Made by a program: the position numbers and the translations under genes. DNA of 39,431 nucleotides from Syntrophomonadaceae bacterium (GTDB lineage: Bacteria > Bacillota > Dethiobacteria > DTU022), in contig PWYU01000027.1 in the NCBI GenBank assembly GCA_003567725.1, positions 1 to 39,431 of the forward strand, in the 5' to 3' direction. Under the pieces are notes generated by a model, which was given only the letters and a program-made list of their open reading frames with translations, was not told where the DNA came from and made no database searches. Within the stretch, counting starts at the first letter, position 1; every line of letters starts with the position of its first letter. Shown here in pieces: positions 1 through 39,431 of the stretch.

Positions 1-164
1 ATCTTTTCCCGCTTAAGCCCTGTCATTTCTTCAAAAGCAGCATTTACCTCCAGGATGATATAGTCCACCGGGGTGCCATCGTCATCAGTAACTATCTGGT
101 GGTAGGCAAAGGCATCGGGCATTTTTTCTATCAGCAGATTGTATTTTTCGTCAATTTTGCTCAT
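1..164 (-). CDS. PAS-domain sensor protein, N-terminal part, cut by window edge
   Basis: The gene starts at ATG 164-162 and runs off the left edge, so only about 54 residues are visible. They read as the first half of a PAS fold, ending in AFEEMTGLKREK. The same 11-residue block AFEEMTGLKRE occurs at the N-terminus of the neighbouring 1090-residue sensor, and the flanking residues (HQIV, PVDY) also match, so the two genes are paralogues in tandem. PAS domains usually sense small ligands or redox state and pass the signal to a downstream output domain. The output domain lies outside the window, so a kinase, diguanylate cyclase or phosphodiesterase is possible. A purine-rich GGGAAGTGA stretch upstream may serve as the ribosome site. 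Confidence 0.75.
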   Translation of the reverse strand, partial: MSKIDEKYNLLIEKMPDAFAYHQIVTDDDGTPVDYIILEVNAAFEEMTGLKREK

Positions 165-265
165 AAACGATCACTTCCCATCAAGCAATTAATGATCAGA
201 TCAGCTTTACTATTTCTTTGTTCATTTAAAGGTCTTTTTGCAGGTGTTATGCACAGATCACCTGT

Positions 266-3200
266 TTAACTATTCAAGTCTTTTTCAATAAGCTCGTTAA
301 AGATCTCCACCAGCTGCGGATCAAACTGGCTTCCGGCGCAGCGTTTTAGCTCGGCCAGTGCTTCTTCGTGGGTAAGTATTCTACCATAGGGCCGGGGATG
401 GGTCATGGCGCTGTAGGCGATAGCAATGGCTAAAATACGGCATTCAACCGGAACCATTTCCCCTATTAAGCCAAGGGGGTAACCGCTGCCGTCATAGTTC
501 TCATGATGCCTGAGGATCAGTTCAGCCACACCGGCTAAATCAGGCGAGGCCAGGGCAATCCGGTAACCGGTCTCCGGGTGGCGGTGGATTGCTTCGCGCT
601 CTGCCTCGGTTAGCTCCTCTGTATTTTCTAAAATACTCTGGTGTAAAAGGTTATCTGGCAGGCTCACTTTACCCAGGTCGTAAACCTGGGCCAGTAGTTC
701 CAGGTCAGCCATGCGGCTTTCTTCAAGCTTTAAGGCCAGACCCAGGCGGATGGCTAGCTCCTGAACCTGGGCCCTTTCACCCTCGGCCAGGTTGTCGCGC
801 TTGAAAAGTGAGGCCAACAAAGAGGAGACAATCTCTGTGCGGGCCTTTTTGCCTTGTTCCAGCTTTTCAGTGTACATATTGTTGTCGGCCATTCTGAATA
901 CTTCTTCCAAGGAGTATTCCGGGTTTTCACTTACTGCCAGGCCAAGTGAAATACTTAAGGGCAGGTTTATTTGCTCCCGGTTATAGTTATCAATTTGGCA
1001 GCGAATCCTGTTTGTGAGGAGCTCTGCCTCTACTTTACCTGTACGCGGCAGCAGCAGGGCAAATTCATCACCGCCTACCCGGGCTAAAATATCGGATTCG
1101 CGCAGGGTGTTTTTCAAAAGGTCCGCCCCGGCCTGCAGGTAGCGGTCGCCTTCACTGTGGCCTAGGGTATCGTTAATAAGCTTCAGGCCATCTAAGTCGG
1201 CCGATATCACTGTAACCGGGTGTTCACGCGAGCTATCAAGACGCTCGAGTTCGTTTTCAAAGTAGCGGCGGTTATAAAGGCCGGTCAGCTGATCATGGAA
1301 ACTTAAGCGGCGGATTGTTTTTTCATTCTTGTGCCTGGCCAGGGCGCCGGCGAAGAGTTCGGCCACTACCTGTAAAAGGTTAACCTGGCCTTCGGCCCAG
1401 GTATGCTTTTGGTTGACGTGGTCCAAGCCGAAGCAACCAAACACCTTTCCCCCTCCGGCCAGGGGTATGCTCAAAAGCGACTTTATCTCTTCTGATAAAA
1501 AGTCCTTTTTGTCTTCCTCTTGCCCGGGCGGCATGGATTCAACATCATTGATAATCACCGTGTTTCCTTTAAGCAGTTCGCCTGCCCAGCAGGATTGGAG
1601 CCTTACCTGCCGGTTCTGATCTTTTTCATAATAAGACTTAATCCCGGGAGCACACCAGGTATGGGTAATGCTGTAGGTCTTGCCATCTTCACTGAATGCA
1701 TATAAATAACTGCGGTCGGCACCGAAAAATTGACCGGCAACTTTAAGCGCTTCGTTAAGCCCCATGTCCAGTTCTTCCGGGGGCTGGTTGATAAAAATAG
1801 TGGAGATCTGCGACACCATTTTTTCGAAAGCCAGGCGCTCAGAAAGGGCTTCTTCCGCCTCTTTTCGCCCGGTTATATCGATCAGGGTTCCAAAAAGCCA
1901 CAGTGGTTTTCCATCATCGGTCCATGAAATAACTTTACCGCGGTCATTTACCCAGATCCACTGCCCGTTTTTGTGTTTCCTGCGGTTTTCCACGTTGTAG
2001 AAGTTGACTTCTCCTTTAAATAGCTTCTCCATTTCATTGTTGCTCATTGCCAGGTCCACGGGGTGTGTAAACTTATGCCAGGTTTCTATAGATCCTGCAT
2101 GTATTTCTTCCAGCTTGTAGCCGATCATTTCAGCCCATCTTTCGTTAACAATGTGCTCTCCGGTCTGAACGTTCCATTCCCAGGTGGCCACGTTAGCCCC
2201 TTCCACAATGTTAGAAAGGCGCTCTCTTTGCATGAATAAATCTTCCTCGGCCTTTTTACGCTCGGTGATATCCATAACAAACCCGGTGATGAAAGCAGCT
2301 TCACCGGTTTTGTCATAAACCGTATCTGCAGTTTCTCTAATCCAGATTACAGTTCCATCTTTTTTGATGATGCGGTGCTCGTACTCAAGCGGAATACTTT
2401 TTTTGCCTTCTGTAATCGGCTGATTCTTTGAAAGCACATATTCTTTATCTTCCGGGTGGACCCGCTTAAAAAAAGCATCGAAAGTTCCTTCAAATTCGCC
2501 TTCCTCCAGGCCGAAAAGCGCCTCGCACTCCCTGGACCAGTAAAGCCTTTTTTCCTTGAGATCATATTCCCAGTAACCGGCCCTTGCGTTGACCTGGGCC
2601 AGGGAAAGGCGCTGTTCATTCTTAAGAAGCTTCTCTTCAGACCTTAGCCTGCCCAGCACTGCCCCTAACTGCCCGGCGTAAAGCTCGATCACTTCCCGGT
2701 TGTGTATACCCTTTCCCTTTGGCATGAAAAAGATAATGTCGCCCGTGGTTTCCCGCCCGCCGTAGGCCAGTTCAAGGACGTAAATATCACCGATCCCGGT
2801 AAGTTTATGGAGCGCGGTTGAAGTGGTTTTGTTCAGCGCACCCATTGCTGTTTCATAAAGACTGCTGAAACGGACCAGTTTGCCGCCTTCGATTTTGCGC
2901 AGGCGCTCGGGGATAATCTCCCAGGCCTGCCCGGCTATCTTAAACCCCAGCAGCTTAGAGACGCTTTCAATCATGGAAGGAATCCCGGAGATTGCCCGGG
3001 TCACTGTTTTGGTGCGGTCATCTTCGTAGGTGTTGATTGCTGCAAATTTGGCCCCGGAGAGCTTCAGCAGGTTACCGGCCGCAGACTGGTAGTCAAAGGT
3101 AGCCAGGTCGGTGTTAAACAGCTCCTCTGTTAGTTCCAGCAACCCCTTCATCGAGGCCAGCTCTTCCTTGCGCGCGGTGATTTCGTTAAAAACGGTGGTG

Positions 3201-3538
3201 AAAAAGCCCGGTTCGTCACTGTAGGCCTGCACCTCGTACCAGCGTTTAAGCGGCTCCGAATACTGTTCGAAGTTTAAACTCTTGCCCTCTGTGGCTACTT
3301 TGCCGTAAACGCCGATCCAGTCGAAATCGTTTTTTTCGATGCCGGGCAGAACCTCGGTCACTTTCCTGCCCAGGATGTTTTCTCTTTTTAACCCCGTCAT
3401 TTCCTCAAAGGCAGTATTAACTGCAAGGAAAACATAGTCGACAGGGTTATTTTGCTCGTCTAAGACTATTTGGTGGCGGGCAAAGGCGCTGGGCAGGGTT
3501 TCTAAGGTTTGGTTAATCTTGTTGTGGTCAGTTTCCAT
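266..3538 (-). CDS. Multi-sensor diguanylate cyclase with degenerate HD-GYP domain (PAS-GAF-PAS-PAS-GAF-GGDEF-HD-GYP)
   Basis: Likely a cytoplasmic c-di-GMP signalling protein; no membrane segment is visible. Approximate order: PAS 1-125, GAF-like 130-300, PAS 308-430, PAS 440-565, GAF 570-730, GGDEF 740-905, HD-GYP 915-1085. The cyclase motif GGDEF is intact at 822-826, with an RxxD product-inhibition site (RESD, 813-816). This supports synthesis of c-di-GMP from two GTP. The HD-GYP part keeps HHENYDGSGYP (1011-1021), but the usual HD pair reads YD (953-954), and the later aDvyDA motif reads AIAYSA (1039-1044), losing both aspartates. c-di-GMP hydrolysis is therefore doubtful, and this domain may be regulatory. 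ATG start, with GAGGTG nearby upstream. Its PAS1 is paralogous to the downstream truncated gene. The sensed signal is unknown. Confidence 0.9.
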   Translation of the reverse strand: METDHNKINQTLETLPSAFARHQIVLDEQNNPVDYVFLAVNTAFEEMTGLKRENILGRKVTEVLPGIEKNDFDWIGVYGKVATEGKSLNFEQYSEPLKRWYEVQAYSDEPGFFTTVFNEITARKEELASMKGLLELTEELFNTDLATFDYQSAAGNLLKLSGAKFAAINTYEDDRTKTVTRAISGIPSMIESVSKLLGFKIAGQAWEIIPERLRKIEGGKLVRFSSLYETAMGALNKTTSTALHKLTGIGDIYVLELAYGGRETTGDIIFFMPKGKGIHNREVIELYAGQLGAVLGRLRSEEKLLKNEQRLSLAQVNARAGYWEYDLKEKRLYWSRECEALFGLEEGEFEGTFDAFFKRVHPEDKEYVLSKNQPITEGKKSIPLEYEHRIIKKDGTVIWIRETADTVYDKTGEAAFITGFVMDITERKKAEEDLFMQRERLSNIVEGANVATWEWNVQTGEHIVNERWAEMIGYKLEEIHAGSIETWHKFTHPVDLAMSNNEMEKLFKGEVNFYNVENRRKHKNGQWIWVNDRGKVISWTDDGKPLWLFGTLIDITGRKEAEEALSERLAFEKMVSQISTIFINQPPEELDMGLNEALKVAGQFFGADRSYLYAFSEDGKTYSITHTWCAPGIKSYYEKDQNRQVRLQSCWAGELLKGNTVIINDVESMPPGQEEDKKDFLSEEIKSLLSIPLAGGGKVFGCFGLDHVNQKHTWAEGQVNLLQVVAELFAGALARHKNEKTIRRLSFHDQLTGLYNRRYFENELERLDSSREHPVTVISADLDGLKLINDTLGHSEGDRYLQAGADLLKNTLRESDILARVGGDEFALLLPRTGKVEAELLTNRIRCQIDNYNREQINLPLSISLGLAVSENPEYSLEEVFRMADNNMYTEKLEQGKKARTEIVSSLLASLFKRDNLAEGERAQVQELAIRLGLALKLEESRMADLELLAQVYDLGKVSLPDNLLHQSILENTEELTEAEREAIHRHPETGYRIALASPDLAGVAELILRHHENYDGSGYPLGLIGEMVPVECRILAIAIAYSAMTHPRPYGRILTHEEALAELKRCAGSQFDPQLVEIFNELIEKDLNS

Positions 3539-3586
3539 CTCAACACCTCATTAGTATTTTCATTGCCGGGTAAGCCTAATCTTTTA

Positions 3587-3820
3587 TCAGGGCAGGGTAA
3601 AGTAGAAACAGGCACCCTGGCCCAATTCACCATCAACCCAGATTTCACCGTCGTGGTGAGAGATAATCCTTGAAACGATGCTTAAACCGATGCCGGTGCC
3701 GAAATATGTTTTGGTATCGGGCAGGTTTTCAATCAGCTGGCGGTAATTATCTGAATCCCGGTTCACAAGCAGCCACTTCCCATCAAGCAAATAGTAATCC
3801 AGGGTGTAAAATTCTTCCTG
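3587..3820 (-). pseudogene. Histidine kinase remnant (C-terminal end of ATPase domain)
   Basis: The frame opens after a TAG at 3823-3821 and ends at TGA 3589-3587. Its last part reads GTGIGLSIVSRIISHHDGE and ends in FYFTLP, the G2 box and closing strand of a HATPase_c domain. The preceding 35 or so residues do not resemble the upstream part of that domain. There is no H-box, N-box or G1 box, and no ribosome site; only a TTG codon at 3790 could start it. This is the tail of a sensor kinase whose body has been deleted. It lies directly upstream of the PAS/GGDEF gene on the same strand, so this locus has probably been reshuffled. Confidence 0.7.
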
Positions 3821-4008
3821 CTAAAACTTAATGGTTTAATATAAAAACAACCTTCGAAACTTATATCAACAAAACCGGCTTCATTTTAGGATGAATAATC
3901 AAGTTTTAGGAAATATCTACAATACTTCTACCCGCCAGCTGTTTATCCTTTTTTAGACATGAAGTTTCAACTTAAAACAGGACAAAGTTTCCCGGTCAGA
4001 ACCCTTTG

Positions 4009-4132
4009 ATTAAAAAAGCGCAAAACCAGAGTAAAAAACAGCGGGTGACATATTGCTCCTGACAGCTACCTTAACGCCTTCCTTGAGATCAAGCGGGACC
4101 GGGAGATCAAGGCAGAAAAGGCCAGGAAGTAA
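4009..4132 (+). pseudogene. Possible remnant of a small ribbon-helix-helix-like protein, frameshifted
   Basis: One frame carries a basic stretch (SKKQRVTY) before a TGA at 4060. The next frame, open from 4049, reads APDSYLNAFLEIKRDREIKAEKARK and stops at TAA 4130-4132. Joined by a one-base shift, these look like the strand-helix beginning of a CopG/RHH DNA-binding protein. There is no start codon or ribosome site in place. The assignment rests on pattern alone and is weak. The rest of the gap from 3824 to 4239 shows nothing recognisable. Confidence 0.25.
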
Positions 4133-4239
4133 GAATGGGCAGTGGTCAGTAAAGATGATGTAAAGGGGCTATTAACACCATTTGGTATGGTAGCCTACAG
4201 CGATATCTTACCAGCATAAGGAAAGCTGCTAAATAATTC

Positions 4240-4268
4240 TTGATGAGCAGGCAGCTTAGTGCTATAAT
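4240..4268 (+). promoter_or_regulatory. Sigma-A type promoter of the pheST T-box operon
   Basis: TTGATG at 4240-4245 and TATAAT at 4263-4268 are separated by 17 bases. Transcription would begin near 4275, just before the T-box stem I. Confidence 0.8.
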
Positions 4269-4274
4269 GCTATT

Positions 4275-4537
4275 ATATTTCAATAGGTATGGCTATGAAA
4301 GAGTTAAGTAAGCCAGGGGTTATGGCGCCGTTCAGGGAGGACCGGCCGCGACTGTAAGCCAGTTCCGGTGTGCCCGGCCGAAATTCACTCTTGAGCTTTC
4401 CACTGAAGGGTTCTTAAGGGCCTTGTAGGTAGATTACGGATAATTCCGTTATCAATTATAAAGTGAGCTAGGCGGTAGCTAAATCGGGTGGTACCGCGGA
4501 AGATAATCTTTCGTCCCTCTTAGAGAGGGATTTTTTC
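4275..4537 (+). promoter_or_regulatory. T-box riboswitch, Phe specifier, controlling pheST
   Basis: The leader carries the conserved T-box core GGGTGGTACCGCGG at 4486-4499, followed by a terminator. Stem I closes by pairing AGAGT (about 4299-4303) with ACTCT. Its specifier loop has AAGTA on the 5' side and GAAATTC on the 3' side, so the codon immediately before the closing helix is TTC at 4384-4386, i.e. phenylalanine. Uncharged tRNA-Phe would pair with TTC and with the TGGT of the antiterminator bulge, allowing read-through into pheS. This fits the genes downstream. Stem boundaries are read by eye. Confidence 0.93.
4514..4536 (+). terminator. T-box intrinsic terminator before pheS
   Basis: TCCCTCT (4514-4520) and AGAGGGA (4524-4530) form a perfect 7 bp stem with a 3-base loop, followed by six T. 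Formation of the antiterminator with the upstream T-box core would exclude it. Confidence 0.9.
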
Positions 4538-4558
4538 ATTATCTGGAGGTGTAAATAA

Positions 4559-5584
4559 TTGCTGAATAAGTTAAAGGAATTGGAAGATGAAGCGCGGAGT
4601 AAAATTGAAGGAGTTAAAGACCTGGAGGAGCTTAAATCCGTAAAAGTGCAATACCTGGGGAAAAAAGGAAAGCTCACCGGGGTACTGCGCAGCCTGGGCA
4701 GTGTTCCTGCCGAAGAAAGGCCTGTAATTGGCCAAAAAGCCAACGCACTCCGCCAGGAATTAGAACGCGCTATTGAATTGAGAGAACAGTCCCTGCAGGA
4801 TCTCCAGCGGCAGGAAAAATGGGAACAGGAGAGGATAGATGTTACTTTGCCGGGCCGCCCGGCTGCAATCGGGCAAAGGCATCCCCTGACCATGATAATT
4901 GATGAGATTAAAGAAATTTTTACCGGACTGGGTTTCCAGCTTGCGTACGGGCCTGATATTGAAACTGATTACTACAATTTTGAAGCTTTGAATATTCCTG
5001 CTGATCACCCGGCCCGGGATATGCAGGATTCGTTTTATATAACAGACCAGTATTTGCTTAGAACTCATACCTCTCCGGTGCAGATCAGATCCATGGAACG
5101 GCAGGCTCCAAATCTGCCGGTACGGATCATTTGCCTTGGCAAAGTTTACCGCCGAGATGACGATGCCACCCATTCACCGATGTTTCATCAGTGTGAAGGG
5201 CTGGTAGTTGATCGCGATATTACTTTTGCCGACTTAAAAGGAACTCTTGATTTATTTGCCCGGGAGATGTTTGGACCGGATCAGCGGGTTCGCTTCCGGC
5301 CCAGCTTTTTCCCTTTCACTGAACCAAGCGCCGAAGTAGATATTTCTTGTATAATGTGCGGCGGCAAAGGCTGCCGGACCTGCAGCTATACCGGGTGGTT
5401 GGAAATACTCGGCTCAGGTATGGTCCATCCCCGGGTCCTGGAGGTGTCCGGTTACAATCCACGCGAAGTTACCGGGTTTGCTTTCGGTATGGGAGTGGAG
5501 CGCATTGCCATGCTGAAATACGGCATTGGTGACCTGCGCCTCTTTTTTTCCAATGACCTGCGGTTCTTGAAGCAGTTTAGCTAA
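4559..5584 (+). CDS. pheS: Phenylalanyl-tRNA synthetase alpha subunit
   Basis: Catalytic subunit of the cytoplasmic alpha2-beta2 enzyme that charges tRNA-Phe. The 341-residue length is normal. The N-terminal ~90 residues form the tRNA-binding coiled-coil. The class II core follows, with motif 2 around [16 protein letters not shown] and motif 3 in [17 protein letters not shown] near the C-terminus. [16 protein letters not shown] is the usual Phe-pocket region. A Cys cluster ([12 protein letters not shown]) lies between them. The start is TTG at 4559, eight bases after GGAGGT, with no better ATG. It is preceded by the Phe T-box and followed after 39 bases by pheT, with which it must be co-expressed. 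Confidence 0.98.
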
Positions 5585-5623
5585 ATTAGAACAATGACAA
5601 TTGATTGAAGGAGGAAGAAATAG

Positions 5624-8035
5624 ATGCGTGTTTCTTATGACTGGCTTAAAGATTACATCGATCCTGGCATTTCTGCTGAAAAACTGGCTGAGATTTTAAC
5701 CCTATCCGGCGTAGAGGTCGGAGCAGTAGAGGTATTTGGCTGTGACCTGCCGCAAGTAGTCGCCGGTGAAATAGTGGCCATGGAGCCGCATCCGGGACGC
5801 AGTAATTTGACCCTGGTTGATACAAATATTGGCGATCAAACCTTAAAGATTGTCTGCGGGGCAAAAAATATGCAGGTTGGCGATAAAGTGCCAACGGCAA
5901 AGCCCGGTGCGATCCTGCCCGGAAATCGCATCATTGAAGAAACAGATATTCATGGAGTCACTTCACCGGGGATGCTCTGTTCTGCCCAGGAGCTGGGGTT
6001 GGAATTGGGTTCGGAAGAGGAAATCCTGATCCTGGACCAGACTTCAAAAATTGGTCAGTCTGTAGATCAACTATTAGGCTTTGGCGATCAGGTTATCGAG
6101 CTTGAACTCACTCCCGATCGTTCCGATTGTCTGAGCATGCTGGGTGTGGCGCATGAAGTTGCAGCTCTAACCGGCAGAGCAGTAAAAATGCCACCAATGT
6201 CAGTATCTGAGTCCGGCGAAGCTTTACCAGGTATTTTCAAAGTGGCTATTGCTGATAGTAAGCTCTGTCCTCGCTATACGGCCCGGGCAGTTGATAATCT
6301 TACCATTGGCAAATCGCCCTTGTGGATGCAGCTCAGGCTCCTGAAAGCCGGGATCAGGCCTATTAATAACGTGGTTGATATTACTAATTATGTGATGTGG
6401 GAGTTCGGTCAACCTTTGCATGCTTTTGATCTGGAACTGCTAAAAAGCAGTGAGATTGTGGTCAGAAGGGCAGAAGAAAGTGAAAAAATAGTTACTCTGG
6501 ATGGAATGGAGCGAAAATTGACTGCCGAAGCCCTGGTTATAACCGATGGGAAAAGGCCGGTAGCCCTGGCCGGAGTTATGGGTGGTGAGGATACTGAAAT
6601 TAACGATGCCACCAGAAAGGTTTTGCTTGAAGCTGCGGTTTTTAACCCGACCAGTATCAGGCGTACCGCCCGTTGCTATAACCTGCCCTCGGAAGCTTCT
6701 CAGCGCTTTGAAAAAGGGGTTAATCCGGAAGCGGTTATCTGGTCCCAGGACCGGGCAGCCTTTTTGATGCATGAACTGGCAGGCGGCCAGGTATTAAAGG
6801 GTCTAGTCGATCAAAATGAAGCACCTTGCCAGGAAAGCAAGGTAGAGATTGATCCTTTAAAAATCAACCAGGTGCTGGGTCTGGAATTGAGTAAAGATCT
6901 GGTTATTGAGCTTTTGTCGAGACTTGGTTTCAAGGTAAAAGAAACAGGAGCTGGCACTTTAGATATCACCGTCCCTTTAAGGCGAAGTGATATCACCATA
7001 GCAGAAGATATTATTGAGGAAGTGGCCAGGCTTTATGGTTATGATAAAATACCGGTTACCTTGCCCCGGGGTGAACTATTAGGTAATGTTAAATCATATG
7101 AAGAGAAAGTGCATGATCTGATCCGGGATATTCTTACTTCCTGCGGTTATCATGAGTGTATCACATACTCATTTATTAATCCCGCTGCCTTAAGCAGTTT
7201 AAGATTCCCGGACGAGGATTCCAGGTTGAATCCAATACCGGTTCAAAATCCATTTTCTGAGGAGCAGGCTGTAATGCGTACTACCTTACTCCCCGGCCTG
7301 TTAAAGACCGTTCAGCATAATTACAGCCACCGTGAGCTTAATCAACTGCTTTTCGAGCTGGGCGCAGTTTTTGAAGCCCGCGCTTTACCCCTTGAGGATT
7401 TGCCCCAGGAAAAGATGAAGCTGGGGCTGGCTGTAACCGGGCAGGTTCCGGACCCAAACTGGGTTAATCCTTCCCGGGAAGCAGATTTTTTCGAGATTAA
7501 AGGTGTCCTGGAAGCCCTGTTTAAGCGGCTTCAGATCACAGAAGTTGTTTTTACTCAAGAAGCGATGCCTTTCAGCCATCCGGCCCGGTGTGCCTTGATA
7601 AAGTTAGAGGGTGAAACACTCGGTTATGTGGGCCAGCTTCATCCTGATGTAGCTGAAGCCTGGGAAATTGATCAGCCTGTAACGGTTTGCGAAATTGATT
7701 TACAGCTGCTTGCTGAAAAAGCCAACCTGGTTCCCCGGGTGGAACCTTTACCGCGCTTTCCTGCCGCTAAAAGAGATCTGGCATTAGTGGTGTCTAAAGA
7801 TATTCCGGCTGAAAAATTGGAAGAAAGTATCCGCCAGGCAGGTGGCGATTTGATTAGCCAGGTCAAGTTATTTGATCTTTATGAAGGTAAACAGATTCCT
7901 GCTGGAAAACTAAGCCTCGCCTATTCAATAACCTTTAGGACAGATGAAAAAACTCTGACCGAGGCAGAAATAAACCAGGCCCAGGAAAATATTGAAAAAG
8001 CTTTATTTGATCTGGGAGCTGTTCTGCGCAGCTAA
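5624..8035 (+). CDS. pheT: Phenylalanyl-tRNA synthetase beta subunit
   Basis: Structural, tRNA-binding and editing subunit of PheRS. At 803 residues it is full length. Visible parts: the OB-fold tRNA-binding domain (about 40-150, with VVAGEIVAMEPHPG), the B3/B4 editing domain (about 215-390, with NNVVDITNYVMWEFGQPLHAFD), the B5 domain (about 405-475), the catalytic-like domain (about 480-680), and the C-terminal FDX-ACB anticodon-binding domain (about 705-803, PRFPAAKRDLALVV). ATG start after GGAGGAAGAAATAG. It shares the T-box-controlled transcript with pheS. Confidence 0.98.
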   Translation: MRVSYDWLKDYIDPGISAEKLAEILTLSGVEVGAVEVFGCDLPQVVAGEIVAMEPHPGRSNLTLVDTNIGDQTLKIVCGAKNMQVGDKVPTAKPGAILPGNRIIEETDIHGVTSPGMLCSAQELGLELGSEEEILILDQTSKIGQSVDQLLGFGDQVIELELTPDRSDCLSMLGVAHEVAALTGRAVKMPPMSVSESGEALPGIFKVAIADSKLCPRYTARAVDNLTIGKSPLWMQLRLLKAGIRPINNVVDITNYVMWEFGQPLHAFDLELLKSSEIVVRRAEESEKIVTLDGMERKLTAEALVITDGKRPVALAGVMGGEDTEINDATRKVLLEAAVFNPTSIRRTARCYNLPSEASQRFEKGVNPEAVIWSQDRAAFLMHELAGGQVLKGLVDQNEAPCQESKVEIDPLKINQVLGLELSKDLVIELLSRLGFKVKETGAGTLDITVPLRRSDITIAEDIIEEVARLYGYDKIPVTLPRGELLGNVKSYEEKVHDLIRDILTSCGYHECITYSFINPAALSSLRFPDEDSRLNPIPVQNPFSEEQAVMRTTLLPGLLKTVQHNYSHRELNQLLFELGAVFEARALPLEDLPQEKMKLGLAVTGQVPDPNWVNPSREADFFEIKGVLEALFKRLQITEVVFTQEAMPFSHPARCALIKLEGETLGYVGQLHPDVAEAWEIDQPVTVCEIDLQLLAEKANLVPRVEPLPRFPAAKRDLALVVSKDIPAEKLEESIRQAGGDLISQVKLFDLYEGKQIPAGKLSLAYSITFRTDEKTLTEAEINQAQENIEKALFDLGAVLRS

Positions 8036-8116
8036 GCAGGCAGGATAACTGGCGCTTTATCTCGAATAATGTACTTTAAAGGTACTCCGGCTTTTAAGAG
8101 GAAAGCAGTTGATGTT

Positions 8117-8389
8117 ATGGAGGACAAAGGCAAAAACAAAGTAACGGTTAATATTCTGGGGGAAGAATATATCCTTAGAGGTTCTTCCTCTATTGAAGAA
8201 ATGTCCAGGGTGGGTCTTTATGTTGATAATTTAATGAAATCACTGGCTGAGAAAAATAGCCATATGAGCAAACAAAAGATTGCTGTCCTGGCAGCCATTA
8301 ACCTGGCTGACGAACTGCTTAAAATCAAAGCAGATCACAGGAAGGACCCTACTCTGCCTGAGCAAAATGAAAAGAGCGGTGACAAATAA
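8117..8389 (+). CDS. zapA: Cell division protein ZapA
   Basis: ZapA binds FtsZ and stabilises the Z-ring. The 90-residue product has the family layout: a short beta-rich head (KVTVNILGEEYILRG) and a long helix (SRVGLYVDNLMKSLAEKN to LAAINLADELLKIK) that dimerises. The frame is open from an ATG at 8069, but the extra 16 residues do not resemble the family. The ATG at 8117 gives the usual N-terminus, with AGAGGAAAG about 12 bases upstream. It lies between pheT and cvpA, a common Bacillota order. Its stop overlaps the cvpA start by one base (TAATG), so the two are translationally linked. Confidence 0.88.
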   Translation: MEDKGKNKVTVNILGEEYILRGSSSIEEMSRVGLYVDNLMKSLAEKNSHMSKQKIAVLAAINLADELLKIKADHRKDPTLPEQNEKSGDK

Positions 8390-8958
8390 TGAACTGGCTC
8401 GATATTTTTTTGCTGGTTGTTTTTTTCCTGCACCTGGCAAGCGGTTTTTCGCGGGGTATGGTCAAGCAATTGTTTGATATGTTTGGTTTTATAGTAGTCA
8501 TACTCTTGTCATTTTGGGGCGGAAGGTTTTTTGCTGATGTGCTGGCAGAGTATATAAATCCGGAAAATATAATTCCCCATCATCAGTTATTTGAAAACAT
8601 GGGCCTGGAGGTGGTTCTGGAGCAAGTGCCTTTGCTCATTGGGGGAATCCTGGCTTTTTTGGGGCTTTTTATAATCCTGAGTATTGTTTTCCGGCTTTTT
8701 TCAAGCGGATTTCAATCGTTCAACCATGTTCCGGTGATTGGTTTCTTTAACCGGATTGGGGGAAGCATGATGGGAGCGCTTATTGGGGCGGTATTTGTAT
8801 ACGTTATAGTAGCGGCAATTTCCCTGATACCCCTGCAGTTTTTTATAGATGCCGTTGATAATTCGGAGGTCGCATTTATTACCGACCACTATTTTACGCC
8901 TCTATTTGAAAAGTTAAAAGCAGTTGCTGTGAATTATTATATTAACCTTAACAGTTAA
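8389..8958 (+). CDS. cvpA: CvpA family membrane protein
   Basis: CvpA-family proteins are small integral membrane proteins. They were first linked to colicin V production in E. coli; their general role is unresolved. The 189-residue product shows four hydrophobic segments (about 1-20, 27-47, 80-105, 124-150) and the typical N-terminal MNWLDIFLLVVFFLHLASGF followed by SRGMVKQLFD. The start overlaps the zapA stop, and a terminator follows at 9012, so it is the last gene of the pheST operon. Confidence 0.88.
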   Translation: MNWLDIFLLVVFFLHLASGFSRGMVKQLFDMFGFIVVILLSFWGGRFFADVLAEYINPENIIPHHQLFENMGLEVVLEQVPLLIGGILAFLGLFIILSIVFRLFSSGFQSFNHVPVIGFFNRIGGSMMGALIGAVFVYVIVAAISLIPLQFFIDAVDNSEVAFITDHYFTPLFEKLKAVAVNYYINLNS

Positions 8959-9011
8959 CTAAAGCTGGTTTATTACGGTTTCTGGGTTTTTGGTTTTGAA
9001 CCGCACTGGAT

Positions 9012-9031
9012 GCCGGGCAAACCGGCTTTTT
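9012..9031 (+). terminator. Intrinsic terminator after cvpA
   Basis: GCCGG (9012-9016) and CCGGC (9022-9026) form a 5 bp GC stem with a 5-base loop, followed by five T. It ends the pheS-pheT-zapA-cvpA transcript. The rest of the gap to 9122 has no clear promoter. Confidence 0.75.
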
Positions 9032-9122
9032 ATGGTTAAGCAGTTTTAGTTTAGAAGTGATTAAAAGAATGTCAGGAATTGATCTAAGGTTGTGTTTTAA
9101 ATGGTAAGGTTAAATAGCGATC

Positions 9123-9719
9123 ATGAGTGATAATTACCGGACACTACTTAATAAAGCTTTTCTTGATTGTGACACCGTAGAAGTTGCACGTAAACTCCTG
9201 GGTTTTTCCCTGTGCCGTGAATCGGAAGAAGGCCTGGTTTCTGGAATTATTGTTGAAACTGAGGCTTACCTGAGCAAAAATGATCCGGCCTGTCACGCTT
9301 CAAGGGGTAAAACCAGGCGCAATCGTACCATGTTTGGACCCCCTGGTCTTGCTTATGTTTATTTCATCTATGGTAATTACTATTGTTTTAATGTTGTAAC
9401 CGGGCAAGAAGGTCAGGGCGAAGCAGTTTTAATCAGGGCTTTAGAACCGGTTGAGGGTTTATTGTTGATGCAAAAGCGTCGTGGTAAAAAATGCCCGGTT
9501 GGTAATCTAACCAGCGGCCCGGGCAAACTTTGTCAGGCGTTCGCCATAGATCAAGCTTTTGACGGCCATGACCTGGCCACTAAACCTCTGTACCTGAAAA
9601 ATACTAATTTTACCAGAGGGGCTTTAACCGTTAAAAGTACCCCGCGGATAGGTGTATCAGCGGCCAGTGATAAATGCTTACGTTTTATTATAGATGGAAA
9701 TCATTATTTATCGAGGTGA
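9123..9719 (+). CDS. mpg: 3-methyladenine DNA glycosylase (AAG/MPG family)
   Basis: Removes alkylated and deaminated purines (3-methyladenine, hypoxanthine) to begin base-excision repair. The 198-residue product matches the family throughout: LLGFSL, then VETEAYL (about 44-50) with the catalytic Glu, CHASRGKTRRNRTMFGPPG, the YVYFIYGNYYCFNVV segment with the residues that insert into DNA, LIRALEP, and SGPGKLCQA. ATG start at 9123 has only a weak ribosome site. Its end lies eight bases before the preferred mutS2 start, so the pair is probably co-transcribed. Confidence 0.95.
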   Translation: MSDNYRTLLNKAFLDCDTVEVARKLLGFSLCRESEEGLVSGIIVETEAYLSKNDPACHASRGKTRRNRTMFGPPGLAYVYFIYGNYYCFNVVTGQEGQGEAVLIRALEPVEGLLLMQKRRGKKCPVGNLTSGPGKLCQAFAIDQAFDGHDLATKPLYLKNTNFTRGALTVKSTPRIGVSAASDKCLRFIIDGNHYLSR

Positions 9720-9726
9720 AGATAAT

Positions 9727-12129
9727 TTGCCTGAAGTGATTACAGAACGGGAAATAAAAGTGCTGGAATTTGACCAGATTCGCCGCAGGCTGGCGTCAAT
9801 GACAGTAAGCCCCATGGCTAAAGAAAAGGCTGAAAAGCTGCTGCCTTCTTCAAATTATGCGGTTATCACGCTAAAACAGCAGGAAGCCGGTGAGGGCCGC
9901 CTGATTTGTTCAAAGAATGCTTTTAATCCTTCCAGAGTTGAGGATATTAAGCTTTATTTGTCCAGGGCTTTAAAAGGATCAATGCTTTCGGGGGCAGAAC
10001 TGGCGGTGGTAATGAATTTTCTTAAAGCTGCACTGCGCTGGAACAACTTTTTTAAGAACAGGGATCACCGCGATCTTTACCCTCTGATGGCGGAACTTGC
10101 ACTGGATATCTATACCTGTCCAGGTTTAGTAAAAACCCTGGAACAAACTATTGATCGGGATGGTGTTGTCCTTGACAGTGCCTCTACCACCCTATCCTCG
10201 CTGCGCAAAAAAAAGCTTTCTTATCAGAACAGGATCAGGGAAAAGCTTGATCATTACATCCGGAGCGCCAATTATCGCCGTTACCTGCAAGATGCTTTGA
10301 TAACAATTCGCAGTGGCCGTTACGTCTTGCCAGTAAAGCAGGAATATCGACAGCACCTGGATGGGGTTGTTCATGATCAATCGGCCAGCGGAGCCACAGT
10401 TTTTATAGAGCCTCTGCCGGTGGTGGAAATGCAAAATGCCCTGACTTCCTTGCACCGTCAAGAAGAGGAAGAAATAGAAAGAATTCTGTTTCAGTTGAGC
10501 AGTAAAGTGGCCAGTTCCCAAAAAGAACTGTTTTACAATCGCGATCTTTATGCAAAGCTTGACTTTATCGTTGCCAGGGGCCGTTTAAGCCTTGAAATGT
10601 TAGGAAGAGACCCGCAGTTGCTTGAACAAAATGAACCGGAATTTCAGCTGAATAAAGCGGTCCATCCTTTGTTACAAGGTGAAAAGGTGCCCCTTGAAGT
10701 CAGGCTGGGAGGAGAGGCTCAAACACTGGTGGTCACCGGCCCTAATACCGGCGGGAAAACAGTATCTCTTAAGACCATCGGATTGCTTGCTGTTATGATT
10801 CAGAGTGGATTACAGGTGCCGGCCGGTAAAGATACCAGGTTGACAGTCTTTAAAAAAATTCGAGCCGATATTGGGGATGAGCAAAGCATAGCCCAGTCTT
10901 TAAGCACGTTTTCCGGGCATATGAAAAACATTATTGCCATTGTTGAGGAAGCAGAGCCTGGTTCTCTGGTCCTTTTTGATGAGCTGGGCGCCGGAACAGA
11001 TCCCACTGAAGGAGCTGCCCTGGCAATGGCTATTCTGGAAGAGCTTACCCGTAATGGCGCTTTAACAGTTGCTACTACCCATATTAATGAGCTGAAATTA
11101 TTTGCTCAGGCCCAGGATTATATGCAAAATGCCGCTATGGAGTTTGACCTGGACACCCTGGCACCGACTTACCGCCTCATGCAGGGAATTCCCGGGCAAA
11201 GTAATGCTTTTCATATAGCCGGGCAACTTGGCTTGCCTGGCGGCGTCCTGGATAAAGCCAAAAGTTATATGCATCGTTCCCATGAACAGGTAGAAGCGAT
11301 TATTGCCAGCCTGGTGGAAGATCAACAGCGCTATTCAAGAGATAGCAGGCAGGCGGAACTGGAAAGAAACAAGGCTGAATCACTTTTGGCTGAACTGGAA
11401 AAAGAACGCAACCTGCTTCGGGCCCGGCGAGATGACATTCTAAAACAGGCTCGTGATGAGGCCCGTCAAATTCTAAAAGACGCTAAAAGTTCTGCTGATC
11501 AATTGATAAAAGAACTGCAGGAAATGAAAAAAGCGGGAACTGAAAAACCTCAGGTCAGGGCAGAGCAAATCCGCAGTGAGCTTAATAAAATGCGCCGGGA
11601 TACTGAACAGGAAGCGGACGAAAAGGAAGTAAAAGGTCCTGCTTTGAGCAAAGAGGAAATAGCAGCCGGGCAGACCGTTTATATAAGCAGCTTAAAACAA
11701 CAGGGGGAGGTTATTTCTTTTGCAAGGGATGAGGCCACAGTCCAGGTTGGATCTATTAAAGTCAACCTGCCTATTAGCGAACTGCGGCTGGTCCGGGATA
11801 AAGGAATTGATGAGCAGGAAGAAGGGGAAAATAAAGTTCAAAAGGCTGTTTCCGGGGGCTATAGTGTCCAAAAAGAGCCGATATTGGGTAATTCTATTGA
11901 TTTGAGGGGATTAACCCTTGAGGAAGCCATCCCGCTGGTAGACAAGCATCTTGATAACTCTTTCTGGGCCGGGTTAAAGCAGGTAGATGTAATTCATGGT
12001 AAGGGAACTGGTAAGTTGAAACAGGGTTTACAGGATTATTTAAAAGGGCATAAATTGGTTCGCCAGTTTCGAATTGGATCTCCGAATGAAGGTGGGGAAG
12101 GAGTTACAGTTGTCGAGCTCGAACTGTAA
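9727..12129 (+). CDS. mutS2: Endonuclease MutS2
   Basis: A MutS-like ATPase and Smr endonuclease. In Bacillota, MutS2 suppresses homologous recombination and acts on collided ribosomes. The mismatch-recognition domain of MutS1 is absent, as expected. Visible parts: the core/clamp helices (1-310), Walker A GPNTGGKT near residue 338, Walker B SLVLFDELGAGTDPTEGA near 413, a long charged coiled coil (about 510-620), a KOW-like strand region, and the C-terminal Smr domain (about 722-800, with IDLRGLT and HGKGTGKL). The frame extends to ATG 9694 inside mpg. TTG 9727 is preferred because GAGGTGA sits eight bases upstream and the protein then begins like its family. About 800 residues, full length. 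Confidence 0.95.
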   Translation: MPEVITEREIKVLEFDQIRRRLASMTVSPMAKEKAEKLLPSSNYAVITLKQQEAGEGRLICSKNAFNPSRVEDIKLYLSRALKGSMLSGAELAVVMNFLKAALRWNNFFKNRDHRDLYPLMAELALDIYTCPGLVKTLEQTIDRDGVVLDSASTTLSSLRKKKLSYQNRIREKLDHYIRSANYRRYLQDALITIRSGRYVLPVKQEYRQHLDGVVHDQSASGATVFIEPLPVVEMQNALTSLHRQEEEEIERILFQLSSKVASSQKELFYNRDLYAKLDFIVARGRLSLEMLGRDPQLLEQNEPEFQLNKAVHPLLQGEKVPLEVRLGGEAQTLVVTGPNTGGKTVSLKTIGLLAVMIQSGLQVPAGKDTRLTVFKKIRADIGDEQSIAQSLSTFSGHMKNIIAIVEEAEPGSLVLFDELGAGTDPTEGAALAMAILEELTRNGALTVATTHINELKLFAQAQDYMQNAAMEFDLDTLAPTYRLMQGIPGQSNAFHIAGQLGLPGGVLDKAKSYMHRSHEQVEAIIASLVEDQQRYSRDSRQAELERNKAESLLAELEKERNLLRARRDDILKQARDEARQILKDAKSSADQLIKELQEMKKAGTEKPQVRAEQIRSELNKMRRDTEQEADEKEVKGPALSKEEIAAGQTVYISSLKQQGEVISFARDEATVQVGSIKVNLPISELRLVRDKGIDEQEEGENKVQKAVSGGYSVQKEPILGNSIDLRGLTLEEAIPLVDKHLDNSFWAGLKQVDVIHGKGTGKLKQGLQDYLKGHKLVRQFRIGSPNEGGEGVTVVELEL

Positions 12130-12203
12130 AACTTCCCCTCCCGCTTGTTGTAAGTAATTATTTGAAATGACTAGCACTACTGCGAAACTTATGTCGTGAA
12201 CCA

Positions 12204-12297
12204 GAGCCCGCTAAGCCACGGGGACAGTTACCATCGTCTTCCCTTCGGCCTGCGCTGCGCTTCGGGACGCTCGAACCGTCCCCATGGCACCGCTTAA
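12204..12297 (+). repeat. Palindromic interspersed repeat, copy A
   Basis: An imperfect long hairpin lies between the convergent mutS2 and pbp genes. The outer arms are CTAAGCCACGGGGACAGTT and GAACCGTCCCCATGGC...GCTTA, with a GC-rich inner hairpin around CTGCGCTGCGC. It shares its arms and the central CCTTCGGCC with copies at 15921 and 16271, all in the same orientation. No ORF is present. It may fold in RNA from either strand. Confidence 0.85.
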
Positions 12298-12332
12298 CTC
12301 TTAATCTTTCACTGTAGTACTAGAAGTTATTA

Positions 12333-15155
12333 TTATTCCGAACCAATGGATACAATCAGGCGGACCTGGCTGCCTTCTGGCACTGTTGTGCCGGGTTCGG
12401 GACGCTGTGATATTACTCTATTCCTTGAAACTTCATCGCTGTATTCACGATCAACTGTCCCTACTTTAAGGCCTTCCCTGCTCAGTGCTGATTCAGCCAG
12501 GGCCTGAAAACTACCCGTGACATCTGGAATTACTACCTGACTGTCTTGCTGCCTGACTGCAATTTCACCATCTTCGGTCGCTTCCGTGCTGATATTAACC
12601 ACTGCTGATTCAGAAATATCGCCGCCATCAAATATGGCTGTAAGGTAATAGGTATAGTTCTGGTTCAGTTCGATTTCATTATCTAAGTATTGCCGGGCAT
12701 TGGAACTTAATTCTGCCACAATTGTTTCTGATCCTCCATCAAACGATCTGGAAACTTCAAAACCCATAATGCTGGGCCCATCATAGTCCCATTGTAAAGT
12801 AACACCGTCTGTAAAGACAAAGGCATTAAAATCCGGGATTTCGCTGGTTGTGCTTCCTTGCCGCTCAGCCAGGTCTCTGGTTAAAGTCCTGGTGGGCATA
12901 TCTTCTACATCCTGCGGTTTTCTGCCCGGGCCACCTCGTGATGACCATCTTTCATCGGTTTCTATGTAAGCAGGGCGCCTGTAAAACCTTCCATCATGCA
13001 TATTGCAGCTGCGAGTGGGGGCTTCTTCTTCCAGAAAATAATCATAATTCACTGCATTTGCCTCTGCACAATCCTCAGTGGCCAGTAACCCTGATCTAGC
13101 ACATACTCTTAACCGCACTAAACCATCTGGAATATCAAACTCTTTTATGTCCAGATTTTCGAACTCTTTTAAAAAAACTTCTTGTAAAAAGGCTGTGGAG
13201 TAGCGCCAACCCTGCTTGATTTGGCCCATTCTGGGCTCATCATAACCCATCCAAAATGAAGCTACTAAATTAGGAGTATAGGCAACCAGGTATACGTCTT
13301 TCCACTCATCGGTGGTTCCGGTTTTAGCGGCCACCGGACGGTCTATTCTAAGAGATCCACCAAGGTATTCGGTTACAAAATCCTGCAGGATATCGTTTAC
13401 TAAAAAAGCACTTCGCGGACTGATTACCTGCTGCGGATCGATGTTGTTTTCATAAATAATATTCCCGCCGCGGTCCACTATTTTAGTTATAGTGTGCAGG
13501 TCAACTTTAAGCCCATTATTGGCCAGCACACTATAAGCCTGATTCATATCTATAGCGCTAACCCCTCTGGTAAAACCTCCTAAAGTAAGGCTGAGATTAT
13601 TTTTTTCATCAGGGTGTAAAGTGGTTATACCCATCTTTTCTGCATATTCAGAACCAATTTGCGGGCCCATTTTTTCAAAGGCCCGGATGGCCGGGATATT
13701 GTAAGATTTAAATAAAGACTCTCTGACCGGAGTCATGCCCCGAAATGCGTAATCAAAGTTTTCCGGAAACCAATCTTCTCTGGGTCCAATATAGGGGGAA
13801 TCATCCAGGGTTGAGCCAGGACCGGCTAATACTCCTTCTTCAAATGCTGGAGCATAAGTTATGATCGGTTTTATTGCAGAACCGGGTTGACGTAAGGTAG
13901 CAAAACGTAACACTTCATCTATGTTTTTCGTATATTCACGCCCCCCACCCAGGGCTTTTATCTGGCCGGTGGTAGGATCGGCAAGAACAATAGCTGCCTG
14001 AGGTTGAGCAACACCATTCTCTTCAACAACCAGTTCCTCTATTTGAGCTTGTGTAAGGATCTCGTCTCCGGGTGTTGAGGCAACGGCTTCTCTTACCTGA
14101 TCCATATCAACCATATAGGTGGCCGGATAAAGTTCCTCATCTGCTAAAACATTTTCTACATGCTCTTGGGCAGAGGGTTCAAGGTTAGTGTAAACGCGCA
14201 GGCCGCCGGTATAGATGGCCCGGTATGCTTCATCCCGGGAGCCAAACTCGGGCATGTTGCTCAGGATGCGGATCAATTCATTATGAATTACATAATCTAT
14301 GTAGTGGGGATAAGGATATTCTGTAGCTTTAATTTCAGCATAATTCATATCATTATCAAGAGCCTGCCGGTACTCAGCTTCAGATATATACTCAAGCCTT
14401 TGCATATTATGCAACACTGTTTGCATGCGCTTTTCAGCTTCAACCTGGTTGTCAAAGGGATTGTACACGTTGGGTGAGCGCACAGCTCCAGCCAGCATAG
14501 CTGCTTCATTTAGGTTGACTTCGCTAATACTTTTATCAAAATAATTTAAAGCAGCAGCTTCAACTCCATAAGCCCCATTGCCAAAATAGATTCGGTTCAG
14601 GTATAGTTCCAGGATTTCACTCTTGCTGTACATCTGTTCCATTTGAATGGCCAGCCAGATTTCCTGAATTTTACGTTCATAAGTGGTTTCGGTGGTTAAA
14701 AAGGCATTTTGCGCCAGCTGCTGAGTGATGGTGCTTGCACCCTGAACTATTGAGCCTGCCTGAAAATTGGTATAGGCAGCACGGGCGCTGCCAATAATGT
14801 CAAATCCGAAATGCTCTTCAAACCGCTCGTCTTCAATAGCGATGAAAGCTTCTTTAACATGGACAGGGATTTCATCCAGGCTTACCACAATGCGGTTTTG
14901 TTCTTCATGCATGGCGGTTACCTCTTCCCCGGAGCTGTCATAAAGGTAAGATGTCTCAACGGTTTCCAGCTTTACCGGGTTGATAGGTGGAGCATCATCA
15001 ACATACGTAAAGATCACTGCAGCTGCTGCGCCTCCGGCAATAAGAAATAGCAGCATCCCAATCAAAAATAAATATTTTATGACCCGGAATTTGCTTTTCG
15101 GTTTTTTTTGTTTTACTTTTTTTTGTTGATCAAAAGGCAGTTTTTTCTTTGCCAA
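12333..15155 (-). CDS. Class A penicillin-binding protein (transglycosylase/transpeptidase, PBP1A type) with PASTA tail
   Basis: Polymerises lipid II and cross-links peptidoglycan on the outer face of the membrane. The layout of the 940 residues is: a basic cytoplasmic N-terminus, a membrane anchor about 26-50, a GT51 domain about 85-260 with catalytic Glu in IEDERFEEHFG (Glu109) and GASTITQQLAQN, and a transpeptidase about 385-680 with SAIK (Ser426, Lys429), SYN (484-486) and KTGTT. A fibronectin-III-like segment (about 780-850) and one PASTA domain at the end (VIPDVTG to VRLIVSIGSE) follow. The start is TTG 15155-15153 with AGGAGGT ten bases upstream; no ATG fits. It is the only cell-wall synthase in the window and is transcribed alone. 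Confidence 0.95.
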   Translation of the reverse strand: MAKKKLPFDQQKKVKQKKPKSKFRVIKYLFLIGMLLFLIAGGAAAAVIFTYVDDAPPINPVKLETVETSYLYDSSGEEVTAMHEEQNRIVVSLDEIPVHVKEAFIAIEDERFEEHFGFDIIGSARAAYTNFQAGSIVQGASTITQQLAQNAFLTTETTYERKIQEIWLAIQMEQMYSKSEILELYLNRIYFGNGAYGVEAAALNYFDKSISEVNLNEAAMLAGAVRSPNVYNPFDNQVEAEKRMQTVLHNMQRLEYISEAEYRQALDNDMNYAEIKATEYPYPHYIDYVIHNELIRILSNMPEFGSRDEAYRAIYTGGLRVYTNLEPSAQEHVENVLADEELYPATYMVDMDQVREAVASTPGDEILTQAQIEELVVEENGVAQPQAAIVLADPTTGQIKALGGGREYTKNIDEVLRFATLRQPGSAIKPIITYAPAFEEGVLAGPGSTLDDSPYIGPREDWFPENFDYAFRGMTPVRESLFKSYNIPAIRAFEKMGPQIGSEYAEKMGITTLHPDEKNNLSLTLGGFTRGVSAIDMNQAYSVLANNGLKVDLHTITKIVDRGGNIIYENNIDPQQVISPRSAFLVNDILQDFVTEYLGGSLRIDRPVAAKTGTTDEWKDVYLVAYTPNLVASFWMGYDEPRMGQIKQGWRYSTAFLQEVFLKEFENLDIKEFDIPDGLVRLRVCARSGLLATEDCAEANAVNYDYFLEEEAPTRSCNMHDGRFYRRPAYIETDERWSSRGGPGRKPQDVEDMPTRTLTRDLAERQGSTTSEIPDFNAFVFTDGVTLQWDYDGPSIMGFEVSRSFDGGSETIVAELSSNARQYLDNEIELNQNYTYYLTAIFDGGDISESAVVNISTEATEDGEIAVRQQDSQVVIPDVTGSFQALAESALSREGLKVGTVDREYSDEVSRNRVISQRPEPGTTVPEGSQVRLIVSIGSE

Positions 15156-15191
15156 TTCAGTATTGACCTCCTGAAATAATCTTCTAAATAA

Positions 15192-15200
15192 ATTATACCA
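15192..15200 (-). promoter_or_regulatory. Extended -10 promoter of the penicillin-binding protein gene
   Basis: On the minus strand the sequence reads TGGTATAAT, a TGn-extended perfect -10 element. No good -35 is present (TTTTAG at most). It would start transcription roughly 30 bases before the TTG start. Confidence 0.6.
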
Positions 15201-15286
15201 TAGCTAACCAATAGCTAAAAGATCATTAAAATCTTTAGCCAGATGCTTTTAATTACAAGTTTTATTACAATTAAGCAGGGGTTTAT

Positions 15287-15898
15287 TTAAAAGGTTCCCA
15301 GATGCTCAAATAGCGTTTTTAGAGAACCGCTGTCGGGCAGTATTAGTACGCTTCCGTTTATATCCTCTAATTCTAAACTTAATTCGGTTTTTAGTAAAAT
15401 AAGCTCATCATCAACTGTTTTTGTTTCTGCTATAACAGTGCCCATTACCGCTCCGGCCATATCAATACCCAGTTTTGGCGGTGAAGCTTGAAAAGTCAAA
15501 CCCGTCATGAAAGAAAGCGCGCTCAGGTATGAACCGGTAATAATATTCCCCAGCTCCATCAGGGCGGATTGTTCCATTTCATCATCAGCGGAAGTCTCAT
15601 CGGGCATAATCTTAATCACCAGGTTGCGGGCGGCATGAAAAGGCAGCACAAAAACCAAAACCAATCCTATTTCAGGACATTCGGCTTCACAGAAAGTTGC
15701 GGCTACCAGGCTTTCAGGATCACCGAATGAATCAGGTACATCCTGTAAAGGGGTCACTTTTACTTCAGGCACCTGCATATTTATTTTTTGATCTTGCAGC
15801 ATATTTGAAAGGGCAGTAACTGAATTACCCACTCCAATATTAGCCAGTTCTTTCAATAGATCTTGCTGTTCTTCAGTTATAAATTCATTGTAATTCAC
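15287..15898 (-). CDS. cheC: CheC-type CheY-P phosphatase
   Basis: CheC dephosphorylates the chemotaxis regulator CheY-P and, with CheD, tunes receptor adaptation. The 203-residue product has both copies of the D/S-xxx-E-xx-N phosphatase signature: D13-E17-N20 (DLLKELAN), and S111-E115-N118 (SALMELGN), each followed about 20 residues later by proline. Both sites look intact, as in B. subtilis CheC, unlike single-site CheX. GTG start 15898-15896, about eight bases after AAGGAGGA. No other chemotaxis or flagellar gene is nearby, so its partner genes must lie elsewhere. It might instead act on another CheY-like receiver. Copy B of the palindromic repeat begins about 20 bases upstream of the start. 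Confidence 0.88.
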   Translation of the reverse strand: MNYNEFITEEQQDLLKELANIGVGNSVTALSNMLQDQKINMQVPEVKVTPLQDVPDSFGDPESLVAATFCEAECPEIGLVLVFVLPFHAARNLVIKIMPDETSADDEMEQSALMELGNIITGSYLSALSFMTGLTFQASPPKLGIDMAGAVMGTVIAETKTVDDELILLKTELSLELEDINGSVLILPDSGSLKTLFEHLGTF

Positions 15899-15920
15899 TG
15901 TATCATTCCTCCTTGGGAGG

Positions 15921-16043
15921 GTTTAAGCCACAGGGGACGGTTCCACCGTCTTCCCTTCGGCCTTAAAGCTATTTTTAAAGGGATGTTCGAACCGTCCCCA
16001 TGACGCCGCTTATCATTTAACAAGGACAATAAGCTTATTAGTT
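15921..16043 (+). repeat. Palindromic interspersed repeat, copy B
   Basis: GGGGACGGTTC and GAACCGTCCCC form perfect 11-base inverted arms around an inner hairpin built on CCTTAAA/TTTAAAGG. The 3' part, from TTATCATTTAACAAGG to about 16043, is shared with copy C, so the element is longer than its hairpin. It begins just upstream of the cheC ribosome site. Confidence 0.88.
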
Positions 16044-16270
16044 ACTGTGTTTTTATAATAACACATCTTAAAAAAAACGAATATAGAAAGAATCTATTTT
16101 GTGGTAGAAAAGTATAGATCTGCTTTGCCTCGCTACTGATAGTTCGCATCGTTCAATATCACTTGGGAGTAAAGGCGTTTTCGGAGGCGTTCAACAAATT
16201 CTTGAAAAATGTTACTCTTTAGCATAACAAAAACAATTTAATTCAAAAGCAAAGGTAACTACCCAGGCAT

Positions 16271-16400
16271 AGCCCGCTAAGCCATAGGGGACGTTTCCAC
16301 CGTCTCCCCTTCGGCCTTAAAGCTATGCTTTAAGGGACGTTCGAACCGTCCCCATGGCGCCGTTTATCATTCAACAAGGGCCATAGGCTGAGTAGTTAAA
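16271..16400 (+). repeat. Palindromic interspersed repeat, copy C
   Basis: Same element as copies A and B. The left end AGCCCGCTAAGCCA is shared with A, and the right extension TATCATTCAACAAGG with B. The inner hairpin CCTTAAAGC-TAT-GCTTTAAGG is a perfect 9 bp stem. The outer arms are GGGGACG and CGTCCCC with one imperfect segment. Confidence 0.88.
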
Positions 16401-16403
16401 AGC

Positions 16404-16585
16404 AAAAAAGCCCCGTGTTTTCTGCATCGCCGGGGCTTTTGCCTTTTCTAACTGTAAAAGTCGGGTGTAAAAGGCGGGGCAGAAAATCAAATACGATTGG
16501 ATTAAAAAAACCCGTTGTTTCTAAAATACCGGGGTTTTTACTATTTTAAACTGTAAAAGTCGGGGTAAAAGGCGGGGCTAAAAAT
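16404..16585 (+). repeat. Two tandem 99 bp units, each a terminator-like hairpin plus a conserved purine-rich tail
   Basis: Unit 1 has an A-rich arm and GCCCCG pairing with CGGGGC and T4, then ACTGTAAAAGTCGGGTG and TAAAAGGCGGGGC. Unit 2, offset by 99 bases, repeats this as ACCCG with CGGGGT and T5, then ACTGTAAAAGTCGGGG and TAAAAGGCGGGGC. Where one arm differs (G to A), the opposing arm differs to match (C to T), so pairing is kept. The function is not known. Confidence 0.8.
16406..16440 (+). terminator. Bidirectional terminator-like hairpin (unit 1)
   Basis: AAAAGCCCCG (16406-16415) and CGGGGCTTTT (16431-16440) form a perfect 10 bp stem with a 15-base loop. It has A-rich and T-rich flanks, so it could end transcripts from either side. 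Confidence 0.7.
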
Positions 16586-16637
16586 ATGTAAAGCAAAGGC
16601 CAAATGAATATGTTATAATCAAGATGGGTGAATGAGT

Positions 16638-17057
16638 ATGCCAAAAATGAAAATAAAAATTGCCGATTATTTCATAGTCGGCTTTATTCTTTTTTCAGCC
16701 CTGGCAGGTTTGTGGTTCAATGTGCAGGAAGCCGGGGCAACGGGACAAAAATATGCCGTTATTTACCTGGAGAACGAGCAGGTCGCGGAATTGTCTCTTT
16801 CTCCAGGGGAATCATTTGAATACACTTTTAATTTTGGCCCCGAAGGGGAGCATACAGCCAGGGTGGAAATAGATGATGGAAAAATCAGGATGCTACCTAT
16901 GGGTGAAAAACTTTGCCCAAGAGGGATCTGTTCCCATACCGGGTGGATTGATTATTCATATGAAAGCATTGTTTGCCTGCCCAATCAGATCAGAATTGCC
17001 TTTGTTGAAGGTAGTGTGGAAAGAGATGACCTGGACCTGGATGGGGTTACCTATTAA
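16638..17057 (+). CDS. Membrane-anchored NusG domain II-containing protein
   Basis: A small exported or membrane-anchored protein of about 139 residues. An N-terminal hydrophobic segment (about 11-28, DYFIVGFILFSALAGLWF) is followed by one extracytoplasmic NusG-domain-II beta fold, with the typical CPRGICSHTGWI and IVCLPNQIRI blocks. It shares only this fold with transcription factor NusG; there is no NGN domain. The function is unknown. In other Bacillota, similar genes often sit beside Gx-transporter or redox-carrier genes, but none is visible here. ATG 16638 is chosen over ATG 16632 because GGGTGA ends six bases upstream. A TATAAT lies at 16614-16619. Confidence 0.82.
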   Translation: MPKMKIKIADYFIVGFILFSALAGLWFNVQEAGATGQKYAVIYLENEQVAELSLSPGESFEYTFNFGPEGEHTARVEIDDGKIRMLPMGEKLCPRGICSHTGWIDYSYESIVCLPNQIRIAFVEGSVERDDLDLDGVTY

Positions 17058-17117
17058 ACTAATTATTGTCTGACATGACTGGCAATCCTTAGAGGGTCAT
17101 TTAGATTTGTAATGGCG

Positions 17118-17146
17118 TTGACAAAGGAAATAAAGGTCTATATAAT
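17118..17146 (+). promoter_or_regulatory. Perfect consensus sigma-A promoter for yceD-rpmF-plsX-fab
   Basis: TTGACA (17118-17123), 17 bases, TATAAT (17141-17146), matching the consensus at all twelve positions. Transcription would start near 17153, giving a leader of about 22 bases before the yceD ATG at 17175. No FapR-like palindrome was seen around it. Confidence 0.92.
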
Positions 17147-17174
17147 TACTTTAGTTTTTTTTGGGGTGAGACTG

Positions 17175-17705
17175 ATGTTTATTTACCTGCCTGATATTAA
17201 GAACAGGCCGGGAGAAGTTTTTAAATTCCGCTTTGAACAAGAACTAAACGACTTTCATGCAGATTTTTCTGAAGGAGGCACTGTTAAGCTTTTCGTCGAG
17301 GTTTCGCACAGCGGTACTGAAGTCTTGATCAAGGGCAATATTGAAGCTACAATAAAAGCAGCTTGCTCCAGGTGCCTGCAGCCTTTTACCCAGTCAGTTA
17401 ATACCAGCTTTATTGAATCTTTTGCCGTGGTGAAGGGCTCAGCAGTTGAAGCAACACCGGCTGATATGGCTGTGGAAACTGCAAATATGTTAACTATAAC
17501 CGGTGATTACCTCTATCTTGATGAGTATATTCGTCAGCTCATTATTCTGGCTGAAGAACAAAGGCCGATCTGTAAACCTGATTGTGAAGGGATCTGTTCC
17601 GGCTGTGGAGTGGATTTAAATCATGGTTCTTGCCAGTGTGTTGATGATGACAGCGAAATAGATGTCAGACTGCTAAAACTTAAAGAATATAAATCAGGTA
17701 ACTAA
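17175..17705 (+). CDS. yceD: YceD family protein (DUF177), 23S rRNA accumulation factor
   Basis: DUF177 proteins are almost always encoded directly before rpmF, and in E. coli and plants they are needed for normal 23S rRNA levels. The 176-residue product has the family CSRCLQPF motif in the middle and a Cys cluster at the end (CKPDCEGICSGCGVDLN, then CQC), probably binding zinc. The frame extends back to ATG 17112, but the consensus promoter lies inside that extension. The ATG at 17175 follows GGGGTGAG and gives the usual N-terminus, so it is taken as the start. It is the first gene of the rpmF-plsX-fab transcript. Confidence 0.9.
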   Translation: MFIYLPDIKNRPGEVFKFRFEQELNDFHADFSEGGTVKLFVEVSHSGTEVLIKGNIEATIKAACSRCLQPFTQSVNTSFIESFAVVKGSAVEATPADMAVETANMLTITGDYLYLDEYIRQLIILAEEQRPICKPDCEGICSGCGVDLNHGSCQCVDDDSEIDVRLLKLKEYKSGN

Positions 17706-17726
17706 GTCTAACAAGGAGGCGCTACA

Positions 17727-17903
17727 GTGGCTGTTCCAAAAAGAAGAACATCAAAATCGAAAAGAAATATGAGAAGAGCTAGCAGCAAGATATCAGCTCC
17801 CCGGTTGGTACCGTGTCCTAATTGCCACGAGTTAAAACCTACCCACCGGGTTTGCTTGAACTGCGGGCACTATAAAGACCGGGAAGCGGTCAAGGTAAAC
17901 TAG
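17727..17903 (+). CDS. rpmF: 50S ribosomal protein L32
   Basis: A 58-residue ribosomal protein of the large subunit. It begins MAVPKRRTSKSKRNMRRA, the L32 N-terminus, and carries two CxxC pairs (CPNC and CLNC), so it is the zinc-binding C+ form. GTG start 17727, preceded by AAGGAGG. It lies 21 bases after yceD and is followed by a long hairpin before plsX. Confidence 0.97.
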   Translation: MAVPKRRTSKSKRNMRRASSKISAPRLVPCPNCHELKPTHRVCLNCGHYKDREAVKVN

Positions 17904-17912
17904 CAATTAAAT

Positions 17913-17964
17913 ATACAGTACGCCTGTATGGCATTAGCCAGGAGGGCGTACTGTATCTGTTTTT
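17913..17964 (+). terminator. Long hairpin with short T run between rpmF and plsX
   Basis: ATACAGTACGCC (17913-17924) and GGCGTACTGTAT (17945-17956) are perfect 12-base inverted arms. Inside them TGGC-ATTA-GCCA forms a nested stem. CTGTTTTT follows. This may be a partial terminator or processing site that sets the ratio of ribosomal to lipid gene expression. Confidence 0.65.
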
Positions 17965-18000
17965 AAATGCCATAAACTTAAAAACCGGGGAAGTGATCTT

Positions 18001-19038
18001 TTGGTACGTGTGGCCATAGATGCCATGGGTGGTGATCATGCGCCAGGGGAGATAATATCCGGCGCTCTGGCCGCCCTTACCACCCTTGAAGATTTATATC
18101 TTATTTTTGTCGGCAGAGATGATGCGATAAAGAAAGCTCTTGAGAAAAAAGAGTACCCGCTGGAACGAATAAAGATCAGACATGCCGATGAAGTTATAGA
18201 AGCAGATGATGATCCGGGGTTATCGATCCGGAGAAAAAAACAGTCATCTATGGTTAAAGCTTTGCAGATGGTTCAATTGGGTGAAGCTGATGTATTTTTA
18301 AGCGCCGGCAATACGGGAGCATTAATGGCCGGCGGTCTTTTATTTTTAGGGCGGATAGGTGGGATCAACCGCCCGGCTCTTCTGACCCCCATGCCTGGCT
18401 TTCATGGCCAGCCTGTCCTGTTTTTAGATGTGGGGGCTAATATGGACGCACGACCGGAACAGCTGCTGCAATACGCTTACATGGGCCGCATTTATGCCCA
18501 GCAAATCCTGAATAATCCTGAACCGCGGGTGGCTTTGCTCAACGTAGGTATAGAAGCGAACAAAGGCAATAATCAGGTCAGAAAAGCTTACGATCTTTGC
18601 CTGGAACACGTTCCCGGATTTTGCGGCAATATTGAGGGTACTGATGTATTTTTAAATACTGCTGATGTAGTGGTGTGTGACGGTTTTGTAGGTAATATAT
18701 TCCTCAAATCTGCTGAAGGCCTCTCCAGGACTATCCTCGGTTTTTTCAGGCAGGAAATTAAAGAAAAGCTTCGCTTTAAACTGGGCGCTGTGCTGCTTCA
18801 ACCGGTTTTTCATAAGTTGCGGCATGAAATTGACGATTCAGGTTACGGAGGGGCCCCATTGTTGGGAGTAAACGGGCTCTGCATCAAATGTCACGGTTCC
18901 TCCAGGGCCAGATCGATTGAACAGGCTCTTTTGAAACAGGCCTATCCTTTTGTCAAAAAAAATGTGGCTGGGAAATTTCAGACCACTCTGGAAGATCTGG
19001 CTGGTCAGCTGGATGGAGGGAATAATGCAGAAGCTTAA
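18001..19038 (+). CDS. plsX: Phosphate acyltransferase PlsX
   Basis: Converts acyl-ACP to acyl-phosphate, the donor for PlsY in phospholipid synthesis; a peripheral membrane enzyme. At 345 residues it is full length. Family marks are VAIDAMGGDHAPGEII at the start, SAGNTGALMAGG, FLDVGANMDARPEQLLQ, NVGIEANKGN, DVVVCDGFVGNIFLK and GAPLLGVNGLCIKCHG. The start is TTG 18001, with GGGGAAGTGA upstream. Its end overlaps fabH by 14 bases. In many Bacillota fapR precedes plsX; here it does not. Confidence 0.97.
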   Translation: MVRVAIDAMGGDHAPGEIISGALAALTTLEDLYLIFVGRDDAIKKALEKKEYPLERIKIRHADEVIEADDDPGLSIRRKKQSSMVKALQMVQLGEADVFLSAGNTGALMAGGLLFLGRIGGINRPALLTPMPGFHGQPVLFLDVGANMDARPEQLLQYAYMGRIYAQQILNNPEPRVALLNVGIEANKGNNQVRKAYDLCLEHVPGFCGNIEGTDVFLNTADVVVCDGFVGNIFLKSAEGLSRTILGFFRQEIKEKLRFKLGAVLLQPVFHKLRHEIDDSGYGGAPLLGVNGLCIKCHGSSRARSIEQALLKQAYPFVKKNVAGKFQTTLEDLAGQLDGGNNAEA

Positions 19039-20017
19039 TAGGTCAATTATAACAGGAACCGGGGCAGCCATTCCCGATCGAGTTATTACCAATGAGGATT
19101 TGGAGAAGCTGGTGGATACAAGCAACGAATGGATTGTTTCCAGAACAGGTATCCGGGAGCGAAGAATGCTGGAAGAAGGATTCTCAAATGCCGATCTCTC
19201 TGAAAAGGCAGCCCGTGAAGCTTTATCCAGGGCGGAAGTTTCAGCTTCTGAACTGGATTTAATCCTGGTAGCTACGGTAACTCCCGATCACCACACTCCA
19301 TCTACATCCTGTATACTGCAGGCCAGGCTGGAAGCATTTAAGGCCGGAGCGATGGATATATCCGCCGGCTGCACCGGATTTGTATATGCCTTGAGTGTTG
19401 CCCAGCAGTTTATTAATAGCGGCATATATACCAAGATCCTGGTGGTGGGAGTGGAAATTCTGACCCGTTTTACAGACTGGGAAGATCGCAGCACCTGTGT
19501 GTTGTTTGGAGATGGTGCCGGGGCGGTAGTTGTTGAAGCGACCGAAGATGAAAACCGGGGAATTATTAATTTTTCCCTTAAATCAGATGGCCGGGGCGCC
19601 AAATTGTTATATGTGCCGGCAGGAGGAAGCGCTATGCCGGCCAGTGAAGAAACAGTTAACAATCGGATGCATTATTTAATTATGAACGGCAATGAGATTT
19701 TTAAATTTGCTGTCAAGGCAGTCGAAGACACGCTTTATGATCTGGTGCGCAGGGAAAATAAGAAGCCAGAAGATCTGGATATGATCATTTTACATCAAGC
19801 CAATTTGCGGATCATAAATCATATTCGAAAACACCTTAAGCTGCCTCAGGAAAAATTTCCGGTTAATATTGATCGTTTGGGAAATACTTCTTCAGCAACA
19901 ATCCCTATCGCTATGCATGAAGAAATATTAGCCGGCCGTTTAAAGGAAGGTGACCTGGTGGCTATGATAGCCTTTGGAGCAGGCCTGACCTGGGGAGGTG
20001 TTTTAATGAGATGGTAA
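19025..20017 (+). CDS. fabH: 3-oxoacyl-ACP synthase III
   Basis: Starts fatty-acid synthesis by condensing acetyl- or branched acyl-CoA with malonyl-ACP. The 330-residue product shows the Cys-His-Asn triad: Cys in ISAGCTGFVYAL, His in ILHQANLRII, Asn in GNTSSATIPIAM. It ends with AFGAGLTWGGVLMRW. ATG 19025 is chosen because GGAGGG lies five bases upstream; the longer frame back to 18950 lies within plsX. It overlaps plsX (14 bases) and fabD (7 bases), suggesting coupled translation. Confidence 0.96.
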   Translation: MQKLNRSIITGTGAAIPDRVITNEDLEKLVDTSNEWIVSRTGIRERRMLEEGFSNADLSEKAAREALSRAEVSASELDLILVATVTPDHHTPSTSCILQARLEAFKAGAMDISAGCTGFVYALSVAQQFINSGIYTKILVVGVEILTRFTDWEDRSTCVLFGDGAGAVVVEATEDENRGIINFSLKSDGRGAKLLYVPAGGSAMPASEETVNNRMHYLIMNGNEIFKFAVKAVEDTLYDLVRRENKKPEDLDMIILHQANLRIINHIRKHLKLPQEKFPVNIDRLGNTSSATIPIAMHEEILAGRLKEGDLVAMIAFGAGLTWGGVLMRW

Positions 20018-20964
20018 ATAATAGTAGGGCTAAAAAACATAAAAATACGGCCTTTTTATTTCCGGGCCAGGGTGCTCAATATCCCGGCATGGGACGTGAT
20101 TTTTATGATCGTTACCCGGAAGCTCGCGCTGTTTTTGAAAAGGCTGCGGATATTTTAGGCCCTAATCTGATCGATGCTATTTTTTCAGGGTCCGAAGAAC
20201 AGCTACAGCAGACCCGGTTTGCTCAACCGGCGATCCTGACCGTTGGCACGGCTATATACCGGGTTTTAAGTAACCTTGGTTTTAAAGCATCCGGATTTGC
20301 AGGATTAAGCCTGGGTGAATATGGAGCCCTGGTAGCTGCCGAATCGCTGACTTTTGAAAGTGCCCTGCCGCTCGTTCAGAAAAGAGGAATTTATATGCAG
20401 GAAGCAGTACCTCCTGATCAGGGCAAAATGGCTGCAATAATGGGTCTTGATCACAGCAATGTTGAAAATATCTGCCGGGAAGCTCAATCAGAAGGGGTGG
20501 TGAGCCCGGCCAACTATAATTGTCCCGGCCAGATTGTTATATCGGGCCATAAAGAAGCTGTAGACAGGGCTATCAAACTGGCCAGTTCAGGAGGCGCCAA
20601 AAGAATTACCGAGCTTAAAGTGAGCGCCCCGTTTCACTGTGCACTGTTAAATCCTGTAGAAGAAAAGATGGCTGCAGAGCTTGAAAAGGTGACCATAAAC
20701 AAAGTTTCTGTGCCGGTGGTTTCCAATGTTACGGCAGAATTTACATCCGAACCGGAACAGATCAAGCAAAACTTGATAGTTCAGGTCAGCAATCCCATAT
20801 TATGGGAACAATCAATTCGCCGCCTGATCTCGGCGGGGATAAACAGCTTTATCGGCCTGGGTCCGGGAACTTCACTAAGCAGGCTGATGAAAAGGATAGC
20901 CCCTGAATTCGAGACTTTTGCTGTAGAAAAGGTTGATCAAGTGGATCAGTTGCTTAATCATTAA
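20011..20964 (+). CDS. fabD: Malonyl-CoA:ACP transacylase
   Basis: Loads malonyl groups onto ACP for chain elongation. At 317 residues it has the family marks: FPGQGAQYPGMG near the N-terminus, the nucleophile Ser in GLSLGEYGAL, a QKRGIYMQEA segment carrying the arginine that binds the malonyl carboxylate, and the catalytic His in VSAPFHCALL. ATG 20011 lies within the last codons of fabH, with GGGGAGGTG nine bases upstream. No fabK enoyl reductase lies between fabH and fabD, as it often does in Clostridia. Confidence 0.97.
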   Translation: MVNNSRAKKHKNTAFLFPGQGAQYPGMGRDFYDRYPEARAVFEKAADILGPNLIDAIFSGSEEQLQQTRFAQPAILTVGTAIYRVLSNLGFKASGFAGLSLGEYGALVAAESLTFESALPLVQKRGIYMQEAVPPDQGKMAAIMGLDHSNVENICREAQSEGVVSPANYNCPGQIVISGHKEAVDRAIKLASSGGAKRITELKVSAPFHCALLNPVEEKMAAELEKVTINKVSVPVVSNVTAEFTSEPEQIKQNLIVQVSNPILWEQSIRRLISAGINSFIGLGPGTSLSRLMKRIAPEFETFAVEKVDQVDQLLNH

Positions 20965-20984
20965 TCGACTGAGAGGTGCTTAGT

Positions 20985-21728
20985 TTGAATTTAGAAGGCA
21001 AGACTGCTATTGTTACCGGCGCTTCTAGGGGTATCGGGCGCGCTACGGCAATTTACCTGGCCCGGTCCGGAGCCGCTGTTATTGTTAATTATGCCGGCAA
21101 CCGGGAAGCGGCAGAAGAAGTAAAACAAATTATTCAAAGTGAAGGTGGAAAAGCGGAAATTGTACAGGCAGATGTTGCCGATTACAGCCAGTGTGAGAGC
21201 CTTATGCAAAGCGCTATTGACCATTTTCAGAGAATTGATATACTAATTAATAATGCCGGGATTACCCGTGACAATCTTCTGGCCCGTATGAAAGTGGAAG
21301 ACTGGCAGCAAGTAATTGACACTAACTTAAGTGGTGTATATAATTGCTGCCGTACGGTTTTGCGGCCTTTATTGAAACAAAAAAGCGGTGGCAGAATTAT
21401 TAACCTCGCTTCAGTAGCGGGACTGCACGGTAATACCGGCCAGGCTAACTATGCTGCTGCCAAAGGCGGGGTGATAGCTTTTACAAAAACCCTGGCCAAA
21501 GAGCTCGGTTCCCGCAATATATCTGTTAATGCAGTAGCGCCCGGTTTTATTGAAACAGAAATGACCGCTCAGCTGTCAGAACAGGTCAAAGCGCAGGTGA
21601 TAGAACGCATAGCTTTGGGGCGGCTTGGCAAAGCAGAAGATGTAGCGGAGGTAATTTTATTTTTGGCTTCATCATCAGGTTATATAACCGGCCAGGTGAT
21701 ACCTGTCGATGGTTGCCTGGTTATGTAA
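20985..21728 (+). CDS. fabG: 3-oxoacyl-ACP reductase
   Basis: NADPH-dependent reductase of the elongation cycle (short-chain dehydrogenase). It has the TGASRGIGRA cofactor loop, NNAGITRDN, the Ser-Tyr-Lys triad (Ser in INLASVAG, YAAAK), PGFIETEM, and the C-terminal GYITGQVIPVDGCLVM. TTG 20985 gives 247 residues, the usual family length. It is preceded by GAGAGGTG at a good distance. The in-frame GTG at 20976 is part of that ribosome site and is less likely. It lies 20 bases after fabD. Confidence 0.95.
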   Translation: MNLEGKTAIVTGASRGIGRATAIYLARSGAAVIVNYAGNREAAEEVKQIIQSEGGKAEIVQADVADYSQCESLMQSAIDHFQRIDILINNAGITRDNLLARMKVEDWQQVIDTNLSGVYNCCRTVLRPLLKQKSGGRIINLASVAGLHGNTGQANYAAAKGGVIAFTKTLAKELGSRNISVNAVAPGFIETEMTAQLSEQVKAQVIERIALGRLGKAEDVAEVILFLASSSGYITGQVIPVDGCLVM

Positions 21729-21785
21729 TAGTTAAGTGCTTAGCGGGATAAAAGATCAAGCTTTAAGCTGGAAGGAGGTGACTAA

Positions 21786-22013
21786 GTGAGCATTGAAGAT
21801 AAAGTCAAAAAAATTATTGCCGACCAGTTAGAGGTAGATGGCGACAAATTAAAAGGTGAAACCACGTTTGAAGACATCGACGCCGATTCGCTTGATATTG
21901 TAGAATTGGTAATGGCCTTAGAGGAAGAATTTGATCTGGAGATTTCTGATCAAGAGATAGAGAATATCAAATCGGTTGGCGATGTAATTGAGTATATTGG
22001 TTCTAAAACTTAG
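21786..22013 (+). CDS. acpP: Acyl carrier protein
   Basis: A 75-residue acidic carrier of growing acyl chains. The phosphopantetheine-attachment Ser is in [18 protein letters not shown]. The helices before and after match the family. GTG start 21786, eight bases after AAGGAGGTG, a near-perfect ribosome site in keeping with high expression. It lies between fabG and fabF. Confidence 0.98.
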
Positions 22014-22033
22014 TCTCATTTTGAGGTGAAGAT

Positions 22034-23275
22034 GTGCGCAGAGTTGTAATTACCGGGATCGGGGTTGTTTCGCCAATAGGGTCAGATAAAGATATCTTCT
22101 GGGATAACCTGGTTGAAGGAAGGAGCGGTATTTCTGCAGTAGAAAGCTTCGATGTCAGCCAGTATCCTTGCCGGATAGCCGGAGAGATAAAGGATTTCGA
22201 TCCTACCTGCTATATGGAAAAAAAGGAAGCAAAGCGGGTGGATCGCTTTACTCAGTTTGGTGTGGCAGCGGCATTAGAGGCCTGGAAAGATGCCGGTCTG
22301 GATCAGTTAGATTTAAATAAAGAAGAAATTGGGGTTATGGTTGGATCTGGAATAGGCGGTATTCAGACTATTGAAGAACAACTAAAGATCCTTACAGAAA
22401 AAGGACCGCGCCGGGTAAGCCCCTTTTTAGTACCCGCATTGATTGCCAATATGGCCTCCGGTTATATATCGATTTTATTGGAGCTAAAAGGCCCCAATTC
22501 GACGGTGGTAACTGCATGTGCAACTTCTACTCATGCGCTGGGTGATGCCTGGCATATAATAAAGCGCGGTGATGCTGAAATAATGCTGGCAGGGGGAGCG
22601 GAAGCAGCTATAAGTCATCTGGCCTTTTCGGGCTTTTCAGCAGCTAGAGCTCTTTCAAACCGAAATGATGAACCAGAAAGAGCTTCCCGGCCTTTTGATA
22701 AAGAGCGGGATGGTTTTGTAATGGGCGAAGGTGCTGGAGTGGTGATTCTTGAAACCCTGGATCATGCCCTTGAACGTGGTGCTCATATATACGGTGAAAT
22801 TGTCGGTTATGGTATGTCCGGTGATGGCTACCACATGACAGCTCCCGATCCGGAGGGACGGGGAGCCTATTTAAGTATGCAAAGGGCTTTGAAAAGTGCC
22901 CAGGTAGAGCCTGAAAAAATTGATTATATTAATGCTCACGGCACCTCTACGGAAATTAACGACAAAATTGAAACAAAAGCTATAAAAGATCTTTTTGGCG
23001 AGCATGCTTATAAACTGGCTGTTAGCTCTACCAAATCTATGACCGGCCACCTTTTAGGGGCAGCCGGGGCGCTGGAAGTGATCGCAACCCTGTTAATCCT
23101 TAAAAATCAGATAATCCATCCAACTATTAATTATGAATATCCCGATCCGGAGTGTGATCTTGATTATGTGCCTCGTCCTTATCGCGACCGGGTTATTGAT
23201 TTGGCCTTATCCAATTCTTTCGGATTTGGCGGGACCAACGCTACTCTGGTGATAAAAAAACATTATCCTGCGTAA
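22034..23275 (+). CDS. fabF: 3-oxoacyl-ACP synthase II
   Basis: Elongating condensing enzyme. The 413-residue product shows the Cys-His-His triad: Cys in [12 protein letters not shown], His in [11 protein letters not shown], His in [15 protein letters not shown]. The C-terminus has [16 protein letters not shown] start 22034 with GAGGTGA just upstream; the family N-terminus ([15 protein letters not shown]) begins right there. It is the last gene of the fatty-acid cluster, 27 bases before rnc. Confidence 0.97.
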
Positions 23276-23301
23276 AGAAATAAAGCTGTGAGGGTTTAAT
23301 T

Positions 23302-23997
23302 ATGAAACAACCTGATAAAAAATATAACCTTTTGGATGATATTGCAGGTAAAATCAAAAATAAGAGGTTGTATGAGCAGGCGCTGAGCCACACTTCCTAT
23401 GCTCATGAAAAAGGACTTAATAATTTTAATAATGAACGCCTGGAGTTTTTGGGTGATGCTGTTTTAGAATTGATTATAAGCGATTATTTATATGCTACCT
23501 ATCCTGATATTCCTGAAGGCAAATTAACCAAGCTACGGGCCGATCTGGTTTGTGAAGCTTCCCTGGCCCGGCTGGCTTTTGAGTTAAACCTGGGTAATCA
23601 TATTCGTCTGGGTAAAGGTGAAGTTGTAGCAGGAGGCAATACACGGCCTTCTTTACTGGCCGATGCAGTTGAAGCGCTTATTGGCGCTCTATACCTTGAA
23701 AATGGCCTGGAGGAGTGTCGTAAATATGTGCTTGAATTATATCAACCGGTATTCCGCGATCTGCAGCAGGGGATTCTTTGCCGTGATTTTAAAACCTTAT
23801 TGCAGGAGTTTTCCCAGGCCCGCTTTGCAGTAACTCCGTTTTACGTGATTGTAGATGAAAGCGGCCCTGATCATGATAAAATATTTGAAGCTGAAGTTGT
23901 ACTGGCCCAAAAAAAGATAGGGCGGGGCCAGGGACGCAGTAAAAAGGAGGCTGAGCAAGCAGCGGCAAAAGAAGCTTGGAACAAACTGACACCTTAA
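23302..23997 (+). CDS. rnc: Ribonuclease III
   Basis: Cuts double-stranded RNA, including the rRNA precursor. The 231-residue product has an RNase III domain (about 10-150) with the signature NERLEFLGDAVLEL holding the metal-binding acidic residues, and DAVEALIGALYLENG. A double-stranded RNA-binding domain (about 160-230) ends in GRGQGRSKKEAEQAAAKEAW. ATG 23302 has only a weak GAGGG upstream. It follows the fab genes and precedes spoVS and smc. Confidence 0.97.
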   Translation: MKQPDKKYNLLDDIAGKIKNKRLYEQALSHTSYAHEKGLNNFNNERLEFLGDAVLELIISDYLYATYPDIPEGKLTKLRADLVCEASLARLAFELNLGNHIRLGKGEVVAGGNTRPSLLADAVEALIGALYLENGLEECRKYVLELYQPVFRDLQQGILCRDFKTLLQEFSQARFAVTPFYVIVDESGPDHDKIFEAEVVLAQKKIGRGQGRSKKEAEQAAAKEAWNKLTP

Positions 23998-24044
23998 TAA
24001 TTGTTCCCGCTTTAAATTACTCAGAGGAGCTGAATCAGAAAAAA

Positions 24045-24305
24045 ATGGAAACCTTAAAAGTTTCGGCCCATTCAAAGACTAAAGCTCTTGCTGGAGCTAT
24101 AGCAGGGGTGATCAGGTCAGAGGGAATTGTAGAATTACAGGCAATTGGAGCTGGGGCAGTTAACCAGGCCATCAAGGCTATTGCTATCTCCAGAGGCTAT
24201 GTAGCCCCGAATGGTATCAATCTGATGTTTATACCTTCCTTTGTGGATATTACTATTGATGGCGAAGAAAGAACCGCAATTAAATTTACCGTAGAGCCCA
24301 GATGA
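24045..24305 (+). CDS. spoVS: Stage V sporulation protein S
   Basis: A small, highly conserved DNA-binding (Alba-like) protein that affects septation and coat assembly in Bacillus; its exact role is unsettled. The 86-residue length and the sequence match the family: LKVSAHSKTKALAGAIAG, then ELQAIGAGAVNQAIKAIAI and DGEERTAIKFTVEPR at the end. The frame extends back into rnc (to 23976), but ATG 24045 matches the family start. GAGGAG lies about 15 bases upstream, a long spacing. Its position between rnc and smc is unusual and supports a spore-forming host. Confidence 0.95.
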   Translation: METLKVSAHSKTKALAGAIAGVIRSEGIVELQAIGAGAVNQAIKAIAISRGYVAPNGINLMFIPSFVDITIDGEERTAIKFTVEPR

Positions 24306-24356
24306 AAGAGCCTCATGATTAAAGATGCCGGATAGCTTTGCTTGCAATTTATTTCG

Positions 24357-24379
24357 GCCTGCCATTTAACAGGGCAGGC
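24357..24379 (+). other. Hairpin between spoVS and smc
   Basis: GCCTGCC and GGCAGGC form a perfect 7 bp stem with a 9-base loop. There is no T run on either strand, so this is not a classical terminator. It might stabilise or process the transcript. Confidence 0.4.
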
Positions 24380-24435
24380 TGATTCTAGATGGCAGGATTA
24401 TTAATTAATGAACGATGGGCAAGGAGCCAGATTAA

Positions 24436-27400
24436 TTGTACCTTAAACGGATGGAACTGTTTGGTTTCAAATCTTTTGCGGAAAAATCAGAGCTTGAATT
24501 AAGCTCGGGCATTGCAGCGGTAATTGGGCCTAATGGTTGTGGGAAAAGCAACCTGGTTGACGCTGTTCGCTGGGCCCTGGGCGAACAAAGCGTTAAATCG
24601 CTCCGTGGAACCCGCATGGAAGAAGTAATATTTTCCGGTAGTGAAAACCGAAAACCGCTTAACTTTGCCGAAGTGTCTCTTTCTTTTGCCGGCGCATGTA
24701 GCTTTTTAAATCTTGATTATGATGAAATAACTATTACCAGGCGCTTGTTTAGAAGCGGCGACAGCGAATACTATATTAATAAATCCCCCTGCCGCTTGAA
24801 AGATGTGACCGAATTATTTTTAGATACAGGTTTGGGAAAAGATGTTTATTCAGTTATTGGCCAGGGTAGAGTGGATGAAATTATTAATAACCGCCCTGAA
24901 GAAAGACGGGAAATTTTTGAAGAAGCGGCCGGTATTTTCAAATATAAGTTGCGAAAAAGAGAAGCCCGCAGGAGGCTTGATGAAACCAGGGAAAACTTGA
25001 TTCGTGTCCAGGATCTGATTTATGAATTAGAGACCCAGGTGGAACCACTGCAGGATCAGGCTGAAGTAACCAGGCAATACCGGGCTCTTAAAGGGCGGAT
25101 TGATGAAGAGGAAAAGAAACTACTTTCTTACAAACTTCGGCAGTCCCGCACGGAGCTTGATAAAGTGAATAAGCAGCTGCAAAATGTTAATGACACTCTC
25201 TTATCAGCCTCTTCCCAGGAAGGGCTTGATGAAAAAGAAATCCAGGATTTAAAGAACCGCCTCCAGGATCAGCTTAACCAAAAGAAAGAGCAGGAACAAA
25301 ACCTGAACCAGATATCCCGGAACACTGAGCAGCTGGAGCATGAATTACAACTGCTCGAGGAGCGAAAAAATCGCTGCCGGGAACAGCTTGATCAAAACCG
25401 CCAGCAGGTCAAACAGCAGGAGCTTTTGATGAAAGAACTATCTGGGCAAAAGTTGAAGGCAGAGCAAGATCTGCAATCCAAACAAGATTACATTGCCCAT
25501 TTAAATAAAGATTTGGAAAAACACCGCAACGATCTGGAAAACCTGGAGCAAAGCGCTTTACCCGCTGAAGTGGAAAAACAGCAGCAGCAAATATACCAGG
25601 CCGGGGTGAGGAAAGAGGCTGCTGCTTCGACTATGGAGGAACTTAAGCGCCGCCTGGAGCGGATAGGTGTTCAGAAGAACAGCCTGGAAAAAGAACAAGG
25701 CGAACTGGAAGATAAACTGACCCACCTGGAAGAAGAGATTGGCGCTCTAGAGTTCCGGGAACAAAAATTAGCGAATGAGTTTAAAGAGGCCGAACAACAA
25801 AAAGCTGATCGGATTAAAGAAAAGGATAAGCTTAGCAGCCATTTTGAAAGCCTTTTCGCTCGGGAACAAAAGCAAAAAGAACTGCTTCAAGGGATCAAAA
25901 GCAGGCTAAATCTCCTGCAAGAACAGGACTCTGCCCTTTCTGGTTACTACCACGGGGTAAAGGAGATTATGCAGGCTCGTCCCTCACTGCCCGGAATTAT
26001 TGGCCCGGTTGCGGATTTGATTGATATTGATAAAAAATACGTTCAGGCCGTGGAATCCGCCCTGGGAGGAGCCCTGCAATATTTAATAGCCGATAGCGAG
26101 CAAGCGGTTCACCAGGCCATTAATCATTTGAAAAGTAATAACCGTGGTTGGGCGACTTTTCTGCCTCTGGATATACTGCATCAAGCTTCAGATCCGCTGG
26201 AGCGTCACCCCGGATGGCGTGAATTAGATGGGGTGATCGGCAAAGCCTCAGAGCTGGTGAAGACCAATTCCGCTTACCGAAAGGCCATAGATTACCTGAT
26301 GAACTCGATCTTGGTTTGCAGAAGCTTGCAAGATGCCTCCAGGGCTGCCCGTTTTATAAAGCACAGCTGCCGGGTGGTTACCCTGGAAGGCGAAATGATC
26401 AATCCAGGCGGTATAATCAGGGGCGGAAGCGTGGCAAAGAAAAGTGCGGGTATGCCGCTTGGAAGGCGCAAAGAAATTGAAAGCCTGCAAAAACACCAAG
26501 GAGAAGCAGAAAAGGAATTATCCAGGATAAAAGCAGAACTGGATAGCCAGAAGGAAAAGCTCTCCACTTTAGAGAAAGCAGTTGAACGGACCGTGTCGGC
26601 CCGTGATCAGGCCGCAGAAGAATTAAATGCCAGCCAAAAAGAAGCCGCAAACTACCGGCATGAAAAAGATGCCTTAACTACTCGTATTGAAACAGCTAAA
26701 AAATCTTATTTCGACCTCGAATCTGAAGAGAAAGAGATCAATAACCGGTTTAATTCTTTGCAGGCTGAAATAGAGCGTTGCCTGGAAGAAGTTGGAACAA
26801 TGGAAAGTAACTTAGCCGGAAAAAAAGAAGAATACCAGCAATATTTAGATAATAAAAAGCAGCTGGAGCAACAGATCACCGAAATCCTGGTCAAGATCAG
26901 CACTTACAAAGAACAGCGCGATACCTTAACCGGCAGGATAGAAGAGATTGAAATTAATAATAAGAAACCGGCCCGGGATATTGAAGAAAAAGAGGCAGAA
27001 TATGAGAAGTTGCAACAGGATTTAGCCGGTTATAAAGCGGAACAAGAGCGGATTAAAACCAGCATAGAAAGTGTTAACGATGAAAAAGCACAATCAATAG
27101 CCGCACTGGACCGCTTGTCAGAACAGGTTAACAAGGTTGAAGCAGAATTGATTGAGCAAGAAGAGAAAGTCAGGCGCCGCCAGAAGCAGGTTGCTCGCCA
27201 GGAGAAGCGAGAAAGGCAATTATCCGTGGAACAGACCAGGCTTCAAACTGAAATCAACTACCAGGAAATCAGGTTTAAAGAACTTTTCGATTCGCTTGAC
27301 CTGGTAGAACTGGAGGAAGGCTTTAATCCCGATGAAAGCAGGCACCTGATTGACAATCACAGGGAAGATATGGAAACTCTGGGTGAGGTTAACCTGGGAG

Positions 27401-27999
27401 CAATCGAAGAATTAGAGAGGTTGCAAGAAAGAATTAACTTTTTAACAGATCAAAAAGAAGATATGCAAAAGGGTGAAGAATCTTTAAGCAAGGTTTTATC
27501 AGAAATTGATGATCGCATGAAATATTATTTTAAGAATGCTTTTAATGCTATTGGAGAGAATTTTAAGCAGACCTTTAACGAACTCTTTGAAGGTGGCCAG
27601 GTGTTGCTTAAAATGACCGATGCAGATGATCTCCTGGAATCGGGAATTGAGATTATTGCTCAGCCGCCGGGTAAGAAATTGCAGAACATTACTTTGTTAT
27701 CGGCCGGTGAAAAAGTCCTGACCGCTATCGCCCTGGTTTTTGCCATCCTGCGCTATAAGCCGGCGCCTTTTTATCTGCTTGATGAGGTTGAGTCAACCCT
27801 GGATGATGCTAACCTGGGCCGGTTCACCAGGTTTCTACGGCAGTCTTCCGAACAGGCCCAGTTTATTATGATTACTCACCGGAAAAGAACCATGGAAGAA
27901 GCAGATATGCTGTACGGGGTGACCATGTCAGAACCCGGAATATCGCGCCTGGTTTCACTAAAGCTGGAAGATGAAAAAATCGTCAGGGAGAGTAGTTAA
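24436..27999 (+). CDS. smc: Chromosome partition protein Smc
   Basis: ATPase of the bacterial condensin, which with ScpA and ScpB compacts and segregates the chromosome. The 1187-residue product has Walker A GPNGCGKSN (about 32-40), a coiled coil, a hinge domain about 500-665, the returning coiled coil, and Walker B FYLLDEVESTLDD near 1111. The ABC signature reads LLSAGEKVLTA (1087 onward) where most relatives have LLSGGE; the serine is kept. TTG start at 24436 with AAGGAG nine bases upstream. It is followed after two bases by ftsY, as in many Bacillota. Confidence 0.97.
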   Translation: MYLKRMELFGFKSFAEKSELELSSGIAAVIGPNGCGKSNLVDAVRWALGEQSVKSLRGTRMEEVIFSGSENRKPLNFAEVSLSFAGACSFLNLDYDEITITRRLFRSGDSEYYINKSPCRLKDVTELFLDTGLGKDVYSVIGQGRVDEIINNRPEERREIFEEAAGIFKYKLRKREARRRLDETRENLIRVQDLIYELETQVEPLQDQAEVTRQYRALKGRIDEEEKKLLSYKLRQSRTELDKVNKQLQNVNDTLLSASSQEGLDEKEIQDLKNRLQDQLNQKKEQEQNLNQISRNTEQLEHELQLLEERKNRCREQLDQNRQQVKQQELLMKELSGQKLKAEQDLQSKQDYIAHLNKDLEKHRNDLENLEQSALPAEVEKQQQQIYQAGVRKEAAASTMEELKRRLERIGVQKNSLEKEQGELEDKLTHLEEEIGALEFREQKLANEFKEAEQQKADRIKEKDKLSSHFESLFAREQKQKELLQGIKSRLNLLQEQDSALSGYYHGVKEIMQARPSLPGIIGPVADLIDIDKKYVQAVESALGGALQYLIADSEQAVHQAINHLKSNNRGWATFLPLDILHQASDPLERHPGWRELDGVIGKASELVKTNSAYRKAIDYLMNSILVCRSLQDASRAARFIKHSCRVVTLEGEMINPGGIIRGGSVAKKSAGMPLGRRKEIESLQKHQGEAEKELSRIKAELDSQKEKLSTLEKAVERTVSARDQAAEELNASQKEAANYRHEKDALTTRIETAKKSYFDLESEEKEINNRFNSLQAEIERCLEEVGTMESNLAGKKEEYQQYLDNKKQLEQQITEILVKISTYKEQRDTLTGRIEEIEINNKKPARDIEEKEAEYEKLQQDLAGYKAEQERIKTSIESVNDEKAQSIAALDRLSEQVNKVEAELIEQEEKVRRRQKQVARQEKRERQLSVEQTRLQTEINYQEIRFKELFDSLDLVELEEGFNPDESRHLIDNHREDMETLGEVNLGAIEELERLQERINFLTDQKEDMQKGEESLSKVLSEIDDRMKYYFKNAFNAIGENFKQTFNELFEGGQVLLKMTDADDLLESGIEIIAQPPGKKLQNITLLSAGEKVLTAIALVFAILRYKPAPFYLLDEVESTLDDANLGRFTRFLRQSSEQAQFIMITHRKRTMEEADMLYGVTMSEPGISRLVSLKLEDEKIVRESS

Positions 28000-28001
28000 T
28001 C

Positions 28002-28910
28002 ATGAACTTAGTGAATCAATTTAAAAGCGGTTTGGCCCGCAGTAAAAACGGCTTTATGGGGCGCCTGGGCGGCCTTTTTAGTGGTGGGGATATTGATGAA
28101 GAATTTTATGATGAGCTGGAGGAAATCCTGGTTAGCGGGGATGTGGGGGTTCAAACCAGCAACAAGCTGGTTGAAAAGCTGCAAGAAGAGATAAAAAAAC
28201 GTAAAATTAAGGAGCGGGTAGAAGCTAAAAACCTGTTGTTAGAGCTGATTATTGAAATTATGGCGTCAGGTCAAACAGATTATGAACCCGATCAAAAGCC
28301 CTATGTTGTCCTGCTGGTCGGGGTGAATGGCTCCGGCAAGACTACCTCAGCCGCAAAACTGGCCAGCCTGTATAAGCGCAGCGGCAGAGAAGTTCTTTTG
28401 GTGGCTGGAGATACCTTCCGGGCTGCCGCTATTGAACAGCTGGAAATCTGGTCTGACCGGACAGGTGTTGATTTAATTAAGGCACAGGCCGGTTCGGATC
28501 CAGCAGCGCTATTTTTTGATGCCATGAACGCTGCCAAGGCCAGAAGTGTGGATGTTGTAATTGGCGATACAGCAGGGCGCCTTCACAGCCGCTATAACCT
28601 GATGGAAGAATTGAATAAGATTCACCGGGTCATTGGCCGGAATATACCGGAAGCTCCTCACCGGGTTTTGCTGGTTGTTGATGCTACAACAGGACAGAAC
28701 GCCGTAGCTCAGGCCAAAAGTTTCAACCAGTCTCTGCCGATAGATGGCCTTATTTTAACCAAACTTGATGGTACCGCCCGGGGTGGGATTGTTATAAATA
28801 TCCAGGATGAGCTGGATATTCCGGTTTGCTATGTTGGAACGGGAGAGAAAGAGGAAGATCTGGCCCCCTTCAATCCTGAATATTTCGCCCGGGCCCTGCT
28901 GGAAGTATAA
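28002..28910 (+). CDS. ftsY: Signal recognition particle receptor FtsY
   Basis: GTPase receptor that docks SRP-ribosome complexes at the membrane. The 302-residue product has only the NG core, without a long acidic A region, as is usual in Bacillota. A short amphipathic N-terminus precedes the N domain. GTPase motifs: [39 protein letters not shown] and [13 protein letters not shown] 28002 directly follows the smc stop, so the two are co-transcribed. It probably works with Ffh, encoded 0.8 kb downstream. Confidence 0.97.
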
Positions 28911-29316
28911 AAGTATTAAATTTTTAAATTAACAGTTATATTTGTTGCTTGACCCGGCGAAGATTGGGATATTCAGCGGGAAATCGAACCATCGGGGCAA
29001 AAGTCAAAACCCCGTAACCTGGGTTGCGGTGAAGCGGATAACCAAAGCATCGAAATTTGCCGGCAAAACCGCAAAAAAGAGCGCTCAGTTAGTTACCTGG
29101 TTGTTAATAAAATGGTCTTACTTCAAAATTAGTTCGCAAATCATTCAGGCGGTAACTGCAGCGTTTCAGCTCCGGGCTTTAGACCGGGGTTTTTTTGATA
29201 AGCTTTGTTTTAGCCTTCTAGCCGGTATCCTGACATTCAGCCCGCTACAAGCCTTGCTTTGCCGGCATCAATTGCAAACCTTAACAAGAAGTTCACCTGC
29301 GTTAAAATTCCAGGCT
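28911..29316 (+). other. Structured gap between ftsY and ylxM; possible RNA or doubtful 154-codon ORF
   Basis: Several inverted repeats lie in order: CGGGG/CCCCG (28993-29014), TTGCGGT/ACCGCAA (29024-29074), AGTTACC/GGTAACT (29091-29157), and then a hairpin with seven T (29170-29196). This is compatible with a structured RNA of about 250 bases. An open frame of 154 codons (28942-29406) crosses the same region. It is rich in Lys at first and hydrophobic later, lacks a ribosome site, runs through the T run, and overlaps the ylxM start. It matches no family I recognise. Neither reading is proven. Confidence 0.35.
29170..29196 (+). terminator. Intrinsic terminator between ftsY and ylxM
   Basis: CTCCGG (29170-29175) pairs with CCGGGG (29184-29189), including one G-T pair, with an 8-base loop, followed by seven T. 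It would end the smc-ftsY transcript or a small RNA before ylxM. Confidence 0.6.
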
Positions 29317-29344
29317 TGCCTTGCCACTATATTTTTGTTATACT
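29317..29344 (+). promoter_or_regulatory. Probable promoter of ylxM-ffh
   Basis: TTGCCT (29317-29322), 16 bases, TATACT (29339-29344). It lies immediately before the 24-base inverted repeat that reaches the ribosome site. Confidence 0.5.
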
Positions 29345-29345
29345 C

Positions 29346-29375
29346 CCTCTGTAAAGTAAAATCACTTTACAGAGG
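29346..29375 (+). promoter_or_regulatory. Perfect 12+12 palindrome over the ylxM ribosome-binding site
   Basis: CCTCTGTAAAGT (29346-29357) and ACTTTACAGAGG (29364-29375) are perfect inverted arms with a 6-base spacer. The right arm includes AGAGG of the ylxM ribosome site, and the left arm begins one base after the -10 element. It could be a repressor operator, or an RNA hairpin that hides the start if transcription begins upstream of it. Confidence 0.75.
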
Positions 29376-29380
29376 TGGAT

Positions 29381-29728
29381 ATGCTAGATCAGTTAAACAG
29401 AATTAATTTGCTATATGATATTTACGGCTCGCTGTTAACCGGGCGGCAGCAGGAAACGCTGCATTTTTATTTTAGTGAAAATTATTCCCTGGCTGAAATT
29501 GCTGCTGAATATAAGACCAGCAGGCAGGCTGTTTATGATCTGATCCAGAGAGCTCTTGATTCTATTGAAAACCTGGAAGAAAAACTCGGGTTGTACAGGC
29601 TTTTTAACGAGCAGCAGGATCTGCTGGCTGAAGCAGACGATCTGCTGCTGCAAACCGAATTAAAAGCGCTTGATTTGCAGCGGTTAAAAGAAATAATTGC
29701 CGCACTGCGCTCAGGCAATGAAAAGTAG
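29381..29728 (+). CDS. ylxM: YlxM family helix-turn-helix protein (UPF0122), SRP-associated
   Basis: A 115-residue protein with a sigma-factor-like HTH (YSLAEIAAEYKTSRQAVYDLIQRAL, about 32-57) and a helical tail. YlxM is nearly always encoded directly upstream of ffh, and in Streptococcus it has been reported to interact with SRP components. ATG 29381 is used; the in-frame GTG at 29375 is within the ribosome site AGAGGTGG. It lies 14 bases before ffh. Expression may be controlled by the palindrome over its start. Confidence 0.92.
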   Translation: MLDQLNRINLLYDIYGSLLTGRQQETLHFYFSENYSLAEIAAEYKTSRQAVYDLIQRALDSIENLEEKLGLYRLFNEQQDLLAEADDLLLQTELKALDLQRLKEIIAALRSGNEK

Positions 29729-29742
29729 GGGGAATATTATTT

Positions 29743-31092
29743 ATGTTTTCCAACCTGGCTGACAAACTACAAGACACCTTTCGCCGCCTGAAAGGCAAAG
29801 GTAAGTTAAGCGAAAAAGATGTCGATGCAGCAATGCGAGAAATCAGGCTGGCTCTACTTGAGGCTGATGTAAACTTTAAAGTGGTTAAAGAATTCATCAA
29901 CTCTGTCAGGGAAAGAGCAATCGGACAGGAAGTAATGGGCAGCCTTACCCCGGGTCAGCAGGTTATAAAAATTGTTAACGAAGAAATGACCGGCCTGATG
30001 GGTGATAAACAAAGCTTCCTGGCCAGGGCCGGTAAGGAACCTACCAAAGTTATGATGGTGGGTTTACAGGGATCGGGTAAAACGACTACTGCGGTTAAGC
30101 TGGCATCGCATCTTCGCCGCGATGGAAGAAATCCCTTTTTGGTAGCAGCTGATATTTATCGCCCCGGGGCGGTAAAACAGCTCGAGGTCTTAAGCGATTC
30201 TATTGGTGAGAAGTGTTACAGCAACCTGGAAGCAGATCCGGTAAATATCTGCCGGGAAGGTTTAAAAGCAGCCAACCGTGAAAATGCTGACGTAGTGATT
30301 TTTGATACCGCCGGACGCCTGCATATAGATGATGAAATGATGTCGGAGATAAGCTCTATTAAAGATGAGCTTAAACCTGAAGAGATATTACTGGTAGTTG
30401 ATGCTATGACCGGCCAGGATGCCGTCAATGCAGCTGCTTCTTTTAATGAAGCGGTGGGATTAAGCGGTGTTATTCTGACCAAGTTAGATGGTGATACCAG
30501 GGGTGGGGCTGCACTGTCTGTGCGTAAAGTCACCGGCTGCCCTATAAAATTCGTCGGAGTCGGCGAAAAAATTGAGGCCCTGGAACCTTTTTATCCAGAC
30601 CGTATGGCTTCAAGAATCCTGGGAATGGGGGATGTTTTATCCCTCATTGAAAAAGCTGAAGCAACTATCGATCAGGACAAGGCCAAAGAAATGGAGAAAA
30701 AACTGCGCCAGCAGCAGTTTACCCTGGAAGATTTTAAGGATCAAATGGTCCAGCTGCGCAGTATGGGGTCCCTGGATGATATTTTAAACATGCTTCCGGA
30801 GGGCGGCAATATCCCCAAAGAGATCAAGCAGATGTCTCTGAACGAAAAAAGCCTGATCAGGATCGAAGCAATTATTGGTTCCATGACCAGGGAAGAACGC
30901 TACAACCCCTCCATCTTAAATAGCAGCCGCCGCCGACGGATCGCAATAGGTAGCGGGACTAACGTTCAGGACGTTAACCGGTTATTGAACCAGTTTAACC
31001 AGATGCAGAAGATGTTCAAGCAAATGAATGTGGCTGGGAAGAAAGGAATGAGCAAAAAAATGAAAAAGCTGAAGAAAAATTTCCCGTTTTAA
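29743..31092 (+). CDS. ffh: Signal recognition particle protein Ffh
   Basis: SRP GTPase that binds signal sequences and SRP RNA. The 449-residue product has an N domain (1-85), a G domain (about 95-295, with GLQGSGKTTTAVK, FDTAGRLHIDDEM and TKLDGDTRGGA), and a methionine-rich M domain (about 320-449, with QMVQLRSMGSLDDILNMLP and NQMQKMFKQMNVAGKKG). The very basic C-terminus binds RNA. ATG 29743 follows GGGGG. The SRP RNA gene itself was not found in the window. Confidence 0.98.
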   Translation: MFSNLADKLQDTFRRLKGKGKLSEKDVDAAMREIRLALLEADVNFKVVKEFINSVRERAIGQEVMGSLTPGQQVIKIVNEEMTGLMGDKQSFLARAGKEPTKVMMVGLQGSGKTTTAVKLASHLRRDGRNPFLVAADIYRPGAVKQLEVLSDSIGEKCYSNLEADPVNICREGLKAANRENADVVIFDTAGRLHIDDEMMSEISSIKDELKPEEILLVVDAMTGQDAVNAAASFNEAVGLSGVILTKLDGDTRGGAALSVRKVTGCPIKFVGVGEKIEALEPFYPDRMASRILGMGDVLSLIEKAEATIDQDKAKEMEKKLRQQQFTLEDFKDQMVQLRSMGSLDDILNMLPEGGNIPKEIKQMSLNEKSLIRIEAIIGSMTREERYNPSILNSSRRRRIAIGSGTNVQDVNRLLNQFNQMQKMFKQMNVAGKKGMSKKMKKLKKNFPF

Positions 31093-31201
31093 AAAATGCT
31101 GGCAGTTAAGAACGCGTGCCTCCGGAAGAATATCCGGTTAATATAGATGGCATTAAGGCAATTAAGATGGACTAACTTATTTTAAATGGAGGTGAGCAAA
31201 T

Positions 31202-31447
31202 TTGGCAGTAAGGATCAGGTTAAAGAGAATGGGAGGGAAAAAGAAACCCTTTTACCGCATCGTGGTTGCTGATTCTCGTTATCCAAGGGATGGCCGCTTT
31301 ATTGAAGAAATCGGTTACTATAACCCGACTACAAAACCGACTACTTTCGAAGTGAACAATGAAAAGGTTCAGCAGTGGCTTTCCAAAGGAGCCAGGCCTT
31401 CCAATACGGTCAAGGCCCTTTTTGATAAAGCCGGCCTTGGTAAGTAG
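31202..31447 (+). CDS. rpsP: 30S ribosomal protein S16
   Basis: An 81-residue small-subunit protein beginning [26 protein letters not shown] and containing [12 protein letters not shown], the family hallmark. TTG start 31202 with GGAGGTGAG upstream; no ATG fits. First gene of the rpsP-khpA-rimM-trmD-rplS group. Confidence 0.98.
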
Positions 31448-31469
31448 TTTTACAGGGAGGATGGTATTA

Positions 31470-31700
31470 ATGAAGCAACTACTGGAACATATCGCCAAAG
31501 CTCTGGTGGATGAGCCGGATCAGGTTGAAGTTAAGCAGACCGATAGTGACCGGTTAATCATTCTTGAACTCAGGGTTGCGGAAAACGATATGGGAAAAGT
31601 TATCGGAAAGCAAGGGCGCATCGCCAAGGCGATCAGGACAGTGGTTAATGCTGCTGCTGTTAAAGAGAATAAAAAGGTTGTCGTTGAGATAGTACAATGA
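31470..31700 (+). CDS. khpA: KH-domain RNA-binding protein KhpA
   Basis: A 76-residue single KH-domain protein with the GKVIGKQGRIAKAIR loop that contacts RNA. KhpA with KhpB binds many transcripts and affects cell elongation in streptococci. The frame extends back to 31359 inside rpsP, but ATG 31470 has GGGAGG nine bases upstream and gives the family N-terminus. Its stop overlaps the rimM start (ATGA). Confidence 0.95.
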   Translation: MKQLLEHIAKALVDEPDQVEVKQTDSDRLIILELRVAENDMGKVIGKQGRIAKAIRTVVNAAAVKENKKVVVEIVQ

Positions 31701-32221
31701 TTAACGGGCGTGATGTTGTACTAGGGGCAATTATTTCACCGCATGGAACAGGAGGCATGGTGAAAGTATATCTGTACTCAGATTTTCCTGAGCGAGTCCG
31801 CCTGCTGGAAGAAGTAAAGCTGGAAAAAGAAGCACGGGGCCGGCTGCACAAAGTGGAGAAGGCCGCAGTGCATGGCAAATACTGGTTGATTAAATTTAAA
31901 GATATTAACAGCAGGGATGAAGCAGAAGAGTTACGCGACAGTCTGATCAAGATTCAAAAAGGAGAACGGTTGCCGCTGCCGGAGGGAACTTATTACCACG
32001 ACCAGCTGGAGGGACTAAAGGTTTATAATGTCTCGGGTGAATTGCTCGGTTCAGTGGTGGAAATCCGCCCCGGTGGTGGGCATGATCAGATTATACTGGC
32101 CAGGGCTAATGAAACGGATATCTATAACTCAATACCTGCCGTTAAAGAGTTTATCCGGCAGGTGAATCTGGAAGAGGGCATAATTGTAGTTGACTTACCC
32201 GAGGGAATGCTTGATCTATAA
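31697..32221 (+). CDS. rimM: Ribosome maturation factor RimM
   Basis: Helps assemble the 30S head and binds S19. The 174-residue product has the RimM N-terminal beta barrel (GAIISPHGTGGMVKVYLYSD) and a C-terminal PRC-barrel (about 95-170, YYHDQLEGLKVYN to IVVDLPEGML). ATG 31697 overlaps the khpA stop by four bases. Confidence 0.97.
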   Translation: MINGRDVVLGAIISPHGTGGMVKVYLYSDFPERVRLLEEVKLEKEARGRLHKVEKAAVHGKYWLIKFKDINSRDEAEELRDSLIKIQKGERLPLPEGTYYHDQLEGLKVYNVSGELLGSVVEIRPGGGHDQIILARANETDIYNSIPAVKEFIRQVNLEEGIIVVDLPEGMLDL

Positions 32222-32237
32222 GGGAGAAATTTAAGCG

Positions 32238-32960
32238 ATGAAAATAGATGTGATTACCATTTTCCCCGGCATTCTTGAAGGACCCTTTAAAGAAAGCATG
32301 ATCAAAAGGGCTGTGGATCAGGGTTTTGTAGCAATAAACCTGGTTGATCTCAGGGATTATACCCATGATCAGCATCGCCAGGTGGATGATTACCCTTACG
32401 GTGGCGGTTATGGCATGGTTCTAAAACCGGAACCATTATTTGAGGCGGTCGAGGATCTAAAAAAGCGTTCCGGCCCCCAACAGTCCCGGGTAATTTTATT
32501 AACGCCGCAGGGAAAGCGTTTTGATCAGCAAGAAGCCCGCAAATTGGCCGCTGAGGCACATCTAATAATGATCTGCGGACGTTATGAAGGGGTTGACGAA
32601 AGGGTTCGCACCGGGTTGGTTGATGAAGAAATCTCGATTGGTGACTTTGTTTTAACTGGTGGAGAGCTGGGAGCAGCAGCTGTTGTAGATGCAGTGGTAC
32701 GCTTGCTACCCGGGTTTTTAGCCGAAGAAGCTTCCGCTGATGAGTCATTTACTGAGCATTTATTGGAATACCCTCACTATACCCGCCCTGCTGATTACCG
32801 TGGCATGGAAGTTCCGCCTATTTTGCTGTCAGGAAATCATGGTGAAATTGCCCGCTGGCGCAGAAAGCAGTCTTTGAAAAGGACCAAGGAAAGGCGGCCA
32901 GATCTATTAAAAAAAGCTGATCTTTCTAAAACAGATCAGGATTACCTGGAAGAACTATGA
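32238..32960 (+). CDS. trmD: tRNA (guanine-N1-)-methyltransferase
   Basis: Makes m1G37 next to the anticodon of tRNAs, using SAM, and so prevents +1 frameshifts. The 240-residue SPOUT-fold protein shows [16 protein letters not shown], the trefoil-knot region [12 protein letters not shown] with [16 protein letters not shown], and the C-terminal [25 protein letters not shown] 32238 lies 16 bases after rimM. Confidence 0.98.
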
Positions 32961-32988
32961 AGACAGCAATCTTAAGTTATATGAAATA

Positions 32989-32997
32989 TGTTATAAT
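32989..32997 (+). promoter_or_regulatory. Extended -10 promoter before rplS
   Basis: TGTTATAAT is a TGn-extended perfect -10. The -35 region is weak. It would give rplS its own start in addition to read-through from trmD. Confidence 0.55.
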
Positions 32998-33030
32998 TAC
33001 CCAGTGAGTTAAATAGGAGGTTTATAGAGA

Positions 33031-33372
33031 ATGGATTTGTTAAAAGAAGTTGAAAAGCGGAATATGAAAGAAGGTGTTCCGCATTTTTCCCCGGGTGATA
33101 CAGTCAGGGTTTATGTCAAAGTTATCGAAGGTAACCGTGAAAGAACCCAGGCATTTGAAGGGGTAGTAATCAGGCGCCAGGGCAGCGGTACCAGGGAAAC
33201 CTTTACCGTGCGCCGGGTTTCTTTTGGCATCGGAGTGGAGAGGATATTTCCCGTTCACTCGCCTTCAATTGACAAAATTGAAATTATTAGAAAAGGTAAA
33301 GTGCGCCGGGCCAAGCTTTACTTCCTGCGCAAACGTAAAGGTAAATCGGCAAGGATTAAGGAAAGCCGGTAA
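33031..33372 (+). CDS. rplS: 50S ribosomal protein L19
   Basis: A 113-residue protein at the 30S-50S interface. It has the family marks [51 protein letters not shown] and [23 protein letters not shown] 33031 with AGGAGG upstream. It is followed by lepB after 24 bases. Confidence 0.98.
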
Positions 33373-33396
33373 TTATCTGTAACGGGGATGATCTGA

Positions 33397-33930
33397 TTGG
33401 GCAAATGGAAAGAGCTGTGGGACTGGACTCGTTCTATCCTGATCGCGGTAGTCTTGGCCCTTTTGATTCGCATGTTTTTATTTGAAGTTTTTGTAGTTGA
33501 GGGTAAGTCAATGTATCCGACTCTTGTGGAAACAGAGCGGCTAATGGTTAACAAAATTGTGTACCATTTTGACGAACCCCGGTTAGGTGATGTTATTGTC
33601 TTCGAACATGAACCGGGCCGAGACTTCATTAAGCGAATCATCGGTGTTGAGGGCGAAAAAGTGGAAATTAAAAATGGCCAGGTCTATATTAACGATCAAC
33701 CCCTGGAAGAGTCTTACCTTAATGAGGATATTTTTATGCATGATTACGGGCCGGAAGTAATTCCAACCGGTTATCTTTTTGTTCTTGGCGATCATCGCCA
33801 GAACAGCATGGATTCAAGAGATCCGCGGGTTGGTTTTGTTTCTCAGGAATACCTGAAAGGGCGGGCTTTTTTAATCTTTTGGCCGCCATGGGAAGCACGT
33901 ATTATCGATGCCGAGGTGAACAGCCCTTGA
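33397..33930 (+). CDS. lepB: Signal peptidase I
   Basis: Membrane serine protease that cleaves signal peptides from secreted proteins. At 177 residues it is the short Bacillota form with one N-terminal membrane segment (about 13-32). The catalytic Ser is in GKSMYPTL (Ser38) and the Lys in RDFIKRIIG (Lys79). The C-terminal GDHRQNSMDSRDPRVGFV box is present. TTG start 33397 after GGGGATG. Its stop overlaps the rbgA start by four bases (TTGA). Confidence 0.96.
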   Translation: MGKWKELWDWTRSILIAVVLALLIRMFLFEVFVVEGKSMYPTLVETERLMVNKIVYHFDEPRLGDVIVFEHEPGRDFIKRIIGVEGEKVEIKNGQVYINDQPLEESYLNEDIFMHDYGPEVIPTGYLFVLGDHRQNSMDSRDPRVGFVSQEYLKGRAFLIFWPPWEARIIDAEVNSP

Positions 33931-34772
33931 GCAGCGGGCATTGGTATCCCGGCAGCATGTCCAAAGCAATGAATCAATTGCGTGAAGACTTAAAAGCAGT
34001 AGATCTGGTTATTGAACTGCTGGATGCCAGGATACCAAACAGCAGTAGAAACCCGGCCTTTTATGATTTATTTAAAAACAAGAAACATTTAATTTTGCTG
34101 CATAAAGCGGATCGGGCGGAAAATAAACGTACCGAAGCCTGGTTGAGCTACTTTAATTCCATGAATGCAGAAGCGATGGCTTTCAGCGTGCAGGGAAAAC
34201 ATTATTTAGACCGGCTGCTTAGATATTTTAAAAAAGAAGAAGAACGGATAAGCTCGGGCCGCTTCAAACGACCCCTGCGTATGATATTTGTCGGCATACC
34301 TAATGTCGGCAAATCTACTTTAATAAACCTTTTTGTCCGTAAGGCAGTAACCAGGACCGGTAATCGCCCGGGTATTACCAGGGGTAAGCAGTGGATCAGG
34401 ATTATGCCTAATATGGAACTATTAGATACACCGGGTATCCTCAGGCCTAAAATAAATGAAGAAACTGTCCGATCTCTGGCTGTAGTAGGCGCTATACCTG
34501 CCGGCCGGGCGGATATTTATGATGCTGCTCTCTGGTTGCTGAGCCGGTACTTAGAGCAGGAAAAATTGAAATATTTACAAGAAAGATATCCGGGATGCGA
34601 ATCAGGGCCGGTCGAGGCAATTTTTGAAAAGATCGGTTTTTCCCAGGGGTGTTTGCAATCAGAAGGCCAGATCGATTATGAAAGAACAGCCGCTTTAATC
34701 TTGCGCGATTATCAAAATGGTTCGCTGGGAAAATTTACTCTCGAAGAAGCCCCGCCGGTTGATGAGTTTTAA
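33927..34772 (+). CDS. rbgA: Ribosome biogenesis GTPase RbgA (YlqF)
   Basis: GTPase for a late step of 50S assembly. It has the circularly permuted motif order: G4 (LLHKADRAE) before G1 (GIPNVGKSTLIN), then G3 (LLDTPGI), with a C-terminal RNA-binding domain. The N-terminus HWYPGSMSKAMNQL and DARIPNSSRNP are family marks. The frame is open back to 33879 inside lepB. TTG 33927 is preferred, with GAGGTGA seven bases upstream, giving 281 residues. The G4 box reads HKAD in place of NKxD. Confidence 0.94.
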   Translation: MSSGHWYPGSMSKAMNQLREDLKAVDLVIELLDARIPNSSRNPAFYDLFKNKKHLILLHKADRAENKRTEAWLSYFNSMNAEAMAFSVQGKHYLDRLLRYFKKEEERISSGRFKRPLRMIFVGIPNVGKSTLINLFVRKAVTRTGNRPGITRGKQWIRIMPNMELLDTPGILRPKINEETVRSLAVVGAIPAGRADIYDAALWLLSRYLEQEKLKYLQERYPGCESGPVEAIFEKIGFSQGCLQSEGQIDYERTAALILRDYQNGSLGKFTLEEAPPVDEF

Positions 34773-34799
34773 AGCCCTTGTATTAGGAGTTGTTCTTAT

Positions 34800-35564
34800 T
34801 TGCGCTTTGAAAAATTGACTATTAAAGAATTAAAAGCTTTTTTAGAAAATACGGGGGAATTAAGTCCCGAGCAAGAATCTCTCCTAAAATCTGATGACAG
34901 GCGCGGGGCAGCGGAGCTATATAAGCGTTATTGCCGTAAAAAAGAAGCTCGGACCCGGGAAGAAAAACGCCTAAACGAGATGCTCTCCGAAGAAGTATTA
35001 TTGATTAATAAAGGCTTTAAGGCTGTTGCCGGAGTGGATGAAGCCGGTAGGGGCCCCCTGGCCGGACCGGTAATTGCCGCTGCGGTAATATTAAAGCCGG
35101 GGGTCTTGATTAACAGTTTAAATGATTCAAAACAGCTATCAGCACAGACCCGGGAATATTTATTTGAACAAGTAATTTTAAATGCGTTTAGTTATGGTAT
35201 TGCTGGCGCCACCAGGGAAGAAATCGACCAATTAAATATCCACGCTGCCTCGATGCTTGCTATGCAAAGAGCTCTTGAAAGGCTTTCTCTAGAACCTGAT
35301 TATGTTCTGGTGGACGGTTTCAAGATTAGAGATTGCCTTTTCAGGCAAAAAGCGATCAAGGGCGGAGATGGTTTATCAATGTCTATAGCTGCAGCCTCAA
35401 TTTTGGCCAAAGTTAGCAGGGATAAAATTATGAATGATCTGCATCAGAAATACCCCCGCTACGGTTTTGACCGCAATAAGGGGTATGGTACTGCTGCTCA
35501 TCGTGAAGCTATAGCCAGATACGGGCTTTGCCCTGCCCACCGCCGTACTTTCAAGATGGCTTAA
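34800..35564 (+). CDS. rnhB: Ribonuclease HII
   Basis: Removes ribonucleotides and RNA from RNA-DNA hybrids. The 254-residue product has the Bacillota N-terminal extension (about 1-70) and the catalytic domain with VAGVDEAGRGPLAGPV (Asp-Glu pair), a further Asp in VLVDGF, SIAAASILAKVSRD and the C-terminal GYGTAAHREAIARYG. TTG start 34800, ten bases after AGGAG. Confidence 0.97.
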   Translation: MRFEKLTIKELKAFLENTGELSPEQESLLKSDDRRGAAELYKRYCRKKEARTREEKRLNEMLSEEVLLINKGFKAVAGVDEAGRGPLAGPVIAAAVILKPGVLINSLNDSKQLSAQTREYLFEQVILNAFSYGIAGATREEIDQLNIHAASMLAMQRALERLSLEPDYVLVDGFKIRDCLFRQKAIKGGDGLSMSIAAASILAKVSRDKIMNDLHQKYPRYGFDRNKGYGTAAHREAIARYGLCPAHRRTFKMA

Positions 35565-35634
35565 ATTAGCTAAATCAAGCTAGAACTTTGTGCTTTAAAT
35601 ATTGATTACATAAATACTGTAAACGGAAATAGCT

Positions 35635-36006
35635 ATGACTATGAAGCGACGTCAGGTTGGTCTGGCCGGAGAGAAGGAGGCCCGAAACTACCTGGAATCT
35701 AAAGGTTACGAGATTATAGAGACAAATTATCGCTGCCCGCTGGGTGAAATAGATATTATAGCCCGTGAGCAGGAAACCATTGTTTTTATTGAAGTACGTA
35801 CTCGCACCGGTTTAGCTTTCGGCGGACCGGAAGAATCGATCAATTTTAAAAAAGCGCATCAAATGCGCAGGTTGGCCCAATACTACTTAAAAACGATTTC
35901 AGTAAATGAAAGGCCCTGCCGGATTGATTTGGTAGCAGTCAGGCTGAAGAAAAATGATCTGAACCTGGAGCATTTAAATCATCTTAAAGGAATCCTGGCC
36001 GGTTGA
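35635..36006 (+). CDS. yraN: YraN family endonuclease-like protein (UPF0102)
   Basis: A 123-residue protein with the PD-(D/E)XK-like core typical of UPF0102: GLAGEKEARNYLESKGYEI, then NYRCPLGEIDIIARE and IVFIEVRTRT. The catalytic pattern (GEID, then E-x-R, where many nucleases have E-x-K) is present. It is usually encoded beside rnhB, as here. The cellular role is not established. ATG 35635, with the second in-frame ATG at 35641 also possible; the ribosome site is weak. Confidence 0.9.
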   Translation: MTMKRRQVGLAGEKEARNYLESKGYEIIETNYRCPLGEIDIIAREQETIVFIEVRTRTGLAFGGPEESINFKKAHQMRRLAQYYLKTISVNERPCRIDLVAVRLKKNDLNLEHLNHLKGILAG

Positions 36007-36036
36007 TATCAAAATATTTGACCGAGGTGGTTAAGA

Positions 36037-36510
36037 ATGCTATATATTGCCGTTGTCGGAGGCTCGGAGTGTACAGGTGAAGAAAGCGAGCTGGCACTCC
36101 AGGTGGGAAGCGAAATAGCCCGCAGGGGCGGAGTTGTAATTTGCGGCGGAGGTTCAGGCGTTATGAAAGCGGCCTCTGAAGGAGCCCAGGCTGCAGGTGG
36201 AGCTGCCCTTGGTATATTACCTGGAACCGATCATCGCCTGGGAAACCGGTACTTGAATTTCACGATCGCTACCGGGTTAGGAGAAGCTCGCAATGCCCTA
36301 ATTACACGTACCGCTGACGCTGTAATTGCTATCGGCGGTGAATACGGCACCCTTTCTGAAATTGCGCTGGCTCTTAAAATGAATAAGCCGGTGATTGGAC
36401 TGAATAGCTGGTTTTTAGAAGCTCCACATAAAACCGGGCAGGCCATAATCGAAGCTTCATCGGCGAAGGAAGCTGTAGATAAGGCTTTTAGCGCATGCCG
36501 TAATGTGTAA
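36037..36510 (+). CDS. LOG-like Rossmann-fold protein (TIGR00725 type)
   Basis: A 157-residue protein of the lysine-decarboxylase-like/SLOG superfamily. It has an N-terminal nucleotide-binding strand-loop (IAVVGGSECTGEE), VICGGGSGVMKAASEGAQ, ARNALITRTADAVIAIGGEYGTLSE (the GGxxGTxxE motif) and MNKPVIGL. Related proteins act as cytokinin-nucleotide phosphoribohydrolases or bind nucleotides, but this subgroup has no settled function. ATG 36037 with GAGGTGG upstream. It is the last gene of the long plus-strand run before the second T-box. Confidence 0.85.
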   Translation: MLYIAVVGGSECTGEESELALQVGSEIARRGGVVICGGGSGVMKAASEGAQAAGGAALGILPGTDHRLGNRYLNFTIATGLGEARNALITRTADAVIAIGGEYGTLSEIALALKMNKPVIGLNSWFLEAPHKTGQAIIEASSAKEAVDKAFSACRNV

Positions 36511-36589
36511 TACTTCAACTGGCTAAATCTGACGGAGCCGCTGCTTTTAGTACTGAAACTTCATTAAAACCCAAAATTCAAAACACCGG

Positions 36590-36618
36590 TTGACGCAGGT
36601 ACCCCCCTGTTGTATAAT
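36590..36618 (+). promoter_or_regulatory. Sigma-A type promoter of the aroA-like gene
   Basis: TTGACG (36590-36595), 17 bases, TATAAT (36613-36618), with an extra TG just before the -10. Transcription would start near 36625 at the beginning of the T-box leader. Confidence 0.88.
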
Positions 36619-36624
36619 TAACTC

Positions 36625-37004
36625 TAATTAAATAGCAAAAAAAGCTAAGATAGAGGAAAGTAAACTGGCCAGGAATTCTTAAGAGACATCGGGTCCAGGG
36701 CTGAAAGCCCGGTGGTTTAACAGCCAGGAGAAGTTCCCTCTGGAGCAGCAGGCTGAAAAACCGGCTTACCCTGTCGGCCAGTAGGCTATGACGGAGGCTT
36801 CCTCCGTTACAAGGAAGAAGGTATATGGCACGCAGTTGCAAGGCTTGCCAGGATTAATATAAGCTGGCTATAGTGCCTTCATGGCGCTGAATAGCCTTAG
36901 TAACATAACGGCCCGTACCTTAATGGAGAGGGGTACATACAGTACTCAACCGGGGTGGTACCGCGTAAAGCCAAAGCTTTCGTCCCTATGGACGGAAGCT
37001 TTTT
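36625..37004 (+). promoter_or_regulatory. Large T-box riboswitch, Phe specifier, upstream of the aroA-like gene
   Basis: The T-box core GGGTGGTACCGCG is at 36953-36965. Stem I closes with AGAGG (36652-36656) and CCTCT (36737-36741). The next helix is CTGGC/GCCAG. The specifier loop between them has AAAGTAAA on the 5' side and GAGAAGTTC on the 3' side, so the codon is TTC at 36734-36736, as in the pheS leader. The leader is about 380 bases, against about 260 for pheS. The extra length lies between stem I and the antiterminator, where several further hairpins can be drawn. Confidence 0.9.
36973..37004 (+). terminator. T-box intrinsic terminator before the aroA-like gene
   Basis: AAAGCTTTCGTCC (36973-36985) pairs with GGACGGAAGCTTT starting at 36990 across a 4-base loop with one mismatch. 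The stem runs into a T tract ending at 37004. Confidence 0.9.
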
Positions 37005-37107
37005 GTATTTAGATAAAGTGATTATATCCTGTTCTAGTGCAGCCATTTAATATGGTTTTCTATAACAGATGTTTTTAAAATAATTCAAGTGAAAGGGTGT
37101 ATGAAGG

Positions 37108-38397
37108 ATGGAAATCAAGATTAAACCGGTTCAGAAATTTGCAGGTGAGCTAAAAGCACCAGGCGACAAGTCAATTTCACACCGGGCTCTTATTTATGCC
37201 TCTCTTACTGAAGATAAGGTTGAAGTTGAAAGCCTAATGCAGACCCGTGATATTAAGGCTACCCTTGAGTGTTTAAGCCAGCTTGGTGTTGATTTTGTAG
37301 AATCTGAGGATAAAGTGATAATTTACGGAAAAGGGTTGCGCGGGTTCAAGGAACCAAAGAATGTACTGGATGTTGGTAACTCTGAAATAGCTGCCAGCCT
37401 CTTAACCGGTTTGTTAGCGGGGCAACCTTTTTTTTCAACCATTACTGGCAGCCCTTCACTGCAAACACATCATATGAAAAACATCACAAAACCTTTACAG
37501 GATATGGGAGCTACTATTAAAGGCAGAAGTGAAAATGATTTATTGCCTCTATCGATCCGCGGATATGACTTAATGCCTCTGAAGTATGATTTGCCTGTCA
37601 GCAGCGCCCAGGTTAAATCAGCCCTTCTAACAGCAGCTCTTTTCAGCAGGGGTAAATCTGAATTAACCGATTTGTTTTGCACCAGGGATCACACAGAAAG
37701 AATGCTGCGCTTTCTTGGAGCAGACATAAATAAACCAGGTGAACGGCATATTGTTCTTAACAGCCCTTCTAAATTAAAAGGTGAAAAGCTGGTAATTCCC
37801 GGTGATATATCTTCTTCCATTTACTTTATTCTTGCTGCTGCCCTGGCTCCGGAAGGAGAATTAAAGCTCAACGCTGTTGGCATAAACCCCTCCAGAACCG
37901 GAGTGCTGGATACATTAAAATTGATGGGGGCAAATATCACTATTCAAAATGAAAAAGAATATAATAATGAACCGGTGGCTGATCTGCTGATTAAAGGCGG
38001 TGAAAAATTAAAGGGAGTAAAGCTGAAAGAAGATGCCATTAACAGTATTATTGATGATATTCCGGCAGTAATAGTGGCAGCGCTTTATGCAGATGGTGAT
38101 ACAGTTATCAAAACCGGTACCGATTTAAGGCCTAAAAAAGGTGAACGGCTGGATATTATAATTAATGAACTCAGAAAAAAAGGCGCTTCGATAAAAGATG
38201 CACCGGATGGTTTAATAATCAATGGTAATACAAAACTATCCGGAGAGGAATGTAACAGCAGTGGCGATTACCGGATTGCTATGGCGCTAAGTGTCGCATC
38301 GCTTTATGCGGAAACAGAGACTATAATCAAAGAAGCGGAAGCGGTTGATAACTCCGTACCCGGTTTCTACGATATGCTGAAAAAGTTAGCCACTTAA
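37108..38397 (+). CDS. aroA: Divergent EPSP synthase (AroA) homologue
   Basis: The family enzyme joins PEP and shikimate-3-phosphate in aromatic amino-acid synthesis. Fold and length (429 residues) are complete: PGDKSISHRAL (18-28), VSSAQVKSALL (164-174), PGDISSSIYF (231-240) and INPSRTG (259-265). Several substrate-site residues differ from the family: GNSGT..R reads GNSEIAAS (90-97), GDxSLxxRPM reads GSPSLQTHHM (114-123), KExDR reads KKGER (343-347), and GDHR reads GDYR (386-389). Retained are Lys21, Ser22, Arg26, Gln168, Asp316/317, Arg347 and Arg389. Catalysis of the normal reaction is therefore uncertain; a changed substrate or lost activity is possible. The Phe T-box supports a role linked to aromatic amino acids. 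ATG 37108 follows a GAAAGGGTG/GAAGG stretch. Confidence 0.85.
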   Translation: MEIKIKPVQKFAGELKAPGDKSISHRALIYASLTEDKVEVESLMQTRDIKATLECLSQLGVDFVESEDKVIIYGKGLRGFKEPKNVLDVGNSEIAASLLTGLLAGQPFFSTITGSPSLQTHHMKNITKPLQDMGATIKGRSENDLLPLSIRGYDLMPLKYDLPVSSAQVKSALLTAALFSRGKSELTDLFCTRDHTERMLRFLGADINKPGERHIVLNSPSKLKGEKLVIPGDISSSIYFILAAALAPEGELKLNAVGINPSRTGVLDTLKLMGANITIQNEKEYNNEPVADLLIKGGEKLKGVKLKEDAINSIIDDIPAVIVAALYADGDTVIKTGTDLRPKKGERLDIIINELRKKGASIKDAPDGLIINGNTKLSGEECNSSGDYRIAMALSVASLYAETETIIKEAEAVDNSVPGFYDMLKKLAT

Positions 38398-38460
38398 AGA
38401 GAAAAAGCAAACCAGAAATTTTGCAACATATAAGATCTTCTCTGACTGCCTTAAAGGGCT

Positions 38461-38476
38461 CCGGATAAATATCCGG
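38461..38476 (+). other. Hairpin after the aroA-like gene
   Basis: CCGGATA and TATCCGG form a perfect 7 bp stem with a 2-base loop. There is no T run beyond CTCTT, so termination is uncertain. Confidence 0.35.
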
Positions 38477-38503
38477 GGCTCTTCGTAATATGACAGGGGC
38501 ATT

Positions 38504-39216
38504 TCAAAGAAAAAATAAAAAAAGGTCTACAGCTACGTCTTCGGTGCGGGTCATGATCACCTCCGCACCTGCTTCCAGCAGGAGCTCCTGTAAATAAAGG
38601 CTCATGTTAAGGACTACGTCTTTTTCATGAAGATCACCCGGCCCGGCAATTCACGGTTGACCTGCTCCCCGCCTTTATCTAAAAACACCGTAACCGGTAT
38701 GGTGTCAGATACTCCTTCAGCAGGAGCGTCGTTAGCGCCTACGGTATACACGGCACTATAAATACCGCCTCTACCGGGGGGGCCGGTAGGATATTCTAGT
38801 TCAGTCATTTGAACATAACTGCCTTGCCCAATTTGATAATAGGCAGTTGCTCCCGGGCTGCCCCGGGCCTAAATTTTCAAAGAATCTCCCGGATTTAAAA
38901 TCTGATCCTCCCCGTTTACGTTTACATCTACTTGCGAATAGGACTGGATTGTCCCAAAAACAAATAAAGAATCTGTGTAATAGCTGATCTGGTACTCGGG
39001 CGGGTAAGAAACATCTAAAAGCGGCCGCTTTTGATCTTCGTCTACTTCCGGATCAAATTCCTTTGGTGTTGAAATGATTACCGCTCTAGTTTCTTTATCC
39101 CATTCCAAAAAGGCTCCCAGCGCTTCCGCAGTCGGTTCAACGGGGGCATAAACACTATCATCAATCAGTTTTACCGGACTGTATAACTCATAATTCTTTC
39201 TGATCGGTGCTTGCAA
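38504..39216 (-). pseudogene. Decayed N-acetylmuramoyl-L-alanine amidase (copper-amine-oxidase-like N-domain plus Amidase_3)
   Basis: Read on the minus strand, a 115-residue piece contains a copper-amine-oxidase-N-like segment (VYAPVEPTAEALGAFLEWD, then TRAVII). It ends at an in-frame TAG (38871-38869). The same frame then continues for 84 codons (ARGSPGATAYYQIGQ...) to another TAG at 38616-38614. Shifting frame gives LHEKDVVLNMSLYLQELLLE and AGAEVIMTRTEDVAVDL, which is typical Amidase_3. The DPGHGG zinc motif and everything after the MTRTED block are missing. The first piece has only a TTG start and no signal peptide. Stop codon, frameshift, deletion and truncation together mark a pseudogene of a cell-wall hydrolase. 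Confidence 0.8.
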
Positions 39217-39431
39217 GCGTTATGCAAAATCAAAATCTAAATTTTTAATAGTGTTTCTGTGTAAATTGTAGGGGAAGATAAATCTATAATCTATTAGGGA
39301 GGGCCGGTATTTTAAGGTAGGGATTTCTCTTAAGGAAAGGAGTAATAATACCCCAGTAGCAGGATTTTGCGATAATGTGAGATAATGAGCTGCTGCAGGG
39401 CGAATTAGAATTATTCCTTTCCCACATCAGC
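39217..39431. other. Gap at right edge with no recognisable gene
   Basis: About 215 bases follow the amidase remnant. A ribosome-site-like AAGGAAAGGAG occurs near 39336, but no open frame of note follows before the window ends. No signal peptide for the amidase remnant can be recovered here. Confidence 0.4.

Follow-up and report, generated by a model that had tools for sequence, protein, structure and literature searches.

An EPSP synthase paralogue with a replaced PEP site behind a phenylalanine T-box in a Syntrophomonadaceae genome: a candidate binding or regulatory protein

The stretch of DNA analyzed here (the window: contig PWYU01000027.1 of a Syntrophomonadaceae bacterium, 39,431 nucleotides) carries a lone gene for a protein that keeps the fold of EPSP synthase (EPSPS) but not its PEP site. 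We give a probability of about 0.5 to the reading that this is an EPSPS-derived protein without enolpyruvyl transfer, which binds shikimate-3-phosphate (S3P) or something similar and serves aromatic amino acid supply through binding or regulation. Sequence analysis establishes the paralogy, the fixed residues, the fold, the selection on the gene, the T-box and its specifier. According to our proposal, the gene would descend from a second aroA that arose in its order. The part of the site for PEP binding and acid/base chemistry would have given way to other residues, now fixed, and a functional EPSP synthase would no longer be made, while the fold and the S3P half-site would have been retained through purifying selection. 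The gene would be transcribed alone behind a T-box leader reading uncharged tRNA-Phe, so that the protein would be made when phenylalanine is short, together with the aroF-pheA operon. We infer that it binds its ligand without enolpyruvyl transfer; the role in amino acid supply is a guess.

A preliminary description of this DNA had reported an intact reading frame with all the fold blocks of EPSP synthase, and both points held: the ORF is full length (Table 1), and its structure model matches EPSP synthases over its entire length. Against the aroA equivalog TIGR01356 it scores 340.5 bits, passing the 287.25 cut-off, and it also matches Pfam EPSP_synthase, but with 87.5 bits it stays below the MurA equivalog cut-off of 392.7. 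Standard annotation by TIGR01356 would label it AroA. The AF2 model has a confident EPSPS fold (pLDDT 93.6), and its best PDB match is 3rmt (Z 55.6, 422 residues, rmsd 1.5). In an alignment of 83 rows, with E. coli K-12 AroA as the reference, every residue change previously described proved to be real and its numbering exact: window positions 93, 94, 97, 121, 344 and 388 correspond to E. coli 96, 97, 100, 124, 341 and 385, and read E, I, S, H, K and Y vs the canonical G, T, R, R, E and H. Counting only positions at least 95% conserved in 65 canonical AroA sequences, we identified further replacements at P125 (H, window 122), R128 (N, 125), D118 (S, 115), A246 (S, 237) and E314 (D, 317). Over the 83 positions conserved to that degree, the window clade is changed at 8 of 19 active-site vs 6 of 64 other positions (Fisher p = 0.0024).

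The replacements fall on the PEP side of the site. Where canonical enzymes carry the NSGTxxR and RPM motifs with G96 and R124, the window protein and its five orthologues read GNSEIAAS (GHSEIAAS in one) and HHM, and the general acid/base Glu341 has become Lys344 in the window clade, or Ile in one orthologue. The S3P-binding residues (E. coli K22, S23, R27, S169, Q171, D313 and K340) are all kept in the six orthologues, as are, in 6/6, the S3P and closure residues K21, S22, R26, S166, A167, Q168, R193, D316, K343, R347 and R389, where R347 and R389 are the equivalents of the E. coli arginines R344 and R386. Loss of K411, a residue sometimes listed as a PEP ligand, was dropped as evidence; it is not conserved in the type II AroA of this group. 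The catalytic residues of EPSPS are Lys22, Asp313 and Glu341 (PMC12256929); K22 and R124 bind PEP, and G96A alone raises the Km for PEP 23-fold (PMC3411725). Because the G96, R124 and Glu341 positions are not kept, these enzyme data strongly argue that EPSPS activity has been lost in the window protein.

Table 1. Features of the altered aroA-like gene and its leader (window positions)
Feature	Position	Strand	Remark
Promoter-like TTGACG-17-TATAAT, 11/12, just upstream of leader	36590..36618	+	consensus match only
T-box leader RNA before the gene	36638..36990	+	RF00230, 86 bits, E 3e-19
Specifier codon UUC (Phe), context GAA-G-UUC-C	36734..36736	+	Rfam alignment
T-box sequence GGGTGGTACCGCG, tRNA acceptor-end binding, antiterminator	36953..36965	+	12-base core: 0 expected by chance
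Intrinsic terminator of the leader, 13-bp stem and U run	36973..37002	+	
EPSP-synthase-fold paralogue, 429 aa	37108..38397	+	PEP half-site rebuilt, S3P half-site kept
Codons Glu93-Ile94-Ala95-Ala96-Ser97 = E. coli Gly96-Thr97-Ala98-Met99-Arg100	37384..37398	+	
Codons His121-His122 = E. coli Arg124-Pro125	37468..37473	+	
Lys344 codon = E. coli Glu341, general acid/base (PMC12256929)	38137..38139	+	
Tyr388 codon = E. coli His385	38269..38271	+	

The second, canonical aroA that had been suggested as a check is present in the genome, adjoining hisD (L001; motifs GNSGTTARL, KRPM, LRVKESDR and GDHR). The genome also encodes a MurA (L002), and the window protein is a paralogue, one of three EPSPS-family proteins there. 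Another genome of the set (G001) has six PF00275 matches, among them a canonical and an altered AroA; the remaining four are three full-length matches (two on C26, one on C22) and a fragment on C60. Orthologues of the window gene occur in five other genomes of the genus, with pairwise identities within the six of 72-93%, and a comparison of these close homologues found the replacements fixed: E93, I94, S97, H121, H122 and Y388 are invariant in 6/6, and K344 gives way to Ile in a single genome. L010 of G006, a seventh and likewise altered copy, forms the sister of these six. Taken alone, the constancy of the seven core replacements lies within the general conservation of the clade (P = 0.18), which counts against our proposal. 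Because the five orthologues share the replacements, sequencing error was ruled out, and so was contamination; four of the six genomes also share the neighborhood from rplS to a TIGR00725 gene. The window gene is a single transcription unit, and none of its neighbors points to a new pathway.

Selection was gauged by clade-wise codon omegas. The window clade has an omega of 0.106 over a tree length of 3.8, with a long stem branch (0.34-0.38) and a slow crown. For canonical AroA, omega is 0.104 within the genus and 0.133 in the parent lineage. As its omega equals that of the working enzyme of the genus, the window copy does not appear to be decaying, and the doubt that the preliminary description cast on simple decay was justified. 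Judged by these values, the fold and the S3P half-site of the clade are kept by purifying selection.

The gene had also been called well regulated, and a promoter-like site, a T-box leader and a terminator do precede it. Promoter-like consensus matches in the region numbered 5, vs 3.9 expected by chance. The leader matches the full RF00230 model (1-219), including stem I, specifier loop, antiterminator and T-box sequence, yet its score lies slightly below the Rfam gathering score of 93 bits; related leaders exceed that score (98.8 bits for L005, 107 bits for L010). A second T-box leader in the window, at 4286-4521 before pheST, has a Phe specifier in the context GAA-A-UUC-A and provided an internal control for the specifier register. 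The T-box of the aroF-pheA operon in the same genome (G000:C58, L091) has a specifier context identical to that of the window gene, and every window-clade copy with a sufficiently complete leader carries UUC as its specifier. From this codon, the leader is predicted to respond to uncharged tRNA-Phe, and phenylalanine starvation would induce the gene. The idea that a Phe-poor composition suits the protein to such starvation was ruled out, as it is not depleted in Phe. Lone aroA copies of relatives have T-boxes with Phe (UUC) or Tyr (UAC) specifiers, and in G006 and G053 the two occur in tandem. Such tandem leaders, UUC followed by UAC, stand before altered aroA genes at L056:3805-4370 and L022:941-1456, a possible two-amino-acid gate.

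In a search of 98 genomes of the class with the window protein (E <= 1e-118; G097, at 47% identity, was not read in detail), the window type was confined to this genus and a second altered set to the sister family (f5). The window clade nests inside an aroA lineage that is canonical in f5, where the gene stands either in an aroF-tyrA-aroA-aroC-aroB operon or alone behind a T-box. The second altered set consists of L020, L022, L025 and L034, behind T-boxes, and L038, with no T-box detected. Placing all altered copies in one clade was rejected (AU p = 0.0105), so they have at least two origins. In the second set, 14 of 19 active-site vs 5 of 64 other positions are changed (p = 3.6e-8), the S3P residues are also gone, the altered residues differ between genomes, and omega is 0.167. 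S3P binding is thus not a shared theme of the altered copies, which speaks against our proposal. Gly96 has been replaced by Glu, Asp or Asn in 12/12 altered copies of the lineage, and all altered copies tested but one exceed the aroA cut-off. In G050, the operon aroA is cut to a 48-aa C-terminal remnant between tyrA and aroC (L044/L186, G050:C11), and the lone T-box copy, L012, keeps the canonical residues and is probably the working EPSPS of this genome; lone T-box copies can therefore be working enzymes. On G050:C141, two cobalamin riboswitches flank the lone T-box aroA (L063:62-247 and 4326-4507). An otherwise canonical operon AroA of G053 (L035:2922-4235) has Ala at the Gly96 position (NSATTAR), which in other EPSPS is associated with insensitivity to glyphosate.

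In two genomes of the same genus, G003 (96% complete) and G006 (95% complete), no match to aroC, aroB or pheA was found. The his-operon contig of G003 matches G000 and G001 in gene order except that aroC-aroB is gone between an ogt-like gene and secD. Over L182 (G003:C117:1-12000) the his-sec-recJ-relA order is conserved, aroC and aroB are cleanly missing, and an altered AroA ORF heads the his operon. In both genomes, the his-operon AroA (L043 and L047) still has an open frame, its active site altered and its omega about 0.2, and G006 also retains L010 behind tandem Phe/Tyr T-boxes. The persistence of altered AroA in these genomes without the pathway genes suggests a role beyond EPSP synthesis, although the his-operon copies may be in relaxed decay. 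G004 likewise yielded no aroB or aroC match in a genome only 71% complete, and G057 was not used as a case of pathway loss; it is 88% complete, and the entire aro operon may lie on a contig that the assembly lacks. A broader and rather doubtful extension would be that the EPSPS of this order had a further, non-catalytic function linked to Phe/Tyr supply. For its sake, at least three lineages (the window genus, the sister family, and G003/G006 with their his-operon AroA) would have kept the protein once its active site was lost, and two species even once aroB, aroC and pheA were lost as well.

The preliminary description left a choice between a paralogue that acts on a new substrate and an EPSP synthase that is unusual by nature. 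Paralogy stands, given the canonical L001, the fixed substitutions and the low omega; the new substrate is one of two possibilities, the other being a pseudoenzyme for binding or regulation, which fits no worse. A new enzyme would bind S3P or a close analogue, and its second pocket (Glu93, His121, His122, Lys344 and Tyr388) would catalyze some other reaction that uses a different co-substrate, or else a hydrolysis. This is possible, if somewhat unlikely: the S3P half-site is complete in all six genomes and the pocket beside it was rebuilt with acid/base-capable residues that became fixed, a long stem precedes a slow crown under low omega, and the genomes in which the pathway was seen (G000, G001, G002 and G011) all keep the S3P half-site. 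The retained half-site and the fixed His, Glu, Lys and Tyr could in fact equally serve a new reaction, a point that weakens our own proposal. Nevertheless, nothing around this single transcription unit hints at a new pathway, residue 344 varies (Lys in five genomes, Ile in the sixth), and the altered sister copy of G006 persists without aroB, aroC and pheA. Of the two, we rate binding or regulation as slightly more probable than catalysis of a new reaction.

A naturally unusual yet working EPSP synthase, for example one resistant to a PEP analogue, is highly improbable. The aroA equivalog cut-off is exceeded, the equivalents of K22, D313, R344 and R386 are kept, and some glyphosate-tolerant enzymes that work carry changes of the T97I type (PMC3411725), but Gly96 to Glu, Arg124 to His and Glu341 to Lys (Ile in one orthologue) occur here together, single Gly96 changes already impair PEP binding (PMC3411725), and the genome has a canonical AroA. 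Slow decay of a redundant duplicate that has yet to acquire a stop codon is in our judgment improbable and, for the window copy, strongly disfavored. Altered copies do mostly occur beside another, canonical aroA, and those of the sister family vary by genome under a somewhat raised omega; in the window clade, however, omega stays low over the whole tree, no stop or frameshift occurs in six genomes, the T-box specifier is kept, and the replacements are fixed rather than drifting.

The protein that we favor as a binding or regulatory derivative resembles the type II AroA of Bacillus halodurans (3rmt), Streptococcus pneumoniae (1rf4) and Coxiella (3slh) in its whole fold (Z 53-56, 37-42% identity), its S3P half-site and its length. 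It differs from them by G96E, T97I, R100S, R124H, P125H, E341K and H385Y and, unlike these reference enzymes, comes from a genome with another, canonical AroA. With MurA, the UDP-GlcNAc enolpyruvyl transferase, it has the superfamily fold in common (Z about 38), but it scores far below the cut-off (87 of 393 bits), and MurA is encoded separately. The aroF-pheA operon, which has the same specifier context, encodes ordinary pathway enzymes, DAHP synthase and prephenate dehydratase, unlike the window gene. The lone sister-family copies L012, L013 and L016 belong to the same aroA lineage and are likewise single genes behind a Phe or Tyr T-box, but their active site is intact (only E341K in L013).

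EPSP synthase is the textbook single-function enzyme and the target of glyphosate. In a partial literature search we found no described EPSPS paralogue kept by selection without its catalytic residues. If our reading is confirmed, databases wrongly annotate such proteins as AroA, and a pathway predicted for an auxotroph like G003 or G006 includes a step that is absent. The retained protein would then give direct access to other capabilities of the EPSPS fold.
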